Of a stretch of 64,000 nt of DNA, positions 1 to 64,000 are shown piece after piece; the first letter of the stretch is position 1, and every line of letters begins with the position of its first letter. The notes under the pieces are model-generated. The model was given only the letters and a program-made list of their open reading frames with translations. It was not told the DNA's origin and did not search any database. The stretch comes from Guptibacillus hwajinpoensis (GTDB taxonomy: Bacteria; Bacillota; Bacilli; Bacillales; Guptibacillaceae), in contig NZ_LELK01000001.1 of NCBI RefSeq assembly GCF_001039475.1, positions 1,576,819-1,640,818 of the forward strand, read 5' to 3'. The translations under genes and the position numbers were made by a program.

Positions 1-402
1 ACCTTTGCCCTGTTTGACCATATAAGGCATAGCTGCCTGAGCACAATAGAAGACGCCATTCACGTTTACATCCATCACTTTCTTAAAATCTTCACTGCTC
101 ATCTTATGAAGCATGCTATCTTTTGTTATTCCGGCATTGTTAACGAGAATATCAATTCTGCCATAGACATCTGCAATTTCTTTCATCGTATGTTGAACGT
201 CTTGTTCATTAGCAACATTTAGACGAAAGAACTTAACGTGATATCCTTCTGACTGAAGCTCTTCAGCTTTCTGCCTTCCTAGTTCTTCGTTAAAATCTAC
301 GATCGAAACCTGAGCACCTTCTTGAGCAAAACGTTCCGTTGCTGCAAAACCAATCCCGTTCGCACCACCTGTGATTACAGCTACCTTACTTTGAAGCCTC
401 AT
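1..402 (-). CDS. SDR family oxidoreductase, FabG-like (3' end outside window)
   Basis: This is the N-terminal 134 codons of a short-chain dehydrogenase; the C-terminal part, including the catalytic Tyr-x3-Lys, lies beyond the left edge. The Rossmann cofactor motif TGGANGIG is at residues 11-18 and the NNAG motif near residue 92, followed by a stretch (DSMLHKMSSEDF) typical of FabG and acetoacetyl-CoA reductases. The ATG at 400-402 is preceded by an AGGAG ribosome binding site. It is the last visible gene of the minus-strand operon that begins with the ABC importer, separated from the hydrolase gene by a 150-bp nested inverted repeat. The acyl-type context suggests a 3-oxoacyl or 3-hydroxyacyl substrate; that is an inference. 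Confidence 0.85.
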   Translation of the reverse strand, partial: MRLQSKVAVITGGANGIGFAATERFAQEGAQVSIVDFNEELGRQKAEELQSEGYHVKFFRLNVANEQDVQHTMKEIADVYGRIDILVNNAGITKDSMLHKMSSEDFKKVMDVNVNGVFYCAQAAMPYMVKQGKG

Positions 403-423
403 CCAGTCCACTCCTATTCTTTA

Positions 424-576
424 GGCTATGTTAATGAACAATGTTGATTTTGGGCTCATTTACGCACTGCGGTGACCAATCGCTTCGAGCAAATTCATTT
501 GCTCAGGCGAGTGAAACTAAGGTTTCACTCGAATGAGCCAAAAATCGAGAAATCAACAATATGAGTTAACATAGCC
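424..576. repeat. Nested imperfect inverted repeat between hydrolase and SDR genes
   Basis: Outer arms GGCTATGTTAA (424-434) and TTAACATAGCC (566-576) are followed inwards by GTTGATTT (443-450)/AAATCAAC (550-557) and GGCTCATT (453-460)/AATGAGCC (532-539). Two small perfect hairpins sit in the centre: GAGCAAAT-TC-ATTTGCTC (487-504) and CGAGTGAAAC-TAAG-GTTTCACTCG (508-531). The right outer arm contains the stop codon of the hydrolase gene. It could be a MITE/REP-like insertion or an mRNA-stabilising intercistronic structure; no U-tract follows, so a simple terminator is unlikely. Confidence 0.7.
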
Positions 577-1474
577 ATTCTTTAAGAAAATCAGCAATGA
601 TCACATTCAATTGTTCAATATCGTCAACAAAAGGAGAGTGACCAGATTCACGTAGTTCTTTGAACGTTGCGTTTTCACCTAGATCCTCTATGATCTCCTC
701 GGCCATTTTCTTACTAATAACAAGATCGTGCTCACCTCTTAGAACAAGTACAGGAATAGAGATATTCCGAGCCTGATTTGTTCCATTAGAAAGCCCGTTA
801 TGAACAGAACTAATATTAAAGGTATTTAAAGCGTGGTAAACATCCGCAAGATTTCGCTGTGTTCTCATATCATCGACATACGCATCGTATTTGGTCTCGC
901 TAGGTTTGTGATGGGTATAAATAAGCGAATTCCAAATGGTTTTAAGAAGATCGCGATTATTCGTATCATAAGCTTGTTGTATTGGTATTGTTCTTGTTGG
1001 ATCTTTCTCCACTTCTTCAATGGTTTCTAACCTTTGATCTAAGTTCGGTGTACCGTCCGAATGCGTCGCAAAGAATGGATAGCCTCTTGTCGATGCAGAA
1101 CCAACAAGAACGAGCTTTTCGCAATAACCTGGGTATTGTGTTTCAAACTGCATACAAACTGCCCCACCAGTAGACCACCCAATTAACGAGAAATTCTTTA
1201 AGTTCATCTCATCCACAAATAGCTTCAGGTCTTCTGCAAAATCCTGAATGGAATTAATCCTTTTCTTATAGGAGGATTCACCGAATCCCCTCATATCGAT
1301 TGCAATGAGCGTATAAGCTTCTGAGAACGTCTCGAAAAAAAGATCCCAATGTGTGGATGAAGTCATATTCCCATGAACTAGTAGAATCGTTTCCTCTCCA
1401 CCGTCTCGTTTTCTATATCCCATTTCTTCGCCATTCGAAAGCTGAATTTTTTTAACGGTTGGTATTGTAATCAC
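566..1474 (-). CDS. Alpha/beta hydrolase
   Basis: A 302-residue alpha/beta-hydrolase-fold enzyme. The oxyanion-hole HGNM is at residues 34-37, the nucleophile elbow GWSTG puts Ser at 101, and Asp250 (RGEHD) and His279 (ESGHS) complete the triad. It starts with GTG overlapping the stop of the upstream FabH-like gene (GTGA), with a GAGGAGG ribosome binding site inside that gene, so the two are translationally coupled. Family members cleave esters, thioesters or C-C bonds; the neighbouring condensing enzyme and SDR suggest an acyl or beta-keto substrate, but the actual one cannot be read from the sequence. Its stop codon lies in the arm of an inverted repeat. Confidence 0.85.
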   Translation of the reverse strand: MITIPTVKKIQLSNGEEMGYRKRDGGEETILLVHGNMTSSTHWDLFFETFSEAYTLIAIDMRGFGESSYKKRINSIQDFAEDLKLFVDEMNLKNFSLIGWSTGGAVCMQFETQYPGYCEKLVLVGSASTRGYPFFATHSDGTPNLDQRLETIEEVEKDPTRTIPIQQAYDTNNRDLLKTIWNSLIYTHHKPSETKYDAYVDDMRTQRNLADVYHALNTFNISSVHNGLSNGTNQARNISIPVLVLRGEHDLVISKKMAEEIIEDLGENATFKELRESGHSPFVDDIEQLNVIIADFLKEWLC

Positions 1475-2493
1475 GTTAATCCCTCCTCGGTTCCCCAGAT
1501 CATTGTTGTCGCTCCCCAGGCATACCCAATTCCCGCTGATACTAGCACAACAACGTCTCCTGATTTAATTTTCCCTCGCTCCTCCGCCAACTTTAATGAT
1601 AGAATCTGATCGATCTGACCAATATGCCCGTATTCTTCTAAGTAAATGGAATGATTTTCGGTTAAGCCTAGTTTTCGCAAAACAAAGTCATGTGCTGATT
1701 TCTTCATATGTAGCATCGCAACATATGAAATATCACTCTCTTCTTTTCCACTCTTATGAAGAGATTTTCGAATAACGGACAAGAAGTTATCCATCGATTT
1801 TTGCTCAAGGCGTTTCTTCATTCCTACAGGATCAATGACATCTAGTCGATTAGTGCCTAATTCTAGCTCACGAATTGTAATCGGATTTTTCGTACCACCT
1901 GCTGTAACGACAACGTCCTCCGAGAAAGAGCCATCAGTCATGATATGAGACTCTAAAAGCATGTTTTTGTTATTACCTTTTTGTAAAATAAGTGCGCCTC
2001 CGCCTGCTCCAAGGTTCAACATAAAGCGAGTTCGTTCATTCGAGTAATCGATAAAGTCCCCATTTCGATAACCACCTGCGAGAAGGACGGTTTTGATATC
2101 GTCGTCAGTTAACATCAAGCTTTTCGCAAGTTTCAGAGCCATGATCGTCGTCCCGCACCTAAGCGCCGTATCAAATCCCCAAGCATGGTGGGCCCCGATC
2201 GCTTCCTGGGTCTTAAGTGCTGCAGTCCACAGCGGATACTCTTTGTATTCTTCTCCAATATAAATCACAAGATCGATGTCTTTCCCTGTCATTCCAGCTT
2301 CTTTTAGTGCCCTTTCTGCAGCTCTAATTCCCATTTCACACGTGTGATCATCTTGACCAGGAACTGCTTTTCGTTTAATACCCAACTTTGTTTCCACTAC
2401 AGCAATTGGAAGATTCGCTTTTTCAGCAATCTCTTGACCAGTGATATACGTTTCTGGAATGTAAACTCCTGTACTGACGACACCTATACTCAT
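1471..2493 (-). CDS. FabH-like (KAS III family) condensing enzyme with altered active site
   Basis: A thiolase-fold protein of 340 residues, the usual length of 3-oxoacyl-ACP synthase III. The nucleophilic Cys is present at 113 (ALRCGTT). The rest of the canonical Cys-His-Asn triad is changed: the His region reads MLHMKKSAHD (His262 probably equals the FabH His, but the QAN that follows is lost), and the YGN motif is YGH at 288-290, placing His where Asn is expected. The C-terminal glycine-rich segment (SAGIGYAWG) is conserved. It therefore probably acts as an acyltransferase, thiolase-like or acyl-CoA-processing enzyme rather than the housekeeping fatty acid initiator. It lies 8 bp after livM and overlaps the hydrolase gene. 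Confidence 0.8.
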   Translation of the reverse strand: MSIGVVSTGVYIPETYITGQEIAEKANLPIAVVETKLGIKRKAVPGQDDHTCEMGIRAAERALKEAGMTGKDIDLVIYIGEEYKEYPLWTAALKTQEAIGAHHAWGFDTALRCGTTIMALKLAKSLMLTDDDIKTVLLAGGYRNGDFIDYSNERTRFMLNLGAGGGALILQKGNNKNMLLESHIMTDGSFSEDVVVTAGGTKNPITIRELELGTNRLDVIDPVGMKKRLEQKSMDNFLSVIRKSLHKSGKEESDISYVAMLHMKKSAHDFVLRKLGLTENHSIYLEEYGHIGQIDQILSLKLAEERGKIKSGDVVVLVSAGIGYAWGATTMIWGTEEGLT

Positions 2494-2501
2494 TACTTCA
2501 C

Positions 2502-3506
2502 CTACCCTGCGATTCGCTTATTCTTGTTATTGGTCTCTACCTTCGAAGGACGTTTTTTCTTCCACCTTATCTCTTTAACCGTTCCAACAATTCCTTTTGG
2601 AAAGAACATAACTGCTAGAATATACAAGATTCCAAAGAAGATGATCCAGCGCTCAAAAATGACATATGACTTTCCAAGCTCGCTTAACCAGTGGTGAGAC
2701 ACCTCAATTATAGCCGCTCCGATAATAGGACCGATCAACGTTCCAACACCGCCGAGAATTGTCATCAAAAGCGCGTCAAGAGTAACATCAAGCGCAAACA
2801 CACTCGTGTTAACAAATCTAAGCGACAGCACATACAAAGAACCTGAAAGGCTGGCGATCACACCAGCAACCACACTCGAAATTAACTTGTAATGGATTGT
2901 TTTAAAGCCAAGTGACTGGGTACGCGCTTCATTTTCTCGTACGGCCAGGAGTACTTTACCCATCGGTGAATTCGTTAATCTCATAAGAAAGAAGAACACA
3001 GCTACCATTAAGATGAGACAGATGAGGTAAAAGGAAAGACGATCTCTCATCACATCCGGCACCCTAAATGTAAATCCATCATTTCCAAGTGTAAGAGAGC
3101 GCCATTTCTCCGCTACTACTAGAAACAATCCAGCAAGCGCAAGGGTTAGCATAGCGTAAAAATGATTACTAAGCCTGAGCGTTAGCAGTCCTACAAAGTA
3201 ACTTACGATTGCAGCAACGACCATTCCTACCGCGATCGAAACGAGTAACCACAACATGGTTGGCTCGAATCGACTAAGCAACACGCCTGTTGAGTAAGCA
3301 CCTATTCCAAAGAACATCGCATGCCCAAACGAAACGATCCCAGTATAGCCGAGTAACAAATCATAGCTCATTGCAAAAATGGCGAGGATAAAAATTTGCG
3401 TGATCATAATCATTAGGCTTCTAGAGTCGTTAACAAATGGCAAAAGAATAAGCGCAGCACTACTAATGAGAACCCAAACTGGACTTTTATTGAAATGCTT
3501 TAACAT
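2502..3506 (-). CDS. livM: Branched-chain amino acid-type ABC transporter permease LivM
   Basis: Integral membrane permease of the HAAT (LivM) type with about nine to ten hydrophobic segments and the conserved GYTGIVSFGHAMFFGIGAY stretch near the N-terminus. A longer reading frame opens at 3524, but the AAAGGGG ribosome binding site, which overlaps the livH stop codon, points to the ATG at 3504-3506 (protein starting MLKHFNK), giving 334 residues. The basic tail (KKRPSKVETNNKNKR) is cytoplasmic. It pairs with the upstream LivH to form the channel of the importer. Substrate could be amino acids, but also amides, urea or aromatic/acyl compounds, as is common for this family. Confidence 0.9.
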   Translation of the reverse strand: MLKHFNKSPVWVLISSAALILLPFVNDSRSLMIMITQIFILAIFAMSYDLLLGYTGIVSFGHAMFFGIGAYSTGVLLSRFEPTMLWLLVSIAVGMVVAAIVSYFVGLLTLRLSNHFYAMLTLALAGLFLVVAEKWRSLTLGNDGFTFRVPDVMRDRLSFYLICLILMVAVFFFLMRLTNSPMGKVLLAVRENEARTQSLGFKTIHYKLISSVVAGVIASLSGSLYVLSLRFVNTSVFALDVTLDALLMTILGGVGTLIGPIIGAAIIEVSHHWLSELGKSYVIFERWIIFFGILYILAVMFFPKGIVGTVKEIRWKKKRPSKVETNNKNKRIAG

Positions 3507-3510
3507 TCGC

Positions 3511-4371
3511 TCACCCCTTTGCACCGAATAAACCCTGTGGCCTCACTACTAGAACAACAGCCATCAAGAGCATGTTTACAGCTAATGAAAGATCTGGAAC
3601 AAAATACGTCATGAATGCGCCTGAGAGGCCGATCAGCATTGCTGCGAATAAGGAACCAACAAAGTTTCCCATGCCGCCGATGACAACGACGATAAAAGCG
3701 AGAATGGCAAAGTCCATACCCATCTCGGCGTAAATAACACCTGAATAAGGAGCTAGCAATACTCCCCCTAAAGCAGCCATCGCTGAACCTATCATAAACA
3801 CGAGCATAAATACTTTCTTAATGTTAATTCCAAGTGCCTGCACCATTTCTTTATTCATAACACCCGCTCTAACAGTCAGACCGATTTTGGTGTTCTTTAG
3901 AACATAATGAACGAGAGCAAATACAATAACGCCAACAAGAATGATGAACGCTCGGTACTTAATGATAACCACATCACCTAACTGCCAGCTTCCAGCTAAA
4001 TAGTCTGGAGGGGCTGCTACAATTTGATTTGGTCCAAAGACTACTTTCAACATCTCGGAAAGGACGAGCATGAGACCAAGCGTGATTAAAATTTGCTGAA
4101 CATGATTTCCGTATACTGGTTGGATAATGAAGCGTTCAGTAACATATCCAAGAATGACTCCTGTCAAAACAGCTCCAACAATTGCAGTCATAAAGCTTCC
4201 TGTCATCCCATACACCCAGACACCACAGTAGGCTCCCCAAGCAAAAAGACCGCCATGAGCGAAATTCAAAACATCCATTAAGCCAAAGATAAGCGTTAAT
4301 CCCGCTGCTAGTAGAAAAATCAACATTCCAGTCGCGAGTCCATTTACCATTAAATTCAAAAGAAGATCCAT
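3511..4371 (-). CDS. livH: Branched-chain amino acid-type ABC transporter permease LivH
   Basis: A 286-residue LivH-type permease with about eight membrane segments. The family landmarks GLTLIFGLMDVLNFAHGGLFAWGAY near the N-terminus and the C-terminal NMLLMAVVLVVRPQGLFG are both visible. An AGAGGTGGG ribosome binding site precedes the ATG. It sits 15 bp after livF and its stop codon overlaps the ribosome binding site of livM, so the permease genes are tightly coupled. Confidence 0.92.
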   Translation of the reverse strand: MDLLLNLMVNGLATGMLIFLLAAGLTLIFGLMDVLNFAHGGLFAWGAYCGVWVYGMTGSFMTAIVGAVLTGVILGYVTERFIIQPVYGNHVQQILITLGLMLVLSEMLKVVFGPNQIVAAPPDYLAGSWQLGDVVIIKYRAFIILVGVIVFALVHYVLKNTKIGLTVRAGVMNKEMVQALGINIKKVFMLVFMIGSAMAALGGVLLAPYSGVIYAEMGMDFAILAFIVVVIGGMGNFVGSLFAAMLIGLSGAFMTYFVPDLSLAVNMLLMAVVLVVRPQGLFGAKG

Positions 4372-4386
4372 GTTCCCACCTCTTTT

Positions 4387-5094
4387 CTATGCGATCCCTA
4401 AGTATTTGCGTTTTAACTCCTCGTTTTCTGCAAGTTCCTTCATGTTTCCTGTTCCTACACTTCTTCCATCATCAATAATGTAGTAGGTATCTCCAACGCC
4501 TAGCGCCATTCTGAAATTTTGTTCCACAAGAACAATTGTCGTTTCATCCTTCATTTCCATTATCGATTCCATCACCTTTTCAACAACGATAGGGGCAAGA
4601 CCCTTACTAGGTTCATCAATGAGTAAAAGCTCATTTTTATTAAGATAGGCCCTCGCAATCGAAAGCATCTGCTTTTGACCCCCGCTTAAATACCCACCCT
4701 GCTTTTTCCAATATGTTTTCAAATCAGGGAATAACGTGAGGATTTTGTCCATTCGGGCAAGCGTCTCTTCATCCTGCTTCTGCATCGCAATTTTCATATT
4801 TTCTTCTACTGTAAGTTCGCCAAAAATCCCCTGATCCTCTGGAACAAAGCCAATTCCACGGTTGGCAATATGATAGGTTGCAAGCTTTGAAATATCTTTT
4901 CCGTTATACGTAATTTGACCGTCCGATATAGGATTCAGTCCCATAATAGATCGTAGGGAAGTTGTTTTCCCTGCTCCATTTCGTCCGAGTAGAACAGTAA
5001 CTTCTCCTTTTCTAACCTGAAACGATACGCCTTGGAGGATATGATACTGCCCTATATACGTCTGAATTTCGTTAACCTCAAGCAGTGTGGTCAT
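4387..5094 (-). CDS. livF: ABC transporter ATP-binding protein LivF
   Basis: A 235-residue cytoplasmic ATPase of the LivF subgroup. Walker A GRNGAGKT is at about residues 38-45, the signature LSGGQKQ near 136, and Walker B LLLIDEPSKGLAP directly after; the SKGLAP ending is diagnostic for LivF rather than LivG. The gene overlaps the 3' end of livG by 17 bp and has an AGGAGGG ribosome binding site. It should energise the LivH/LivM channel together with LivG. Confidence 0.93.
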   Translation of the reverse strand: MTTLLEVNEIQTYIGQYHILQGVSFQVRKGEVTVLLGRNGAGKTTSLRSIMGLNPISDGQITYNGKDISKLATYHIANRGIGFVPEDQGIFGELTVEENMKIAMQKQDEETLARMDKILTLFPDLKTYWKKQGGYLSGGQKQMLSIARAYLNKNELLLIDEPSKGLAPIVVEKVMESIMEMKDETTIVLVEQNFRMALGVGDTYYIIDDGRSVGTGNMKELAENEELKRKYLGIA

Positions 5095-5842
5095 CGTATA
5101 ACCCTCCTAGATAAGCATTCTGTACCGTTTCATTGTTCATGATTTCCTGTGGCGATCCTTCTTCAAGTAACCTGCCATTGAACAGGACAATAATTCGATC
5201 TGAAAGATTCATAATCATATCCATCTTGTGTTCAATCAATAGAATCGTTCGATTACCTGACGATTTAATATCCTCGATAATCTTTAAGATCGCAGGAACT
5301 TCCTCTAGCGACATACCTGCTGTTGGCTCATCAAGTAAGAGTAGCTCTGTCTTTAATGCTAGCAGCATGGCAATCTCGAGTTTTCGCTTTTCTCCATGAG
5401 CTAGATTACTTGCAAGTGCGTCAGCCTGTTTAGCCATCATGACCTGTTCTAATAAATAATAAGCTTCTTCGTTCATTTTCTTATACGAACGAAAGTGCTT
5501 AATCATTTGATACCGCACCCCTGCTTGCGATTGAACCGCAAGTCGGACGTTTTCAAGAACTGTTAAGTTCGGAAAAACATTCGTGATTTGAAAAGAACGT
5601 CCTATTCCTTTTCGAGTTCGGATTGTAGAGGGAAGCCTTGTAATGTCTTCATTTTTGAATAGAATGCTCCCTTTTGTAGGTTTAAGCTGACCGCTCAATA
5701 GATTAAACAATGTCGTTTTACCAGCACCATTCGGTCCGATGATTGAAGTAAATGATTTCTCTTCAATTGAGAGATTAATTGAATTGACTGCGACCTGTCC
5801 GCCAAACGCAATCGTTAGATCCTGTGTTTTCAAAATACTCAT
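5078..5842 (-). CDS. livG: ABC transporter ATP-binding protein LivG
   Basis: ATPase partner of LivF, with Walker A GPNGAGKT, a signature region read as LAHGEKRKLEIA (LAHG instead of LSGG, usual in LivG) and Walker B LLLLDEPTAGMS. A reading frame opens at 5863, but the GGGAGGA ribosome binding site lies inside that extension and leads to the ATG at 5840-5842 (protein starting MSILKTQ), giving 254 residues. It is the first transporter gene after the binding-protein gene, from which it is separated by a stable hairpin. Confidence 0.93.
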   Translation of the reverse strand: MSILKTQDLTIAFGGQVAVNSINLSIEEKSFTSIIGPNGAGKTTLFNLLSGQLKPTKGSILFKNEDITRLPSTIRTRKGIGRSFQITNVFPNLTVLENVRLAVQSQAGVRYQMIKHFRSYKKMNEEAYYLLEQVMMAKQADALASNLAHGEKRKLEIAMLLALKTELLLLDEPTAGMSLEEVPAILKIIEDIKSSGNRTILLIEHKMDMIMNLSDRIIVLFNGRLLEEGSPQEIMNNETVQNAYLGGLYDDHTA

Positions 5843-5865
5843 GTTTTCAAATCCTCCCAACATGG

Positions 5866-5902
5866 AAAGGGGCTGCGCTGAAGTTCAGCAACAGCACCTT
5901 TT
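5866..5902 (-). terminator. Intercistronic hairpin between binding-protein gene and livG
   Basis: Minus-strand stem built from AAAGG-GCTG-GCTGA arms around a short ACT loop, about 13 bp stem, without a long U-run. Such hairpins after solute-binding-protein genes usually stabilise the upstream mRNA or partly terminate, giving more binding protein than ATPase. Function here is inferred from position. Confidence 0.5.
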
Positions 5903-5914
5903 CTCATTAGCTCC

Positions 5915-7123
5915 TTAGTTACGAATAGGTGGGGCTGTTTCTTCAGGTGTGAGCTCACGAATGAGCACTGGTACAGGATGGTCAACTCCATCTTGCTTCT
6001 CGAGTTTCACGGCATACATCGTTTGTAGTGCTTGGTGATCTTCTTCACGGAAAGTCATCGTACCTTTAGGCGTTTCAAACGACATACCCTCCATCACATC
6101 AATGAGGCCATCAGCCGTGGCGTCTCCACCTGTTTCCTTTAACGCTTCTACAATCGAAATCGCAGAACTCATTCCACCAGGTGTGAAAAGGTCAGGAAGT
6201 GCTCCGTCATAACGCTTCTTATGTTCGTCAACTAGCCAATCATTAACTTCATTGTCCGGTAAACTATGATAATAGACAGAGAATCCTTCCATTCCAATTA
6301 GCGGTTCCATCGTTTTTAAAGCAGAGATGTCAGGAGCACCCGTCGAAATTTTGATTCCTTTCTCCTGAAGCTTCATGTCACTGATTTGGTTCCAAGGTGA
6401 ATTGGCTCCTGCCCAGATTACAAACAAGTAATCGGGATCTGCTTCAATAATTTTCTGGATATTAGATGTGAAATCAGTCGCGGTTGGATCAGCGTATTCT
6501 TCTAGTACCACTTCAGATCCGAGTTCCTCTGCAGCTTCTTTAAAGGCAGCTACTCCATCGATCCCAAAAGAATAATCAGGTGCAAACGTTGCGATCTTAA
6601 CTCCTTCGCCTCCGATTGCTTTTGCTCCAGCAATCGCATCCTGTGAGGAGTTACGAGCTGTTCTGAAAATATACTCGTTAAACTCTGAACCTGTAATACT
6701 ATCTGCTACCGCAGGTTCAACGATCATGATTCGCTCGTACTCTTCTGCAAGCGGAAGCACAGCGAGCGTATCTCCAGAGCTCGAAGACCCTACAAGAAAA
6801 TCCACTTCATCTTCTTCCAGAAGCTTAGTCGCCTTTTGTACAGCAACTTCTGGTTTGGTTTCAGTATCTTCATAGACCACTTCGATTTTTTTACCTTCTA
6901 CCTCCATTGATCCATCTGTTGCATAATCAAGTCCAAGCTCGAATCCTTGCTTTGTTTGATTCCCATAGGTCTCAAGTGCACCAGTTAATGAAGCAAGCAC
7001 ACCAATTTTAATCGTTTCTTCAGCATCTCCATTCTCCTGTCCAGAAGATTCGGAGTTGGAACTACAGGCACCAAGAACAAGAGACAATGACATTACCATT
7101 GATAAAACCACATTTTTACGCAA
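5915..7123 (-). CDS. ABC transporter substrate-binding lipoprotein (Peripla_BP_6 type)
   Basis: A 402-residue extracytoplasmic receptor for the LivGFHM importer. The signal peptide ends in the lipobox LGAC with Cys20 as lipidation site, followed by a Ser/Gly/Glu-rich linker. The mature part (KIGVLASLTGALETYGNQTKQGFELG) is the standard opening of amino-acid/amide binding proteins. The start is TTG at 7121-7123 behind a GGGGG-rich ribosome binding site; no in-frame ATG has a usable site. The gene begins just after the terminator of the upstream activator gene, so its promoter must lie in the 7124-7200 interval and is likely the target of that activator (inference). Substrate is unknown. Confidence 0.9.
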   Translation of the reverse strand: MRKNVVLSMVMSLSLVLGACSSNSESSGQENGDAEETIKIGVLASLTGALETYGNQTKQGFELGLDYATDGSMEVEGKKIEVVYEDTETKPEVAVQKATKLLEEDEVDFLVGSSSSGDTLAVLPLAEEYERIMIVEPAVADSITGSEFNEYIFRTARNSSQDAIAGAKAIGGEGVKIATFAPDYSFGIDGVAAFKEAAEELGSEVVLEEYADPTATDFTSNIQKIIEADPDYLFVIWAGANSPWNQISDMKLQEKGIKISTGAPDISALKTMEPLIGMEGFSVYYHSLPDNEVNDWLVDEHKKRYDGALPDLFTPGGMSSAISIVEALKETGGDATADGLIDVMEGMSFETPKGTMTFREEDHQALQTMYAVKLEKQDGVDHPVPVLIRELTPEETAPPIRN

Positions 7124-7200
7124 GCATTTCTACCCCCTTTTTCATTCGGTATTGCTATAGGGGTAGCTTACAGGGAGTGAGTTACACAAAAGTTACAAAC

Positions 7201-7236
7201 AAAAAAAGAACCGCTTCATTAGGAGAAAGAAGCGAT
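7201..7236 (-). terminator. Rho-independent terminator of the activator gene
   Basis: On the minus strand, CGCTTC (7229-7234) pairs with GAAGCG (7212-7217), extended by flanking G-U/A-U pairs, and is followed by a run of seven U (7201-7207). It directly follows the stop codon at 7238. Confidence 0.85.
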
Positions 7237-7237
7237 C

Positions 7238-10200
7238 CTATATCGTAAAGGAAACAGTCTCTGAACAAATCATGTTATACATTTGCCTCGTTGATTCCAT
7301 TGGTTCAACAGCAAGTTCTTCACGAAGCTTTACTACACAATCCTGATATAGTCGTATGGCTTGCGGACGATTGTTCCGCTGATAATAACAGAACATGAGA
7401 AGCCTGTATGCTTCTTCCCACAAAGAATCGACTTCAATGATTTTTCTGCAAATCGGGATCGCTTTTTCAAACTCTGACAACCGTATAAAAAGCTGCGCAA
7501 GCTTTTCTAATCCTCGTAAATACAGTTGGCGAAGACGCTCTCGTTCACTTTGGGCCCATGCTGTTTGACGATCTGGGAGAAAGTCTCCCTCATAGTATCG
7601 CAACCCTTTTTCTAGTAGTTTTTTAGATTGAATCACACGATTTTCTTTCAACCCTTCTGTTACCCAATGGCTGAAATGGAAGCTATCCACATCAATAACA
7701 GCAGTTTTGTTGAAGCCGTAGGATGAATCCTGTCGTACCACAAAATACGGTTGACCCCTCGTTTTCCGGTCCGGTTCTAATGCTTTGTTCAACGCATTAA
7801 AAGCGACTTTGAAATCTCGTTGACTGCTTGATTCATCAGCTTCTGGCCATACATCATGGAATATTTCTTCTTTTCTCACAAACGTGTTACGGCGGATAAG
7901 TAAATACTGAAACAGTTCTTTTCCTTTCTCACGCTGCCAATCCTTATAATCAAGTACCTTGTCCCCGAGCGATACGCTAAATTCCCCCAGAGTTTTAATA
8001 CGAAGGGTATAACCCGGATGAGACTCGAGGTGCTTATATCCCCATGAATCCAGCAGGTTTGTGATGTAAGTTTCATAAATCCCTGCCTCTTTTGCTTTTA
8101 ATAAAAGGGGGAGAAATTGCTGCAAGTCTTTTGGGCCGAAAGTTGTTCGTTTGGCGAAAATAAATTCGTATTCCTCGATTTGAACTTTTTGAAGGAAAGC
8201 ACGAGCATAGTTGGTGAAATCATCCCGTTCTTTCGTTAGAAATGCAAGCCACATCGTAGCGAGCATTTCAGCATAAACATCCCCACATAATTGCGCAGAT
8301 TGATACGTGTCAAGAAGCCATCTCTCAGCTTCTTCTAATTCACCACAATAATAAGCTGATTGTCCGATACATAGTTTGATAAGAGTGGAAAGCCATTCAT
8401 CCTTAACTCTTTTCGTTTCGTAAAGTGCTCGTTCACCGTATTCTTTCGCACGCTCCCACATCTCATTGCGTCCAAACATCACACATAATCCCATCAGAGG
8501 CTCCGCTTTCCCTCTCTCGACTTTTATTGAATCCATTAATTCTAGAGCCGTTTCATAACAATTAATCGCTAACTTCTCTTCATACTGATTCGAAATAGCG
8601 ACCGCATGACCCATTCGAATCCAACCACACGCCTCAATAAAGGGTGACTGATGCTGTATCCCCTGCTGGATCCCTTGCTGTGCAAGATCTTTTGCACGAT
8701 CTCCATTACCGCTGAGCGACTCTAAAAGCGAGAGTAGCAACTCTGTTTCTCTGTGCGATTGAGGGAGCTGTTCGATTGAAGAATTCCGAGTAAGAAGAAG
8801 TTCTCGTGATTTAAAAATTTTCCCTGTACGTAATAACAAACGAGCATCTAGATTTCCAAATATCCAGGAATTATTTCCCTCACTTCTTTCATACCAATTC
8901 ATCGCCTTAGCGGCTTGACCAGAATTCACAAGATTTTCAGCGAGTAGACGAAATAACCGTTCCTTATCAGGGTGACTCGGATTAACTCGTTCAAGGTAAT
9001 GGATGGCTTCAGCCAAATAACGCTCGGCTTTTCCAGGTTGAATCGTATCTAAGTAAATATTCCCAATTCCTTCATTCGCTTTACTAAGTATAATAAAATC
9101 ATCAGCTTTCTTCCCTAATTCAATCGCTCGTTTATAACAAGTAAAAGCTCGATCATAATAAGAACGATAGCGCAGAACCTCCCCTTCATATAACCAAAGC
9201 GGATACTTGTCATCCTTTACGCTCTTAGAAAGAGAACTCAGCTGATCGAGAAGAGCTTCTAGCTGACGGTTCCGTATCATTCGCTCACTTGTTTTTAACA
9301 AAACGCGAGCGAGTGAAGACTCATCCTCTAGTTCATCATAGTGAACGATAGCATCCTCGTAATAGTTATTTTCTTCAAGATCTCGAGCCCATTTGTATTG
9401 CAAATTCCTCATGCGCTTTTTCTGTTGTTCTCTTCCTCTACTTTTCAAGAAAGCTTTGAATAACCCATGGTATCGATAGCGACCTTCATTGACTTTTTGA
9501 AAGAACAGGTTTTTTGAGAATAGATAATCCAACATCGTTTTAGCGTTCGAAATCTCAAGAATGCGGTTACAAGAATCTGCTTCAAGTTCTCCGAACATAG
9601 CCGAATCCAGTAGAAACTGCTGAGTTTCGTCTGACTGCTTAGTAAAGACCTCTTGTGCAAGGTAGGAAAATAAATCATCCATTGATGTGTGCTTAAATTG
9701 AAGAATTGAATCAATTTCTTCAGATTGAGAGAGCTGGCTTCCAATCATACTAATTGCAATGATCCAACCTTCTGTTAGATTGTGTATTTTCTCAAGCTGT
9801 TCATCTGACATAGAAGACTCATAGAAATCCGTCAAAAATACCCTCGTCTCCTCCTCTGAGAGAGAAAGATCCTTCTCATTTATATCAAGCATTTGATTAC
9901 TAACACTAAGTTTGATGAGAATATCCCACTTAGGTTTCATGCGTGTAGAAAATAGGAGATGAACATTTGTAGGCAGAAGAGTAATGAATTTCTCAATCCA
10001 TTGATTGATCATAAATACGTGATCAACCAATTGAAAATCATCAATTACGAGAATAAAGTCCGTGTTCATACGTGCGCATTCATTAATAAAGAGGGCGCTA
10101 AGTAATTGAAGGTCTTCTTCACTGACCCAATAATCCATTTGAGCAATGACTTCAAGCAACTCCTCACCAAAATGAGGGAATTTCTTTCGAATCGTATAAA

Positions 10201-10453
10201 CAATATAATGAATGAACGGGAAAATATCATCATCCTGTTCGGTCACCGTATACCAACAAACAGGCTGCTTGCATTGTTTAATATATTGACTAACAATCGT
10301 ACTTTTTCCATAACCCGCTCCTGCATGAACGATTGTTAATGGATAATTCATAACCTCCTTCAATTTTTTAATAACCGAACGCCGATAAATATACGTATCT
10401 TTCAAAGCTGGCGGTACAAGTTTCGTTTCTATAATCGGAACGGTAGGTTGCAC
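7238..10453 (-). CDS. MalT-like ATPase / SARP (BTAD) transcriptional activator
   Basis: A very large regulator of about 1,071 residues. The N-terminus carries a STAND-type NTPase with Walker A GAGYGKST near residue 47 and Walker B FILVIDDF near 134, followed by a MalT-like winged-helix region and a long run of TPR-like helices (about residues 340-800). The C-terminus has an OmpR-type winged helix (LGEFSVSLGDK...WQREKGKELFQYLL, about 830-925) and a bacterial transcriptional activation domain to the end, i.e. SARP architecture rather than the LuxR helix-turn-helix of MalT. The frame opens at 10471, but the GGGAGGGG site favours the GTG at 10451-10453. Position upstream of the importer operon suggests it activates it in response to a ligand. 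Confidence 0.85.
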   Translation of the reverse strand: MQPTVPIIETKLVPPALKDTYIYRRSVIKKLKEVMNYPLTIVHAGAGYGKSTIVSQYIKQCKQPVCWYTVTEQDDDIFPFIHYIVYTIRKKFPHFGEELLEVIAQMDYWVSEEDLQLLSALFINECARMNTDFILVIDDFQLVDHVFMINQWIEKFITLLPTNVHLLFSTRMKPKWDILIKLSVSNQMLDINEKDLSLSEEETRVFLTDFYESSMSDEQLEKIHNLTEGWIIAISMIGSQLSQSEEIDSILQFKHTSMDDLFSYLAQEVFTKQSDETQQFLLDSAMFGELEADSCNRILEISNAKTMLDYLFSKNLFFQKVNEGRYRYHGLFKAFLKSRGREQQKKRMRNLQYKWARDLEENNYYEDAIVHYDELEDESSLARVLLKTSERMIRNRQLEALLDQLSSLSKSVKDDKYPLWLYEGEVLRYRSYYDRAFTCYKRAIELGKKADDFIILSKANEGIGNIYLDTIQPGKAERYLAEAIHYLERVNPSHPDKERLFRLLAENLVNSGQAAKAMNWYERSEGNNSWIFGNLDARLLLRTGKIFKSRELLLTRNSSIEQLPQSHRETELLLSLLESLSGNGDRAKDLAQQGIQQGIQHQSPFIEACGWIRMGHAVAISNQYEEKLAINCYETALELMDSIKVERGKAEPLMGLCVMFGRNEMWERAKEYGERALYETKRVKDEWLSTLIKLCIGQSAYYCGELEEAERWLLDTYQSAQLCGDVYAEMLATMWLAFLTKERDDFTNYARAFLQKVQIEEYEFIFAKRTTFGPKDLQQFLPLLLKAKEAGIYETYITNLLDSWGYKHLESHPGYTLRIKTLGEFSVSLGDKVLDYKDWQREKGKELFQYLLIRRNTFVRKEEIFHDVWPEADESSSQRDFKVAFNALNKALEPDRKTRGQPYFVVRQDSSYGFNKTAVIDVDSFHFSHWVTEGLKENRVIQSKKLLEKGLRYYEGDFLPDRQTAWAQSERERLRQLYLRGLEKLAQLFIRLSEFEKAIPICRKIIEVDSLWEEAYRLLMFCYYQRNNRPQAIRLYQDCVVKLREELAVEPMESTRQMYNMICSETVSFTI

Positions 10454-10588
10454 CCACACCCCTCCCTTCATAATATCTGACTTTTCTAACAGTTTACCAT
10501 ATCTAGTAAAATGCTGGTGTCGTATACATACAATTTATACAAAAAGCAGTCACTAATCCCAACTGACATAGGTCGACATACTTCGGGT

Positions 10589-10601
10589 GGTGCCTGTCAC
10601 C
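10589..10601. repeat. Family B repeat (GTGCCTGTCAC)
   Basis: GGTGCCTGTCACC in the gap between the activator gene and the LiaF-like gene. The same 11-bp core occurs at 26943 and, inverted, at 53387. Confidence 0.6.
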
Positions 10602-10644
10602 TGCCGGACACTCTCGCGATTTCTTCGTTATATCCGCGAACGTG

Positions 10645-10676
10645 AAAAACCACGCCCCTTTCCCAGGAGAGCGTGG
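10645..10676 (-). terminator. Rho-independent terminator of the ECF-sigma operon
   Basis: Minus-strand stem CCACGC (10671-10676) / GCGTGG (10650-10655), followed by five U (10645-10649). It lies 15 bp after the stop of the last gene of the operon. Confidence 0.85.
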
Positions 10677-10690
10677 CTTTCTATGCTTGG

Positions 10691-11641
10691 CTATTCTCTT
10701 ATTGAAGCGTTAACAGATGAAGCTTTTGAAATTGAGACAAAGTAATCACCGTCTCCAATAGATAACGTCGCTGACTGATTTGGCTCAAGTCCAACTACTT
10801 CATCTCCATTGCTACTATTCACAGGACTTTCTCCTGAAGCATTGTCTGTGTACTGCCATTCAGATGCTTCACCATGAATATACTCTACCTCTTCTAAATT
10901 GACGGTCAGGTTTTCTTCCTTTGAGAGGTTGATTGATACGTCTGAAGCATTCGAGACGTTCCATGAGCTCACAAGTGCTCTTGGATTAAGCGTTACTCCG
11001 CCGTAAGCACTCGTCACTTCTAGTTCGGTTGTGGATGGAACGACGAGCCTTGCTTGCATCATGCTTTGGCGCGTCAAGCCTTGTCTCTCAGGGAGATCTT
11101 TAAACGTAACATAAAGCGTATCACCCTTCTCTTTTGTAAAAAGATACTCTTCGAAATTGGTTAGAAGAGACTCACCGTCTATCTCCTGGGCACGATACGT
11201 TCCGAAAACGCTCACTTCTTTTTCCGATGAACTTTCGATCGTCACTGGTTGGTTCCCCGCATCAACAAGGATTCTTTTAATCTCATCCCCGACAGCCTGA
11301 TTATAGGCTGGAAGGTTTTCCGTTTTCACTTCACCTTCAAGATACGATCCCACATGATCTAGGAAGCCGGATGCTTGAAAGATCGTAAAACCGATTCCAA
11401 CCGTTCCAATGATTCCGACAAAGAAAATACTAAGAAAATCAAATTTCAAATATGGCTTTTCAGACTGCGACTGCAAGAAGTAAAGAAGTGTTTCGACACC
11501 CAACACGATGAGCAGCAGAGGCCACCAGCTAATCAAGACATATGCGGTGTCCCAATCAAAAATTTGTGATAGTAATAACATCACGCCTAGAAATAACAGG
11601 CATACCCCCATTGAAATTGTTCCTACTCTCCACGATCCCAT
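10691..11641 (-). CDS. Membrane protein with LiaF-like N-terminal region
   Basis: A 316-residue protein with three to four hydrophobic segments in the first 100 residues (GTISMGVCLLFLGVMLLL, ISWWPLLLIVLGVETLLYF, FFVGIIGTVGIGFTIFQ) that match the LiaI/LiaF-type transmembrane module, and an extracellular beta-rich C-terminal half like the putative adhesin domains found behind it. The frame continues to 11725, but the GGGGGAGGAG ribosome binding site identifies the ATG at 11639-11641. It is the last gene of an operon headed by an ECF sigma factor and its anti-sigma, so a role in sensing or answering envelope stress is plausible; this is an inference from context and the LiaF-like region. Confidence 0.7.
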   Translation of the reverse strand: MGSWRVGTISMGVCLLFLGVMLLLSQIFDWDTAYVLISWWPLLLIVLGVETLLYFLQSQSEKPYLKFDFLSIFFVGIIGTVGIGFTIFQASGFLDHVGSYLEGEVKTENLPAYNQAVGDEIKRILVDAGNQPVTIESSSEKEVSVFGTYRAQEIDGESLLTNFEEYLFTKEKGDTLYVTFKDLPERQGLTRQSMMQARLVVPSTTELEVTSAYGGVTLNPRALVSSWNVSNASDVSINLSKEENLTVNLEEVEYIHGEASEWQYTDNASGESPVNSSNGDEVVGLEPNQSATLSIGDGDYFVSISKASSVNASIRE

Positions 11642-11645
11642 GACT

Positions 11646-12710
11646 TTACTCCTCCCCCATATTTGCTTTCTTTTTGCTACCACCAAGAAGCTTAACGCCA
11701 CCGATAATGAGTAAAGCACAAACAATTCCGGTTTGCATGTATTGCCCGAGGTTATAAAGATTCACTTGGAAATAATCATTCACGTATGGCGCTAAAGTTG
11801 GTAAAACAATATTTGTAATTGGGTAATAAACTCCGATGAAGATGAGTGCTATTCCAATCCACTTCTGATGATTAACAAAGTAGGAAACAATCGGTTCATC
11901 CTCCAATGGTTCTTTGTTATGACGAGAGGCGCGCTGCAAGCCATCGAAGAAGCTAAAGAACCAAATGATTGGTACTAGAAAAAGAAAGATGCCAAGACGA
12001 AGGACGTCCAAGATATAGATAGAAAAAAGAAATGCCGCCATTAATTGCACACCCCTGCGCTGGTATCCTAGATATAGATGCCCGGCGCCAGGAAACATCG
12101 ATAACAGCGTTGCAAGCACAACGCTTTTCTTACCACCTTGATGATGATCTTCAAAGTCTTCTAGAATCGAACGATCTTTCAAGTCCTCGCCTGCTTCTTT
12201 CTTGTTTAGCAGCTGCATCGTATCAAAGAAATTGTATACCCAAATGACAGGTAGGATGATCAGAAACACCATAAATCCACCGGTTCCTGTAATAAAGGTG
12301 ACGAACAGAATCATCGCTGCAACACCTAGGAACGATGCAAGAAAAGTTACACCTCTGTTCATTAAACCAAGTTGGAAATGCCCGAGACCTGGTACCATTG
12401 ATAGGATAATTGTGTAGAAGCGTTCTGAGCTTAAAGGCTGAGCCTGACTCTCGCTTTGCTGGACACTTTTCGATGCAGTCAAAGCTGTGTGGATAATGCT
12501 TACAACATATAGTAGAAATCCTACTCCAATGGACAGAATCATTGCCTCAGGCATCCATAACACACGATTCAATGCATATCCAAAGGGAATTGATCCAATG
12601 ATTGCGAGAGAGAACAACACGCCTCTTCCCACCTTACCTAAATACATCAATCCTACTCCTGGCAGAAACGCTAGCAAAAAGGCAACGATCGGGTTTTTAT
12701 TTTTTACCAT
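11646..12710 (-). CDS. Multi-pass membrane protein with three TM2-like repeats
   Basis: A 354-residue protein with about ten to twelve membrane segments. It contains three copies of a module with the signature PGxGxxYLGxxxRG: PGVGLMYLGKVGRG near residue 17, PGLGHFQLGLMNRG near 110 and PGAGHLYLGYQRRG near 211. Each copy is followed by a hydrophobic pair and a short charged linker, which indicates internal triplication of a TM2-like two-helix unit. An AGGAGGTATAT ribosome binding site precedes the ATG. It lies 15 bp downstream of the anti-sigma gene and 4 bp before the LiaF-like gene. Biochemical role unknown. Confidence 0.7.
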   Translation of the reverse strand: MVKNKNPIVAFLLAFLPGVGLMYLGKVGRGVLFSLAIIGSIPFGYALNRVLWMPEAMILSIGVGFLLYVVSIIHTALTASKSVQQSESQAQPLSSERFYTIILSMVPGLGHFQLGLMNRGVTFLASFLGVAAMILFVTFITGTGGFMVFLIILPVIWVYNFFDTMQLLNKKEAGEDLKDRSILEDFEDHHQGGKKSVVLATLLSMFPGAGHLYLGYQRRGVQLMAAFLFSIYILDVLRLGIFLFLVPIIWFFSFFDGLQRASRHNKEPLEDEPIVSYFVNHQKWIGIALIFIGVYYPITNIVLPTLAPYVNDYFQVNLYNLGQYMQTGIVCALLIIGGVKLLGGSKKKANMGEE

Positions 12711-12725
12711 TAATATATACCTCCT

Positions 12726-13154
12726 CTATTTCTCTTCCTCAACACGATCTAGTAAGCTCGTCGTTTTATTTAGTACGTCTTCTGTAAAAGAAGAACGCTC
12801 GTTTAGTTCAAATTCTTTTGGTACGGTTGTAAGTTGCGAGAAAACGCCTGTCGTCATGAGAAGAAACGTCATCGCGGCAGCTAGCACATAGTGAAATGCG
12901 CGATTCTCAAACCACTTCTTTTTTACTGAAATAGTTTCAACAGATTCAAACGGAAGTTGTGACATAAGATCATCGGTATAGAGTGAGGGATTTTCAATCT
13001 CAGGTAGCTCATCTTCTGTGGCCTCAATCGCATTCATATAAAGAGTAAGGCAGTCGTCACAATGATCAAGGTGGTGGTCATATGCTGTACGGTTCTCAGG
13101 ATGCAGTTCACCACTAGCATATTGCTTCCATTCTTCTAACGAGTGATGGTTCAT
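12726..13154 (-). CDS. Zinc-finger anti-sigma factor
   Basis: A 142-residue membrane-bound anti-sigma factor. The N-terminal ZAS motif is visible as YDHHLDHCDDCLTLY (His-x3-Cys-x2-Cys). A single membrane helix (HYVLAAAMTFLLMTTGVF) lies in the middle, leaving a short outside tail. An upstream extension to 13175 is open, but GGAGGAGG points to the ATG at 13152-13154, which overlaps the sigma-factor stop codon (ATGA), the classical arrangement for an ECF sigma/anti-sigma pair. It should hold the upstream sigma factor at the membrane until a signal arrives. Confidence 0.88.
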   Translation of the reverse strand: MNHHSLEEWKQYASGELHPENRTAYDHHLDHCDDCLTLYMNAIEATEDELPEIENPSLYTDDLMSQLPFESVETISVKKKWFENRAFHYVLAAAMTFLLMTTGVFSQLTTVPKEFELNERSSFTEDVLNKTTSLLDRVEEEK

Positions 13155-13699
13155 AGAAAATCCTCCTCCTTCCAATGCTTTCTAATCCATAATCTTGCAC
13201 GATATAACCTCGTCTCAATTGTTTTCACCTGGACATTCTGTTCCTGTGCTAACTGTTGATACGTTTTTCCCTTTATGTAGTATCCTTCAATCACGTCCCG
13301 ATAAGCAGCAGGTGCCTGATCAAGACTCTTTAACACGAGCTGTTTTTGCTCCTTTTGAAGTACGCTTCGTTCCACGAGGTGATTCCTCTCTGAGTTGACG
13401 TCTATGCCGATCGCAAACTCATCAACAAGCTCCTCACTCCGTCTTGCTTTCTTCCTCTTACAATCAATCGCATGTCGAACGGCAATGCGCGAGATCCACG
13501 TTTTAAACCCCTGGCCCTCGTAGCTCTGGAGGGAGGTATAGATCTTGATCCACACTTCTTGAGATGCATCCTCTGCATCCTTCTGGTTACGAAGCACTCC
13601 GTAAATGCTTTTAAAGACATAGTCTTTATATGTTTCAATCAGCAGCCGAAACGCCTGTTCATTGCCGTTCTTAGCTCGATAAATCAATGACTCTTCCAA
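13151..13699 (-). CDS. ECF-type RNA polymerase sigma factor
   Basis: A small sigma-70 family protein (about 182 residues) with region 2 (YKDYVFKSIYGVLRNQKDAEDASQEVWIKIY) and region 4 (YRDVIEGYYIKGKTYQQLAQEQNVQVKTIETRLYRARLWIR) and no region 1 or 3, i.e. an ECF sigma. The frame opens with ATG at 13720, but the AAAGGGGGG site fits the TTG at 13697-13699 (protein MEESLIYRAKNGNEQAF, the usual ECF opening). It is co-transcribed with its anti-sigma and two membrane proteins. The region just upstream is AT-rich; a CGTCTA element near 13730-13740 could be part of an autoregulated promoter, but a convincing -35 was not found. Confidence 0.9.
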   Translation of the reverse strand: MEESLIYRAKNGNEQAFRLLIETYKDYVFKSIYGVLRNQKDAEDASQEVWIKIYTSLQSYEGQGFKTWISRIAVRHAIDCKRKKARRSEELVDEFAIGIDVNSERNHLVERSVLQKEQKQLVLKSLDQAPAAYRDVIEGYYIKGKTYQQLAQEQNVQVKTIETRLYRARLWIRKHWKEEDFL

Positions 13700-13793
13700 C
13701 CTCTCCCCCCTTTCATGCAACGTTACCTATATAGACGAATAAAAAAGAGAAATCCCTACAGTTTTTCTTAAAATATTTTAAAAGAATTTAAAA

Positions 13794-13817
13794 GGGGTCA
13801 GGTACGTACCTGACCCC
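13794..13817. repeat. Family A palindrome, copy 1
   Basis: Perfect 24-bp palindrome with arms GGGGTCAGGTAC and GTACCTGACCCC, located upstream of the ECF sigma gene and of the first miniprotein promoter. Confidence 0.9.
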
Positions 13818-13859
13818 CACTACGTTAATCTACTAAAGACTATTTTCCAACCTTGTCCT

Positions 13860-13888
13860 CACCGTCTTTTATAGGCTTGCATATTCTA
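13860..13888 (+). promoter_or_regulatory. Sigma-K-like promoter of first YjcZ-type gene
   Basis: -35 CACC (13860-13863), 16-bp spacer, -10 CATATTCTA (13880-13888). This matches the mother-cell sigma-K consensus (mACm, 16 bp, CATAnnnTA) exactly. The same arrangement is repeated before the second miniprotein gene. Confidence 0.75.
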
Positions 13889-13939
13889 TTAATGAGAGTG
13901 ATAGATTTCCTCTTAATTTCAGAAATAGGAGGGATAACT

Positions 13940-14023
13940 ATGTATGGTTACAATAACAACTTTGCTCTAATTGTTGTGTTGTTTGTTCTATTAATCATCG
14001 TTGGCGTTTCTTTTGCTAAATAA
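13940..14023 (+). CDS. YjcZ-family sporulation miniprotein 1
   Basis: A 27-codon open reading frame (MYGYNNNFALIVVLFVLLII, then VGVSFAK) behind a strong AGGAGGG ribosome binding site. The MYGY/N-rich start followed by a single hydrophobic helix ending in a Lys is the hallmark of the YjcZ family of tiny sporulation membrane proteins. It is preceded by a perfect sigma-K-type promoter and followed by a GC-rich palindrome that can serve as terminator. A near-identical paralogue lies 143 bp downstream. Confidence 0.88.
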   Translation: MYGYNNNFALIVVLFVLLIIVGVSFAK

Positions 14024-14041
14024 TAATTTAATAAATTATTA

Positions 14042-14065
14042 GGGGGCAGGTACTCACCTGCCCCC
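14042..14065. repeat. Family A palindrome, copy 2 (variant)
   Basis: Arms GGGGGCAGGT (14042-14051) and ACCTGCCCCC (14056-14065) around ACTC. It lacks the T of the usual GGTCAGG arm in both halves, so the change is compensated and the stem kept. Followed by TCCTTT, it may terminate the first miniprotein transcript. Confidence 0.85.
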
Positions 14066-14082
14066 TCCTTTCAACTTGTCCA

Positions 14083-14111
14083 CACCTCTTTTTTACAGTT
14101 TGCATATTCTA
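14083..14111 (+). promoter_or_regulatory. Sigma-K-like promoter of second YjcZ-type gene
   Basis: -35 CACC (14083-14086), 16-bp spacer, -10 CATATTCTA (14103-14111); same geometry as the promoter at 13860-13888. Confidence 0.75.
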
Positions 14112-14166
14112 TTCTTGAAGGTAAGCATCCCTTCTCATTCTTAATTTAGGAACAGGAGGAATAATT

Positions 14167-14253
14167 ATGTATGGCTATAATAACAACTTTGCTTTAATTG
14201 TCGTTCTATTTGTTCTATTGATTATTGTTGGCGTTTCATATGTGAAATGGTAA
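14167..14253 (+). CDS. YjcZ-family sporulation miniprotein 2
   Basis: A 28-codon gene (MYGYNNNFALIVVLFVLLII, then VGVSYVKW) with an AGGAGGA ribosome binding site. The first 24 residues match miniprotein 1 (13940-14023) exactly and only the tail after VGVS differs, so this is a tandem duplication that includes the promoter. Expected location is a membrane of the developing spore or mother cell, from family knowledge and the sigma-K-like promoter. It ends before a perfect 13-bp hairpin. Confidence 0.88.
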   Translation: MYGYNNNFALIVVLFVLLIIVGVSYVKW

Positions 14254-14263
14254 TCTAAATTTT

Positions 14264-14293
14264 AATACCTCCATTAAAGTTAATGGAGGTATT
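14264..14293. terminator. Perfect hairpin after second miniprotein gene
   Basis: Stem AATACCTCCATTA (14264-14276)/TAATGGAGGTATT (14281-14293), loop AAGT. There is no U-run on either strand immediately after the stem, so termination efficiency is uncertain. Confidence 0.6.
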
Positions 14294-14375
14294 CTAGTAA
14301 AAAAACATTCAACTACATAGAATTAAGTGTCTATAAAGGAAAACAACAAAAAATCACTTCCACCCACTCAGAACT

Positions 14376-15149
14376 CTATTCCATTAACATTCTTAACGCC
14401 ATCTTCACGTTCGTCATCGTTTTTACTGACGAAATCTCAATGCCTGCCTGTACAGCTTTTTGAGCTAATTCAGGCCTGAACCCTGTATATATTAACGTAA
14501 TACCTAGTAGTCTCATGATCGCGTTTATTCGATATAGAAACTGAGCAACTACTTCGTCGAAATTGTAGATACCTGAAACATCGATAATTAAATGAGTTAG
14601 ATGACGACCTTGGACTTTCTTTGGCAGGCTATCTAGGACTTGCTCGCTTCGATATTGATCCATCATACCTACCAAGGGTAGAACCGCTATGCCATCTAGC
14701 ACGGGGACAAGTGGAATTGATACTTCATCAATGACTTGTCTTAGCTTTCGCTGCGCTTCTTTACGTGGCGTAATATCCCGAACAATTGATTGAATCGCTT
14801 TAGTTTCACCAAAATAGACAGGGTGACAGTACAGCTCTACTTCGACAAGTGTTCCATCCATCCGATAGACCTTTGTTTCGATAAGCTGACCGACAATATT
14901 TTCTTCCTCATTTCTTCTGATCCGCTCCACAATGATGTCTTTGTAGTCATTCATAAAAAGGTCAAGTATGTTCGCCCCGATGATACTCTCCTTCGGTGCT
15001 CTTAGAAAGTCTGCTCCCGACTGATTAATATAAAGCACTTTATGCCTCGAATGAATAACCGTCGTCTCAAACGAATATTCAACAATTTGCTGATACATGG
15101 CCTCTTTTTGAATAACAGAGATTTCGTCATTCCCCCTAAGCTGTTCCAC
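14376..15149 (-). CDS. PAS-STAS domain regulatory protein (RsbR-like)
   Basis: A cytoplasmic protein with an N-terminal PAS domain (about residues 15-120, ending in SIVRDITPRKEAQRKL) and a C-terminal STAS domain (about 140-257, LVPVLDGIAVLPLVG...HLIIDVSGI). This order resembles RsbR-type stressosome co-antagonists, in which STAS Thr/Ser residues are phosphorylated by RsbT-like kinases. An open extension reaches 15182, but the GGGGAG site lies inside it and fits the GTG at 15147-15149 (protein MEQLRGND). No rsb operon is adjacent, so it appears to be a stand-alone sensor input; the signal is not visible. Confidence 0.82.
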   Translation of the reverse strand: MEQLRGNDEISVIQKEAMYQQIVEYSFETTVIHSRHKVLYINQSGADFLRAPKESIIGANILDLFMNDYKDIIVERIRRNEEENIVGQLIETKVYRMDGTLVEVELYCHPVYFGETKAIQSIVRDITPRKEAQRKLRQVIDEVSIPLVPVLDGIAVLPLVGMMDQYRSEQVLDSLPKKVQGRHLTHLIIDVSGIYNFDEVVAQFLYRINAIMRLLGITLIYTGFRPELAQKAVQAGIEISSVKTMTNVKMALRMLME

Positions 15150-15329
15150 TCCACCACTCCCCTTTTCATAGATTGTCTTCATTGATGGTGTAGGTATTAC
15201 CGATCAAAAGCAAACGTATGAACCAACCACATGTCTTTTCACCAGAACAAGCAACATTACCTTAAAATTCTACAAAAAAAGAGTAATACCTTTTTACTAA
15301 TTTTTCAAGATTATGCTTAGCGGATGGGA

Positions 15330-15355
15330 GGGGGTCAGGTACGTACCTGACCCCC
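15330..15355. repeat. Family A palindrome, copy 3
   Basis: Perfect palindrome with five G and five C at the ends around the TCAGGTAC/GTACCTGA core. The right flank GCTGCTTTAAA is shared with copy 4 at 17607. Confidence 0.9.
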
Positions 15356-15462
15356 GCTGCTTTAAATCACTAAACAAAATCAGGATTGAAGAAAAAGTGA
15401 TTGTTTGAAATAATTTGAAGAGCATATAGCATTGAACTATTTTTCTTTAAGGAGGGTTTCAG

Positions 15463-15906
15463 TTGAATGAAACTGCACAAAACTACTGGGATCACTACTG
15501 GAAGGGTCGAGAAAAGCCACCTTCTGTCACGGCCTGGCAATTCGGTGACGATCCAGATCAACTTGCAAAGCTAGTTATGAAAGGGATTAAAACCGCAACT
15601 TGCTCAGCTCACATTTTTTACGAGTTGGATCAAGAACCGCTACCTACAACTCAGGATTACAGCGTTATCCTAAACAGCCAGAACGAGCCGGTAGCGATCA
15701 TTAAAACTGTAGAAGTATCCACTCTTCCTATGAATGAAGTATCAGAGGAATTCGCAGCGGCTGAAGGCGAAGGAGATCGAAGTTATGAGTACTGGTGGAA
15801 TGTTCATGAAGCGTTCTTCACATCTGAATTAAAGGAAGTTGAACGTGAGTTTTCTGAGGATCTATTGGTGGTGTGTGAACGGTTTGAATTAATTGATGTG
15901 AAATGA
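15463..15906 (+). CDS. ASCH domain-containing protein
   Basis: A 147-residue soluble protein with the ASCH fold pattern (AWQFGDDPDQLAKLVMKGIKTATCSAH, then EPVAIIKTVEVSTLPMNEVSEEFAAAEGEGDRSYEYWW). ASCH proteins are PUA-like and bind or act on RNA or modified nucleosides; the E. coli member YqfB is an amidohydrolase of N4-acetylcytidine. It starts with TTG at 15463, seven bases after AAGGAGG. It appears monocistronic. Confidence 0.85.
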   Translation: MNETAQNYWDHYWKGREKPPSVTAWQFGDDPDQLAKLVMKGIKTATCSAHIFYELDQEPLPTTQDYSVILNSQNEPVAIIKTVEVSTLPMNEVSEEFAAAEGEGDRSYEYWWNVHEAFFTSELKEVEREFSEDLLVVCERFELIDVK

Positions 15907-16093
15907 AGGCTAAATTGTGTTCGTTCGGAAGTAAGATTTTGCTCAAATTGTGCAAATCCACCCAAAGAAGTAAACAACATTTCCCATGTTCTTTCGTTGT
16001 GTCGAACCAAGACTTTTTTAAGGTCAATATTTACCGTTTTAAAAACCACGAGAATTGTGCGTCACCTGTATGAACGTCAAAAGGTTTTTCAGT

Positions 16094-16123
16094 AAAAAAT
16101 CCAGGAGAAAAGTCCCCTGGATT
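16094..16123 (-). terminator. Rho-independent terminator of the C45 acyltransferase gene
   Basis: Minus-strand stem AATCCAGG (16116-16123)/CCTGGATT (16098-16105) followed by a U6 tract. Confidence 0.85.
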
Positions 16124-16162
16124 ATACATCCCATACGCACCCTATTTATAAAGTAGTTTCGG

Positions 16163-17398
16163 TTAATTTCGATTACTACTCGTCTTCTCGATACGGTCAC
16201 TTTGCTTACCAGAGTTAAACGGCATTGGAATAAGTGGTCGGTCAACATCAAATGGAATTGCTGGGGCTACACTAGGTTGCCCTAATTGTGACCACATACG
16301 AAGCTTGGAACCATCAAATGTTCCTGTTGAAACAGAACCCATCGCTCTATCGTTAATTACCGCTTGTGCATCAATCCAAAGTGTAGGATCTTCACCGTTT
16401 TGGTCTTCAGAAATGTTGATAATACGTTGTATATCTAATTTACCGAAGTCTTTCTCAAGTAATTCTTTAGCACGTTCAAGACGCTCTTCTGTAGAGATGT
16501 ACCAACTCCAATTCCATCTTTCATCATCTGGATCATCCGATAAACCTTCATAACCAAGCATATCAGGATGTATGAAATGGTTTGTGTGGGCAACCGCTGC
16601 GTCTTCCACCCAAATGACGCCATATGCACTATATGTTGTTTCAACAAATGCAGCTTCTGTTTCATCAGCAATTCCATAAACAGAACCTGATTTACGATCA
16701 ATGTCTGCAACATAACCTACCGCTTCCTGAGTGTTGCTTGCATTTTCTAATGCCATACGAATAATGGTAAGGTTTCCATATCCACTACCTGTATCCCATG
16801 TAGATAGCACATTGTTCCCAACAGAGACACCATGTTCGTTAATACCCATTGCAATCCCAGAGGATCCAGCACTTGTAATTCCTATAAACTTGTGACCATC
16901 TTCCGGTTGAACTTGAACGACAACTTGTTTATATCCACGAGAAGCATCTCGGGTTTTATGATAGTAAGTGGCCCCTTTTTTTGTTGCTTTTCCGTCAGCT
17001 AAGATTGTTGTACATCCATCTCCTAAGACCGTTTCTTCAAGTTGATTAAATGCAAGTAAGTCTATGTATGAAACATCTGAGCCTTCCGCCATTGCTTTGT
17101 ATTGTTCTATTAAGTCTTTGTCTTGCTTTAGCAAATAAGTTTCAAGTTCTGTGCCTGCTTCTATTAATTCTTCTTCAGAATAACCTATCAAGTTGGCTGT
17201 CTTCTTAAATAAAGTTAGATTTTCTTGGATAGCTGATTTTGCTAATTCTCCATATTGTTCTCCAATTTCACTTGGTGTTCCTGATAGATTTAAGGTTTGG
17301 CTACTTTCGCTTGTACTCGCGCTAGCCACGCCTGTTGCCATAGTTACAAAAGAAATGACACCAATACACAATATAGAAAATAATTTACGCATCTTCAA
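16163..17398 (-). CDS. Secreted C45-family autoproteolytic acyltransferase/hydrolase
   Basis: A 411-residue Ntn-hydrolase of the peptidase C45 / acyl-CoA:6-aminopenicillanic-acid acyltransferase family. A Sec signal peptide is evident (hydrophobic residues 7-24, cleavage after ASA at about 27). The self-cleavage site is GDG-Cys129 (DGCTTILA); after cleavage the Cys becomes the N-terminal nucleophile. Family members hydrolyse or form amide bonds on acyl-amino compounds. The secreted form suggests action on extracellular peptides, N-acyl amino acids or cell-wall fragments. The start is TTG at 17398, or the ATG two codons later. Bracketed by a terminator and a family A palindrome, it is monocistronic. 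Confidence 0.85.
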   Translation of the reverse strand: MKMRKLFSILCIGVISFVTMATGVASASTSESSQTLNLSGTPSEIGEQYGELAKSAIQENLTLFKKTANLIGYSEEELIEAGTELETYLLKQDKDLIEQYKAMAEGSDVSYIDLLAFNQLEETVLGDGCTTILADGKATKKGATYYHKTRDASRGYKQVVVQVQPEDGHKFIGITSAGSSGIAMGINEHGVSVGNNVLSTWDTGSGYGNLTIIRMALENASNTQEAVGYVADIDRKSGSVYGIADETEAAFVETTYSAYGVIWVEDAAVAHTNHFIHPDMLGYEGLSDDPDDERWNWSWYISTEERLERAKELLEKDFGKLDIQRIINISEDQNGEDPTLWIDAQAVINDRAMGSVSTGTFDGSKLRMWSQLGQPSVAPAIPFDVDRPLIPMPFNSGKQSDRIEKTSSNRN

Positions 17399-17722
17399 TA
17401 AACATCCAACTCCCCTTAATAGTTTTTATTTCTATTAATAGGATAAATAAAGTGACTTCGTTTGTCAGAGATCGCATGAGAAAACCTAACAAACTATCAT
17501 TCTTCATAAAACGACTCATTTCAACAATAATGTGTTCCTGTCCTCTGTACCCTTTGAAGTTAAATAACCCTTATTTTCGCGGCCTCCTACAAAAGTAGCG
17601 AATAAAGGGGGTCAGGTACGTACCTGACCCCCGCTGCTTTAAACCGTTGTAGTATACTTATCATTAAGATATCCCCATTAGTTGAGCACTACTAAAATAT
17701 TTAGAGTAAGCGAGGTTAAAGT
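17399..17722. other. Intergenic region between divergent C45 and SRPBCC genes
   Basis: 324 bp holding the upstream regions of both divergent genes and one family A palindrome at 17607-17632. No other open frame, RNA gene or clear operator was recognised. Confidence 0.6.
17607..17632. repeat. Family A palindrome, copy 4
   Basis: Identical to copy 3 over 26 bp and continuing into the same GCTGCTTTAAA flank. Confidence 0.9.
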
Positions 17723-18169
17723 ATGAGCCAGATTTTCACAGAAACCGTGACAATCAACGCCCCACTAGAAGAAGTTTGGAACTATTTCATTAACCTTGAA
17801 GAGAATGCTCCTAATTGGATGAAGGGCATTCAAGAAATGGAGAAAGAAACTACAGGAGAAATCCATCAAGGAACGAACTATTTATTTCACGCACGGGGAA
17901 AGAGACATTCTTCAACCGTTACTGAGTTTGTTCCCAAGGCGAAGGTTACCCTGACTTCGGTACAAGGAAATTTCCAGGCTGACTACACGTACTCCTTCTC
18001 AAGCGAGAATACCGATTATACAAAACTCACTCTTAATGCGAGTTGCGATGCGCGAGGTATGTCAAGGGTCTTCTCTCCTGTCATTAAGATGGCGATCAAG
18101 AAATCTGACCGTGATCAAGTTAACCTTTTTAAAGAAGCATTTTTGAATAGGGATCAGGTACGTACCTGA
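17723..18169 (+). CDS. SRPBCC family protein
   Basis: A 148-residue START/Bet v1-like (polyketide cyclase/CoxG-type) protein: FTETVTINAPLEEVWNYFIN at the N-terminus and a run of beta strands ending in a long C-terminal helix. Such proteins bind hydrophobic small ligands; the ligand is not predictable. The last codons (DQVRT and the TGA) lie inside family A palindrome copy 5, so the C-terminus appears to have been set by insertion of that element. It converges on the cyclase gene, sharing the palindrome as a likely bidirectional terminator. Confidence 0.82.
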   Translation: MSQIFTETVTINAPLEEVWNYFINLEENAPNWMKGIQEMEKETTGEIHQGTNYLFHARGKRHSSTVTEFVPKAKVTLTSVQGNFQADYTYSFSSENTDYTKLTLNASCDARGMSRVFSPVIKMAIKKSDRDQVNLFKEAFLNRDQVRT

Positions 18170-18173
18170 TCCC
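18150..18173. repeat. Family A palindrome, copy 5, overlapping a stop codon
   Basis: Arms GGGATCAGGTAC/GTACCTGATCCC, followed by a C-run and TCTTTTT. The GG-to-GA change in one arm is compensated in the other. It contains the SRPBCC stop codon (18167-18169). Confidence 0.9.
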
Positions 18174-18185
18174 CCCCCCTCTTTT

Positions 18186-20006
18186 TCAACCAAACTTCCG
18201 TCGATAATGCCCCAACGTAAGGAGCGGCCAAATATACCTGTAGCTGTGGTAATGAATATAAAAACCACCTGCCATGCCCTGTCCTTTTGGATAAGCTGTC
18301 GTCCAGTCGTCTTTTTCACCGTTATCTAATAAAAATTGAATCCCACGTTCAATTTCTGGCGAGCTTTCATCCGTACATGCAATGAGGGCATCCACTGCCC
18401 AGGCTGTGTGCGTGAGAGTGCTAGCACCAAGCGGCACATAGGTTCGCTTTATATCACTATTACATGACTCTCCCCAGCCACCGTCTTCGTTTTGAATCTT
18501 CTTCAACCACCTTATCGCTTTCGAAATCGTTTCCTGCTCCATTGATCGAACGGCTCTTAGCCCAGTGAGAGCTGACCACGCCCCATAGATATAGCAAATT
18601 CCCCAGCGCCCATACCACGAACCATCATCCTTCTGATTGTTCACTAGCCAGTTAATTCCCGCTTTCACACTCGGATGGGTTTTATTTAATTTCGTAAACG
18701 TTCCGAAGAATTCAAGCGTTCGTCCAGTAAGATCAGCGCTTGATGGATCAAGCAACAAATACTCCGCTCCCTGAAGGGGAAGTGCGCTCAGCAGCTTGTT
18801 ATCGATCCCTCTCTCAAACGCCGGCCAGCCGCCGTCACTGTTTTGCATTGACATGACCCAAATGCTCCCACGATCCCAGGCACCCCGGTAGTCAGGGTTT
18901 CTCTTCGCAAAATGCTTAATTGCTCTTAGCGCAGCGGTCGAGTCATCCACATCTGGATTGATCGTATTGCTGTTTGAGAACCCCCACCCGCCTGGAAGCG
19001 TATCAGGATTATGCACAACCCAATCACCATATAAAAGCTGCTGCTTCTGAAGCAGATAATGATTCGCTTTCTGAACCGTTTCAGATGAAGGAAGAACACC
19101 TGCCGCTTGCATAGCATGATTAATTAGCGTTGTATTCCATATATTTGCTGTTGTGTACTGCATATGTGTGAACCCATCGATTGTAACCCGCATAGACTCC
19201 AGTCCTTTTATTGCTTTCGTGATGACCGGATGATTCTTCGTATACCCCAGTGCCATAAGGGCAAATATCATTAAAAACGTTGCGCTAAAATAATTAAGGA
19301 ACGTCCCATCAGGTTCAATACGATCAAGCATATATTGCTCAGCTTTTTTTAACGCAAGAGCCTTATCATACCTCGGGTGTTCTGATCCATCATAGTTGTA
19401 ATCAACGTAAGAACGTTCAACCAAAAGATCAGATAAATCCGGCCCACCTGAATTTTTCAGACTGAATTTCTTATCAGCTAGAATTAAAATCGGAATTAAA
19501 TTTGAACGACCAAACACCGATATATCAAAAATGTTGAGTGGGGTAGATAAAGGCTGCACCATGAATTCAAGTGTAAACGGATAGTCGTTCGGCCATGGAA
19601 TCTGTCCAGTAATCGCAAGCAATATCTTCGAAAACATTCCTGCGTTCGCAAGTCCTCCCTTTGAAAGAAGGTACCTTTTTACAATCCTCATATCCGGATC
19701 ATTTGCTGACTTATAACCTGAAGATAGAAGAGCGTAGTAAGCATCAAGCGTCACGTTGAAATTCGCTTCTTCTTCATCAGGGAATAGCTTCCACAGTCCA
19801 TCCGATTCACGTTTACTTAAAATCCGCTCAACGAGAGAACGAATCAATTCTTCATTATGATTTTTCATCACTCTTAGTAAAATAATCATATAGGCATCCG
19901 TTGTAATACCTGTCTCAAACGTATAATCCCAGTCCCCACCCGGTAACTGATCGTTCTTTAACGTTCGGACAATCCGGTTGATCTCTGATTCGACTTTAGC
20001 CCTCAC
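18186..20006 (-). CDS. Squalene-hopene / sesquarterpene cyclase-type enzyme
   Basis: A class II triterpene cyclase of about 606 residues. The catalytic acid motif DVDD (DxDD) lies near residue 353, and several QW-type repeats are present (GGWGFSNSN, DGSWYGRWG, NEDGGWGES, GQGMAGGFY). The frame opens at 20015 with TTG, but the ribosome binding site AAAGGG directly abuts that codon, so the GTG at 20004-20006 is preferred. In B. subtilis the homologue SqhC cyclises tetraprenyl-beta-curcumene to sesquarterpenes in spores, while others make hopanoids; the sequence alone does not separate the two. No isoprenoid synthase neighbour is present. Confidence 0.88.
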   Translation of the reverse strand: MRAKVESEINRIVRTLKNDQLPGGDWDYTFETGITTDAYMIILLRVMKNHNEELIRSLVERILSKRESDGLWKLFPDEEEANFNVTLDAYYALLSSGYKSANDPDMRIVKRYLLSKGGLANAGMFSKILLAITGQIPWPNDYPFTLEFMVQPLSTPLNIFDISVFGRSNLIPILILADKKFSLKNSGGPDLSDLLVERSYVDYNYDGSEHPRYDKALALKKAEQYMLDRIEPDGTFLNYFSATFLMIFALMALGYTKNHPVITKAIKGLESMRVTIDGFTHMQYTTANIWNTTLINHAMQAAGVLPSSETVQKANHYLLQKQQLLYGDWVVHNPDTLPGGWGFSNSNTINPDVDDSTAALRAIKHFAKRNPDYRGAWDRGSIWVMSMQNSDGGWPAFERGIDNKLLSALPLQGAEYLLLDPSSADLTGRTLEFFGTFTKLNKTHPSVKAGINWLVNNQKDDGSWYGRWGICYIYGAWSALTGLRAVRSMEQETISKAIRWLKKIQNEDGGWGESCNSDIKRTYVPLGASTLTHTAWAVDALIACTDESSPEIERGIQFLLDNGEKDDWTTAYPKGQGMAGGFYIHYHSYRYIWPLLTLGHYRRKFG

Positions 20007-20099
20007 TTGAATCAACCCTTTCCGGTAGAATCCTTCTAGTTATACCTATTCGTAGAATCTCGAGACAATTCAAGAAAGGGGAGTGACGCTTTCCTTACA

Positions 20100-20138
20100 C
20101 AAAAACAAACCGAGCTTAGCGAAGCGCCAAGCTCGGTT
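20100..20138 (-). terminator. Rho-independent terminator of the DoxX gene
   Basis: Minus-strand stem AACCGAGCTT (20129-20138)/AAGCTCGGTT (20108-20117) with inner GCG/CGC pairs, then UUUGUUUUUG. Confidence 0.88.
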
Positions 20139-20147
20139 CTACTATAT

Positions 20148-20561
20148 TTATACGTGAGTTTCTGATGAACTTTTACCATCAATTGAAAATAGCTGACTTC
20201 CACTTAGGCTAAGCAAGACAGCTAGTGCAAGAAGGGATAGATCATATTCCCAACCAGCCATTTGACCATTTCCGAAGAAACCAACCATAGGGATTTTCAC
20301 AGTCACCATTGCTCCGATCATTATGATTCCAATAAGAATGGATGCGATGCGAACTTTAAATCCAATGATCAACGCAAGACCTCCAACAAGTTCAACCGCA
20401 GCTGTTACATAAGCAAGGAAGCCAGGCAATCCAATCATGTCCTCGAACATGCCAACGACTCCCTCAATTCCCATCCATTTCTGAATACCGTGAGCAAGCA
20501 TAATAATACCAAGAACCACGCGCGCAACAAGTAATCCATAACTTACAGCTTTTTGATTCAT
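20148..20561 (-). CDS. DoxX family membrane protein
   Basis: A 137-residue protein with four membrane helices and the DoxX pattern (ARVVLGIIMLAHGIQKWMG near the N-terminus, FLAYVTAAVELVGGLALIIGF in the middle). Members are linked to redox and oxidative-stress functions, often without a defined reaction. It has its own terminator and is monocistronic. A second DoxX gene lies at 48849. Confidence 0.85.
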   Translation of the reverse strand: MNQKAVSYGLLVARVVLGIIMLAHGIQKWMGIEGVVGMFEDMIGLPGFLAYVTAAVELVGGLALIIGFKVRIASILIGIIMIGAMVTVKIPMVGFFGNGQMAGWEYDLSLLALAVLLSLSGSQLFSIDGKSSSETHV

Positions 20562-20687
20562 CTCTTGAACAACTCCAATCTATTTAATAAGTACACTTCG
20601 AGTATAGGGGAAAACTTTTAAATATGAAGTAATCTAAATTACTAGTGGAATTACTTGTAGTTAAAGTGCCTCTCGATCAATCTTGAA

Positions 20688-20731
20688 TAAAAAACAGACT
20701 TGCAAAATGATTTAGCATTTTGCAAGTCTGT
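20688..20731 (-). terminator. Rho-independent terminator of the M14 peptidase gene
   Basis: Perfect 16-bp minus-strand stem ACAGACTTGCAAAATG / CATTTTGCAAGTCTGT, 6-nt loop, U6 tail. Confidence 0.92.
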
Positions 20732-20748
20732 ATATGAATTACCTTACT

Positions 20749-23148
20749 TTACTCACTAAACACTGCATTCGAAAGAAGACGGAACAAGTAATCCGTATGA
20801 TCACGGAACCCTGCTTCAATACCAATTAACGTTACATCTTGATTTTGTTCTTTCACAATAACAGGTTGCCCTTCTGCACCAACACGATTTTCCCAGTGTC
20901 CTGCAACAAAGAAATCGCCTGTATCGAAGGAAGCGTGCACATCTACTTCTTCTACATTCGAATACCAAACAGGCTGATAAACGAAACCATAATCGTTTGC
21001 TCCAAACCCTGAGGTTAAAAGCTGATTTCCATAATCCACTTTTACAATTCCGTTGCTGTTTGAGTAACCTTTATTTACTGAAACGCTCGTTAACCCAAGC
21101 TTCTTCGTCGCATCAGATGCACCAGCGCCTACGGCAATATACTTGCCTTCATTTTCAACATACGATTGCATCTCCTGCTTGAACGCTTGATATTGGTCTT
21201 CATTCTCTAAACCAAACGGTGCGTTTGCTTCACTATTGTTGTACGAAATCAACCGAGATGTACCACTATAGAAAAAGACATCCGTATCGCCAAGACCATT
21301 CTCTGCAAGCTCACGTGGTGTGATTTCCTTAACATCAAAACCTAGTCGCTCGAGTGCTAGATGTGTCCCAGCATGCGATTGTGCTTTGTAAATCCCACCA
21401 TCTTTTAAAATCGTTACTTTCTGTGAAGTAAGCTTCTTTCCTTCGACTTTAGGATCCGTCACCACTGTAACCCCAGAATCTCTTACAAGCTTTCTCAAGT
21501 CAGTAGTTGCACTTGCATCAACATGGAACGATCCGTCTTCTCCCCACTGCACGTCAAACCCATTCTCGATCAGCTTGTTCACAAGATTTACAGCTTTCAC
21601 AGATGAATTTTCGATAACGTAAGGACCAGTCCCAACTAACTCACCATCTGTTTTGATTTTTTTCACATCAGATGTTTTTACATCAAGAGAACGTGTGGAT
21701 TCTACTTCAATCGCTTCAAAACCCCATAGTTCAGGAAGATTCCATGCTGAAATGTCATACATAGCTGGGGTAATATCCGTGATATCCTCCCCGTCCCAAA
21801 GCATCGTATTCGCAAGTCCTGCCTTCGCTTGACTCATATCTACAATGTACGACCCTTTAGGATACGTTTTACCATCGAATTCAAAAGCCTTTTTCGCTTC
21901 TGATACTTCAATATCATTGAACATCAAATGCTCAACCGCTTTTTCTGTAGCAGTTGGGTCCTTTTCATCAACAGGTAGAATGTACGCTTTCGGGAAAAAG
22001 CCTTCTGTGTGATAAGGGTGATCGAACTGGATACCACGCTTAAACACCTCGATCTGATCTTTGATCATCTCTTCTTTATTATCATTCGAGAATTCAAGTG
22101 CACCCATCACCGCATCGTAATGCCACTTAACACCGTCCCAATCATTCGTTGGAGCTTCAAGCGTGTAACCATATGCACCGTGGTACATCGCATACATTGG
22201 CGTGAAAATTGGTGGATAGTCATCCCAACCTGCTTCGTCATCACGCTGAGGTATATATGTACCTGTCATCGTTTGGTAATTGACGTTCGATGTTTCTGTG
22301 TTTGTATTATCATAGTCACTTCTGTTATCGACAATAGTACCTTCCATCGATTCTGCTTGATCCATCGCCCACTTTGAATACAAATCATATTCATAGTTCG
22401 GATTGTGAGGTGGTGTGCAAGGCTCAATTAATCCAGGGTGATCTTCTCCACCAAATGCTTTCACATAACCATGCAAATCAAGAAACACCATCGGATTCCA
22501 TTCTTTAATTAAGTTAACGGTATGCTTTGTCTCTACCTGAGATTGCGTAATGAAATCACGATTCAAATCAATACCGTTTGAGTTAAAGCGAGTTGCATCG
22601 ATGCGACCATCAGGATTCGCTACCACATTAAAAATCAGAATGTGATTTTCCAGGAGTTCCTTTGTTTTCGCATCATTCGCTGTAGCGAATCGTTCGATTA
22701 ACTGTAGTGCTGCATCGGAACCGACAAACTCCGTTCCGTGAATGGAAGCATTAATCATGACTGGCACTTTGAAATCAGGATGCTTTTCAATGAATTTCTC
22801 TGCTTTCTCAGGGTTTTTAAACATTTTCTTTCGCAATGCTTTTTGGTACCCATACTTCCCTTTTGCTTCAGGATCTGAAATCGTCACTACATAAAGGTCG
22901 CGACCTTCTGACGATTGAGCAGGAGTTTCGACCGTAATCCGATTGCTGTTCTTCTCAATTTCTTGTAGCTTATCATCTACTTCTGAATAGTTTACGAAAT
23001 CATAGTTCTCACTATTAAAAGGACTACCATTCTCCTCTTGCATCGTTTCATTCCAATTCACATTCTTCCAATTCGACTCTGCAGAACCTGTCATCGGCGC
23101 GGCAAAGAGACCGAGCGTAACAAGCCCAGCAATTAGTTGCTTCTTCAT
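20749..23148 (-). CDS. Secreted M14 family zinc metallocarboxypeptidase
   Basis: A 799-residue exported enzyme. The signal peptide covers residues 1-23 (cleavage after GSA). Zinc ligands are His137 and Glu140 (SIHGTEF) and His226 (DLHGYV); the catalytic Glu is Glu331 (YTLEAPTND). The C-terminal half (about residues 400-799) is a non-catalytic region with repeated beta-rich segments as in large Bacillus M14 proteins. A GAGGAGG ribosome binding site precedes the ATG. Likely digests extracellular peptides for nutrition. Monocistronic, with its own terminator. Confidence 0.9.
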   Translation of the reverse strand: MKKQLIAGLVTLGLFAAPMTGSAESNWKNVNWNETMQEENGSPFNSENYDFVNYSEVDDKLQEIEKNSNRITVETPAQSSEGRDLYVVTISDPEAKGKYGYQKALRKKMFKNPEKAEKFIEKHPDFKVPVMINASIHGTEFVGSDAALQLIERFATANDAKTKELLENHILIFNVVANPDGRIDATRFNSNGIDLNRDFITQSQVETKHTVNLIKEWNPMVFLDLHGYVKAFGGEDHPGLIEPCTPPHNPNYEYDLYSKWAMDQAESMEGTIVDNRSDYDNTNTETSNVNYQTMTGTYIPQRDDEAGWDDYPPIFTPMYAMYHGAYGYTLEAPTNDWDGVKWHYDAVMGALEFSNDNKEEMIKDQIEVFKRGIQFDHPYHTEGFFPKAYILPVDEKDPTATEKAVEHLMFNDIEVSEAKKAFEFDGKTYPKGSYIVDMSQAKAGLANTMLWDGEDITDITPAMYDISAWNLPELWGFEAIEVESTRSLDVKTSDVKKIKTDGELVGTGPYVIENSSVKAVNLVNKLIENGFDVQWGEDGSFHVDASATTDLRKLVRDSGVTVVTDPKVEGKKLTSQKVTILKDGGIYKAQSHAGTHLALERLGFDVKEITPRELAENGLGDTDVFFYSGTSRLISYNNSEANAPFGLENEDQYQAFKQEMQSYVENEGKYIAVGAGASDATKKLGLTSVSVNKGYSNSNGIVKVDYGNQLLTSGFGANDYGFVYQPVWYSNVEEVDVHASFDTGDFFVAGHWENRVGAEGQPVIVKEQNQDVTLIGIEAGFRDHTDYLFRLLSNAVFSE

Positions 23149-23249
23149 CCCATTCCTCCTCTAATTCACTAAATAGTCTAACTTCTATTTTATACCTTCT
23201 GTGTCATAATTTGTATGTGTCATTCATACTGATTGGAGGTAGGTCTTTT

Positions 23250-23287
23250 GTAGGAGGGGGTCTGGCACGTGTCTGACCCCCTCCTAC
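23250..23287. repeat. Family A palindrome, copy 6 (CACGTG-core type)
   Basis: 38-bp hairpin: GTAGGAGGGGGTC on the left pairs with GACCCCCTCCTAC on the right, with core TGGCACGTGTCT carrying two mismatches. It abuts the stop of the LysR gene at 23295. Confidence 0.88.
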
Positions 23288-23294
23288 TGTTGTT

Positions 23295-24122
23295 TCATTT
23301 CAACGACTCTGATAAAACCTCCAATACAGACGATGTAACAGCATATAAATACATCTTTCTATTTAATGGAGCACCTTTAATCGGTATGAAAACGACGCCT
23401 CGATGCTCAATTTCTTTTGCCATCATACTAGGTAGATAAGCAATTCCAATTCCTAGCGAAACGAGACCGACCATTCCGAGGTAATGGGTCTCAAGTACAT
23501 CTCGCTCCACGTTCTGCTCTTTCATCATTCTCCGAACATTCAGAGACAAACTCCCCGCTGGTGGTAGGATTTGTGTATAGTCGAAGCACTCCTCAATCGT
23601 TATCGTGTCCTTGGATGCGAGCGCATAAGAAATAGGAATAGCTGCTACGAAGTTCTCCTCAAATAGGAGCTTCGAATGTAGCCCTTCTACTGAAGGAATG
23701 TCTTGTACAATGGCAGCATCAATTTCTTGTTTATTTAATAACGGAATTAAATCCTGACTGTCTTCTTGAACGACTGTGACGTCAAGGTTCGTATACTGCA
23801 ATTTTTCATAATAACCCGGAAGAAAATAGGAGCTTAACATCGGCGTAGAGCCAAAGCGAATGTGATCAAACTGCTTATAAAGCCCAACAGTTTTATCGAT
23901 TTGATGGAATAATGGCTTTAAGTCTTCAAATAGCGCCCTCCCTTTCTTCGTGAGCTCCACTCCTCTCACAGAACGGTTGAATAGTGTAAATCCAAGCTCT
24001 TCCTCCAGCAACTTCACCTGTTTACTTAACGCAGGCTGCGAAACATAGAACGTACTCGCAGCACTCGTAAAACTTCTCTGTTCAGCAATCTCAATAAAGT
24101 ACTTTAATTTATGTAACAACAT
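23295..24122 (-). CDS. LysR family transcriptional regulator
   Basis: A LysR-type regulator of about 275 residues with an N-terminal winged helix-turn-helix (LKYFIEIAEQRSFTSAASTFYVSQPALSKQVKLLEEELG) and a substrate-binding effector domain. Divergent from the SMR exporter pair, which it most likely controls. The frame runs to a TTG at 24140; the ATG at 24120-24122 gives the canonical LysR N-terminus (MLLHKLKYF) and is preferred, though the TTG has an AGGAG site nine bases upstream. Confidence 0.88.
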   Translation of the reverse strand: MLLHKLKYFIEIAEQRSFTSAASTFYVSQPALSKQVKLLEEELGFTLFNRSVRGVELTKKGRALFEDLKPLFHQIDKTVGLYKQFDHIRFGSTPMLSSYFLPGYYEKLQYTNLDVTVVQEDSQDLIPLLNKQEIDAAIVQDIPSVEGLHSKLLFEENFVAAIPISYALASKDTITIEECFDYTQILPPAGSLSLNVRRMMKEQNVERDVLETHYLGMVGLVSLGIGIAYLPSMMAKEIEHRGVVFIPIKGAPLNRKMYLYAVTSSVLEVLSESLK

Positions 24123-24204
24123 GATTCGCAACACTCCCAACTATAACTTCTCCTCACTTTATATTAGCTAAAATGGCGATTATATGCTTTTAATCTTAAC
24201 TAAC

Positions 24205-24221
24205 TATAACCTGAAGTTATA
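24205..24221. promoter_or_regulatory. Candidate LysR-box upstream of the SMR pair
   Basis: Inverted repeat TATAAC-CTGAA-GTTATA, fitting the T-N11-A pattern of LysR operators. The half-site AACTATAAC recurs at 24139-24147 next to the regulator start. Location in the divergent control region supports a regulatory role; binding is not shown. Confidence 0.5.
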
Positions 24222-24302
24222 CTTTCATCATTTTTCACTATTACCATCCCACCTAAGAAAGACGTTATCCTTTTAACAAGAAATCCTATAGGAGGAATCA
24301 TC

Positions 24303-24650
24303 GTGAAAATCTATCTACTACTTGGAATTGCAATTGTATTTGAAGTAATTGGTGCTACTCTCATGAAATATGCAGACGGATTCAGTAACCTTTGGGCAAG
24401 TGGCATTGTAATGGCTAGTTATGCGTTAGCTGTTACATTCTATATCCTTCTCACGAAAAAGCACGAACTTGGTACCATTAACGCTCTTTGGTCCGGGGGA
24501 GGGACGGTTATTATTGCAGTCATTGGTATCACCCTATTTAATGAAGAAACAACTCTAGCCAAGCTTATTGGCATATCCCTCATTATTGCTGGAATTTATG
24601 GACTAAATTCAAATGGGCACCGCAGTAGACGTGTAATTGGAGGTGAGTAA
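24303..24650 (+). CDS. SMR family multidrug/guanidinium exporter, subunit 1
   Basis: A 115-residue four-helix small multidrug resistance protein. The essential membrane Glu of EmrE is retained (AIVFEVIGATLMKYADGF, Glu14). It starts with GTG behind AGGAGG. The second subunit follows 2 bp later, so the pair should form a heterodimeric transporter exchanging protons for a cationic or guanidinium-like compound. Regulated by the divergent LysR gene (inference). Confidence 0.88.
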   Translation: MKIYLLLGIAIVFEVIGATLMKYADGFSNLWASGIVMASYALAVTFYILLTKKHELGTINALWSGGGTVIIAVIGITLFNEETTLAKLIGISLIIAGIYGLNSNGHRSRRVIGGE

Positions 24651-24652
24651 AG

Positions 24653-24949
24653 ATGGGTTTCTTACTACTATCCTTACTATTCTCAATTGTAGGAAGCATA
24701 AGCGTGAAGCAGTCCGCAGGTTTTCAGAAAATCATCCCAGGGGTTACTTCCTTCATTTTCTTCGGAATGTGTATTTACTACCTTACAATTGCCGTTGAAA
24801 CGGTAGAAATCGGTATCGCCTATGCAATCTGGTCGGGCGCATCCATCGCGGGTACAACATTGGCTGGTATTTTGCTTTTTAACGAAAAAGCAAGCAAGCG
24901 TAAATTTCTTTCGATCGCCTTGATCGTTGTAGGAGTCGTCATTTTATAG
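24653..24949 (+). CDS. SMR family exporter, subunit 2 (lacks the membrane Glu)
   Basis: A 98-residue four-helix SMR protein. Where subunit 1 and EmrE have Glu14, this one reads LLFSIVGSISVKQSAGF, i.e. Ser replaces Glu. The pair may thus have only one proton/substrate-binding carboxylate. The stop codon TAG provides the first G of family A palindrome copy 7, which acts as terminator. Confidence 0.85.
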   Translation: MGFLLLSLLFSIVGSISVKQSAGFQKIIPGVTSFIFFGMCIYYLTIAVETVEIGIAYAIWSGASIAGTTLAGILLFNEKASKRKFLSIALIVVGVVIL

Positions 24950-24974
24950 GGGGTCAGACACGTGTCTGACCCCC
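24949..24974. repeat. Family A palindrome, copy 7 (CACGTG-core type)
   Basis: Perfect palindrome, five G/five C ends, arms TCAGACAC/GTGTCTGA, followed by TCTTCACACTTTTTTT. Begins within the stop codon of the SMR subunit 2 gene and is placed like its terminator. Confidence 0.92.
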
Positions 24975-25132
24975 TCTTCACACTTTTTTTTCATGTAAGC
25001 GATTAACAAACGAGCAATTCATTGAAATTCAGTTAAGTTTAACTTAACCTAAGTTAGTAGGTATTGAAGATTACTGAATAGTAGACACTAAAAAAGGTTA
25101 CCAAAACAGATGGATTTGGCTCTTTTTATAAG

Positions 25133-25168
25133 TTGATTGGCTTGTCCAATCAAGCTTCACACTACAAT
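25133..25168 (+). promoter_or_regulatory. Putative promoter with overlapping inverted repeat for DUF1641-NDH operon
   Basis: -10 TACAAT (25163-25168) with a weak -35 (CTTGTC, 25141-25146, 16-bp spacing). A perfect inverted repeat TTGATTGG-CTTGT-CCAATCAA (25133-25153) covers the -35 region, as expected for a repressor operator. A second inverted repeat GTTAAGT-TTA-ACTTAAC is at 25032-25048. The cognate regulator is unknown. Confidence 0.45.
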
Positions 25169-25230
25169 GCTATAGGTTTTCCTTACGAATGATAAATAAG
25201 CGAGCTAGCTTAAAAGAAGGAGTAGTGGTT

Positions 25231-25656
25231 ATGTCAGAATCAACAACAAAAGAAACAACGCAAGCAACACAAGAGCAGCGCGAATTACTCGATCAGCTTT
25301 TAGATCCAGAAGTACAGGAATCATTGAACACACTTGTTAAGGAGCTTCCGAAAGTAACAGAGCTAGTCAATATGCTTTCTTCCACATACGACACCGTTAA
25401 TGCGATTGCAACAGATGACGTATTAATGAGTGATACAACGGAATTCCTTTCAGAACTTATTCATCCTGTGAAGTCTACTGCTAAAGATGTTGCAGCGAAC
25501 GCAATTGAAGCTAAGGACATGGCTGAGAAGAGTTCAGAAACAATCGGCGTTTTCGGTCTACTTAAAATGCTCAAAGATCCACAAGCACAGAAGCTATTCA
25601 GATTTGTGAATGCTTACCTAAAAGTTTCTGGCGAACGCAACAACCAAAAATCATAA
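25231..25656 (+). CDS. DUF1641 domain-containing protein
   Basis: A 141-residue soluble, acidic, helical protein. DUF1641 proteins (B. subtilis YrhD type) lie next to formate dehydrogenase or NADH dehydrogenase genes and are thought to be accessory factors. The frame opens at 25189, but AGAAGGAG lies inside the extension and fits the ATG at 25231 (protein MSESTTKETT). It precedes the type II NADH dehydrogenase gene by 27 bp, so the two are co-transcribed. Confidence 0.82.
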   Translation: MSESTTKETTQATQEQRELLDQLLDPEVQESLNTLVKELPKVTELVNMLSSTYDTVNAIATDDVLMSDTTEFLSELIHPVKSTAKDVAANAIEAKDMAEKSSETIGVFGLLKMLKDPQAQKLFRFVNAYLKVSGERNNQKS

Positions 25657-25683
25657 AGAGCAGCTAAGAATGGAGGAAACATC

Positions 25684-26865
25684 ATGTCAAAACAAATCGT
25701 TATTCTAGGCGGAGGTTATGGTGGGCTTCTTGCTGCTTTATCCGTACGTCAATACTTAGGTGAATCAGAAGCAACTGTTACATTGATTAACAAAACACCA
25801 ACACACCAAATCATCACTGAGCTGCATCGTCTTGCTGCAGGTAACATTTCAGAGCAAGCAGCTGCACTTCCATTAGAGAAGTTGTTAAAAGGAGCAAACG
25901 TTGATCTTAAAATCGCAACTGTTGATTCATTCTCTGTCGACAACAAAGAAGTAAAGCTTAGTGACGGCTCTACTCTTTCATACGATGCACTTGTTGTTGC
26001 ATTAGGTAGTAAAACAGCTTACTTCGGCATCCCTGGCCTTGAAGAATACAGCATGGTCTTGAAATCAGCTGAAGATGCAAACAACATTCGTAATCATGTT
26101 GAAGAATGCATTAAGAGATTCGCTGAAACAGGTGACGAAGCTGATGCTACAATCCTAATTGGCGGTGGCGGTCTTACTGGTACAGAGCTTGTTGGAGAGC
26201 TAGCTGATGAACTTCCAAAAATGACACGTAAATACGGCGTTGACCGTGATAAGATCAAACTAATGCTTGTTGAAGCTATGCCGAAAATTCTTCCAATGCT
26301 TCCGGATGACTTGATTCAGCGTGCGATGACAAGCCTTGAAAAGCGAGGCGTAACATTCTTAACAGACCTTCCTGTTACAAACGTGGATGGCAACGTTGTT
26401 GAACTTAAAGACGGCCAGAAGATCGTAACGAATACTTTCGTATGGACAGGCGGCGTTCAAGGAAATCCACTGGTTGCTGAATCAGGCATTGCAGTGAACC
26501 GCGGTCGCGCAACAGTAAATAACTACCTTCAATCCACTTCTCACGAAGATGTATTTGTAGTAGGTGATAGCGCCGTTTACTTCAAACCTGGTGACGAGCG
26601 TCCACAACCACCAACTGCTCAAATTGCTTGGCAGATGGGTGAATTGGTTGGGTATAACCTATTTGCTTACCTTGAAGGCAAGGACTATCGAGACTTTACT
26701 CCAGTTAACTCAGGAGTACTCGCAAGCCTTGGTCGTAAAGACGCTGTTGCCTCAATCGGTGAGAACGCAACATCACTTAGAGGACTACCAGCTTCTGTTA
26801 TGAAAGAAGCAAGTAGCGTTCGTTATCTTTCTCATATCAAAGGTCTTTTCGCACTAGCGTATTAA
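25684..26865 (+). CDS. Type II NADH dehydrogenase-like FAD/NAD(P)-dependent oxidoreductase
   Basis: A 393-residue flavoprotein of the NDH-2 family. The FAD-binding GGGYGG is at residues 8-13, the NAD-binding GGGGLTGTELVGEL near 160, and the second FAD motif (VFVVGDSAVY) near 287. These enzymes oxidise NADH and reduce menaquinone at the inner membrane face without proton pumping. An AGGAGG-like site precedes the ATG. It is followed by a strong terminator. Confidence 0.9.
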   Translation: MSKQIVILGGGYGGLLAALSVRQYLGESEATVTLINKTPTHQIITELHRLAAGNISEQAAALPLEKLLKGANVDLKIATVDSFSVDNKEVKLSDGSTLSYDALVVALGSKTAYFGIPGLEEYSMVLKSAEDANNIRNHVEECIKRFAETGDEADATILIGGGGLTGTELVGELADELPKMTRKYGVDRDKIKLMLVEAMPKILPMLPDDLIQRAMTSLEKRGVTFLTDLPVTNVDGNVVELKDGQKIVTNTFVWTGGVQGNPLVAESGIAVNRGRATVNNYLQSTSHEDVFVVGDSAVYFKPGDERPQPPTAQIAWQMGELVGYNLFAYLEGKDYRDFTPVNSGVLASLGRKDAVASIGENATSLRGLPASVMKEASSVRYLSHIKGLFALAY

Positions 26866-26888
26866 GTTAAGTGCAAGATCAAAAAATA

Positions 26889-26926
26889 AAGCTCTTGAAG
26901 GACTTATGTCTTTCAAGAGCTTTTTT
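26889..26926 (+). terminator. Rho-independent terminator after the NADH dehydrogenase gene
   Basis: Stem AAGCTCTTGAA/TTCAAGAGCTT with inner GAC/GTC pairs and a U6 tail. Confidence 0.92.
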
Positions 26927-26942
26927 GATGAGAGAGCTGCGA

Positions 26943-26957
26943 GTGCCTGTCACCACC
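26943..26957. repeat. Family B repeat
   Basis: GTGCCTGTCACCACC, sharing its 12-base core with the copy at 10590-10601. Confidence 0.55.
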
Positions 26958-27051
26958 CGCTTTATGTAACCTTTTGTCGAACCTCCCCTCCTTTATCAAT
27001 TACGTATAATAATTCCGCTTTAAGCCACCATAACAAGTAGGGGTGATTCAA

Positions 27052-27228
27052 ATGAAATTGAATAAGAAGAAATTCGCTAATCAGCCAACGATGATGAAGA
27101 AATCGTATGTCAATGAATATGACCTAGGCGTTGATCAAGACGAACAAGCAATGAATGGCGAATACGGAATGTTAGAAACGGAGCAGGAAGATCGACTGCC
27201 CGATTCCAATCCTAAACGGAAACAATAA
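27052..27228 (+). CDS. Small hydrophilic protein of unknown function
   Basis: A 58-residue, highly charged protein with no membrane segment (MKLNKKKFANQPTMMKKS start; Glu/Asp-rich middle; PNPKRK-like basic end). A GTG nine bases upstream is possible, but GGGGTGA fits the ATG at 27052. Gene-like spacing, a proper ribosome binding site and a following hairpin support it being real; no family recognised. Confidence 0.65.
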   Translation: MKLNKKKFANQPTMMKKSYVNEYDLGVDQDEQAMNGEYGMLETEQEDRLPDSNPKRKQ

Positions 27229-27234
27229 GAAATA

Positions 27235-27255
27235 GGCATAGCACGTAGCTATGCC
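27235..27255. terminator. Hairpin between convergent genes
   Basis: GGCATAGC-ACGTA-GCTATGCC exactly fills the gap between the convergent genes at 27228 and 27256; probably a weak bidirectional terminator. Confidence 0.6.
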
Positions 27256-28092
27256 TTATCCATAGAATTTCTTCGTCCACTTCTTCACTACATTCTCGAT
27301 CGTCACTCTCGTTTCCACACAGCAATCAAGAAACAATAGCCTGAAATAACAGCTCTTCCAGAACTGCATCACATTCCCTTTCGTATGAAAGAACGGCACA
27401 CTATATCCTTCGTTAGTAAACCGTAACTCGAGCTCGTCTTCAATTCCAACAATCCACGATACTAGAACAGCATCACCCACACCTCGTTCAAGAAGTGCTT
27501 CTAATGATAGCAATAATCGCTCATCCTCATCATCTACATACACACCTTCTTTAAACAGACAAAGCTGAATCGTCTCAAGACACTGAGCAACACGCTCATC
27601 ACCGAATTTCCTGTGCTTAATCGCTTCAGCTAGTGCATCGGCACCGTGTGCAATGCTATGCGCCCAGCCCTTTTCTTCTACATACCCTCTCGTATCCTGC
27701 TCCTCCTGCAAATACCGAACACAACAATCAATGGCTCTATTTGCATCCTCGTCCGTTAGAAAAGGTACATCTCGATCCTTCTCTAAGAGAAGCGCAAGAA
27801 CTAGAATTGAAAAAGAACGAGTGAAAACAGCATCCGTCCCCTTTTCACCTATCCTATAAAATACGTGCTGATCATCTAAACAAGTCGTCATCACAATATT
27901 CATCTGCTTCACTGTTAAATAGTCCTTCATCACAAGCTCAGCAAACGTTCCAAAAATGAATTCATCCCTGAGCTCTGGATCCGTGGATCCAATCTCATTT
28001 AACATGCTCTCCAACAGAAGATCCATATCAACGCGTTTCACTTGATCAGGATATTCAAAGTTCATCTGCTTCAATTGCGTTTTAAGTTCCAT
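27256..28092 (-). CDS. DUF2785 domain-containing protein
   Basis: A 278-residue, mostly helical cytoplasmic protein matching DUF2785 (KGWAHSIAHGADALAEAIKHR and LCLFKEGVYVDDEDERLLLSLEAL). Function unknown. The open frame extends to 28257, but the extra N-terminal sequence is a translation of family A palindrome copy 8 (it contains VRHVSDPL) and lacks a ribosome binding site; GGAGGAGAGG fits the ATG at 28090-28092. Confidence 0.82.
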   Translation of the reverse strand: MELKTQLKQMNFEYPDQVKRVDMDLLLESMLNEIGSTDPELRDEFIFGTFAELVMKDYLTVKQMNIVMTTCLDDQHVFYRIGEKGTDAVFTRSFSILVLALLLEKDRDVPFLTDEDANRAIDCCVRYLQEEQDTRGYVEEKGWAHSIAHGADALAEAIKHRKFGDERVAQCLETIQLCLFKEGVYVDDEDERLLLSLEALLERGVGDAVLVSWIVGIEDELELRFTNEGYSVPFFHTKGNVMQFWKSCYFRLLFLDCCVETRVTIENVVKKWTKKFYG

Positions 28093-28141
28093 AACCTCTC
28101 CTCCTAGAAAAGCACTCTCCCATAGTTTAACAAATATAAGC

Positions 28142-28169
28142 AAAGGGTCAGACACATGTCTGACCCTTT
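28142..28169. repeat. Family A palindrome, copy 8 (ACATGT-centred)
   Basis: Arms AAAGGGTCAGACA (28142-28154) and TGTCTGACCCTTT (28157-28169) around CA. It lies between comK and the DUF2785 gene, 12 bp after the comK stop, and can act as its terminator. Confidence 0.9.
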
Positions 28170-28180
28170 CCCTATCCTCA

Positions 28181-28663
28181 TCAACAATACACAGGATTAT
28201 TCGAATAGTGACTAATCCAACGCCCCATCCGCTCCATTTGCTTCTGCAGCCTTCCAACAGAAACAGGGACCATTAATTCAAATCCGTCTAGAAAAAGGAT
28301 CTTCGAACAACTTTTCGAGAGCGCCGTCATCTCCTTCACATGCTGGTAGAAGATCCAACAGCAATCCATTTTCTCAGGTGATTCGGTTGGAAAAACCGAA
28401 ATCGAGTTCCAATGCGAGACAATAATCGGCGTTTGCTGCTCATACCTTAAATGGTAAATAACAGCCTTTCTACGACCTTCATATGTCATACCAGCCTCAA
28501 GACACGCATGCCGAATCAGCTCAACCGGTGTCTTAGTTGATAAATAAATGCCGTTTCGATCGTAGATTCTAGAGCTATACTCAACCTCTTTCGCAAGCTC
28601 AATTGCTTGCGTTGTTTTGCTTATCTCATAGTCATCCATTATTTCACTATTATATTCGTTCAT
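28181..28663 (-). CDS. comK: ComK-like competence transcription factor
   Basis: A 160-residue homologue of ComK, the master activator of competence genes in Bacillus. The conserved blocks EGRRKAVIYHLRYEQQTPIIVS, ISVFPTESPEKMDCCWIFYQHVKEM and FELMVPVSVGRLQKQMERM line up with the central DNA-binding part of B. subtilis ComK. It is somewhat shorter than the 192-residue B. subtilis protein, mainly at the C-terminus. The frame opens at 28735; the ATG at 28661-28663 (MNEYNSEIMDDYEI) starts where ComK proteins usually do. The upstream hairpin at 28783-28825 may affect its leader. Confidence 0.85.
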   Translation of the reverse strand: MNEYNSEIMDDYEISKTTQAIELAKEVEYSSRIYDRNGIYLSTKTPVELIRHACLEAGMTYEGRRKAVIYHLRYEQQTPIIVSHWNSISVFPTESPEKMDCCWIFYQHVKEMTALSKSCSKILFLDGFELMVPVSVGRLQKQMERMGRWISHYSNNPVYC

Positions 28664-28782
28664 CCTTAGTATCCCTTCCGCTCCATTGTTAGATGATTTG
28701 TAACTTATTATCATTGCATAAGGTTTCCCTTTCACACGTAAAACGGTATACTAGGAATACGTTGGTTTCCACGCCAACAACG

Positions 28783-28825
28783 ACCCCAGAATGTGTCTGC
28801 CAAGACTAGACATTCTGGGGTTTTT
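28783..28825 (+). terminator. Strong orphan terminator-like hairpin, possible small RNA end
   Basis: ACCCCAGAATGT (28783-28794) pairs with ACATTCTGGGGT (28810-28821), followed by U5. A second hairpin GTTGG...CCAAC (28761-28778) lies just before it, and a TATACT element is at 28747-28752. No plus-strand gene precedes it, so it may terminate a short non-coding transcript starting near 28758; equally it may be the leader structure of comK on the other strand. Confidence 0.55.
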
Positions 28826-29288
28826 AGGTATGCCGTTCAAGTACGATTCACCACCCTATCGTTCAATTTCCTTCCTTTTCTGCTAGTCTGGATGACCTAG
28901 TGGCCTTTTCCCTTTCTCCCATAAACCAGTTAGATCCTACTAGTAATTCCCATCCTACTTTTGATTATAGTTAATTATTTGAAATTTAGGAATACTTTTT
29001 TAGTATGATTTCCTCACTTTATTCTTCTTTTTTATTTCCAGTTTTGAAAGTATTAACACCTATTGATTTCCTTGATTAAAGTTGTATAATATAATGTTAT
29101 TTTTACCCAATTAAGTAAATTTCGATCCCTACACACCTGACTCCTCCTCACTATTGGGTACTAAGACCCCGTACGTGAGTCTCATTTTTAGGAGGTTCTT
29201 CCCATTTACCACACAAGTGACTATTGGTACCCTATAATACTGTTTGAGCATGATTTTTCTGCACAACTATACAAAGGGGATAGAGCGA
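28826..29288. other. Long control region upstream of the LXG operon
   Basis: 463 bp of AT-rich sequence without a credible gene. It contains a good sigma-A promoter (29063-29090), implying a leader of about 190 nt. Inside the leader ACCCAAT (29106-29112) can pair with ATTGGGT (29152-29158), and a second TATAAT occurs just before the first gene (about 29234). Confidence 0.6.
29063..29090 (+). promoter_or_regulatory. Sigma-A promoter of the LXG operon
   Basis: -35 TTGATT (29063-29068), 16-bp spacer, -10 TATAAT (29085-29090). Confidence 0.65.
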
Positions 29289-29657
29289 ATGTCCTATTTA
29301 TCATATTTACAATCAGAAATAGCTGAAAAACAAGTTCAGCTTATCCGCCTACAATCAAGCTTAACTAAACTTGAAGGTATACAAAATGAATTCTTCCAAA
29401 ATAAACAGCTTATCGATACTCCTGAACTCTCCCCTGCTACATGGGAAGGTGAGTTAGCGAACTCATTCAAAAACATTCGAGAAGATATGAAACTAGCTTA
29501 TCAAAATCTATCTGCGAATCAGCTAAACACAGCAATAATTACGATGGAAAATAAAGCACAGTATCTCAGGTACGAAATTCAGTCACTTGAAATGAACATT
29601 ACACAAGAAAGACATCGCCTCGAAGAAGAAGCAAGAGAAAGGAGAAATACCAATTGA
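29289..29657 (+). CDS. DUF5082-family (YwqH-like) LXG helper protein
   Basis: A 122-residue all-helical, coiled-coil protein (SYLSYLQSEIAEKQVQLIRLQSSLTKLEGIQ) of the YwqH/DUF5082 type, WXG100-sized. In other Firmicutes such small helical proteins bind the LXG domain and target the toxin to the type VII secretion system. The frame opens at 29244, but AAGGGGA fits the ATG at 29289. First gene of the operon; its stop overlaps the next start. Confidence 0.82.
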   Translation: MSYLSYLQSEIAEKQVQLIRLQSSLTKLEGIQNEFFQNKQLIDTPELSPATWEGELANSFKNIREDMKLAYQNLSANQLNTAIITMENKAQYLRYEIQSLEMNITQERHRLEEEARERRNTN

Positions 29658-29932
29658 GTCATGAGCTACTTGTCAAATTCAATGAAATTGAACAGTCCAT
29701 TAGTCGCATTGAAAAAAGTTTAAGTGCCTTTAACGCAGAACTTCCGAAGAACACAGGAGAAGGCAATAATCTTGATGTTGTGAATCGCTTGAATGAGTTG
29801 AATCACATGATGACAGAAGTCGGCAACGCTTATAAACAGATCCTAGCTGAAAACAACCAGACCGTACGAGAATCTGTACAACAATTAGAGAATGCAGACA
29901 AAGAACTCTCTTCCTCTATTCAATTACGTTAA
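29654..29932 (+). CDS. DUF5344-family (YwqI-like) LXG helper protein
   Basis: A 92-residue helical protein (HELLVKFNEIEQSISRIEKSLSAFNAELPK) of the YwqI/DUF5344 type. It starts with TTG overlapping the previous stop (TTGA), with AGGAG nine bases upstream. Together with the DUF5082 protein it should form the chaperone/targeting pair for the LXG toxin encoded next. Confidence 0.82.
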   Translation: MSHELLVKFNEIEQSISRIEKSLSAFNAELPKNTGEGNNLDVVNRLNELNHMMTEVGNAYKQILAENNQTVRESVQQLENADKELSSSIQLR

Positions 29933-29947
29933 GAGGTGAAGGCTACA

Positions 29948-31336
29948 ATGAAAACACTAGACGTCCAATCGCTTCATCAAGGTATTGAACATACCCGATC
30001 TGCCGTCACTACTATGAGAACGCAAACGACAGAGCTCCGTTCATCTATTGAAAGATTTACTACATTGGAAGCTTCTTTTAACGGTCATGGCGGGAAAGCA
30101 GTTCGGTCATTCTACCAGGAATGTCATCTCCCCTTTCTGACTTATTTGGAAAATGTCATAACTCACTTTGAAGAGAAGCTAGTCAATTTGATTAACTCTA
30201 TCCAATCATATGAACCACAAGAATCTGGATTCGTTCGAGAAGATTTTCTTGCTAATGATGTGGAGAATGGATTACATAAAGCTCAAAACATAACTGATCA
30301 ACTAACAAGCGACAGCAATTCCATTATCCGAAGCGTAAATGACATTATCTTTATTCCAGAATTACAGCAAGATGAATTTAATACAAATGTCCACAGAGGA
30401 CAAGAGAAAACAACCCAAGTTCTTGAAGATCTTCATGCTTTAGACAAAAGCCAAGCAAACCACTTAGAAGCAGTCCTTCAAGAATGCCACACACTCATGA
30501 ATTACATAAGAGAAGTATCAACCAGATTTCAAAGTGGGGATATTTCGATTAGTGGTTATCAGGTAGGAACGATGAGTGCTATTCCAGCTTATAAGACGGT
30601 GATGAGTGGTTTGTCTTCAGGTTCATCTGGGACGAGTACGGTTGGGAAGGCTGTTCAGGCGAAGAAATCTGTTGATGTTGGTATTGATCCTATAGCACCA
30701 TTTAAAGGACCAAGCGGAGCATATAGACTAGCTACTGATGGTTTTGCCTTTTATTCAGCAGGTCGAGAAGTTAAAGGAGGTTTTAGGATAGAGAAAGTCG
30801 GTAAATCAGATAAAGTTAAACATCTAGTTTACGAATCAAAGTACAATAAATTTAAAACCGCTCCTAAAAATGGACGAAATTTTAAGACCTTTACTCAAAA
30901 GTACATCAAATCCCAAGTAAATAGAGGGAATTCTCTTAATTTAAATGTTTCTAAATTTCTAAATGGTAAAGCAGGAGCGATTAGTGCTGTAAAAAGTAAA
31001 ATTGGATGGCTAGGAGTAGGTATCACTACGGTCGATAATGCAAGAAAAAATATTCACAACGATGAAAGCTCAAGCAAAATTGTTGGAGATGCAGTAATTG
31101 ATGTAGCGATCGGTGCAGCTACTCTAGCTGTCGGAGGCGCATTTGCTGCATTAGCTGTAAGCGCAGGTGCACCAGTATTATTTGGAACAGCAGTCACAGT
31201 CGCAGCATCTCTAACTGTTTCCTATGTATTAGATGGTCTTAAGATAAATAATAAATCAATTGGCGATCATTTTAAAAATGGAGTACAATCAGTAGCTGGT
31301 TGGTTCAACGATACTGCAGAGAGTATTGTTAATTAA
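29948..31336 (+). CDS. LXG-domain type VII secreted toxin with glycine-zipper C-terminus
   Basis: A 462-residue polymorphic toxin. Residues 1-200 form the helical LXG domain (MKTLDVQSLHQGIEHTRSAV, PFLTYLENVITHFEEKLVNLINSIQSYE). A Ser/Gly-rich linker (SGLSSGSSGTSTVGK) near 220 leads into a basic central part and a hydrophobic Gly/Ala segment at about 384-430 (AIGAATLAVGGAFAALAVSA and following) with repeated small residues, as in glycine-zipper membrane-inserting toxins such as TelE. No nuclease, deaminase or NADase motif is visible. The frame opens with GTG at 29936; AGAGGTGA fits the ATG at 29948. Membrane-disrupting activity is inferred. The secretion machinery itself is not in this window. 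Confidence 0.85.
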   Translation: MKTLDVQSLHQGIEHTRSAVTTMRTQTTELRSSIERFTTLEASFNGHGGKAVRSFYQECHLPFLTYLENVITHFEEKLVNLINSIQSYEPQESGFVREDFLANDVENGLHKAQNITDQLTSDSNSIIRSVNDIIFIPELQQDEFNTNVHRGQEKTTQVLEDLHALDKSQANHLEAVLQECHTLMNYIREVSTRFQSGDISISGYQVGTMSAIPAYKTVMSGLSSGSSGTSTVGKAVQAKKSVDVGIDPIAPFKGPSGAYRLATDGFAFYSAGREVKGGFRIEKVGKSDKVKHLVYESKYNKFKTAPKNGRNFKTFTQKYIKSQVNRGNSLNLNVSKFLNGKAGAISAVKSKIGWLGVGITTVDNARKNIHNDESSSKIVGDAVIDVAIGAATLAVGGAFAALAVSAGAPVLFGTAVTVAASLTVSYVLDGLKINNKSIGDHFKNGVQSVAGWFNDTAESIVN

Positions 31337-31360
31337 TTTAAAGGTATAGAGGAGGTTATT

Positions 31361-32098
31361 ATGCTTAAAATTCCTGAAAACAAAAAAACTAGAAACCTTC
31401 CAAATTATATGCAGGAACACCTCATTATGATATCACCTGATAGTGCAAAGGTAACAATCACGATGTTTTGTCTCATATTGCTTGATATGAGTGCTGTTCC
31501 TTTGCTCTATCCAAAAAATGACTTGATTTACATGATAACTATTCCACTAATCATTTTTATACATTTATGGTTAATCCGATTGTTATTCAAAAACCCTTAC
31601 ACAACACAGATGGAAACCACTTTGTTTATGGGTGTTTTTTCTATAATAGGAGCAATATGTAATTTCATCACTAGCATAAAAGTTTCATATGTATTTGTCG
31701 AAATATCAAACCTATGGTTCTATGTTGTGTTTTCAATAGTACATATAATACTTATTGCCGTTCTGATTCAATATCAAATCGAAAAATATTCTGAAATAAA
31801 TTATAAAATAGAGGAATCCAACAAATGGTATAACAATACAAGGTTTATTCCTCTTCTAACTGCAGCCCCTGGTATTGGCTACATTATATTTCAATCTTCC
31901 AAAAATAGTGAAAAAGGTATGCATAGTGTGTTTTTAATCGCAACAGTAATTTTCACTCTATTCCTATCGTACTTCGCTGCAAAGTACATTCATAAATACT
32001 TTTTTATGAAAACAAATATGAGATTAGTTTTCTTTGATAAACCTTCTGATAAAAATTTACTTAAAAAGTACGAAAGAAAAGGTGTTGTATACAAATAA
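31361..32098 (+). CDS. Multi-pass membrane protein, probable immunity protein of the LXG toxin
   Basis: A 245-residue protein with about six membrane helices and a cytoplasmic-looking basic C-terminus; no known family recognised. It follows the toxin gene by 24 bp with an AGGAGG site and overlaps the DUF4176 gene by one base. A multi-pass membrane protein directly after a membrane-acting LXG toxin is the expected place and type of an immunity protein. A broken copy of its 5' end lies at 32498-32554, which is typical of toxin-immunity loci that accumulate orphan immunity genes. Base composition is more AT-rich than the surrounding core genes. Confidence 0.65.
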   Translation: MLKIPENKKTRNLPNYMQEHLIMISPDSAKVTITMFCLILLDMSAVPLLYPKNDLIYMITIPLIIFIHLWLIRLLFKNPYTTQMETTLFMGVFSIIGAICNFITSIKVSYVFVEISNLWFYVVFSIVHIILIAVLIQYQIEKYSEINYKIEESNKWYNNTRFIPLLTAAPGIGYIIFQSSKNSEKGMHSVFLIATVIFTLFLSYFAAKYIHKYFFMKTNMRLVFFDKPSDKNLLKKYERKGVVYK

Positions 32099-32376
32099 TG
32101 ATAAAACTACTCCCAAACGGCACCATCGTCTTACTAGACGGTGGCAACAAAAAACTAATGATTTACGGTCGAAAACAACTTCACCTAGATGAAGAAAAAG
32201 TTGAGAACGAGCAAGACCTTGATATGTACGACTACATAGGTGTGCCCTATCCAGAAGGTTTTATTGATCAAGAGCATACTTACCTTTTTAATCACGAAAA
32301 CATTGCTCAAGTTATTTTTGAGGGATTTAAAAATGATGAAGAGGAGAAATTCCAGGAAGTATTGAAAGAAGTTTAA
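32098..32376 (+). CDS. DUF4176 domain-containing protein
   Basis: A 92-residue soluble protein matching DUF4176: GTIVLLDGGNKKLMIYGRKQ, YDYIGVPYPEGF and FNHENIAQVIFEGFKNDEE. DUF4176 genes regularly accompany LXG/type VII toxin loci, though their job is unclear. The ATG overlaps the stop of the membrane protein gene (TAATG), so the two are coupled, and a hairpin follows. Confidence 0.85.
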   Translation: MIKLLPNGTIVLLDGGNKKLMIYGRKQLHLDEEKVENEQDLDMYDYIGVPYPEGFIDQEHTYLFNHENIAQVIFEGFKNDEEEKFQEVLKEV

Positions 32377-32392
32377 TTATATGTTTTCATAG

Positions 32393-32425
32393 TCCCTCTT
32401 CTGTTTCATAAAGCAGATTGAGGGA
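32393..32425 (+). terminator. Hairpin terminator of the LXG operon
   Basis: TCCCTC/GAGGGA outer stem with inner CTG/CAG pairs, then UUUGUUG. Confidence 0.6.
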
Positions 32426-32497
32426 TTTGTTGTGTGGCTATCTAATCTCTTCTGATTTTAGATAGTATTTTTAGTTAGGACGAGATGAGAGATCACT

Positions 32498-32554
32498 ATG
32501 CTAAAAATTCCAGAAAATAAGAAAATTAAACATCTACCAGACCACTTCGTTTAA
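32498..32554 (+). pseudogene. Truncated second copy of the LXG immunity gene start
   Basis: ATG followed by 18 codons (MLKIPENKKIKHLPDHFV, then TAA). The first nine residues are identical to the start of the membrane protein at 31361 (MLKIPENKKTRNLPNYMQ) and the rest is similar. Nothing resembling the remainder of that protein follows, apart from another small membrane protein at 32586. It is the remnant of a duplicated immunity gene. Confidence 0.75.
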
Positions 32555-32585
32555 TTAATACACTAAAGTCAAGAAGGTGAACAAC

Positions 32586-32930
32586 TTGGGATTTACAATA
32601 TGGGAATTTTTTGGGATATTCAGATTAATACTTGGATACATACTTGGAATACAGTTTGGTTATGGAGTACTTATCCTTTTACTTGGAAGAATAATGATTA
32701 ATTATTTCGCAGTTACTATTGAAGAAAAGCCAAGCAATTTAATACAGAAAGTTATTAATATATTTATGATATCGACGATTGGATCTGGTTATTACATTTA
32801 TAAAAAAGTTGCAAATTACAATTGGTTTTTAAGAAAAATCTTCTTTGCAATTGCACTCTTTGTTCAAGGCGTATTATCTATTATTATCTATCAAGTAATA
32901 TATAGATCAATGAAAGGAATATTCCTATAA
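32586..32930 (+). CDS. Small membrane protein downstream of the LXG locus
   Basis: A protein of about 114 residues with three hydrophobic segments (FGIFRLILGYILGIQFGYGV, INIFMISTIGSGYYIY, FFAIALFVQGVLSIIIYQVI). No family recognised. It starts with TTG at 32586 behind GAAGGTGA, or with GTG at 32577. Its place directly after a broken immunity start suggests a further immunity or orphan gene of the same locus. AT-rich like the rest of the cassette. Confidence 0.55.
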   Translation: MGFTIWEFFGIFRLILGYILGIQFGYGVLILLLGRIMINYFAVTIEEKPSNLIQKVINIFMISTIGSGYYIYKKVANYNWFLRKIFFAIALFVQGVLSIIIYQVIYRSMKGIFL

Positions 32931-33051
32931 TACAAAACTAATTCAACGAATCTTATAAAATGATGATTTTTATCCACTTAAGAATAAATTGCTCTCCAAT
33001 AGGCACCTATCTATTCCAATTCAATATGATAGGTAAAAAGGAGTGATGACA

Positions 33052-33276
33052 ATGCCCTGGCATCAAAAAATTCGATATTTAATGGGTCAGCCTGTTGGAA
33101 TATCATTAGCAAACGGACAGGGAACTTCAGGTATTTTATGCGGTACATCCGAAGGAAAGCTTCTTGTCATGGAATATTTGTATCAAACACAATTCGCTTT
33201 AAAACAATATGAATACTCTATGATTCAAGATATAAACGGATTTCCACCTTGTCAAAACTCACAAGTGTTGTATTAG
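33052..33276 (+). CDS. Small protein of unknown function
   Basis: A 74-residue protein (MPWHQKIRYLMGQPVGISLA start) with alternating beta-type pattern (GISLANGQGTSGILCGTSEGKLLVMEYLYQTQ), reminiscent of small Sm-like/DUF2642-type Bacillus proteins; this assignment is uncertain. AAGGAG fits the ATG at 33052 better than the GTG at 33043. Possibly sporulation-related. Confidence 0.6.
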   Translation: MPWHQKIRYLMGQPVGISLANGQGTSGILCGTSEGKLLVMEYLYQTQFALKQYEYSMIQDINGFPPCQNSQVLY

Positions 33277-33313
33277 GTGTCCTATCTAGGCTCAATCTTG
33301 TTCGATATAAATT

Positions 33314-33337
33314 GGGGTCAGACACGTACCTGACCCC
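33314..33337. repeat. Family A palindrome, copy 9 (hybrid of both core types)
   Basis: Left half GGGGTCAGACAC is of the CACGTG-core type, right half GTACCTGACCCC of the GTAC-core type. The outer eight bases still pair (GGGGTCAG/CTGACCCC). It lies 10 bp after the stop of the minus-strand gene at 33347. Confidence 0.85.
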
Positions 33338-33346
33338 ACTGCGCTT

Positions 33347-33670
33347 TCACATCACTCTCTCAATATAATCCCCATACCCTCTTACAATCTCTATCCCCTG
33401 CTTCTCTAACTCCTTCCACACAAATCGATCTAGCGCAAATGGCGCGGTTGCTTGAAGCGTATCAAGTTCCTTTTCAGAAATCACCAATTCGTAATAACGA
33501 TTATCCTTTTTCACGACGATTTTATAGTCAGAAAGCTTCATTACCATCACTTCATACACAACGCTCCACTCTTTCAACTGTCGTTCAATGACGTCAGCTA
33601 CATGCAATAGAAACTTCTCTCCATTATAGTGCTTCGCCAATAAGCCCCTAGCAAACCCATTGCTATTCAA
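33347..33670 (-). CDS. Unknown protein controlled by a SAM riboswitch
   Basis: A 107-residue soluble protein of mixed alpha/beta pattern (HVADVIERQLKEWSVVYEVMVMKLSDYKIVVKK, then ERVM end) with no recognised family and no membrane segment. AAAGGAG fits the TTG at 33668-33670 (protein MNSNGFARGL). Upstream on the same strand lies a SAM-I riboswitch with its own terminator, ending about 40 bases before the start, so the gene should be expressed when S-adenosylmethionine is low. That suggests a role linked to methionine, cysteine or SAM metabolism, which nothing in the protein itself reveals. Confidence 0.7.
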   Translation of the reverse strand: MNSNGFARGLLAKHYNGEKFLLHVADVIERQLKEWSVVYEVMVMKLSDYKIVVKKDNRYYELVISEKELDTLQATAPFALDRFVWKELEKQGIEIVRGYGDYIERVM

Positions 33671-33711
33671 CCCAATCACTCCTTTTTCTTTCTAACAAGG
33701 TATCAGCAAGG

Positions 33712-33758
33712 AAAACGAGAAAAGGCCCTTCATCGCAAATGAATGCAACAAAGAGCCT
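33712..33758 (-). terminator. Riboswitch expression-platform terminator
   Basis: Minus-strand stem AGGCTCTT (33751-33758)/AAGGGCCT (33723-33730) with a further imperfect stem inside, followed by UUUU-rich sequence. It lies 14 bases after the SAM aptamer. A similar hairpin sequence occurs at 42620-42658 without an aptamer. Confidence 0.75.
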
Positions 33759-33771
33759 ACGCTTTTCGTTC

Positions 33772-33870
33772 GTTATCATTCAAAGCCATGCTTTGCAGGT
33801 TGTAGCACCTTACCGGCTGGCAGGTTGCTGTGAAGTCAATGAGCCCGTGCTCTCGTTCACTCGTGATAAC
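33772..33870 (-). ncRNA. SAM-I (S-box) riboswitch aptamer
   Basis: On the minus strand the P1 helix is GTTATCA (33864-33870)/TGATAAC (33772-33778). Conserved S-box elements appear in order: P2 with GTGAA/TTCAC and an internal kink-turn, the invariant AGCAACC, the GGTGCTA of P3/J3-4, ACCTGCA and a P4 stem AAAGC-ATG-GCTTT directly before P1 closes. This is the class I SAM aptamer; with the terminator at 33712-33758 it should shut off the gene at 33347-33670 when SAM is abundant. Confidence 0.87.
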
Positions 33871-33938
33871 CTTATTTAATTTGTTTTAATTTACTATATT
33901 CAGAGGTCTGTCTATTAATAAAGTATCAGCCCAATTGA

Positions 33939-34205
33939 TTAGAAGATTGATAAACTAATGCCGATTGCAAACAAAACAACGCCTGCAATGGAGTAGAACA
34001 TTCCAGAGCGGTTCTCACCCTTAATCCTTTTCGAAAGGCCTGCAAGTAGATTCACAATACCAAACGAAATCAAACCGTATAATAAGAGGCTTTCCTGCTC
34101 AGGATGCATGAGGTACATAATTGGCATGAAAAGAATTGAAATCGAAAGGATCACCTGAACGACACTCAATGAGAAAATAATTTTGGATTGAGACTCAGTA
34201 CTCAT
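33939..34205 (-). CDS. Small membrane protein of unknown function
   Basis: An 88-residue protein with three membrane helices (IIFSLSVVQVILSISILFMPIMYLM, LLLYGLISFGIVNLLAGL, MFYSIAGVVLFAIGISLSIF) and a basic loop. AGAAGGA fits the ATG at 34203-34205; the frame opens at 34223. No family recognised. No coupling with neighbours is visible. Confidence 0.7.
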   Translation of the reverse strand: MSTESQSKIIFSLSVVQVILSISILFMPIMYLMHPEQESLLLYGLISFGIVNLLAGLSKRIKGENRSGMFYSIAGVVLFAIGISLSIF

Positions 34206-34329
34206 AACGTTCCTTCTTTCCATTAACTAGTAGTTGTGATTCATGACTTCTACTCTAATTATAACAGGTAATTCCCTTTATAAATCTGACAATGCTGTGA
34301 CTAATGACACCAGCGTATACGGGAGCAAT

Positions 34330-34370
34330 AAAAGGAGTGTTACTCATTTAAATAAGTAACACTCCTTTTT
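34330..34370 (-). terminator. Rho-independent terminator of trxA
   Basis: Stem AAAAGGAGTGTTACT/AGTAACACTCCTTTT, 10-nt loop. U-rich on both strands; serves trxA (stop at 34396). Confidence 0.88.
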
Positions 34371-34395
34371 CTCTATATGATGAACTACGAATTTC

Positions 34396-34710
34396 TTAAC
34401 CGTGTTTTTTCGCAATACCTGCTAATTCTTCTTTTGTACGGAATCCAACTGCATTTTCTACAAGCTCACCGTCTTTGAAGAAAAGCAATGTTGGGATACT
34501 CATCACATCATATTTTCTTGCTGTTTCAGGATTCGAGTCTACATCAAGCTGAACAATTTTCAGCTCTTCTCCTGTTTCTTCATCAAGTTCATCAAGAACG
34601 GGCGCAATCATCTTACAAGGTCCGCACCATGGTGCTCCAAGATCTGCTAGAACGAGCCCCTCTTTCGTTTCTTGTTCAAAAGTTTGGTCTGTTAAGTTTT
34701 GTACTGCCAT
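34396..34710 (-). CDS. trxA: Thioredoxin
   Basis: A 104-residue thioredoxin with the WCGPC active site at residues 28-32 (Cys29 and Cys32) and the cis-Pro in MSIPTLLFF near residue 73. It reduces protein disulfides in the cytoplasm. Standard length, AGGAGAG ribosome binding site, own terminator. Divergent from the CGNR gene, with a perfect inverted repeat in the shared control region. Confidence 0.95.
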   Translation of the reverse strand: MAVQNLTDQTFEQETKEGLVLADLGAPWCGPCKMIAPVLDELDEETGEELKIVQLDVDSNPETARKYDVMSIPTLLFFKDGELVENAVGFRTKEELAGIAKKHG

Positions 34711-34737
34711 TTTATCTCTCCTCTTTCATTATTTATA

Positions 34738-34765
34738 TAACCACTAAAAATCTATTTAGTGGTTA
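34738..34765. promoter_or_regulatory. Perfect inverted repeat in the trxA/CGNR divergent region
   Basis: TAACCACTAAA (34738-34748) and TTTAGTGGTTA (34755-34765), 6-bp spacer. It lies just upstream of the -10 TATAAT (34782-34787) of the CGNR gene, so it is well placed as an operator. Confidence 0.5.
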
Positions 34766-34824
34766 GAATGCTACATTATGTTATAATAAATGTCAAAGAT
34801 AAAGCTAAAAAGGTGTGTTTCACA

Positions 34825-35397
34825 ATGATTCAAAAAACAAACTTTCCACATTTCTCGGAATACCTATTTATTAATTTAATGAACACATTGAAAATGCATA
34901 ATCACAACCCAATCGATCTTCTATCAACAGAAGCTGACGTTGTTCAGTGGATTGCGTTGATGGAAGAAAATAATTTACTAACGCCGACACAGGTAGAAGT
35001 ACTGGGAAATGACTCAACTCACCTAAGCGACGTGCAGCACTTTCGTGATCATTGCCGTGAGCATTTTGCTTCAAATGATTCAGAGGCGAATCTGATCGAT
35101 GTGCTCACCAACACAACCAAATCGACACCGCTCTCGTTTAAAATAGAAGATAACAATCTTATACCAATCCCTTCAGAAGGTGGAACGAAAGGACTCCTAT
35201 CACTCATTTCCTTTCAAATGCTCCTCCATGAAACGAACGGTGTATTAGGTAAAGTAAAAGCATGCGAAAACGAAGAATGCCTCGCCTTCTTTGTGAACCA
35301 GAAAGGGAAGCGGAAATGGTGTTCAATGGAAGTATGCGGCAACCGTACCAAAGCGAAGAAACATTATTCGAAATCAAAAGCTTCCCAACATACGTAA
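34825..35397 (+). CDS. CGNR zinc-finger (ABATE-type) protein
   Basis: A 190-residue protein. The N-terminal two thirds match the ABATE ligand-sensing region loosely; the C-terminus has the CGNR zinc finger (CENEECLAFF, KRKWCSMEVCGNRTKAKKHY). Members are putative DNA- or RNA-binding transcriptional regulators of unknown ligand. The frame opens at 34759; AAAGGTGTG fits the ATG at 34825. Divergent from trxA with an inverted repeat between them that may be its operator. Confidence 0.82.
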   Translation: MIQKTNFPHFSEYLFINLMNTLKMHNHNPIDLLSTEADVVQWIALMEENNLLTPTQVEVLGNDSTHLSDVQHFRDHCREHFASNDSEANLIDVLTNTTKSTPLSFKIEDNNLIPIPSEGGTKGLLSLISFQMLLHETNGVLGKVKACENEECLAFFVNQKGKRKWCSMEVCGNRTKAKKHYSKSKASQHT

Positions 35398-35401
35398 TAC
35401 C

Positions 35402-35447
35402 GAAAGAAGGATGATGTCACCTTAGACATCATCCTTCTTTCTTTTGC
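35402..35447 (+). terminator. Rho-independent terminator of the CGNR gene
   Basis: Perfect 17-bp stem GAAAGAAGGATGATGTC/GACATCATCCTTCTTTC, 6-nt loop, then UUUUG. Confidence 0.92.
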
Positions 35448-35604
35448 ATATATGGACTTTCCCCATCTCATCACTGGTACTAATGACAATAACCAATTCC
35501 ACAGATCTGCGTCATTCGCACTATAAGTGTAAGCTAGACTACTTTGCTTTCTCTCCTAACAGCGTAAAATAGAAACAAACACCATACTTGATAGGAGGTT
35601 TTTG

Positions 35605-36789
35605 ATGAGAAGACGATACCTTACACTCATTAGTATCAGTGTCAGCCTCTTTCTCTCCGCCTGTTCATCTGGTCAATCAGCACCTGACAACAATCCGCCA
35701 GAACAACCGAAGACAAGCACTGTAGAAGTACTTAACAACCCGCTACCGCCAAGGCTCGAAGCCCTTTCAGCAAACTGGGAAACGAATTGGGAGAAACATA
35801 CGATTCCTTATGATGAATTCGTGTCAGGTGGTCCACCAAGAGATGGCATTCCTTCTATTGAAAACCCTGAATTCATTTCTTTACGTGAAGCAAAAGACTG
35901 GCTCTCCCCTGAGGAACCAGTCATGGTCGTCAACATTAACGGGGACGCTCGCGCCTATCCGCTCCAAATTCTGATTTGGCATGAGATTGTGAATGACGTT
36001 GTTGGGGACAAACCTGTCTTAATCAGTTTCTGTCCTCTATGTAACTCAGCCATTGTGTTCGATCGGGAAGTGAACGGAGAAACTTACGAGTTCGGAACGT
36101 CTGGATTACTCGTTAACTCAGATCTCGTCATGTACGACCGGACAACAGAAACGTTATGGCAACAACTCACCGGAGAAGCGATTGTTGGTGATATAGTCGG
36201 GAATCAATTGACAATGCTACCATCTAGTCTCGTTAGCTTTGAGAATTTCATGTCATCGTTTCCAGATGGAATTGTAATGTCTAGAGAAACAGGACATGAC
36301 CGTAAATACGGCCAAAATCCTTACCAGGGATACGATAGCCGCAGCTCTACGTTATTTAGTAAAGAAGAAGATCACGGACAATTACCTGCGATGGAAAGAG
36401 TTGTTGCTGTTTCACTAGACAATGAAGATAAGGCTTATCCTTATTCTGTTTTGCTGGACCATCCTGTCATTCATGATCAAATTGCTGGAGAGAACGTTGT
36501 TATTTTTTTCAAAAAAGGGACAGCTTCAGCACTCGATTCAAAGGTTATCGCTGATGGAAAAGACGTTGGTGCTTCTGGAGTCTTTTACCCGACCGTCGAT
36601 GGAGAAAAATTAACTTTCAAACAAGATGGGAATGACATTGTAGACAATGAGACCGGTAGCACCTGGGATATCTTTGGTAAAGCAACGTCAGGACCGCTCG
36701 AAGGATCTCAGCTGGAACCAATCGTTCATGGTAATCATTTCTGGTTCTCTTGGGTTGCTTTTAAACCTTCTACAGACGTTTATCAATAA
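35605..36789 (+). CDS. DUF3179 domain lipoprotein
   Basis: A 394-residue surface lipoprotein with lipobox LSAC (Cys20). The body matches DUF3179: FVSGGPPRDGIPSIENPEF, EEPVMVVNINGDARAYPLQIL, VLISFCPLCNSAIVFDR and ENVVIFFKKGTASALDS. The FCPLC motif in the middle is a conserved Cys pair that could bind metal or be redox active. Function of the family is unknown. AGGAGG fits the ATG at 35605. Confidence 0.85.
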   Translation: MRRRYLTLISISVSLFLSACSSGQSAPDNNPPEQPKTSTVEVLNNPLPPRLEALSANWETNWEKHTIPYDEFVSGGPPRDGIPSIENPEFISLREAKDWLSPEEPVMVVNINGDARAYPLQILIWHEIVNDVVGDKPVLISFCPLCNSAIVFDREVNGETYEFGTSGLLVNSDLVMYDRTTETLWQQLTGEAIVGDIVGNQLTMLPSSLVSFENFMSSFPDGIVMSRETGHDRKYGQNPYQGYDSRSSTLFSKEEDHGQLPAMERVVAVSLDNEDKAYPYSVLLDHPVIHDQIAGENVVIFFKKGTASALDSKVIADGKDVGASGVFYPTVDGEKLTFKQDGNDIVDNETGSTWDIFGKATSGPLEGSQLEPIVHGNHFWFSWVAFKPSTDVYQ

Positions 36790-36929
36790 GGGGTAGGAAA
36801 GGTTTTGTTGTAACTAACCTAAAATAAAAGAAGTGCTTTTGAATAGAATAGCGGTAGACAGTTCTACTGATTCCCCCCACCCAATGACTAAAGATCTCTA
36901 ATTGGTTCTCTTTTCTCTAAAAAAGGGAG

Positions 36930-36957
36930 TTTACAGACACCTCTCTAACTGTACAAT
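36930..36957 (+). promoter_or_regulatory. Sigma-A-like promoter of mprF
   Basis: -35 TTTACA (36930-36935), 16-bp spacer, -10 TACAAT (36952-36957), 24 bases before the mprF start. Confidence 0.6.
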
Positions 36958-36981
36958 AGGGGTAGGATAAAGGAGTGAACT

Positions 36982-39528
36982 ATGAAACCAATTTTACACA
37001 CCATTTTATTTCACTATTTAAAATTACTCTTACCAGCTTTTCTTTTTGTGCTCTCTGCCATTCAAATTACGTCATTTCTATCAGACGTTCATGTCAGCCT
37101 TTTATTAAATGAAGTAAGTCAATTTAGTATAGGAAAACTTTTCCTCGTGTTACTCATAACAATGGGAGCAGTTAGCCCAATGTTTTTATATGATTCTTTG
37201 ATTTTGAAATCATTGCAAAAAACATTTCCAATGAAACAACTTCTGAAGCAATCATTTATCGTTAACGCGGTTTCAAATTCGATTGGATCAGGTGGTATCG
37301 TTAGCAGCATGCTTCGAAACTATTTTTATCAAACGGAGCAGGACGATCACAGTGAACTATCAAAGAGCATTGGTAACTTGACTTACTTTTATTTAACTGG
37401 TCTATCTCTGCTTGCGCTGATCACATTGATCACTTACAGAGATAGTCCCTTACTAAAGGAAATTCCTTGGCTTTATTTGGCTGTGATTGTCGTTGGACTT
37501 TATTTACCCGTTCTCATTTTTTCGTTCTTGTGGAACAATTACCGGGCGCGCTCTTTTGGCACGAAAACAAGGCTCCAGCTCATTGCCGTATCATTCCTGG
37601 AGTGGACTTTTGCGTTTCTTGCGATCTGGCTATTAGCAACGATTCTTGACTTAAGCATTTCATTTCATGAACTTTTCCCACTTTTTGTGATCGCTGCATG
37701 TGTTGGCATTGTTAGTATGATTCCTGGAGGTCTCGGTTCATTTGATCTCACTTTCATCTGGGGCAGTCAGCTCATTGGTTTACAAAGTGAAAAAGTGCTT
37801 TTCCTGCTCATTTTATTTCGCGTTGGTTACTTTTTCTTCCCTTTCTTACTAGCGATGATTCTGTTCGTCAGAGACTATTGGGAAAAGTGGAATGCAAACT
37901 GGGATAATCTCCCGATCGCACTTGTGCAAAGACTGAGCCACGGATTCATTACTTTGTTAGTCTTTGCCTCGGGATTAATCCTACTTTTATCTGCCGCTTT
38001 ACCCGGAATCATAGACAGATTAAAAATTCTCGAAGAAATGCACTCGATTCCGTTTCTTATTAACCTCTCACACCAGCTTTCTGTCGGAGCCGGTTTTGCT
38101 TTACTTGGATTATCGAGAGGCATTGAATACAAAGTCAAACGAGCCTATTACTTGACGATCGTTGTCCTTTTCTGCGCGGCTGCATTTACATTTTCAAAAG
38201 GGATTGATTATGAAGAAGCCATTTTCCTATTAGTTGTTGCATTCATTCTTTATCTATCAAGAACGCGGTTTTATCGTGAAAGCTATGTGTTAACATGGAG
38301 CAAAACGATTATTGATGGACTCGTTATTCTTTTCATTACGTCGATGTATGTCTTAATAGGGTACATGAGCTTGCCGTCTTCAACGAACGCGATTCCGTCG
38401 CAAGTGTTGCCCTATCTGATTACGGATTACCACACGTTGTTTTACAGTGCCTTAATCGGATTGTTGATTGCGCTACTCGTCTTTCTTATTGGAAACGCCG
38501 TGATTAAACCGAAAAATCCAATCCAGAATTCCGAGCCTAAGCAAGATCCTGACATACTAGAGCACTTGAAAAACTATGGCGGCAATACATTAACGCATTT
38601 AGTATTCTTACATGATAAATCGCTGTTCTGGAATGACAAGCGTACGGTATTCCTAAGCTTTCAACAATCGTCCGATAAACTTGTCGTACTTGGTGATCCG
38701 GTCGGTGAGGAAAACGACTTTTCAAATGCAATTGATGAGTTTCAACAGCTTGCAGATATTCAAGGCTTTACGCCAGTCTTCTATGAAGTGAGCAATGACT
38801 TGCTTCCACTTTTACACGAAAAAGGGTTTGGCTTTTTTAAACTTGGTGAAGAAGCATTCGTTGACTTAGAGCAATTCACCTTATCAGGTAAGAAAATGAA
38901 GGCGCTACGTGCAGTTAAAAACAAATTTGAACGTGAAAATTATCTGTTTGAAATCGCAACGCCTCCTCATAGTGAAGCGCTATTGAATAAACTGAAAAAT
39001 GTATCTGATGAATGGCTACAAGGAAGGAATGAAAAGGGATTTTCGTTAGGGTTCTTTGACGTTGATTATTTGAATAAGTCGGAGATCGCCATCATGAAAG
39101 AAAATGATACGATTATCGCCTTTACGAGTCTTATGCCAGTCTACGATGGAAACAAAACCATTTCTGTCGATTTAATGCGCTTCATACACAGCGCCCCCTC
39201 TGGCACAATGGACGTTATGTTTCTTTCATTATTTGAATGGGCCAAAGCAGAAGGCTATCAGTCTTTTAACCTTGGCATGGCTCCACTTTCTAATGTGGGT
39301 CAATCAAAATATTCTTTCCTAAGTGAACGAATCGCGGCTCAAATCTTCCTTCATGGCCATATCTTCTACCACTTCCAGGGCCTACGGAAGTTCAAAGGAA
39401 AATACGCTCACAACTGGGAACGCAAATACCTCGCCTATCGCAAAAAATCCTCCCTCCCCTTTACAATGACTCAGGTCTCGCGATTGATAAGTAAGAAAGG
39501 GAGTAAGGGGGGTCAGGTACGTACCTGA
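36982..39528 (+). CDS. mprF: Bifunctional lysylphosphatidylglycerol flippase/synthetase MprF
   Basis: An 848-residue membrane enzyme. The N-terminal part (about 1-510) has some 13-14 membrane helices and forms the flippase; the C-terminal cytoplasmic domain (about 535-830; DUF2156) transfers lysine from Lys-tRNA to phosphatidylglycerol (FSLGFFDVDYL, ISVDLMRFIHSAPSGTMD, FNLGMAPLSNVG). Adds positive charge to the membrane and protects against cationic antimicrobial peptides. The last residues (GGQVRT and TGA) are encoded by family A palindrome copy 10. AGGAG site before the ATG. Confidence 0.93.
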   Translation: MKPILHTILFHYLKLLLPAFLFVLSAIQITSFLSDVHVSLLLNEVSQFSIGKLFLVLLITMGAVSPMFLYDSLILKSLQKTFPMKQLLKQSFIVNAVSNSIGSGGIVSSMLRNYFYQTEQDDHSELSKSIGNLTYFYLTGLSLLALITLITYRDSPLLKEIPWLYLAVIVVGLYLPVLIFSFLWNNYRARSFGTKTRLQLIAVSFLEWTFAFLAIWLLATILDLSISFHELFPLFVIAACVGIVSMIPGGLGSFDLTFIWGSQLIGLQSEKVLFLLILFRVGYFFFPFLLAMILFVRDYWEKWNANWDNLPIALVQRLSHGFITLLVFASGLILLLSAALPGIIDRLKILEEMHSIPFLINLSHQLSVGAGFALLGLSRGIEYKVKRAYYLTIVVLFCAAAFTFSKGIDYEEAIFLLVVAFILYLSRTRFYRESYVLTWSKTIIDGLVILFITSMYVLIGYMSLPSSTNAIPSQVLPYLITDYHTLFYSALIGLLIALLVFLIGNAVIKPKNPIQNSEPKQDPDILEHLKNYGGNTLTHLVFLHDKSLFWNDKRTVFLSFQQSSDKLVVLGDPVGEENDFSNAIDEFQQLADIQGFTPVFYEVSNDLLPLLHEKGFGFFKLGEEAFVDLEQFTLSGKKMKALRAVKNKFERENYLFEIATPPHSEALLNKLKNVSDEWLQGRNEKGFSLGFFDVDYLNKSEIAIMKENDTIIAFTSLMPVYDGNKTISVDLMRFIHSAPSGTMDVMFLSLFEWAKAEGYQSFNLGMAPLSNVGQSKYSFLSERIAAQIFLHGHIFYHFQGLRKFKGKYAHNWERKYLAYRKKSSLPFTMTQVSRLISKKGSKGGQVRT

Positions 39529-39538
39529 CCCCCCTTAC
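39503..39538. repeat. Family A palindrome, copy 10, overlapping the mprF stop
   Basis: Perfect 36-bp palindrome, left arm GTAAGGGGGGTCAGGTAC and its exact complement. The mprF TGA is at 39526-39528. Longest perfect copy in the window. Confidence 0.93.
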
Positions 39539-39602
39539 AAACAACTGTCCCTCTACCACGGACATCAGATTTATTTCGCTTAAGCGTGAGATGAAACTAA
39601 AA

Positions 39603-39630
39603 AAAAGCTGCTGGATTTCCGGCAGCTTTT
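39603..39630 (+). terminator. Rho-independent terminator downstream of mprF
   Basis: AAAAGCTGC-TGG...CCG-GCAGCTTTT stem followed by CGUUUU. Confidence 0.8.
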
Positions 39631-39694
39631 CGTTTTGGCCAATAACCCTCACTCCACCTATCCCTTAAGCCCACATCTACTTCCAAGGAATCGC

Positions 39695-39806
39695 GGGGAC
39701 GGTTCTGCTAATTCTATCTCATTAATAAAAGAAGAGTAATCAAATCAATTACAATCACTCTCTTTTATTTCTATCATCTAGATGATGAATCATGAGAACC
39801 GTCCCC
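39695..39806. repeat. Family C element, copy 1 (GGGGACGGTTCT ends)
   Basis: Inverted arms GGGGACGGTTCT (39695-39706) and AGAACCGTCCCC (39795-39806) flank an inner imperfect hairpin (AATAAAAGAAGAGTAATC ... ATCACTCTCTTTTATT). The same inner-hairpin-plus-right-arm layout recurs at 42510-42600 and 57609-57696. Confidence 0.6.
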
Positions 39807-39830
39807 ACTGATTCAACATTAATAAGCAAC

Positions 39831-40907
39831 TTATAAAGCATGGCTGTACTTTTTATAAACATACGGCGACGTCATGATCGAAAGAAGCGCCCCATAATTA
39901 AGGTTGAAAGTGACTTCGTCTCCTACTTGTAGTTTGCTCTCTTTCGCATTAAGGACCATATGATCGCTACTCGAACCAAGAATTTCAATATCCAACAGGG
40001 GTGTCAATCCTGACACAAGGACGTCCTGTTTCCCTATCCCCAGGATGATTCGGTTCATAATGCCTCGATCACGGAATTCTGGAACTTCCCCGAAAGCATT
40101 CTGTCCTATTTCTCCATATGGCATGGAAGGCTTTATTTTCGCTTCAATCACTTCCGTAATTAACGTAAAAGCATCCGTATACAGTCCAGGTATCACCTGG
40201 CGATTCAATGTTTCCCGTCCTAAATAGATTGATTCTCCCAGACGCAGGTTGTTTACTTTGGTAACATCAGTAGCATTTATAAACCAATTGTAATTGGCTG
40301 AATTTCCACCAGATACAATTGAAAGAGGTAATGCAAACTTTGTCTGAATCATGGTCGCTAACAGAGAGAGCTCGTTCATTTTTGCATTGTTCGGTTTAAC
40401 TCCTCCAAAACAAGCGAAATTAACACCAATACCCACAATTTTGATACCCTCAAGCTTCACAACTTTCTCAATAAAAGTCTCAAGAGTAGCTGGCATAATT
40501 CCTTCTCTTAAATCACCCATCTCAATCATAACGATAATCTTATGGACAAGGTGGTTTTTCAAAGCTTCTTCAGATAATTTTTCAATAACGGACAGCTCTG
40601 TATTAAGGCTAATATCAGCATATTTAATGACAGTATCGATTTCACTTAAAGCTGGTGCTCGTAACAATACAAGATCCGCCTTTAATCCAGCTTCTTTCAT
40701 CTTTTTCAGGTTCACTACTTTGGAATCTGCAAGCATACTAAAGCCTTCGTCTAACAATACTTTTGCTACTTCCGGTGCTCCGCAAACGGCTTTCGTCACT
40801 CCCATCAACCCAATATTTTTAATCCCATAAAGCGCGACTAACGCTGCTGCGTTATGGGCGATTTTCGCCAGGTTGATTTCAATGCGAGGAGCACAAGCAA
40901 TGGTCAA
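39831..40907 (-). CDS. Alanine/ornithine racemase family PLP enzyme
   Basis: A 358-residue fold-type III PLP enzyme. The PLP Lys is Lys39 (GVTKAVCGAPEVAK). The second glycine-rich block (IVSGGNSANYNW) and GESIYLGRET match the YhfX/ornithine-racemase-like branch more than Alr. It probably racemises a free amino acid such as ornithine or another basic or acidic one; substrate not predictable. Starts with TTG overlapping the stop of the DUF1611 gene (TTGA), so both are coupled. Confidence 0.82.
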   Translation of the reverse strand: MTIACAPRIEINLAKIAHNAAALVALYGIKNIGLMGVTKAVCGAPEVAKVLLDEGFSMLADSKVVNLKKMKEAGLKADLVLLRAPALSEIDTVIKYADISLNTELSVIEKLSEEALKNHLVHKIIVMIEMGDLREGIMPATLETFIEKVVKLEGIKIVGIGVNFACFGGVKPNNAKMNELSLLATMIQTKFALPLSIVSGGNSANYNWFINATDVTKVNNLRLGESIYLGRETLNRQVIPGLYTDAFTLITEVIEAKIKPSMPYGEIGQNAFGEVPEFRDRGIMNRIILGIGKQDVLVSGLTPLLDIEILGSSSDHMVLNAKESKLQVGDEVTFNLNYGALLSIMTSPYVYKKYSHAL

Positions 40908-41992
40908 TGTATGATGACTGGTTTCTGTTTTCTTTTCAAATTAGGATAAGCCTCAAAAATACTTGCCACCAATTTATCACATCCAAATTTAAGCGCGTCA
41001 GTTGTTGGTAGAGCTAGATCATGTTCATACTGAGCAATTGTTTGCTCAAGCTCGTGATCAGACATATTCTCATGATTAATCGTCACTGCAATAACTTTAG
41101 ACTTCACAAAGTTTTCGATGAGATCAATCTCACTTTGGATCGTAGGCATCTTCATGTAACTGAAATCACCCAAATGTTCACGTTTAGGCGCATGTTGCAC
41201 AATAACCGCATCAGGTCTTGATCCTCTAATGATTCCACACGAACTAATATACGCAGGATGGCTTAATGCTCCCTGTCCTTCAACAATAATAATATCGGGT
41301 TTCTCATTTTCTACCGCTTTCATGATCTGGTTCTCAATTTCACCTGTCATAAACTGCGATGGAATAGCATCAATCGCTACACCATATTTGGCTCCTTGAA
41401 TTAACCCCGTCTGTCCTGTTGCAATAAATGCAACATTTAATCCCTGTTTCAGTAAGGCATCTTCAAGCAAAACAGATGTTGTTCGCTTTCCTATTGCACT
41501 GTCTGTGCCTAGTACTGCGATGATGGGCGTATCTATATTTAATATTCTACCCGAGAACAAGTGCATGTCTTTCTTCTCCGGTGGCTTCCTCACATCATGA
41601 ATTGTCACACCACATTTTTTCGCATGCTGAACAAATTCTTCATCATTTGTGAAAAATTCATGAAGAGGGTTAACGATATTCATCCCCAGTTCCATCGCTT
41701 TAAAAAGAAGATTCCGTTCATCCTGTTTTAAAAAAGCTTCAGAAGGAGCTATTCCATATATGAATTGGTTAGGTACACTCTGTACTGTTTCTAACGCATG
41801 ATCAAGATTTTTAAAGATGGGAATGTCATTGTGCTCTCCAAAAAGAAATTCACCGGCATCCAAATAAACTTTTGTACTATCAATAACGCCTACGATCTCG
41901 AATTTCCTTGAGCTTCTAACCAGCCCATTTGCTGTCTTCCCGTCCATTGTTCCGAATTTATTTTCACAATATACGATTGCTGTTTCTTTCAT
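40904..41992 (-). CDS. DUF1611 family protein (DgcN-like)
   Basis: A 362-residue protein matching DUF1611: N-terminal Rossmann-like part (AIVYCENKFGTMDGKTANGLVR) and a C-terminal P-loop NTPase-like domain (AVLGTDSAIGKRTTSVLLED, IIVEGQGALSHPAY, GSRPDAVIVQHAPKR). DgcN, a DUF1611 protein, takes part in D-glutamate catabolism in marine bacteria. With a racemase as translational partner, a role in D-amino-acid metabolism is likely here. The frame opens at 42061; AGGAGGAA fits the ATG at 41990-41992. Confidence 0.8.
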   Translation of the reverse strand: MKETAIVYCENKFGTMDGKTANGLVRSSRKFEIVGVIDSTKVYLDAGEFLFGEHNDIPIFKNLDHALETVQSVPNQFIYGIAPSEAFLKQDERNLLFKAMELGMNIVNPLHEFFTNDEEFVQHAKKCGVTIHDVRKPPEKKDMHLFSGRILNIDTPIIAVLGTDSAIGKRTTSVLLEDALLKQGLNVAFIATGQTGLIQGAKYGVAIDAIPSQFMTGEIENQIMKAVENEKPDIIIVEGQGALSHPAYISSCGIIRGSRPDAVIVQHAPKREHLGDFSYMKMPTIQSEIDLIENFVKSKVIAVTINHENMSDHELEQTIAQYEHDLALPTTDALKFGCDKLVASIFEAYPNLKRKQKPVIIH

Positions 41993-42509
41993 AAGGCAAT
42001 TCCTCCTAAATCTATTTTCACTGCAGTAAATCCGCATAAAAGAGATCTCATAGTTTGACAAGTAAAAACCTTGTCCATATAGAAAAAGCCTATAAGTAAA
42101 AATTTTTCAAAATTAGAAAACTTTCACACGGATCAAGTATAGCACAGAAATTTACATTATTTTTTTAATGTAGTTTTCTCACGGTAGTAATATAAGAAAA
42201 AAGTTGCAATAATCGATATATGATAACGTAATAAAATTATATTAATATAATTTTTACGCATAAAAAATTCTTATTTCCCTTTACTTAGTTGGACATCCAA
42301 TCACATCTTCACCTATATCCTTATGAATTCCTATGCTTTACGTTTCAGTTTTCTAATTGTAGAACTAGCACAAATCCTTATTCGAGGATTGTTATTCCCT
42401 ACCATTTCGCAATAACTAAGTAAGATAAAATTTCAGGAATATTTATTTTATGGTTTAAAAAAATAGGTTTCCGAATCGCCGAAAATCGTCGGAGTTCTAG
42501 TGATTCCAT

Positions 42510-42600
42510 ATAATAAATAAAAGAAGTACTAATCACTCGAATCATTAGCACTGCTTTTAACTTCCCCCAAAATAATGCATCATGAGTAACGTACCTACCT
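42510..42600. repeat. Family C element, copy 2 (decayed)
   Basis: AATAAATAAAAGAAGTACTAATC ... ATTAGCACTGCTTTT inner hairpin, then CATCATGAGTAACGT in the position where copy 1 has CATGAGAACCGTCCCC. The left GGGGACGG arm is not evident. Confidence 0.45.
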
Positions 42601-42619
42601 ATTACTATGAATTCCTACC

Positions 42620-42658
42620 AAAAAGGCTCCATGATGCAAACCAATGCGACATAGAGCC
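42620..42658 (-). terminator. Second terminator-like hairpin downstream of the kinase gene
   Basis: Minus-strand GGCTC/GAGCC with inner CGCATTGG...GC pairs and U5 tail. Sequence is strikingly like the SAM riboswitch terminator at 33712-33758. Confidence 0.6.
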
Positions 42659-42719
42659 ATTCCACGATAGATATATAAGTTTAATTGATTAAATTAATTA
42701 CACCATCACCATTCTCCAA

Positions 42720-42750
42720 CAAAAAAGGTAGCCGCATGCAGCGTGCCACC
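42720..42750 (-). terminator. Rho-independent terminator of the two-component operon
   Basis: GGTGGC (42745-42750)/GCTACC (42727-42732) with inner GC/GC pairs, U6 tail. Confidence 0.82.
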
Positions 42751-42761
42751 TCACCTAATTC

Positions 42762-44207
42762 TTACCGATCTAACTTTAAATAGACCCTAAACGTAGACCC
42801 AACCCCAACTTCACTTTCCACTTCAATCGTTCCGCCATGCGAATCAACAATCGATTTCGTGATCGCAAGTCCTAGTCCAGCCCCTCCTTGCTGACGCGTT
42901 CTCGAATCATCCGCTCGATAGAAGCGTTCAAACACGTGCGCCACCTTTTCTTTACTAATTCCTGATCCGTTATCTCTCACACTTAAGAGGGCTCTTTCAT
43001 TTTCCACTACTAGCGAAACGTTAATCGTTCCTGCTACCGGGTCCGTATGTTGTACGGCGTTATGAAACACGTTTAGGATAACCTGCTTCATTTTATCTGC
43101 ATCCACCCTCGCGATTAAGCCTTCCGTCAAGTCATAGTGAACCGTTCGCTCATCTACTAGTAAGTTCAGATTAGGTATCATGTTTCGAACGAGTGTTGAT
43201 AGATCTGTTTCTTCCACCTTGATTTCTGGTGCTCGGTCAAGCTTCGCTAATAATAACAGCTCCTCAACGAGCGCGATGACTCGTTTTGTCTCGCCATGCA
43301 TGCTTGATAGAATAATCGCTAATTGCTCAGGCTTCTGGGATGCTCCTCGTAAAAGAACTTCTATATATCCATAAATTGATGTGAGCGGCGTTCGTAATTC
43401 ATGAGAAGCGTCCGCGATAAATCGCCTCATCTGATTCTTCAATTCTTTTTCTTGTTCAAACGAAATGTCTAATCGTTCTAGCATGTCGTTAAAGGACTCG
43501 CTAAGGCGATCGATTTCTTCCTGTCCGTGATCAACTGGAACTCGCTCCGTTAAGTTCGATGCACCGATCGTTTTAACTTGATCAACGATGGTTGAAAGAG
43601 GATTTAACGTTTTCCGAATAACGGATAAATAGATAATAAGTCCACCTAAAAGCGCAATGAGCGATAACACAACGAAAGTAAACAGTTGTCTCCAAAGAAT
43701 TTGTTGCAGCTTCTCAGTACTAACACCCATCTGAAGCATTCCCCGCTCTCCATCAGTTGGCGGAATTGGCCTGAATACAAGCAACTGCCGGCCTCCGTCA
43801 GGATCTTCCACAACGAGAAGTGTTCTAGGCATTCGATTAGATAAATCATCCTGTATCTCTTCTCGTTCGCGCTCTGAAATTTCTGGAACCGAGAGTCCTT
43901 CTTCACCTAACAAATTCGTATACTCACCGTCTATAAATGCTAACGAGAATTCTTCTCTCGAAAGGAAACCAGGATTGGATGCGTTAGGTGGCTCTTGAAG
44001 GAGTTCTTCTGTTAGAAACGCTTCAACCGGAATCGACATTAGCTTCGACCGCAAACTCTCCGCTTCATTTTCATAAAGAAAATCCTTCATTATCACATAT
44101 TGAAGAATTCCGATAACCATTAAAATAAACGACAGAATAAACAGCATTCTCGTTAAGAGTTGGTAACGTAACGATTGGGGGGCAATGATTCTTTTCACGC
44201 TATTCAT
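42762..44207 (-). CDS. Sensor histidine kinase
   Basis: A 481-residue membrane kinase: helix at about 20-42, extracellular sensor domain (about 43-170), second helix near 175-195, HAMP, then HisKA with FIADASHELRTPLTSIYGY (His near 268) and an ATPase domain with N-box NVFHNAVQH, G1 DNGSGI and G2 GGAGLGLAI. It overlaps the response-regulator gene by 4 bp (ATGA). Divergent from a surface glycosylation operon, which is the likely regulon. Confidence 0.93.
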   Translation of the reverse strand: MNSVKRIIAPQSLRYQLLTRMLFILSFILMVIGILQYVIMKDFLYENEAESLRSKLMSIPVEAFLTEELLQEPPNASNPGFLSREEFSLAFIDGEYTNLLGEEGLSVPEISEREREEIQDDLSNRMPRTLLVVEDPDGGRQLLVFRPIPPTDGERGMLQMGVSTEKLQQILWRQLFTFVVLSLIALLGGLIIYLSVIRKTLNPLSTIVDQVKTIGASNLTERVPVDHGQEEIDRLSESFNDMLERLDISFEQEKELKNQMRRFIADASHELRTPLTSIYGYIEVLLRGASQKPEQLAIILSSMHGETKRVIALVEELLLLAKLDRAPEIKVEETDLSTLVRNMIPNLNLLVDERTVHYDLTEGLIARVDADKMKQVILNVFHNAVQHTDPVAGTINVSLVVENERALLSVRDNGSGISKEKVAHVFERFYRADDSRTRQQGGAGLGLAITKSIVDSHGGTIEVESEVGVGSTFRVYLKLDR

Positions 44208-44887
44208 GAGATATCCAATCTGTAGCCTGAGCCTCTTATCGTTCGGATCAGCGTATGTTCCTTATCCCGAAGCTTATCCCGTAAAGACCTAATGTACACT
44301 TCGACGATATTATCCTCGCCTTGAAACGTATAGCCCCACACTTTATCAAGGATCATCATTTTGCTTAGAACCATTCCGTGATTCAAGATCAGGTATTTCA
44401 GAAGTTCATATTCCGTCGGAGAAAGCGTTAGTAGCGACCCATCATAAGAAAATTCTTTCCGACGATCATCGATTTTGAACGAACCATATACCACTTCCCC
44501 GAATAGATCCGGAAACTGATTTCGAAGTCGCGCACCAATTCTTGCAAGCAATTCTTCGAAACTAAACGGCTTCACAACGTAATCATCTGCGCCGAGACTG
44601 AGCCCTTTCACACGATCATCCACTTCATCTTTCGCCGTTAGCATGATCACTGATGTTTGAACCCCGCTCTTTCGAATCATCCGACACACTTCGAATCCAT
44701 CGATGCCAGGCATCATCACATCGAGGATCGTAACATGTGGTTTGAATTCCTTCACTAACGTAATCGCACTCATTCCATCATGTGCTGTCTTTACTTCATA
44801 CCCTTCATTCTCAAGTCCCATTTCTAAAAATTGCACGATATGCTTTTCATCATCGACTAATAATATCCTCATTCCAGTTGTACTCAT
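44204..44887 (-). CDS. OmpR/PhoB-family response regulator
   Basis: A 227-residue regulator with receiver domain (phospho-acceptor Asp56 in TILDVMMPGIDG, switch Lys in VVKPFSFEEL) and a C-terminal winged helix (LSPTEYELLKYLILNHG ... VEVYIRSLRDKL). First gene of the two-component operon. A direct repeat with 11-bp period in the divergent control region fits binding of an OmpR-type dimer. Confidence 0.94.
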   Translation of the reverse strand: MSTTGMRILLVDDEKHIVQFLEMGLENEGYEVKTAHDGMSAITLVKEFKPHVTILDVMMPGIDGFEVCRMIRKSGVQTSVIMLTAKDEVDDRVKGLSLGADDYVVKPFSFEELLARIGARLRNQFPDLFGEVVYGSFKIDDRRKEFSYDGSLLTLSPTEYELLKYLILNHGMVLSKMMILDKVWGYTFQGEDNIVEVYIRSLRDKLRDKEHTLIRTIRGSGYRLDIS

Positions 44888-44953
44888 TCCTCTTCCTACC
44901 TTTCGCTCGGTTGTTGCTTCTCATTATAAAGATTTCTCACAAAAAGAAATACA

Positions 44954-44976
44954 GCTTTCAGCTAACTTTCAGCTTG
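44954..44976. promoter_or_regulatory. Candidate response-regulator binding site (11-bp direct repeat)
   Basis: CTTTCAGCT at 44955-44963 and again at 44966-44974, exactly 11 bp apart, in the divergent region between the response regulator and the GT39 gene. OmpR/PhoB-family regulators bind such repeats. Confidence 0.55.
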
Positions 44977-45050
44977 TTTTAATGTCCACATCAGCTTGGT
45001 CGTGCACAATACAAATAAGCGAACTTAAGCAAAACGAACTGGAGTGAAAA

Positions 45051-47159
45051 ATGATGAAAAAATTAAAACTAGACTTGCCCCTTATGTTGATCGTTCTATT
45101 ATCAGCATTTCTGAATGCCTTTAATATTTGGAAAGATGAATATGTGAACACGTATTACACGATGACCGTTGGCAGTATGATGCAGAGCTTTCATAATTTC
45201 TTTTTTGCTTCCCTAGATTCAGCAGGATCCGTAACCGTAGACAAACCACCCGTCACATTTTGGATTCAAACACTAAGCGCAGAACTATTCGGACTACATG
45301 GGTGGAGCGTGATTCTACCACAGGCACTCGCAGGTGTCGGATCGGTTCTACTACTCTATTTTCTAATCAAACCATCTTTCGGAACAACAGCAGCACGATT
45401 ATCCGCATTAGCGATGGCAACAACACCGATCGCAGTCGCTGTTAGTAGAACGAACAACATCGATAGCATGCTTGTTTTCACACTATTACTAGCAACCTAT
45501 TTTTTATTCAGAAGCATTAAAAAGCAAAGTGTCTGGAGCTTAATTGGTGCATTTGCGATCGTTGGGGTTGCCTTCAACATGAAAATGCTTCAAGCCTATA
45601 TGATTCTCCCGGCTTTCTATCTCTTCTATCTTCTAGCTTCTAATGTGAACTGGAAGAAGAAAATTGGTTTCCTAGGAAGTGCAACAGCTGTCCTCCTTGC
45701 CATCTCACTTTCCTGGGCACTGGTGGTTGATTTAACTCCAGAAGATCAAAGACCATACGTCGGCAGTAGCGACACAAACTCAGTGATGGAACTAGCATTT
45801 GGCTATAACGGTCTTTCGAGACTAACAGGTGAAGAGAACGGTGGCGGTGGCGCTACACAAGGCTTAACAAATGCGCCTGATCAAGGAACCGCCCAGCAAG
45901 GACCGCCTCAGACTGGACAGGACGGGACTGGCGTAGCTCCGCCAACAGACACAGATGGAGCTCAAGGACAGCCTAACGGTCAAGGACCACCTGGAGATCA
46001 AGCGCAAGCTGGAGGTCAGGGTCAGCAAGGAAATCTGGCGCAGGCTCAAGGTAATCGATTCGGAACAGGTGAAGAAGGACCACTTCGACTCTTTCAATCT
46101 GAACTATCCGGGCAAGCAAGCTGGCTTCTACCGTTTGTCATCATCTCGAGCATCGGGTTACTGATCGGCTCCAGGTTGAGAAACTTAACAATGAAGCAGA
46201 TGGAAACGATGTTCTGGCTAGCATGGCTCATTCCAGTCGCAATCTTCTTTAGCATCGCAGGCTTCTTTCACCAGTACTATCTCATCATGCTAGCACCACC
46301 AATCGCTGCAATCTTTGGAGCAGGTGCAGTACAACTCTTTGAGCTTTTTCGAAATGATGAAAGCAGCTGGAAATCATGGCTTCTCCCTCTCTCCATTGGA
46401 CTAACCGCACTTTTCCAGTGGTACATTATCTCGCCTTACGATGATGTAATTGGAGCAGGATGGTCAATCGCGGTCCTTGTACTAGGAATGGCATCAGTGC
46501 TCTTATTAGTTCTTATTAAACAGAGAAATTTACTTCTTTCATCAAGCATGACTGTAGTCATGTTACTAACCTTACTCATCGGACCAATGTACTGGGCAAC
46601 AACACCGATTGTATACGGCGGAAACAGCGCCCTCCCAGAAGCAGGTCCTGCAGTGCAAACAACGAGAGACGGAGTAGCTGCTATGACGAGCACGTCAATC
46701 GGAGCCCCAACACAGGCTCAAAATACCGGGGGAACCCCTGGTGAGGTGGATACCGAGATCGATGATAAAACACTAGCTTTCTTAAAAGAACAAAATACAG
46801 GCGAAACGTATTTATTCGCAACTTCTAGCTACCAAGTTGCAGCACCTTACGTGATCGATGAGAATGAGTCAGTCATTACAACGGGAGGCTTCTCTGGCAA
46901 TGATCCTGTGTATTCAGTGGAAGAATTTCAAGAATTAGTCTCAAGTGGTGACGTTCGCTACTTCTTACTTTCCGAGCAAGGTATGAGAGGCGGAAACTCT
47001 GAGATCGCCGAATGGATTGTTGCGAACGGAGAGGAAGTTCCTGAAGAGGAATGGCTTTCAACATCATCAAACGATCAAAAAGGGCTCAACCAACGCGGTG
47101 GATCAGCAACACTTTATGAACTAACACCATCACAAGGAGGAAATTCGAATGAATTATAA
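45051..47159 (+). CDS. GT39/ArnT-like membrane glycosyltransferase (YkcB-like)
   Basis: A 702-residue membrane glycosyltransferase with about 11 helices. The N-terminal loop has the catalytic Asp region (DEYVNTYYT and SAGSVTVDKPPVTFWIQTLSAELFG), matching B. subtilis YkcB. Residues about 260-345 are a low-complexity extracellular insert very rich in Gln, Gly and Pro. Such enzymes use polyprenyl-phosphate sugars as donors on the outer membrane face. It overlaps the GT2 gene by 11 bp; GT2, GT39 and GtrA together form a three-component glycosylation system. Confidence 0.88.
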   Translation: MMKKLKLDLPLMLIVLLSAFLNAFNIWKDEYVNTYYTMTVGSMMQSFHNFFFASLDSAGSVTVDKPPVTFWIQTLSAELFGLHGWSVILPQALAGVGSVLLLYFLIKPSFGTTAARLSALAMATTPIAVAVSRTNNIDSMLVFTLLLATYFLFRSIKKQSVWSLIGAFAIVGVAFNMKMLQAYMILPAFYLFYLLASNVNWKKKIGFLGSATAVLLAISLSWALVVDLTPEDQRPYVGSSDTNSVMELAFGYNGLSRLTGEENGGGGATQGLTNAPDQGTAQQGPPQTGQDGTGVAPPTDTDGAQGQPNGQGPPGDQAQAGGQGQQGNLAQAQGNRFGTGEEGPLRLFQSELSGQASWLLPFVIISSIGLLIGSRLRNLTMKQMETMFWLAWLIPVAIFFSIAGFFHQYYLIMLAPPIAAIFGAGAVQLFELFRNDESSWKSWLLPLSIGLTALFQWYIISPYDDVIGAGWSIAVLVLGMASVLLLVLIKQRNLLLSSSMTVVMLLTLLIGPMYWATTPIVYGGNSALPEAGPAVQTTRDGVAAMTSTSIGAPTQAQNTGGTPGEVDTEIDDKTLAFLKEQNTGETYLFATSSYQVAAPYVIDENESVITTGGFSGNDPVYSVEEFQELVSSGDVRYFLLSEQGMRGGNSEIAEWIVANGEEVPEEEWLSTSSNDQKGLNQRGGSATLYELTPSQGGNSNEL

Positions 47160-48132
47160 AAACATAAGGTACTCGATTATTATTCCAATGTATAACGAAG
47201 AAGCTGTGATCGTCGAAACGTACCGAAGACTGAAGAAAGTGATGAATGAAGTAGCTGAACCGTATGAGCTTCTATTCGTGAACGATGGTAGCTCTGATCG
47301 CAGCCTTGAGATTGTTAAAGAATATAGTGACTGGGACAATCGCGTTAAAGTAATCGACCTATCCCGAAACTTTGGTCACCAGATTGCGATTACCGCCGGC
47401 ATGGATTATGCCAGTGGTGACGCGGTCATCGTAATCGATGCAGACTTACAAGATCCACCCGAACTGATTCCCAACATGATCGAAAAATGGAAAGAAGGTT
47501 TTGAAGTCGTCTATGCGAAGCGAACGAAACGAAAAGGTGAATCGCTTTTCAAGCGAGTATCCGCATCACTTTTCTATCGAACATTAAGACGATTAACAGA
47601 CGTAGACATTCCACTCGATACAGGAGATTTCCGACTAATCGATCGAAAAGTATGCGACCAAATGAATCTCCTTAACGAGAAGAACCGCTTTGTGAGAGGA
47701 CTCGTTAGCTGGGTTGGCTTTAAGCAAACGGCTGTTGAGTACGAACGTGACGAGCGCCTATATGGTGAATCGAAATATCCGTTAAAAAAGATGCTGAAGC
47801 TCTCTTTAGACGGCATCACATCCTTTTCCTACAAGCCACTAAAAGCCGCGACCTATGCAGGTGTCCTCCTATCACTTTCAGGATTCATCTACATGCTGAT
47901 CGTGATCTTCCAGAAACTATTCACTGATTCTACTGTTACAGGATGGGCGTCCCTCATCGTCATTCAACTCCTCTTCTTCGGATTTGTACTCATGATCCTA
48001 GGAGTGATGGGCGAATATATCGGACGTATTTATGAAGAAGCAAAAGACCGCCCCGTATACATCGTTCGCGAAACGCTAGATAAAAAGGAACAAATTAGAA
48101 GTGACAACCATGTTGCGATTAACACTAAGTAA
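47149..48132 (+). CDS. GT2 polyprenyl-phosphate glycosyltransferase (YkcC/GtrB-like)
   Basis: A 327-residue GT2 enzyme: SIIIPMYNEEAVIVETYRRL start, DXD-type DADLQDPPELI, and two C-terminal membrane helices (GVLLSLSGFIYMLIVIFQKL, VIQLLFFGFVLMILGVMGEY). It loads a sugar from a nucleotide donor onto undecaprenyl phosphate at the inner face. An AAGGAGG site lies inside the GT39 3' end. Confidence 0.92.
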   Translation: MNYKNIRYSIIIPMYNEEAVIVETYRRLKKVMNEVAEPYELLFVNDGSSDRSLEIVKEYSDWDNRVKVIDLSRNFGHQIAITAGMDYASGDAVIVIDADLQDPPELIPNMIEKWKEGFEVVYAKRTKRKGESLFKRVSASLFYRTLRRLTDVDIPLDTGDFRLIDRKVCDQMNLLNEKNRFVRGLVSWVGFKQTAVEYERDERLYGESKYPLKKMLKLSLDGITSFSYKPLKAATYAGVLLSLSGFIYMLIVIFQKLFTDSTVTGWASLIVIQLLFFGFVLMILGVMGEYIGRIYEEAKDRPVYIVRETLDKKEQIRSDNHVAINTK

Positions 48133-48517
48133 CCCACCAAAGTTCATCAAGTTTGGTGTCACAGGTGTGATGAATACAGCGGTCGACTTCATCATCTTCT
48201 TTATCCTCTCAAGCCTAGGAGCGACGTACTATATCGCCCAAATCATGTCATATAGTGCTGGCGTTATGAATAGCTATTTCTTCAACCGCACGTGGACATT
48301 TGAGCAAAAAGATCGAATCAATAAGAAAGAATTTATCCGCTTTGTAACCGTGAATCTCATAACTCTGCTGCTTTCAACTCTCGTCTTAAAACTAAGTTTG
48401 CAGCAGGGTAACCTACCACTTTTATTTGGAAAGGTGATCGCTACACTGTTTGGGATGGGCATTAATTATGGAATGGTGAGTGCCTGGGTGTTTGCGAAGG
48501 GAGAGGAATTGAAATAA
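48101..48517 (+). CDS. GtrA family membrane protein
   Basis: A 138-residue protein with four membrane helices and the GtrA pattern (FIKFGVTGVMNTAVDFIIFF, SYFFNRTWTF). It probably flips the polyprenyl-phosphate sugar made by the GT2 enzyme. GTG at 48101 or ATG at 48110 are both possible; either way it overlaps the GT2 gene, indicating translational coupling. Confidence 0.88.
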   Translation: MTTMLRLTLSNPPKFIKFGVTGVMNTAVDFIIFFILSSLGATYYIAQIMSYSAGVMNSYFFNRTWTFEQKDRINKKEFIRFVTVNLITLLLSTLVLKLSLQQGNLPLLFGKVIATLFGMGINYGMVSAWVFAKGEELK

Positions 48518-48561
48518 CTCAAAAAACCACCGGGGCACGTAACAAGAAAACCATACAAAGA

Positions 48562-48597
48562 ACGGCCAGAGGCAGTAGTCTCTGAGCCTTTCTTTTC
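48562..48597 (+). terminator. Terminator of the glycosylation operon
   Basis: GGC-AGAG/CTCT-GCC stem with one bulge, then UUUCUUUUC. Confidence 0.65.
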
Positions 48598-48645
48598 TAT
48601 GTAGGTGTGTTCAATCAAATCTCCCACTAGTTAAAGACTCGAAAT

Positions 48646-48729
48646 CGAGTTGTTGCCTATTCTTCCTTAATCAATCAAGATATGAACGCAGATCTTGCAG
48701 CAGAAGCATTGAAGAACATTATTCCCTAA
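48646..48729 (+). pseudogene. Isolated dnaA coding fragment
   Basis: The frame from 48646 reads [20 protein letters not shown], then ALKNIIP and a TAA stop. This is the end of domain III / start of domain IV of Firmicutes DnaA (B. subtilis: [20 protein letters not shown], then ALKDIIP). No further DnaA sequence follows: after IIP the frame stops and the similarity ends. In frame it extends back to a TAG at 48628 with unrelated residues. It has no start codon or ribosome binding site and lies in a 330-bp gap between the glycosylation operon and the DoxX gene, so it is a displaced fragment of a dnaA gene. Confidence 0.82.
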
Positions 48730-48799
48730 ACTTTAAGAACATTGTATCAGTAAATGTCTCGGTTGTTCTTCATCTTTTTATTAAGCTTACTTGTACATG

Positions 48800-48833
48800 A
48801 AAATCCCCTCATCGCTAGTGCCACGAGAGGGGG
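48800..48833 (-). terminator. Rho-independent terminator of the DoxX/FMN-reductase unit
   Basis: Minus-strand CCCCTC/GAGGGG stem with CG/CG inner pair and AUUUUC tail. Confidence 0.75.
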
Positions 48834-48848
48834 TTAGATTAGATTAAA

Positions 48849-49202
48849 TTAAATTAATCGTCCAATTACTACAAATATTGCTAGTGCTAATATAATGATA
48901 TTGGTAACAACAGATTTCATTTCTTTTCGTTTTGCATGATGAATAGCTGCTAATACCATGATAATCGAAAAGCCGACTGCAGCAAGCGGTGTTAAAACAG
49001 GAACAATATTAAGTAACCAAGGTAAGATTAAACCTACTGCTCCTAAGATTTCAACAATTCCAATAAAAGCAAACAAATTGGAGGCATTTCCCGTACGATC
49101 TATCTCTTCATTTCCTTTCTTTGAAGGCATGACTTTTTGGCTGCCCACCATTAAAAATAATAATGCTAGTAATATTTGTACAATCCATAATGTAATATTC
49201 AT
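48849..49202 (-). CDS. DoxX family membrane protein
   Basis: A 117-residue four-helix protein (LWIVQILLALLFLMVGSQKVMP, FAFIGIVEILGAVGLILPWLL). It lies 27 bp after the FMN reductase gene on the same strand, with AAGGAG upstream, so the two are probably co-transcribed. DoxX next to an FMN/quinone reductase and an HxlR regulator is a common electrophile or quinone stress arrangement in Bacilli. Confidence 0.85.
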   Translation of the reverse strand: MNITLWIVQILLALLFLMVGSQKVMPSKKGNEEIDRTGNASNLFAFIGIVEILGAVGLILPWLLNIVPVLTPLAAVGFSIIMVLAAIHHAKRKEMKSVVTNIIILALAIFVVIGRLI

Positions 49203-49229
49203 AATGGCTTACACTTCTCCTTTATTAAT

Positions 49230-49778
49230 TTATCTCAAGGTTTTTAATGCACTACTCCAAGATATAACTTGGTCAAGCATTGCATCTACGTTAGTAAAAT
49301 GTAATTCAGCTGGTTTAAATGTAGTGTAATTCTCAAAATCAGTAAATAAAGATAATGTAGGGTGTACACGAACATCAGCAATAAGTAATTCACCTAATAT
49401 TCCTCGAAGGTGTTCAGCTGCACGAGCACCTCCTGTTGAACCATAACTTACAATACCGGCTGCTTTGTTATTCCAAGGTTCACGAGCTAAATCGAGTGCA
49501 TTTTTCAAGGCACCTGTTATGCTGTGATTGTATTCTTGAACGATGAATACGAATCCGTCCAGGTGGGAAATTTTTTTATTCCATGCAACAATTCCAGAAT
49601 CAGTTCCATCTGTTGTTCCTAAAAAAGGAAGGTTGTAATCAGCAATATCTACAACTTCATAATTGGCATCTGCCCGTTTATCAGCAATTTGTTTCACCCA
49701 ATCTCCTACTTGAGGGCTAACTCGCCCTACACGAGTACTACCTAAAATAATACCTATATTTAATTTTCCTTTTGTCAT
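49230..49778 (-). CDS. NADPH-dependent FMN reductase
   Basis: A 182-residue flavodoxin-like reductase (GIILGSTRVGRVSPQVGDWV phosphate-binding loop; QEYNHSITGALKNALDLA and YGSTGGARAAEHLR). Reduces FMN, quinones or nitro/azo compounds using NADPH. AGGAGGT site before the ATG. Divergent from the HxlR gene, its likely regulator. Confidence 0.88.
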   Translation of the reverse strand: MTKGKLNIGIILGSTRVGRVSPQVGDWVKQIADKRADANYEVVDIADYNLPFLGTTDGTDSGIVAWNKKISHLDGFVFIVQEYNHSITGALKNALDLAREPWNNKAAGIVSYGSTGGARAAEHLRGILGELLIADVRVHPTLSLFTDFENYTTFKPAELHFTNVDAMLDQVISWSSALKTLR

Positions 49779-49812
49779 TTTTCGTCTACCTCCTAGAATT
49801 GTTTTTGATTTA

Positions 49813-49871
49813 ACTATATAGTAATAATAGAACCAAAGACTATTTTAAGGAAGTAGGCACAATAATGTGCC
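49813..49871. promoter_or_regulatory. Two inverted repeats in the FMN reductase/HxlR control region
   Basis: ACTATATAGT at 49813-49822 and GGCACA-ATAA-TGTGCC at 49856-49871. HxlR-type repressors such as YodB and HypR bind short palindromes in such divergent regions; which of the two is used is unknown. Confidence 0.45.
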
Positions 49872-49907
49872 ATAGTATACAAAAAGATACCTACAGGAGG
49901 AAACGAA

Positions 49908-50258
49908 ATGCCTCATGAATGTAAAGTGGAAACAGCATTAGATATACTCGTTGGAAAGTGGAAGCCAGTTATCCTTTTTCACATATTTCAAGAAGAAGTT
50001 TTACGTTTTAGTGAACTACAACGTTTAATTCCTGATATCACAAAGAAAATGCTTACAACTCAATTAAGGGAATTAGAGTATCACGATATTATTAACCGTA
50101 AAGTCTATGCCCAAGTACCACCAAAGGTTGAATATTCAATAACTGATTATGGAAAAGGCTTAACGCCACTTTTGGATTCAATGCATAATTGGGGATTGTC
50201 ACATTTAGAGCACTTAGATCAGATATACGGGGAAAGTAAATTGGAGAAAAATAACTAA
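49908..50258 (+). CDS. HxlR family transcriptional regulator
   Basis: A 116-residue winged-helix protein with the HxlR signature (CKVETALDILVGKWKPVILFHI, LRFSELQRLIPDITKKMLTTQLRELEYHDII, KVEYSITDYGKGL). Cys5 is in the position of the redox-active N-terminal Cys of YodB/CatR-type thiol sensors, which suggests response to quinones or electrophiles. AGGAGG site before the ATG. Confidence 0.9.
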   Translation: MPHECKVETALDILVGKWKPVILFHIFQEEVLRFSELQRLIPDITKKMLTTQLRELEYHDIINRKVYAQVPPKVEYSITDYGKGLTPLLDSMHNWGLSHLEHLDQIYGESKLEKNN

Positions 50259-50312
50259 AAAGAGCTATGTGTCACGTACCTTTCTAATATGATTCATTTA
50301 AATCACATCACT

Positions 50313-50352
50313 AAAAAAGACCAGAAGCTCGACTCGAAGCTACCTGGTCTTT
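50313..50352 (-). terminator. Bidirectional terminator between HxlR and SDR genes
   Basis: AAAGACCAG-AGCT ... AGCT-CTGGTCTTT stem; U6 on the minus strand, UUU on the plus. Confidence 0.85.
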
Positions 50353-50372
50353 CTGTATTATATAAGATGTAC

Positions 50373-51158
50373 TTAAATCTCCATTTCCCAACGCGCTTTT
50401 TCCGTTTTCTTCAACTGATCTTCTGTTTCCTGAGGATACACCGTGCGGAATTTATGGTTGTCTGCAGGAATGATTTCAATCATCTTGTCGATCATATCTT
50501 TCGGATCGAACAGATCATTTAACGCAGCCTGCTGCTTCTCGATCTCTTCTCTTGGTGTAAAGTTCTTAACCTCATCGTACCACTTCCACATTTCTTCTGC
50601 GCTTCGTTTGTTGAAACCTGTATCGTACGCACCTGGATTAATTGTCGCGACCTGTACACCGAACTCTTTCAATTCATTATGCATTGTTTGAGCAATACCT
50701 TCGAGTGCGTGCTTAGAAGCCGTGTATGGACCTACGAACGGAGTAGCTGAAATACCAGCCATCGAGCTCATGAACACGATTTTTCCACTACCTTTTTTCA
50801 CAAACTTTTGCGCAGCAATCTGTGCTGACTCAAGCGTTGCGAACACGTTCACCTCAAACAAAGCACGGAACCGATCCATCGGCACCTCTCCGAGAGGACC
50901 TCCTTCGTTAATCGCTGCGTTCGCTACGAAGATATCAAAATCGTACTCCTCGATCTGCTTGCGGTCCCGCTCGTTTGTAATATCCAGCTTGAATACTTCG
51001 ATATCAAGATCCTGTTCACGTGCTTCACGCAATAAGTCCGTTTTCTGTGATGTTAATTCAGTCGTTGCAATAATCTTATGTCCCTTCTTCGCAAGACCTA
51101 GTGAAGCACCCCGCGCGAGGCCACTCCCTGCACCTGTCATAAAGATTGTTTTACTCAT
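50373..51158 (-). CDS. SDR family oxidoreductase
   Basis: A 261-residue classical short-chain dehydrogenase: cofactor motif TGAGSGLARG, NAAINEGGPLG in place of NNAG, catalytic Ser (SSMAGIS) and Tyr-x3-Lys (YTASK). Substrate unknown. GGAGG fits the ATG at 51156-51158. Monocistronic. Confidence 0.88.
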   Translation of the reverse strand: MSKTIFMTGAGSGLARGASLGLAKKGHKIIATTELTSQKTDLLREAREQDLDIEVFKLDITNERDRKQIEEYDFDIFVANAAINEGGPLGEVPMDRFRALFEVNVFATLESAQIAAQKFVKKGSGKIVFMSSMAGISATPFVGPYTASKHALEGIAQTMHNELKEFGVQVATINPGAYDTGFNKRSAEEMWKWYDEVKNFTPREEIEKQQAALNDLFDPKDMIDKMIEIIPADNHKFRTVYPQETEDQLKKTEKARWEMEI

Positions 51159-51399
51159 CGTCATTCCTCCAATTCATTCGTTATAACCTGTTACATGTCT
51201 TCCCGCTCATTCCTTGTTCAAAACAAACTGAAATGAGAGAAAAAAAGATAGGAGTCCCTTATTGTTGAATCGAATCACTAGTAATGCTCATTTAGCTTTC
51301 TACCACTTTCCATTTCCAATTATTTCAAACATCGCCTGCTCAGCGATAGTTTCAATACATCTGCGTATTAATTCCCCCTTCCTTCATTAACCCTCAACA

Positions 51400-51432
51400 A
51401 AAAAAAGAACCATGAGTACTCCCCCATGATTC
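51400..51432 (-). terminator. Rho-independent terminator of the repeat-protein gene
   Basis: Minus-strand GAATCATG (51425-51432)/CATGGTTC (51407-51414) stem, U8 tail. Confidence 0.85.
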
Positions 51433-51440
51433 CTGAATTC

Positions 51441-51695
51441 CTATCTATAAACCGTTCCGTGTCCGTGATGGTAACCATACCCCGGATAGTAACCACTGTG
51501 ACCGTGATGATATCCGTATCCAGGAGCAGATCCACCTTGCCCGTGGTGGTAGCCATAGCCTGGTACATACGTGCCGTGTCCATGGTGATAGCCGTAACCT
51601 GGAATATAGGTCCCATGCCCATGATGGTACCCACCCCCAGGATAATAGCCACCATGACCGGTATGATACACGGGTCTTCCATATGCGTTATACAA
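51441..51695 (-). CDS. His/Gly/Tyr-rich tandem-repeat protein, probable spore coat protein
   Basis: An 84-residue protein made almost entirely of 13-residue repeats: YHHGHGTYIPGYG, YHHGHGTYVPGYG, YHHGQGGSAPGYG, YHHGHSGYYPGYG, then YHHGHGTVYR, preceded by a partial copy. The DNA is a 39-bp tandem repeat. It contains no Cys and no membrane segment. The open frame extends to 51836, but GAGGGGGG fits the TTG at 51693-51695. A sigma-K-like promoter lies 31 bp upstream, so mother-cell expression and a coat or crust location are likely. The paired His could bind metals and the Tyr could be cross-linked; both are inferences. Confidence 0.72.
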   Translation of the reverse strand: MYNAYGRPVYHTGHGGYYPGGGYHHGHGTYIPGYGYHHGHGTYVPGYGYHHGQGGSAPGYGYHHGHSGYYPGYGYHHGHGTVYR

Positions 51696-51725
51696 CAAAA
51701 GCCCCCCTCTTTCATTCCTACACGA

Positions 51726-51754
51726 TAGACTATGTGGTTGTAGAGTCAAGCGTT
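51726..51754 (-). promoter_or_regulatory. Sigma-K-like promoter of the repeat-protein gene
   Basis: Minus strand: -35 AACG (51751-51754), 16-bp spacer, -10 CATAGTCTA (51726-51734). Fits sigma-K except for the last -35 base; same geometry as the promoters at 13860 and 14083. Confidence 0.6.
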
Positions 51755-51904
51755 TGGGCATGTGACTAGTCTCGTGATGCTGCGGTTGTTCGCACGAAGT
51801 AAAATCATCTTTCATAATCAAGTAGATGATCACCACTTCATGTTAAACTAATGCTAGAATATCGATTTTCCTACAGTATCCATAGAAATACTTAAATACT
51901 AGTT

Positions 51905-52684
51905 ATGGTAGACGGGGCAGACTTCTCTATCAAATATTATGCGACTTATGAGGTGATCTCTCTGATTGATTATTTCAAACGCTACATCACTTCAAACACT
52001 GCCGGAAGATTACATATCCTCTATGAGGTCACACTTGCTTCGCTAGTGGTCTATTCCATCATCGTCGACACCAACTACTCCTTAGACTGGTTCATCTGGG
52101 GAATCTTAGTGATCGATTATGTTACACGTTTTGCTGTGAGTGACAATAAAGTGGAATTCGTTAAAACCAATGTACTAGAATTAATCGCCATCATCCCACT
52201 CGGGGAAATCTTCCAGTCCGCACGATTGATCCGGCTCTTTCGCGTTCTCCGATTACTAGCGATCATCAAGAAACGAAAATCATCGTTGAATGAAGTGTTT
52301 AGTCGATTAAACGTAGACAGATACATTATCCTCCTTATCGCATCGATGTTCATCGCCTCCTTGCCGATGGTCTGGTTAGAACCAGAATTCGAGCACTATG
52401 GCGACGCGCTCTGGTGGGTGATCGTTACAACGACGACTGTTGGCTACGGTGACCTGTACCCTGTAACTGGAATTGGTCGAATCATAGCGATCTTCTATAT
52501 GCTTGTCGGGATATCATTGATTGGTATCGTGACTGGTACTGTAGCGTCAATGATTACGAAGCGGAAAAAGGTCCTCCCACCGGAACTTACCTTTGTTCAT
52601 AACAAAATTGACGAGTATCCAGAGCTTACCGATGAAGATTACGAGGAGATTGTGCGGCAGATTAGGAAGATGAAGAAAGGATAG
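51905..52684 (+). CDS. Voltage-gated potassium channel-like protein
   Basis: A membrane channel of up to 259 residues with about five to six helices. An arginine-bearing segment (SARLIRLFRVLRLLAIIKKRK) resembles a voltage-sensor S4, and the selectivity filter TTTTVGYGDLYP lies before the last helix. The start is uncertain: the ATG at 51905 has no clear ribosome binding site, whereas TATGAGGTGATC near 51950 could serve a downstream non-ATG start. Mediates K+ flux across the plasma membrane. Confidence 0.82.
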   Translation: MVDGADFSIKYYATYEVISLIDYFKRYITSNTAGRLHILYEVTLASLVVYSIIVDTNYSLDWFIWGILVIDYVTRFAVSDNKVEFVKTNVLELIAIIPLGEIFQSARLIRLFRVLRLLAIIKKRKSSLNEVFSRLNVDRYIILLIASMFIASLPMVWLEPEFEHYGDALWWVIVTTTTVGYGDLYPVTGIGRIIAIFYMLVGISLIGIVTGTVASMITKRKKVLPPELTFVHNKIDEYPELTDEDYEEIVRQIRKMKKG

Positions 52685-52734
52685 CCTAACGAGTTCAGTT
52701 TTGGAGTACAAAACGTGAGAATGCCTAACGAATC

Positions 52735-52770
52735 GAGCATCAAATTGTCTTTCAATTTGATGCTCTTTTT
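52735..52770 (+). terminator. Rho-independent terminator of the channel gene
   Basis: Perfect 13-bp stem GAGCATCAAATTG/CAATTTGATGCTC, 5-nt loop, U5. Confidence 0.92.
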
Positions 52771-52868
52771 CGTTATTCCTTAGGTTCTTAATCTTAGGAA
52801 ATCCAACCCAAACTCACAAAACGAAAAAGTAGGAATACAGTAATATTGAAAAACCAGAAGGATGGTGA

Positions 52869-53240
52869 GTGACCATACACACTTTTCATCATGGAAACGA
52901 CCGAAGCCTTTTTCAATTCATGAACTGCGTTAATCAATGGATAACGATTACGTTTAAAAACGGACAAAAATTTCAAGTGTATCCTACTTCAATCGGCTTC
53001 ACATCAGTAAGCGGATATGTACCGCACACGGTGTATAACGCATTAACTTGTCGGGGAAGTGAAATCAAATCAATAGCTCAAGCTCAGGGTTGTTTAAATC
53101 AATGGGTACAAGTAACCCTAAAGAATAATATCACTCTTTCCTTTTATTTAACTTCCTACGACGAGCAATACGTTGGAGGAAACTTGCAAACGAACGAGCT
53201 CCTTAAGTACTCTGACTTAATTGCAGACGTCACTTGCTAG
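52869..53240 (+). CDS. Small protein with internal duplication, unknown function
   Basis: A 123-residue protein starting with GTG. Two halves resemble each other: MNCVNQWITITFKNGQKFQV at about 18-37 and QGCLNQWVQVTLKNNITLSF at about 75-94, i.e. a C-[VL]-NQW-[IV]-x-[IV]-T-x-KN unit used twice, each followed by a beta-rich stretch. Cys pairs near both units and the terminal Cys suggest disulfide or coat cross-linking. No family recognised. AT-rich upstream region. Confidence 0.65.
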   Translation: MTIHTFHHGNDRSLFQFMNCVNQWITITFKNGQKFQVYPTSIGFTSVSGYVPHTVYNALTCRGSEIKSIAQAQGCLNQWVQVTLKNNITLSFYLTSYDEQYVGGNLQTNELLKYSDLIADVTC

Positions 53241-53326
53241 CGGAACAAAAGCATTAAACAGCAACTAATAGAACAAGTTAACTCTTGCCTAATCTTATCC
53301 AGCCTACACCTCCCCCTTAATACGAA

Positions 53327-53363
53327 ATGAGAAGAAGCTAGCTAACTAGCTTCTTCTTCTCAT
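53327..53363 (+). terminator. Hairpin terminator downstream of the duplicated-domain protein
   Basis: ATGAGAAGAAGCTAG/CTAGCTTCTTCTTCTCAT stem, loop CTAA. Confidence 0.7.
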
Positions 53364-53386
53364 TAGGAGAAATCGCAAGTTCGCGA

Positions 53387-53397
53387 GTGACAGGCAC
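53387..53397. repeat. Family B repeat, inverted copy
   Basis: GTGACAGGCAC, the exact complement of the 11-bp core at 10590 and 26943. Confidence 0.55.
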
Positions 53398-53623
53398 TTG
53401 TCGAATTTTCTTCCTCCCCGCTATTCCTTGATTCCTATAGCTAACCGCAAAAACTCCCAACTTTTTAGGTACACAAAACCGTCAATAATGTTATACTATA
53501 AAGTAATTAATGCATCATATTAAGCAAAAAAACGAATAATGTGTTATATTGTTGAATTTTAAGGTATTTTGTCACTACATATCACCCCATGGCCCTTAAT
53601 TTTAATAGAGAAGGAGTTTGATC

Positions 53624-54442
53624 GTGACGAAAAAAGAAACGGTTTATGTTGTATCAGATTCGGTCGGAGAAACAGCTGAACTACTAGTGAAGGCTGTGGC
53701 AACGCAATTTTTCGGACAAGAAGTCGATATTAAGCACTTTTCTTTTGTAAAGAGCTCACAGGATATTAACAATGTGATTACTGCGGCGAAGTACAATCAC
53801 TCTATCATTGCTTACACCATCGTCTTAGAGGAATTAAAACTCGAGCTAGATCAAAGAGCTCACGCGGAAAACGTGATTGCTGTTGATTTAATGCAGCCTC
53901 TGTTGGACGCCTTCACTAAGAAATTTGATCGGCAGCCTCATCGTCAACCAGGTCAAATGCGAAAGCTAGATGAAGACTATTTTAAACGGGTAGAAGCGAT
54001 TGAGTTTGCGGTGAAATACGATGACGGACAGGAAGTCTGGGGACTAAAGAATGCAGACATCGTCCTCGTTGGGGTGTCTCGGACATCGAAGACGCCTCTC
54101 TCGATGTACTTGGCCAACAAGCAATACAAGGTAGCGAATATCCCGCTTATTCCAGAAGTCCCTCCTCCCGCGGAACTTTTTAACGTTCCAAGGAAAAAAT
54201 GCATTGGATTGATGATTTCACCTGACAAACTATATGAAATTCGAAAAGAACGATTGAAAAGTCTGGGACTAACAAACTCAGCCAATTATGCCTCACTTGA
54301 ACGAATTTTTGATGAAATGACAAGCGCTGAAAACATTATGAAACGAATCGGATGTCCTGTCATCGATGTTTCAAATAAAGCGATTGAAGAGACAGCTGAT
54401 ATTATCTTATCCATCATTCAAAAAAGGGAGAGCTTACTATAA
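53624..54442 (+). CDS. Pyruvate, phosphate dikinase regulatory protein
   Basis: A 272-residue bifunctional Ser/Thr kinase/phosphotransferase (DUF299, B. subtilis YqfL type). The P-loop GVSRTSKT is near residue 147; the N-terminus TVYVVSDSVGETAELLVKA and DPxxL-like VPRKKCIGLMISPDKL are typical. It inactivates PPDK by ADP-dependent phosphorylation of a Thr next to the catalytic His and reactivates it by Pi-dependent dephosphorylation. AAGGAG fits the GTG at 53624. It overlaps ppdK by one base. Confidence 0.92.
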   Translation: MTKKETVYVVSDSVGETAELLVKAVATQFFGQEVDIKHFSFVKSSQDINNVITAAKYNHSIIAYTIVLEELKLELDQRAHAENVIAVDLMQPLLDAFTKKFDRQPHRQPGQMRKLDEDYFKRVEAIEFAVKYDDGQEVWGLKNADIVLVGVSRTSKTPLSMYLANKQYKVANIPLIPEVPPPAELFNVPRKKCIGLMISPDKLYEIRKERLKSLGLTNSANYASLERIFDEMTSAENIMKRIGCPVIDVSNKAIEETADIILSIIQKRESLL

Positions 54443-57117
54443 TGGACAACAAATTTGTATTCCTATTTGATCATTCGAAAAACAGCGGCAAGGAACTACT
54501 CGGTGGTAAAGGAGCGAACTTAGCGGAAATGACTCGCATTGGGTTGCCCGTTCCGTACGGTTTTACAATTACGACCGATGCTTGTAAAGCGTATTACGAT
54601 GCAGGAAAGTCCCTCTCAACTGAAGTCAAATCTCAAGTAGTAGAAGCCCTAACGAAACTTGAAAACAAAACGGACAAACAATTTGGAAACCCAATCAACC
54701 CGCTTCTTGTATCTGTACGTTCAGGAGCCGTTCATTCCATGCCAGGCATGATGGACACCGTTCTTAACCTTGGAATGAATGATGATACCGTTAAAGGCAT
54801 GGCTGAGCTAACGAATAACCCTCGTTTCGCATATGATTCCTACCGTCGATTTATTCAAATGTTCAGCAGTGTTGTGCTAGATGTTGACCATTACCACTTT
54901 GAACACCATCTAGAAGATTACAGGGAAAGCAAGGGCTACCAATCCGATACCGAACTATCAGCCGAAGATTGGAAAGCAATAATAGAAGAATACAAATCCA
55001 TCGTGAGTAAACAAGCGAAACAACCCTTCCCACAGGATCCAAAGGAACAGCTTTTCCTAACGATCGATGCCGTGTTTGATTCATGGAACAATCAGCGCGC
55101 CATCCTCTATCGTCGCCTTCACGATATACCTGGTCATCTTGGCACGGCTGTTAATATTCAAAGCATGGTATTTGGAAATATGGGAGAAGATTCGGGTACA
55201 GGAGTCGCTTTCACACGCAATCCATCGACCGGAGAATCAAAGCTTTATGGAGAATACTTAATCAACGCGCAAGGCGAGGACGTTGTTGCAGGAATCCGTA
55301 CGCCACAACCGATCTCCACCCTTCAAGATGAAATGCCTGATGTGTTTCAACAATTTGTAGAAACATGCAAGCTATTAGAAAATCACTACAAAGATATGCA
55401 GGACATCGAGTTTACGGTAGAAGGCGGGAAACTGTTTATCCTTCAAACACGCACAGGAAAACGAACGGCCGAGGCAGCGATTCGAATCGCAGTTGAGATG
55501 GTAAAAGAAGAGATTATGGACGAGCGAACGGCTCTACTACGTGTCGACCCTGATCAGCTCAGTCAGCTACTGCATCACCGACTCGACCCTGACCATAAGA
55601 GTAAGCAGTTAACGACTGGCTTGCCCGCTTCCCCAGGTGCCGCCACAGGGATTGTCGTCTTTGATGCGGATGTAGCAGAAGTACGATCAAAGAATAAAGA
55701 AAAAGTCATTCTTGTTCGTCCTGAAACAACACCTGATGATATTCATGGCATCGTAGCTTCAGAGGCGACTGTTACGAGCCGCGGAGGCATGACGAGTCAT
55801 GCAGCGGTTGTAGCTAGAGGGATGGGAAAAGCATGTATTTGCGGGTGTGATTCTTTGAAAATTAACTTGGATTCCAAACAATTTAGTGTAGGGTCAACAA
55901 CTGTTCATGAAGGGGACACCATTACGATCGATGGTTCAACTGGTCACATCTTCCTCGGCGAAATTCCAATGATCGAACCTGAGCTATCCGATGATTTCCT
56001 ATTATTGCTTCGCTGGGCCGACAAAGAAGCAACGATGGAAGTGCGAGCCAATGCGGATAACCCAATCGATGCAAAGAAAGCACTGGATTTCGGCGCAAAA
56101 GGCATTGGACTTTGTCGCACAGAGCATATGTTTATGGATGCCTCGCGCATTCCTACAGTAAGAAATATGATTCTGTCTGAAACGACCGAAGAACGAAAAG
56201 ATGCTCTTGAGAAACTCCTGCCTATGCAGCAAGAGGATTTCGAGGGGATTTTTGAAACAATGCAGGGTCATCCCATTACCGTACGGTTACTAGATCCACC
56301 ACTACATGAGTTTTTACCAGACAAAGAAGAACTTCTTGTTGCGGTGACAAAGCTTCAGCTGACAGATCCAGACTCAACCGAATTACAAGAGAAGCAAAAT
56401 CTTCTACGAAAAGTAAAGGTATTAGAGGAATCAAATCCTATGTTAGGACATCGCGGTTGTCGATTAGGAATGATTCACCCTGAAATCTATGAAATGCAAA
56501 TCATCGCTATCTTTAATGCGATGTCTAACGTGAAGGAAAAAGGAATCAGTGTGAAGCCTGAGATCATGATTCCACTAGTCAGTCACGTGAACGAACTGAA
56601 AGAGATGCGTCAGCTGGTACTCAACGTAGGGAATAGGCTTCAAAAAGAAACAGGTCAAGATTTCGACTACTTGATTGGAACGATGATCGAAACTCCTCGC
56701 GCTGCACTTACAGCTGATGGAGTTGCCGAAGAAGCAGACTTCTTCTCTTTTGGAACGAACGATCTCACGCAAACAACGTATGGTTTTAGTCGAGATGACG
56801 CTGAAGGCAAGTTTCTCCAACATTATGTGGATAATGATATCCTACCGAAAAATCCGTTTGTTTCATTGGATCAAGATGGTGTTGGTAAACTAGTCGAAAG
56901 CGGCGTCAAACTAGGCAGGAAAACAAAACCTACCTTGAAAACAGGGATATGTGGAGAGCACGGCGGTGAGAAAGAATCGATCTCTTTCTGCTTCCAACTC
57001 GGACTGGATTACGTAAGCTGCTCACCTTTCCGCGTTCCTTCTGCAAGACTCGCAACCGCTCAGGCTGCCATTCGTTATGAGGAAAGCAATCGGCGGAAAG
57101 AACATCAGTATCACTAA
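54442..57117 (+). CDS. ppdK: Pyruvate, phosphate dikinase
   Basis: An 891-residue enzyme that interconverts pyruvate, ATP and Pi with PEP, AMP and PPi. N-terminal ATP-grasp domain (GGKGANLAEMTRIGLPVP; GNMGEDSGTGVAFTRNP), swivelling phospho-His domain with the block TSRGGMTSHAA containing the catalytic His near 452 and the regulatory Thr two residues before it, and a C-terminal PEP/pyruvate TIM barrel (GICGEHGGE near 840). Normal full length. Coupled to its regulator, so flux between glycolysis and gluconeogenesis is controlled by the adenylate state. Confidence 0.96.
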   Translation: MDNKFVFLFDHSKNSGKELLGGKGANLAEMTRIGLPVPYGFTITTDACKAYYDAGKSLSTEVKSQVVEALTKLENKTDKQFGNPINPLLVSVRSGAVHSMPGMMDTVLNLGMNDDTVKGMAELTNNPRFAYDSYRRFIQMFSSVVLDVDHYHFEHHLEDYRESKGYQSDTELSAEDWKAIIEEYKSIVSKQAKQPFPQDPKEQLFLTIDAVFDSWNNQRAILYRRLHDIPGHLGTAVNIQSMVFGNMGEDSGTGVAFTRNPSTGESKLYGEYLINAQGEDVVAGIRTPQPISTLQDEMPDVFQQFVETCKLLENHYKDMQDIEFTVEGGKLFILQTRTGKRTAEAAIRIAVEMVKEEIMDERTALLRVDPDQLSQLLHHRLDPDHKSKQLTTGLPASPGAATGIVVFDADVAEVRSKNKEKVILVRPETTPDDIHGIVASEATVTSRGGMTSHAAVVARGMGKACICGCDSLKINLDSKQFSVGSTTVHEGDTITIDGSTGHIFLGEIPMIEPELSDDFLLLLRWADKEATMEVRANADNPIDAKKALDFGAKGIGLCRTEHMFMDASRIPTVRNMILSETTEERKDALEKLLPMQQEDFEGIFETMQGHPITVRLLDPPLHEFLPDKEELLVAVTKLQLTDPDSTELQEKQNLLRKVKVLEESNPMLGHRGCRLGMIHPEIYEMQIIAIFNAMSNVKEKGISVKPEIMIPLVSHVNELKEMRQLVLNVGNRLQKETGQDFDYLIGTMIETPRAALTADGVAEEADFFSFGTNDLTQTTYGFSRDDAEGKFLQHYVDNDILPKNPFVSLDQDGVGKLVESGVKLGRKTKPTLKTGICGEHGGEKESISFCFQLGLDYVSCSPFRVPSARLATAQAAIRYEESNRRKEHQYH

Positions 57118-57143
57118 AACGAAGGATTGACTTAGAATCTACG

Positions 57144-57178
57144 AAGGGAGCTCTAGCATTTAGAGCTCCCTTTGTTTT
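57144..57178 (+). terminator. Rho-independent terminator of ppdK
   Basis: AAGGGAGCTCTA/TAGAGCTCCCTT stem, U-rich tail UUUGUUUUG. Confidence 0.92.
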
Positions 57179-57243
57179 GTTTAATACCCTTAGAATACCT
57201 AAGAATCTTTAACTATCTCCTGAATAGAAGTTGAGGTGAAGTT

Positions 57244-57339
57244 ATGAATATTATTACTTCTATTTGGATAAAACAACAAATAGCAAGAATAAATAATGTA
57301 TATGGAGGTTTTATTCTATGGGATTTATCTGGAGTTTAA
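57244..57339 (+). CDS. Possible leader peptide upstream of the GlsB-type gene
   Basis: A 31-codon frame (MNIITSIWIKQQIARINNVY, then GGFILWDLSGV) with a GAGGTGA ribosome binding site. It runs 22 bases into the GlsB-type gene in another frame. Could be a translational coupling leader; chance occurrence is not excluded. Confidence 0.25.
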   Translation: MNIITSIWIKQQIARINNVYGGFILWDLSGV

Positions 57340-57578
57340 TCATAGGCGGTATCATTGGCTGGCTTGCTGGCGTAATAACGGGACGTGATGTTCCAGGAGG
57401 AATTATCGGAAATATTATTGCAGGATTTATTGGAGCATGGTTAGGGACTCTTATATTAGGCGATTGGGGACCAGATATTGGTGGGTTTGCGATTATCCCA
57501 GCTATTATAGGGTCAATTATACTAGTGTTAATTGTGAGTTTTATTCTTGGTAAAGTTCGTAAAAGTTCGTCTGAATAA
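57318..57578 (+). CDS. GlsB/YeaQ/YmgE family stress membrane protein
   Basis: An 86-residue protein with three membrane helices and the family pattern GFIWSLIIGGIIGWLAGVI, GGIIGNIIAGFIGAWLG. Members are small stress-response membrane proteins (transglycosylase-associated). GGAGG site nine bases before the ATG; followed by a strong hairpin. Confidence 0.88.
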   Translation: MGFIWSLIIGGIIGWLAGVITGRDVPGGIIGNIIAGFIGAWLGTLILGDWGPDIGGFAIIPAIIGSIILVLIVSFILGKVRKSSSE

Positions 57579-57608
57579 GAATCGCAGCAACGATTCTGTA
57601 ATTCCATC

Positions 57609-57696
57609 TCATAAATAAAAGGAGCACTAATTTACAATAATTAGTGCTCCTTTTCACTTCTTCTTTCGTTATTATCCATCGGGAGTGCCGTCCCCG
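57609..57696. repeat. Family C element, copy 3, with perfect inner hairpin
   Basis: AAAAGGAGCACTAA (57617-57630) and TTAGTGCTCCTTTT (57641-57654) form a perfect stem that also serves as terminator of the GlsB-type gene; 30 bases later follows GGGAGTGCCGTCCCCGCG, corresponding to the right arm of copy 1 (GAGAACCGTCCCC). Confidence 0.6.
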
Positions 57697-57762
57697 CGAT
57701 GCGTATAGTGCACAAATTAAAAGACGGTGATCAACAGATCACTTGGTCTTTTAGTAATGTCA

Positions 57763-58281
57763 TCAAACTGATTCACTAGAACCACGTTCTTGTTTTTCAC
57801 TTGATTCTCGTGAAATTTCTCTCCCAAGCTTTCTTATTCGGTGAATTTGTCCTAAATTCATGCCGAGCCATGCTCCAATAAATGCGAAACTATCATTAGG
57901 AAAGTTCAGGGGAACAGAGCCTATATCTGATACGACTACCATCACTGTCAAACCAATCGTTATAGCCAGAATGATGAGTAACCCTATACTCGCTTTTATC
58001 TTCCACTGCTTCTTCCCGTGACGCTCGATCTCGAAGGTCTGCACTCGCTGCATAGCTCTTGTACCTATGACCTTTCCTGTCAGTAGTGTAAACAACATAT
58101 TCGCTACAAGGAGCCATAAGATGGCACACAACACACCCAAAATGATTGTAGTTGAAACTGCTGTAACTTCTACAAAGAACCACAACAAAGCGAATACCAA
58201 TAGCATCCCTAGATTATTTTGAATTAAAAGCTTCTTTTTTAATCGCTTAACTTCTTGTAAATCCCAATTTCCTTCCTCCAT
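57763..58281 (-). CDS. Membrane protein of unknown function
   Basis: A 172-residue protein with four helices (LGMLLVFALLWFFVEVTAV, TIILGVLCAILWLLVANMLF, ASIGLLIILAITIGLTVMVV, SFAFIGAWLGMNLGQI) and a charged C-terminal tail. No family recognised with confidence. AAGGTGA fits the ATG at 58279-58281. It lies 58 bp downstream of the DUF4181 gene on the same strand; both may be one unit. Confidence 0.7.
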   Translation of the reverse strand: MEEGNWDLQEVKRLKKKLLIQNNLGMLLVFALLWFFVEVTAVSTTIILGVLCAILWLLVANMLFTLLTGKVIGTRAMQRVQTFEIERHGKKQWKIKASIGLLIILAITIGLTVMVVVSDIGSVPLNFPNDSFAFIGAWLGMNLGQIHRIRKLGREISRESSEKQERGSSESV

Positions 58282-58339
58282 TGGAGCTCACCTTCCCATT
58301 GAACATCTCTATTTCGCTTTCACCTTACCATAATCAATT

Positions 58340-58768
58340 TCACCCCAACCACAGAAAACCAGTAGAAAATAATGCAATTACTACAATTACATAGAAGCTC
58401 AATTGACTAAGCGTATAAATGTAATTCCTTCGATTTATCGCGTATTTCCATTCAAAAAGAGCTTGAACACTTTCTGAATCGATCAGAAATATAAACAGTA
58501 CAAACCATGCTTCCAAATACCAAAGTGATTCTGCCGGGAGTCTCGTTACGTTGTAGAACGCACCAATAATAATAAATGCCATAAACGTAATTCTAATACT
58601 CCAATCAACCTTACTATGTAATTTATTTAAATGGTTATAAGAGAAAAATTTCCTCTTCTCAACCTTGAGCCATCTTCTCATAACAGCACTGAAAGTAAAG
58701 TTTAAAACAATAAGGATGATAATTAATAAGACTAGCTTTAGCCAAAAATCAGGACCTATGCCATACAA
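58340..58768 (-). CDS. DUF4181 domain-containing membrane protein
   Basis: A 142-residue protein with four membrane helices and the DUF4181 pattern (WLKVEKRKFFSYNHLNKLHSKVDWSIRI, ESVQALFEWKYAINRRNYIYTLSQL). Function unknown; such genes occur in multiple copies in Bacillus. The frame opens at 58801, but GGAGGGGAGG lies within that extension and fits the TTG at 58766-58768. Confidence 0.78.
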   Translation of the reverse strand: MYGIGPDFWLKLVLLIIILIVLNFTFSAVMRRWLKVEKRKFFSYNHLNKLHSKVDWSIRITFMAFIIIGAFYNVTRLPAESLWYLEAWFVLFIFLIDSESVQALFEWKYAINRRNYIYTLSQLSFYVIVVIALFSTGFLWLG

Positions 58769-58888
58769 AAGCCGATCCTCCCCTCCTTCATACGATTTCA
58801 AAGGAAGATGATCAATAGAATCGTACTAACACCTTCCCCGTTTCCAATTATTTCAAACTATTAAAAACAACTCAATCATTTTTCCACA

Positions 58889-58923
58889 TAAAAAAGAGCC
58901 TATCACATTGATGATAAACTCTC
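58889..58923 (-). terminator. Minus-strand terminator-like hairpin
   Basis: GAG-TTTATCA/TGATAGG-CTC stem with G-U pairs and U6 tail; about 210 bp after the MFS stop, so it may end that transcript. Confidence 0.5.
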
Positions 58924-58932
58924 ATAGAGATA

Positions 58933-58959
58933 GGGGGGCAGGTCCGAACCTGACCCCCC
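58933..58959. repeat. Family A palindrome, copy 11 (decayed)
   Basis: GGGGGGCAGGT-CCGA-ACCTGACCCCCC; one T missing in the left arm, so the stem carries a bulge. Confidence 0.8.
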
Positions 58960-59096
58960 TCCTTCCTTTACAGTCTGATGAGAACAAATCAATTCATATC
59001 CCAAGGGAAAATGAATTATAGTAATTTCTTTTGCTCTAAAAGTAATGAGGCATGTAGGTGTTACTCAACTGCCAGCTTCTTAATTTCTGTTTTATA

Positions 59097-59128
59097 GGTG
59101 GACAAGAAACCTGTCCCTTTGTCCCTCA
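59097..59128. repeat. Family D repeat (GGACAAG...CTTGTCC type)
   Basis: GGTGGACAAGAAACCTGTCC followed by CTTTGTCCCTC. The stems GGACA/TGTCC can form a hairpin; a GTCCCTCTACCACGGAC remnant near 39547 resembles it. Confidence 0.4.
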
Positions 59129-59135
59129 AAAATTT

Positions 59136-60293
59136 TTAGTGAGCCTGCACTGTTTGACGTTTGTTACCTTTTCTAAGCCACATTGAATAGAATAAGATAA
59201 TCAAAATCCCAATTGAAATGGCAATGATATAAATAATAACAACGTTTGTTGAAATTCCTTCAACGAGTGACGAAAGAAACTGTCCTAGAAACGTAAACGA
59301 AGAGAAATACGCTAGATTCCTTCCTCGATTGCTAACATTACTTTTCTCGACGACCATATGATTGGCTAACGGAATCGTGAAACCAAATCCAAATCCTATA
59401 ACAATTCCCGCAATTATAGCGACGATCAAGAAACTCTGACCTAAGGTTAATAGAATGAAACCAAGTGTAAACAGAGAAAATCCGGTGAGTAGCGTTTGAT
59501 AATCAGAAAACCTTTTAACCATTTTAGGCATAATGCTAGCTGATATGACGGCTATTAGCGAAATCATCGCTAGGAAATAGCCTGTTGTTTCGGATCCTAA
59601 TCCAAAGTTATTAGCTAGATAGAATGGTAGTGTGATAAATGCGATAAAAAACATTGTCATCGCTAATAAAGCTGATAGCAACACTGGAAAAATAGTCTTC
59701 GAAGTGCTCGCTTTCGTTTCTTGGCTCTCTTCCAAATGCATTGATTTCTTGAACGGCACAAAAATCAAGATGAACAACAGAGCAATCCATGCGATTAAAT
59801 AAATCATAAATGGCCACTGCCACCCTATTCCACCTAGTACTCCTCCGATACTTAGAAAGATAATTCCGCCTGCTTCAATCGACATGCCTTGAAGAGCAAT
59901 CATCTTCAAACGTTCTTCCCCAACAAAGAACTCAGCAAGAAGTCCTGTAGAAGAAGCCATGACGATCGCTGTTGCTCCACCTAGTAGTATCCGATCAGCA
60001 AATACGGGTATCGTTCCGGACAACCAAATAGCAGAGACCCCTAGCGCCCCATACAATACTAACCCTATGCATAAAGAAACATATGATCCGAGTCGGTCAA
60101 TGAGCCGACCAGCAAGTGGAGCGAAAAGAACAACGCCAAGTGCTGGTAGTGTTGTCAGCCATGTGGCCATATCTTCTACTCCATAATGCTGTGATATTTC
60201 TATGAGAGCCGGTGTAATAGCACTCCCTACCATGATCGTTAAACTTGCAGCAAGCATTAAAGAAAAGATACCAACTTTCGATAAGTTATTCAT
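59136..60293 (-). CDS. MFS transporter
   Basis: A 385-residue protein with 12 membrane helices of the drug:H+ antiporter type (PLAGRLIDRLGSYVSLCIGLVLYG carries motif A between helices 2 and 3). AAGGAGG site before the ATG. Divergent from a MarR regulator with a palindromic operator between them, so it is probably a MarR-controlled exporter of an antimicrobial or toxic metabolite. Confidence 0.9.
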   Translation of the reverse strand: MNNLSKVGIFSLMLAASLTIMVGSAITPALIEISQHYGVEDMATWLTTLPALGVVLFAPLAGRLIDRLGSYVSLCIGLVLYGALGVSAIWLSGTIPVFADRILLGGATAIVMASSTGLLAEFFVGEERLKMIALQGMSIEAGGIIFLSIGGVLGGIGWQWPFMIYLIAWIALLFILIFVPFKKSMHLEESQETKASTSKTIFPVLLSALLAMTMFFIAFITLPFYLANNFGLGSETTGYFLAMISLIAVISASIMPKMVKRFSDYQTLLTGFSLFTLGFILLTLGQSFLIVAIIAGIVIGFGFGFTIPLANHMVVEKSNVSNRGRNLAYFSSFTFLGQFLSSLVEGISTNVVIIYIIAISIGILIILFYSMWLRKGNKRQTVQAH

Positions 60294-60334
60294 TCTCTTA
60301 CCTCCTTCATTACAAAAAACATCTTATCACAATA

Positions 60335-60356
60335 TAATTAGTTAGGAAACTAATTA
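60335..60356. promoter_or_regulatory. Candidate MarR operator
   Basis: Perfect palindrome TAATTAGTT-AGGA-AACTAATTA in the MFS/MarR divergent region; a half-site GTTAGTT recurs at about 60387-60393 beside the MarR ribosome binding site. An extended -10 TGCTAAAAT (60376-60383) lies between them. Confidence 0.6.
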
Positions 60357-60410
60357 AAATACACTCTCTATTTATGCTAAAATACAGTTAGTTCAGGAGG
60401 TAGTACGCTT

Positions 60411-60842
60411 ATGCATAAATCTCATAATGACGACATCGGATTTCAAGTTCAGCAAATATCCCATTTAGTAAAACAGCTTCAAAATGAACGATTAGTAAAA
60501 GAAGATCTTAGCATCTCTCATATGAATGTCATGTTTGTATTGTATGAAGAAGACCGAGTCAATCAATCACACATTCAAAATAACCTCGGCATTAAAGCTT
60601 CCTCTCTTTCTAAGCTGATTGATATTTTAATACAAAAAGGATTAGTCACACGAGAATCACCAGCTGGAGACGCTCGCTCTAAAATCATCTGTCTTACCGA
60701 TCTCGGCAAAGAAAAACAGTCCCAGCTCTATAACGTAAGAGATGAATTAGAAAAGCAGCTAACCGAACATTTAAGTGAAGCAGAAACTAAGCAGCTTGCT
60801 AGAATGCTCTCACAAGTGAAGAGCAATATTGTGAAGGAATAG
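60411..60842 (+). CDS. MarR family transcriptional regulator
   Basis: A 143-residue MarR protein with winged helix (NQSHIQNNLGIKASSLSKLIDILIQKGLVTRESPAGDARSKIICLTDLGKEK) and dimerisation helices at both ends. Ribosome binding site AGGAGGT. Likely represses itself and the divergent MFS gene. Confidence 0.92.
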   Translation: MHKSHNDDIGFQVQQISHLVKQLQNERLVKEDLSISHMNVMFVLYEEDRVNQSHIQNNLGIKASSLSKLIDILIQKGLVTRESPAGDARSKIICLTDLGKEKQSQLYNVRDELEKQLTEHLSEAETKQLARMLSQVKSNIVKE

Positions 60843-60850
60843 CACCACAC

Positions 60851-60882
60851 ACAAAAAACCACCAGGACGGTGGTTTTTTGTG
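60851..60882. terminator. Bidirectional terminator between MarR and MATE genes
   Basis: AAAAAACCACC (60853-60863)/GGTGGTTTTTT (60869-60879), loop AGGAC; U-rich on both strands. Confidence 0.92.
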
Positions 60883-60909
60883 ATTGAATCCTTCTACCTC
60901 ATGATCGAT

Positions 60910-62289
60910 TCAGGATGATAGCTTCCGGGGTGAGAATTCTTCTACTTTGTCCTCAAAACTCATTCTCCCTAACTTTGGTATATACAGCGATAAAAATAAT
61001 GACCGACCGAAACTGAACAGAACAAAGCTTAACCAAATTCCCCTATTCCCTAAGATCGGAACCGTCAGCCAGATTGTCGGCAGAAACAGAAGCAGGGCAA
61101 GAAGAATTGAGTCTCGAACTGGTGCCGCTTGGGTGGCCCCTGAGAATAGTCCTTCAAGCTGTAGCCCCCAAAAACCGAGTATGGGGAAGATGACGATCCA
61201 AATGAGCTGGTCATATGCGGCCGTCTGCACTTCGCCGATTGTCGTAAAGAGACTCACGATTTCCTCGCCCCATAACACCATCAGGAGGGAGAGAAAGACA
61301 GCAGATCCCACTCCCCATAGTGCTGATAAGTGAAACGCACGGGTGTAGAGTGGACGATTCTTACTTCCGATCGACCTTCCGACGAGGATACTTGAAGCAT
61401 TCGCAAACCCTCCGAGCAAATAAGCCATTATATAATGAATTTGCAAAAGGATGGCATTGCCCGCGAGGATCACTTCGCCCAAACTCGCTCCTTTGGAAGT
61501 GAAGATGATTGTCATGGTCAGGAGGCATATTGTGCGGAGAAACAAGTCTCTGTTCACTTTGAACATCTTTTGAAGCGGTTCAAGCTCAGACAGCATTCTC
61601 CACCGAATTTCCTTAAGTCCTGGTTTGATTGAGCGATAGATGACGATTGCGCCAAACATGACGGCGGTTACTTCAGAGATCAGTGTTGCGGTAGCTACAC
61701 CAGTGACGCCCATTCCAAATCCGAGCACAAAGACAACGTCCAGAATAATATTGAGAACATTCATTAGCACCTGGGTGGCGAGTGCCAGCCGGACTTTCCC
61801 CATTCCGATGAGCCAGCCGATCATCACATAGCTTGCCAGAATGAAGGGTGCTCCATAAATCCGAATGGAAAAGTAAGATGCAGCAATTTCTGAAACGGCT
61901 TCACTTCCTCCCATCATCATTAATGAGAGATGCAAGATTGGCGCCTGCAAAACGAGAAAAAGCAAACCGAACAGAAAGGCAACGATCATCGGTCTGAAAA
62001 AAGTTAACAGCATCTCCTTCTGATCCTTAAGCCCTTCTGCCTGCGATGTAAAGCCGCTAGTGCTAACCCTTAAGAATCCTAGCAGCCAGTACATCGTGTT
62101 AAAGATAACTGCACCAATCGCCACTCCCCCAATGGAGACCGGATCGGGCATACGTCCGACAACTGCCGTGTCAACTGCGCCGAGCAGCGGAGTTGAGATC
62201 CCTGAAATGACGAGCGGGAGGGCTAATAGAAGGTATTCTTTATGGCTGCAGGCTTTCTTTATTTCTAACGATGGTGATCCTATCTTCAT
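60910..62289 (-). CDS. MATE family efflux transporter
   Basis: A 459-residue, 12-helix MATE exporter (LALPLVISGISTPLLGAVDTAVVGRM, YILLGG-like LLGGFANASSILVGRSIG, LQLEGLFSGATQAAPVRDS). The frame opens at 62304; AAGGAGAA fits the ATG at 62287-62289. It follows the peptide-type ABC ATPase genes by 64 bp on the same strand with no terminator in between, so co-transcription is possible. Confidence 0.88.
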   Translation of the reverse strand: MKIGSPSLEIKKACSHKEYLLLALPLVISGISTPLLGAVDTAVVGRMPDPVSIGGVAIGAVIFNTMYWLLGFLRVSTSGFTSQAEGLKDQKEMLLTFFRPMIVAFLFGLLFLVLQAPILHLSLMMMGGSEAVSEIAASYFSIRIYGAPFILASYVMIGWLIGMGKVRLALATQVLMNVLNIILDVVFVLGFGMGVTGVATATLISEVTAVMFGAIVIYRSIKPGLKEIRWRMLSELEPLQKMFKVNRDLFLRTICLLTMTIIFTSKGASLGEVILAGNAILLQIHYIMAYLLGGFANASSILVGRSIGSKNRPLYTRAFHLSALWGVGSAVFLSLLMVLWGEEIVSLFTTIGEVQTAAYDQLIWIVIFPILGFWGLQLEGLFSGATQAAPVRDSILLALLLFLPTIWLTVPILGNRGIWLSFVLFSFGRSLFLSLYIPKLGRMSFEDKVEEFSPRKLSS

Positions 62290-62353
62290 AGTATTCTCCT
62301 TCACTATTCTTCAAACTCAGCAACTCACGGCAAACGAGTAGAAAATCACAACG

Positions 62354-63127
62354 TCAATCCAGAGATGCAGCGTTTAGCAAAGCCTTTGTATAAGGATTCC
62401 TTTCATGCTCATAAAGCTTACCTAGTTCAAACTGGTCAACCATCGACCCTTCCTTCAGGACGATAATCCTCTCACATAGAAAGGTGACCGCCCTCATGTC
62501 ATGCGAGATAAATAGGATCGTTATGTTTAATTGTTGCTGTAGTTTTTTTAAGAGAGTAAGAATTTGAACTTGAACCGTCACATCCAGACTCGCAGTTGGT
62601 TCATCGCAAATGAGGAGTGATGGTTCAAGACTGATTGCTCTTGCGATACTTACTCGTTGCTTTTGACCTCCGCTAAGTTCGCCTGGGTAACGATCGGCTA
62701 GACTACTATCAAGACCAACTAGGCCTAGAAGTTCTCTTGCAATATCTTTATCTGAAAGTCCCTCCACATCAATAAAAGAAGGTGTGAATTCTTTGTAATT
62801 CTTAAGTTGTTCTAGCAGGCTTTTCCAAATGGGAAGCTTAGGGTTTAAGGCACTGGCGGCGTCTTGGAAAATCATCTGGACATTCTTACGGTACGCTCTT
62901 AAGGGAGCACGTTTCTTAGGCGCAATCGGACTTCCTTGAAAGGTGATCCCTCCATCCTGATAGGTTTCTAGACCAATCAAGATTTTGGCTAATGTACTTT
63001 TTCCGCTCCCACTCTCTCCAACGATTCCAAGAGACTCACCTTGTTCTAGCGAAAAAGATAACTGTTTCAAAGCGTGCACGTTTTTCGAATACTGTTTTGA
63101 TAGGTTGTCTACTACGAGAATGCTCAT
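62354..63127 (-). CDS. Dipeptide/nickel-type ABC transporter ATP-binding protein (DppF/NikE-like)
   Basis: A 257-residue ATPase: Walker A GESGSGKST, signature LSGGQKQRVSIARAI, Walker B LLICDEPTASLDV, H-loop ISHD, and a C-terminal HERNPYTKALLNA extension typical of the Dpp/Opp/Nik group. It overlaps the upstream ATPase gene by 4 bp (ATGA). Imports peptides, nickel or metallophore-type ligands; the binding protein that would settle this lies outside the window. Confidence 0.9.
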   Translation of the reverse strand: MSILVVDNLSKQYSKNVHALKQLSFSLEQGESLGIVGESGSGKSTLAKILIGLETYQDGGITFQGSPIAPKKRAPLRAYRKNVQMIFQDAASALNPKLPIWKSLLEQLKNYKEFTPSFIDVEGLSDKDIARELLGLVGLDSSLADRYPGELSGGQKQRVSIARAISLEPSLLICDEPTASLDVTVQVQILTLLKKLQQQLNITILFISHDMRAVTFLCERIIVLKEGSMVDQFELGKLYEHERNPYTKALLNAASLD

Positions 63128-63942
63128 AGAGAATACACGCCTTCAGTCGTCGATGCTTGTCGTTCCTCGGGAAGTGACAATAACGAGGAACAAAGCTTTT
63201 TCGTGTAGGGGTGTTGATGGTGGAATCGGATTTGCTCTGTGGGCCCATCTTCCACGATCACTCCCTCATACATCACATGAATTCGGTCAGACCACTTATA
63301 CGCTTGTGCAAGATCATGCGTAATCATCAAAACGGCACAGTCCGTTTCTTTACGGGCTTTATCAATATACTTCAGCACCTTTTCACCATTCATCAAATCT
63401 AATGCTGTCGTCACTTCATCACAAATGAGAATGTTCGGTTTTAGCGCTAGGGTCATTGAGATGGCTGCACGCTGCACTTGGCCTCCGCTCAATTGAAAGG
63501 GATAGCTATGATAGACCCGCTTGGGATCCAAACCCGTTTCTGCCAGTGCAAGAAGAGCCGCTTCTTTCGCTGCCTTTTTGGAGATGGATTGATGAGTACG
63601 GATCGTTTCGATTAGTTGTTTTCCAATCTTGATATAAGGTGTAAAGCTTCCACGGTAGTCCTGAAAGATGATGCCGATTTCTTTACCAAGTAATTGATAA
63701 TGCTCGTTTCTACTCAGCTTCACTAAGTCCTGCCCTTTATACAAAATCTGCCCTTCCACCGTCATCTCTTCAGGTAGAATTCCGAGGATCGCTCTCGCGG
63801 TCAAACTTTTTCCGCTTCCACTTTCCCCGATCAAAGCAGCCATTTCCCCTTTCTCAATTTCCATATCGATGCCTTTAAGTAAGAGTTCGCCGCTCCTGCT
63901 TTCAATGGTTAAGTTGTTAACCGTCAGTAAACTGTTACTCAA
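63124..63942 (-). CDS. Dipeptide/nickel-type ABC transporter ATP-binding protein (DppD/NikD-like)
   Basis: A 272-residue ATPase with Walker A GESGSGKSLTARAI, signature LSGGQVQRAAISMTLAL and Walker B ILICDEVTTALDLM (Val replaces the usual Pro after DE), and a HHQHPYTKKLCSSLL tail. It starts with TTG overlapping the stop of the permease gene. Partner of the ATPase encoded next. Confidence 0.9.
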   Translation of the reverse strand: MSNSLLTVNNLTIESRSGELLLKGIDMEIEKGEMAALIGESGSGKSLTARAILGILPEEMTVEGQILYKGQDLVKLSRNEHYQLLGKEIGIIFQDYRGSFTPYIKIGKQLIETIRTHQSISKKAAKEAALLALAETGLDPKRVYHSYPFQLSGGQVQRAAISMTLALKPNILICDEVTTALDLMNGEKVLKYIDKARKETDCAVLMITHDLAQAYKWSDRIHVMYEGVIVEDGPTEQIRFHHQHPYTKKLCSSLLSLPEERQASTTEGVYSL

Positions 63943-64000
63943 ATCCGGCCCCTCCCTCTTCGAATATCAAACTGACTTTTCAGACCATCTCCTAAAAGGT
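63939..64000 (-). CDS. ABC transporter permease, C-terminal end (DppC/NikC-like, 5' part outside window)
   Basis: The last 20 codons read LLGDGLKSQFDIRRGRGRI before TGA. NLLGDGL followed by a short basic tail is the standard C-terminus of DppC/OppC/NikC-type permeases. The stop overlaps the TTG start of the downstream ATPase gene, confirming the transporter operon continues to the right. Confidence 0.78.
   Translation of the reverse strand, partial: LLGDGLKSQFDIRRGRGRI

Follow-up and report, generated by a model that had tools for sequence, protein, structure and literature searches.

The 107-residue protein family described here belongs, as comparison across Bacillales genomes shows, to the set of genes controlled by S-box (SAM-I) riboswitches. 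In Guptibacillus hwajinpoensis, the family member and its leader lie on the minus strand of the 64,000-nucleotide stretch of DNA that was analysed (the window), and very probably constitute a SAM-I transcriptional OFF switch with its one-gene unit, whose product represents a conserved, S-box-tied family that may perhaps serve the cell under methionine or SAM shortage. The RNA is of a known kind; the protein family, a conserved S-box target, is uncharacterised as far as our searches show. Control by an S-box points strongly to the pathway in which a gene acts, and an unnamed family that many Bacillales families keep under SAM control possibly marks an overlooked step or control of methionine/SAM physiology, a reading that is testable by ordinary laboratory genetics. 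It is the leader subtype, with its several uncharacterised targets, that could develop into something new; it provides a handle for collecting candidate genes and for probing whether set-point or ligand has diverged among SAM-I aptamers.

The S-box leader and its gene

The full-length aptamer (33770..33872, minus strand), with helices P1 to P4 and a pseudoknot between the P2 loop and J3-4, matched Rfam model RF00162 when the minus strand was searched (33872-33770, 68.5 bits, gathering score 44.4, E 7.4e-14, model positions 1-108); the preliminary description had claimed a complete S-box aptamer followed by an intrinsic terminator, and both were found, its span of 33712-33870 covering aptamer plus terminator. 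A covariance model of 38 aptamers that precede genes of the 107-residue family (R1) gave the locus copy (L014) 106.2 bits, this copy being itself among the building sequences. The SAM-I fold and its pseudoknot are upheld by covariation over the 38 aptamers: against a structure taken from the window aptamer's alignment to Rfam, 97.5% of cells were paired and 13 of 35 base pairs changed on both sides, a paired level that 0 of 500 shuffles reached, and slid versions were 32-44% paired. The pseudoknot was 99.3% paired in the same set, with the variants CUGG/CCAG, CGGG/CCCG and CAGG/CCUG. The columns UAU, GAG, GCAA, GGUGC and GAU were invariant, and we take these motif columns to be the SAM pocket.

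Three-prime of the aptamer, a 15-pair terminator-like hairpin (33758-33723, minus strand) is followed by TTTCTCG; this predicted intrinsic terminator is also present in relatives, and its 5' arm and loop may alternatively form an antiterminator with the P4 and P1 3' strands. The window copy has a short U-run; of 51 leaders, 50 have a T run of at least four behind the aptamer. In a scan of 33300-34000, two terminator-like sites were found against a shuffle mean of 0.6, and no sigma-70-type promoter met the scan consensus (shuffle mean 1.5). The ribosome-binding site AAGGAG (33679..33684, minus strand), which has counterparts ahead of the start codons in relatives, is followed after 8 nt by the TTG start of the 107-aa open reading frame (33670-33347, minus strand); a longer alternative of 110 residues from a GTG start is not needed. 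Behind the gene, the hairpin scan located the probable 3' terminator of the transcript, the inverted repeat GGGGTCAGGTACGTGTCTGACCCC (33313..33338, minus strand). Similar copies follow the gene in two other genomes (G010 and G002) and occur near the remnant in a third (G005), and the repeat may therefore be a dispersed one that serves as a terminator.

The re-pairing partners of the predicted antiterminator are the P4 3' strand, J4/1 and the P1 3' strand on one side, and the 5' arm and loop of the terminator on the other. In 48 of 51 leaders, three or more nucleotides of P4 join the best alternative duplex; compared with shuffled partners, the z of this duplex is at or below -2 in 36 of the 51 and above -1 in seven, three of which come from the genus of the window. 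From this anatomy, bound SAM would keep P1 (and P4) in place, the terminator at 33758-33723 would form and transcription would stop; at low SAM, the 5' arm and loop of the terminator would instead be captured by the P4 and P1 3' strands, and the gene would be read. The product would be a small, soluble, mostly acidic alpha/beta protein, perhaps acting under methionine or SAM shortage. With known SAM-I leaders the window copy shares the complete aptamer, the conserved core, the pseudoknot and a terminator between aptamer and ribosome-binding site; it differs in belonging to a subtype with P4 of the sequence CAAAGC/GCUUUG, and in a predicted antiterminator that includes P4.

Pairing of S-box and gene in relatives

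The association of leader and gene recurs widely. An S-box stands directly upstream of the gene in all seven gene-bearing genomes among 14 searched in the genus, and in 46 of the 66 homologue-bearing genomes of the order, broken copies counted (for example G002, G011, G077, G105 and G390), the S-boxes being recognised by Rfam, and in G154 and G383 by R1. The small protein had been proposed as a new S-box target, and the homologue search bears this out: RF00162 matched at the locus, and the gene is found downstream of the aptamer in relative after relative. With 14 S-boxes in the genome and an estimated 4000 or so genes, the chance of an S-box before any one gene is below 1%. The marginal homologues G026 (E 9.8e-4) and G300 (E 6.8e-4) both have an S-box directly upstream, and so do, with scores over cut-off, six of ten named loci (Pseudalkalibacillus spartinae, P. 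hwajinpoensis, Neobacillus paridis, Metabacillus fastidiosus, Rossellomorea vietnamensis, an Alkalihalobacillus, two Bacillus sp. and two MAGs). Since the pairing recurs across many Bacillus relatives, the protein is probably part of the methionine/SAM response.

In a 47th genome (G180), a leader of the same subtype heads a putative operon that encodes, in this order, a 350-residue protein, an M28/M42-type peptidase and the 107-aa-family protein. The 350-residue protein is, we presume from inspection by eye, TPR-like; a relative of it in L073 had no Pfam match. In four loci of distant genera (L071, L073, L070 and L039) a 350-residue gene without Pfam match adjoins the 107-aa-family gene, and in three of the four an M28/M42-type peptidase gene follows the 350-residue gene.

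An intact S-box directly upstream is absent in 20 of the 66 homologue-bearing genomes; 12 of these belong to family f40, where the gene sits in a fixed lipoprotein-like/proA-like neighbourhood. In family f62 (36 genomes matched in the class search) none of 10 loci tested has an S-box, and three f62 loci share another neighbourhood. Given these homologues, and the four named loci without an S-box, the protein does not need the switch. The f40 and f62 settings gave no function when considered as clues, and few neighbours are common between genera among the S-box-bearing loci compared. Weak or broken S-box remains were found in G184 (57 bits), G205 (29 bits) and G335 (76 bits), and at a MAG locus (L040) 27.7 bits were scored about 100 nt upstream. 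The S-box of G335 (L085 8296-6400, minus strand) is apparently split by an insert of about 1.8 kb with imperfect direct repeats at its ends, which leaves the P1 3' strand and the terminator with the downstream gene; the insert carries a gene that we take, from its look, to be of ankyrin-type lipoprotein kind.

The protein family

The preliminary description had found no recognisable family for the 107-residue protein (33347..33670, minus strand), which agrees with the profile searches: no Pfam or NCBIfam model reached its cut-off with the window protein, and over 30 members no model matched more than two even at E 0.1. DUF1827 (PF08860) was rejected, with 14.4 bits against a gathering cut-off of 23.4 and a match to one of the 30 members at E 0.1. 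A profile of these 30 members (A2), made from 34 sequences after leaving out duplicate L046, truncated L049, L056 and L019, found the family in 66 of 397 genomes of the order and in 44 of 398 genomes of the class, two sets that overlap. This spread through the order, together with dN/dS values of 0.07-0.22 over 10 pairs within the genus (dS above 1 in 7 of the 10), indicates that the family is real; on these substitution ratios the protein is under purifying selection within the genus. The gene is dispensable, since half of the 14 genus genomes lack it, two of the seven genus copies are frameshifted, and stop codons lie inside the homologue matches of G077, G105, G390 and G192.

Members share 29-74% identity with the window copy; the residues R8, V24, D81, W85, G92 and Y102 are invariant, and predicted isoelectric points for eight members range from 4.8 to 7.9, seven of them at or below 6.1. 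AlphaFold2 predicts two helices, three strands and further helices (pLDDT 92.4, pTM 0.84). Foldseek returned nothing at E <=0.001 from either PDB (best E 0.2, an SRP Alu-domain protein) or BFVD (best E 2.3e-3, TM 0.38), and the best VIA-align match, at Z 5.4, was to a designed protein; the resemblance to double-stranded-RNA-binding and ribosome-hibernation-factor folds is weak at these scores (Foldseek best E 0.2, VIA-align best Z 5.4). Because the few invariant residues look unlike a catalytic or metal site, we lean weakly, and with little confidence, towards a binding or regulatory partner rather than an enzyme. A phage origin was rejected, as the window sequence, used alone as query, had no relative in viral_contigs and no PHROGs family matched more than 2 of the 30 members; an assignment to a defence system was likewise dropped, the PADLOC matches of the window protein being weak (E 0.007-0.008).

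A leader subtype and the genes behind it

The aptamers that precede genes of the 107-aa family are alike in sequence far beyond the conserved core. Within the same 14 genomes, their mean identity is 0.79 versus 0.62 for metK S-boxes, a value lowered by long P3 insertions that were counted as gaps, and they are more alike than the metK aptamers in 87 of 91 genome pairs; the metK comparison started from 20 loci, in six of which the S-box was below cut-off. The P4 helix CAAAGC/GCUUUG occurs in 79 of 87 subtype leaders versus one of the 13 other S-boxes of the genome and 0 of 14 metK leaders. Its near-fixation is likely due to the re-pairing of the P4 3' strand with the 5' arm and loop of the terminator, and an extra RNA function that keeps the leader was set aside after this re-pairing was found. 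R1 gave 89-113 bits to 13 members outside its building set, several of them near relatives of sequences used; non-members reached at most 75.1 bits (other S-boxes of the genome), at most 58 bits (metK leaders) and 80.8 bits (the cysH-like leader of G005). In a FastTree phylogeny with the 13 other S-boxes of the genome as outgroup, the 87 subtype leaders formed one clade, with a support of only 0.49.

At or above 89 bits, R1 had at least 88 matches in the 397 genomes, a lower bound (nine candidates scored per genome, stricter filters). The 89-bit line was chosen after the scores had been seen, and a true case, G300, scores 87.1 bits; of the matches of 81-89 bits only a few were read, among them L215 and L216, a cysH-like and another leader. 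Downstream genes were read by eye except where stated, and leaders of the 107-aa family score highest partly by construction. Among the 88, 47 precede a 107-aa-family protein (profile A2), one precedes the G180 operon and two precede short or broken look-alikes; 14 stand before proteins of about 80 residues (family f44), 11 before alpha/beta hydrolases (one tested, over its first 130 residues, was PF12146) and nine before 60-75-residue proteins with the motif MTPEELExFKxERYxKF (two tested, without a Pfam family); four were unclear or not fetched. The f44 proteins are probably distant relatives of the 107-aa family, with a profile comparison of 85.6% probability (E 5.6e-6, 62 columns, seven of the 14 f44 proteins aligned); the hydrolases and the 60-75-residue proteins are unrelated to it.

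Since the subtype fronts other genes in other lineages, the controlled gene was probably exchanged in the history of the leader. Gene type changes nine times on the leader tree, against a mean of 20 and a minimum of 17 after shuffling, with the 107-aa protein and its short relatives scored as one type; leader and gene therefore mostly travel together, with several exchanges. Two genomes (G228 and G136) carry two subtype leaders each, with different genes behind them; mutual exclusion of gene types is not claimed, the numbers being too small. In L207 (G209), near 380-700, a subtype leader and a hairpin are followed by an apparent ordinary S-box before a metY-type gene, an arrangement of tandem S-boxes. 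It is conceivable, if rather doubtful, that the uncharacterised genes behind subtype leaders form a separate S-box branch, switched together, with one undescribed function and a different SAM set-point or another ligand; this set would comprise the 107-aa protein and its short relatives, the alpha/beta hydrolase, the 60-75-residue MTPEELE protein and the putative G180-type operon.

Alternative readings of the leader

The preliminary description had also raised the case of an orphan switch, whose original target was lost and which has by chance come to control a small gene unrelated to it. The occurrence of the subtype before alpha/beta hydrolases and MTPEELE-type small proteins speaks for such a history, but the pairing with the 107-aa family in 46 of 66 genomes, from many families, largely refutes it and leaves it unsupported at this locus; in G005, where the gene has been lost, the aptamer too has decayed, to a 20.8-bit stub with the terminator still there. 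We hold an orphan switch to be most improbable, and the recurrent pairing identifies a conserved S-box target instead of a riboswitch that drives whatever follows. A role at the RNA level deserves hardly more credence: a protein that binds the leader, or a terminated leader that acts in trans, would account for the stronger conservation of the leader compared with the protein, and the order helix - three strands - helix in the structure model bears a weak likeness to RNA-binding folds. The second pairing with the terminator, however, explains the conservation of P4 otherwise, the metK identities used as a yardstick are depressed by the P3 gaps, and the protein is mostly acidic and without a significant fold match.

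A ligand other than SAM, although improbable, would accord with gene associations that differ from those of ordinary S-boxes, with the distinctness of the subtype by R1, and with the base combination at J3/4-J4/1, which is A/U in 68 of 87 subtype leaders versus U/A in 7 of the 13 other S-boxes of the genome. Yet the motifs that we presume to hold the SAM contacts are kept throughout the 87 leaders (UAU..GAG in 86, GCAAC in 84, GGUGC in 87). A precedent exists in the spermidine riboswitches, which PMC10853860 describes as a SAM-I aptamer subtype of Gram-positive bacteria with gene associations of its own, acting as OFF switches by termination before polyamine genes, with changes in the SAM-contacting J1/2 and P3 internal loop. 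The window leader likewise falls in a SAM-I subtype with its own gene associations and is predicted to switch OFF by termination; in contrast to the spermidine variants, the core motifs of its subtype, J1/2 and the P3 internal loop included, are kept. No polyamine gene was recognised as the first gene behind the subtype leaders read, and an identity with spermidine riboswitches was rejected on these grounds. Because of the kept core motifs, SAM appears the likeliest ligand of the subtype.

Other S-boxes in the genome and neighbouring features

The genome holds 14 S-boxes over the RF00162 cut-off, of which the window copy has the lowest Rfam score; all of the S-box genes but the window gene could be named. 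By recognition, the other 13 precede genes that we take to be of methionine, cysteine or SAM type: metQ, a cystathionine lyase/synthase type, metN, a metY-type gene, a DmoA-type monooxygenase, metX, cysJ, mmuM, an NhaC-type antiporter, cysH, an acyl-CoA-dehydrogenase type and metK, besides msrA, the only one of the 13 checked against Pfam. These 13 further S-boxes resemble the Bacillales S-box regulon of met, cys and SAM genes; the window S-box differs in controlling a family without assigned function. Methionine regulation in Gram-positive bacteria was reportedly the subject of a comparative study in 2004.

According to PMC3766115, various Bacillales genes under SAM riboswitches are probably involved in Cys/Met metabolism or transport. 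Our literature search met a possibly similar case only in PMC4342826, which tabulates a SAM riboswitch before Bacillus methanolicus BMMGA3_09040, likewise a lone gene of uncharacterised function; we do not assert that the association is unpublished.

Behind the S-box before msrA (L009, C14:752844-752958), the MsrA open reading frame has a Fur-regulated basic protein A domain at its N-terminus (PF13076, 43.5 bits). In two f21 genomes (L072 and L076), a small FbpA-like-looking gene behind a second S-box adjoins the 107-aa-family gene. Elsewhere in the window, positions 29244-32376 (plus strand) hold an LXG-domain gene (PF04740, 191.8 bits), its small partners and a gene for a DUF4176 protein, and a truncated copy of the start of the 245-aa gene at 31361 is present near 32500.
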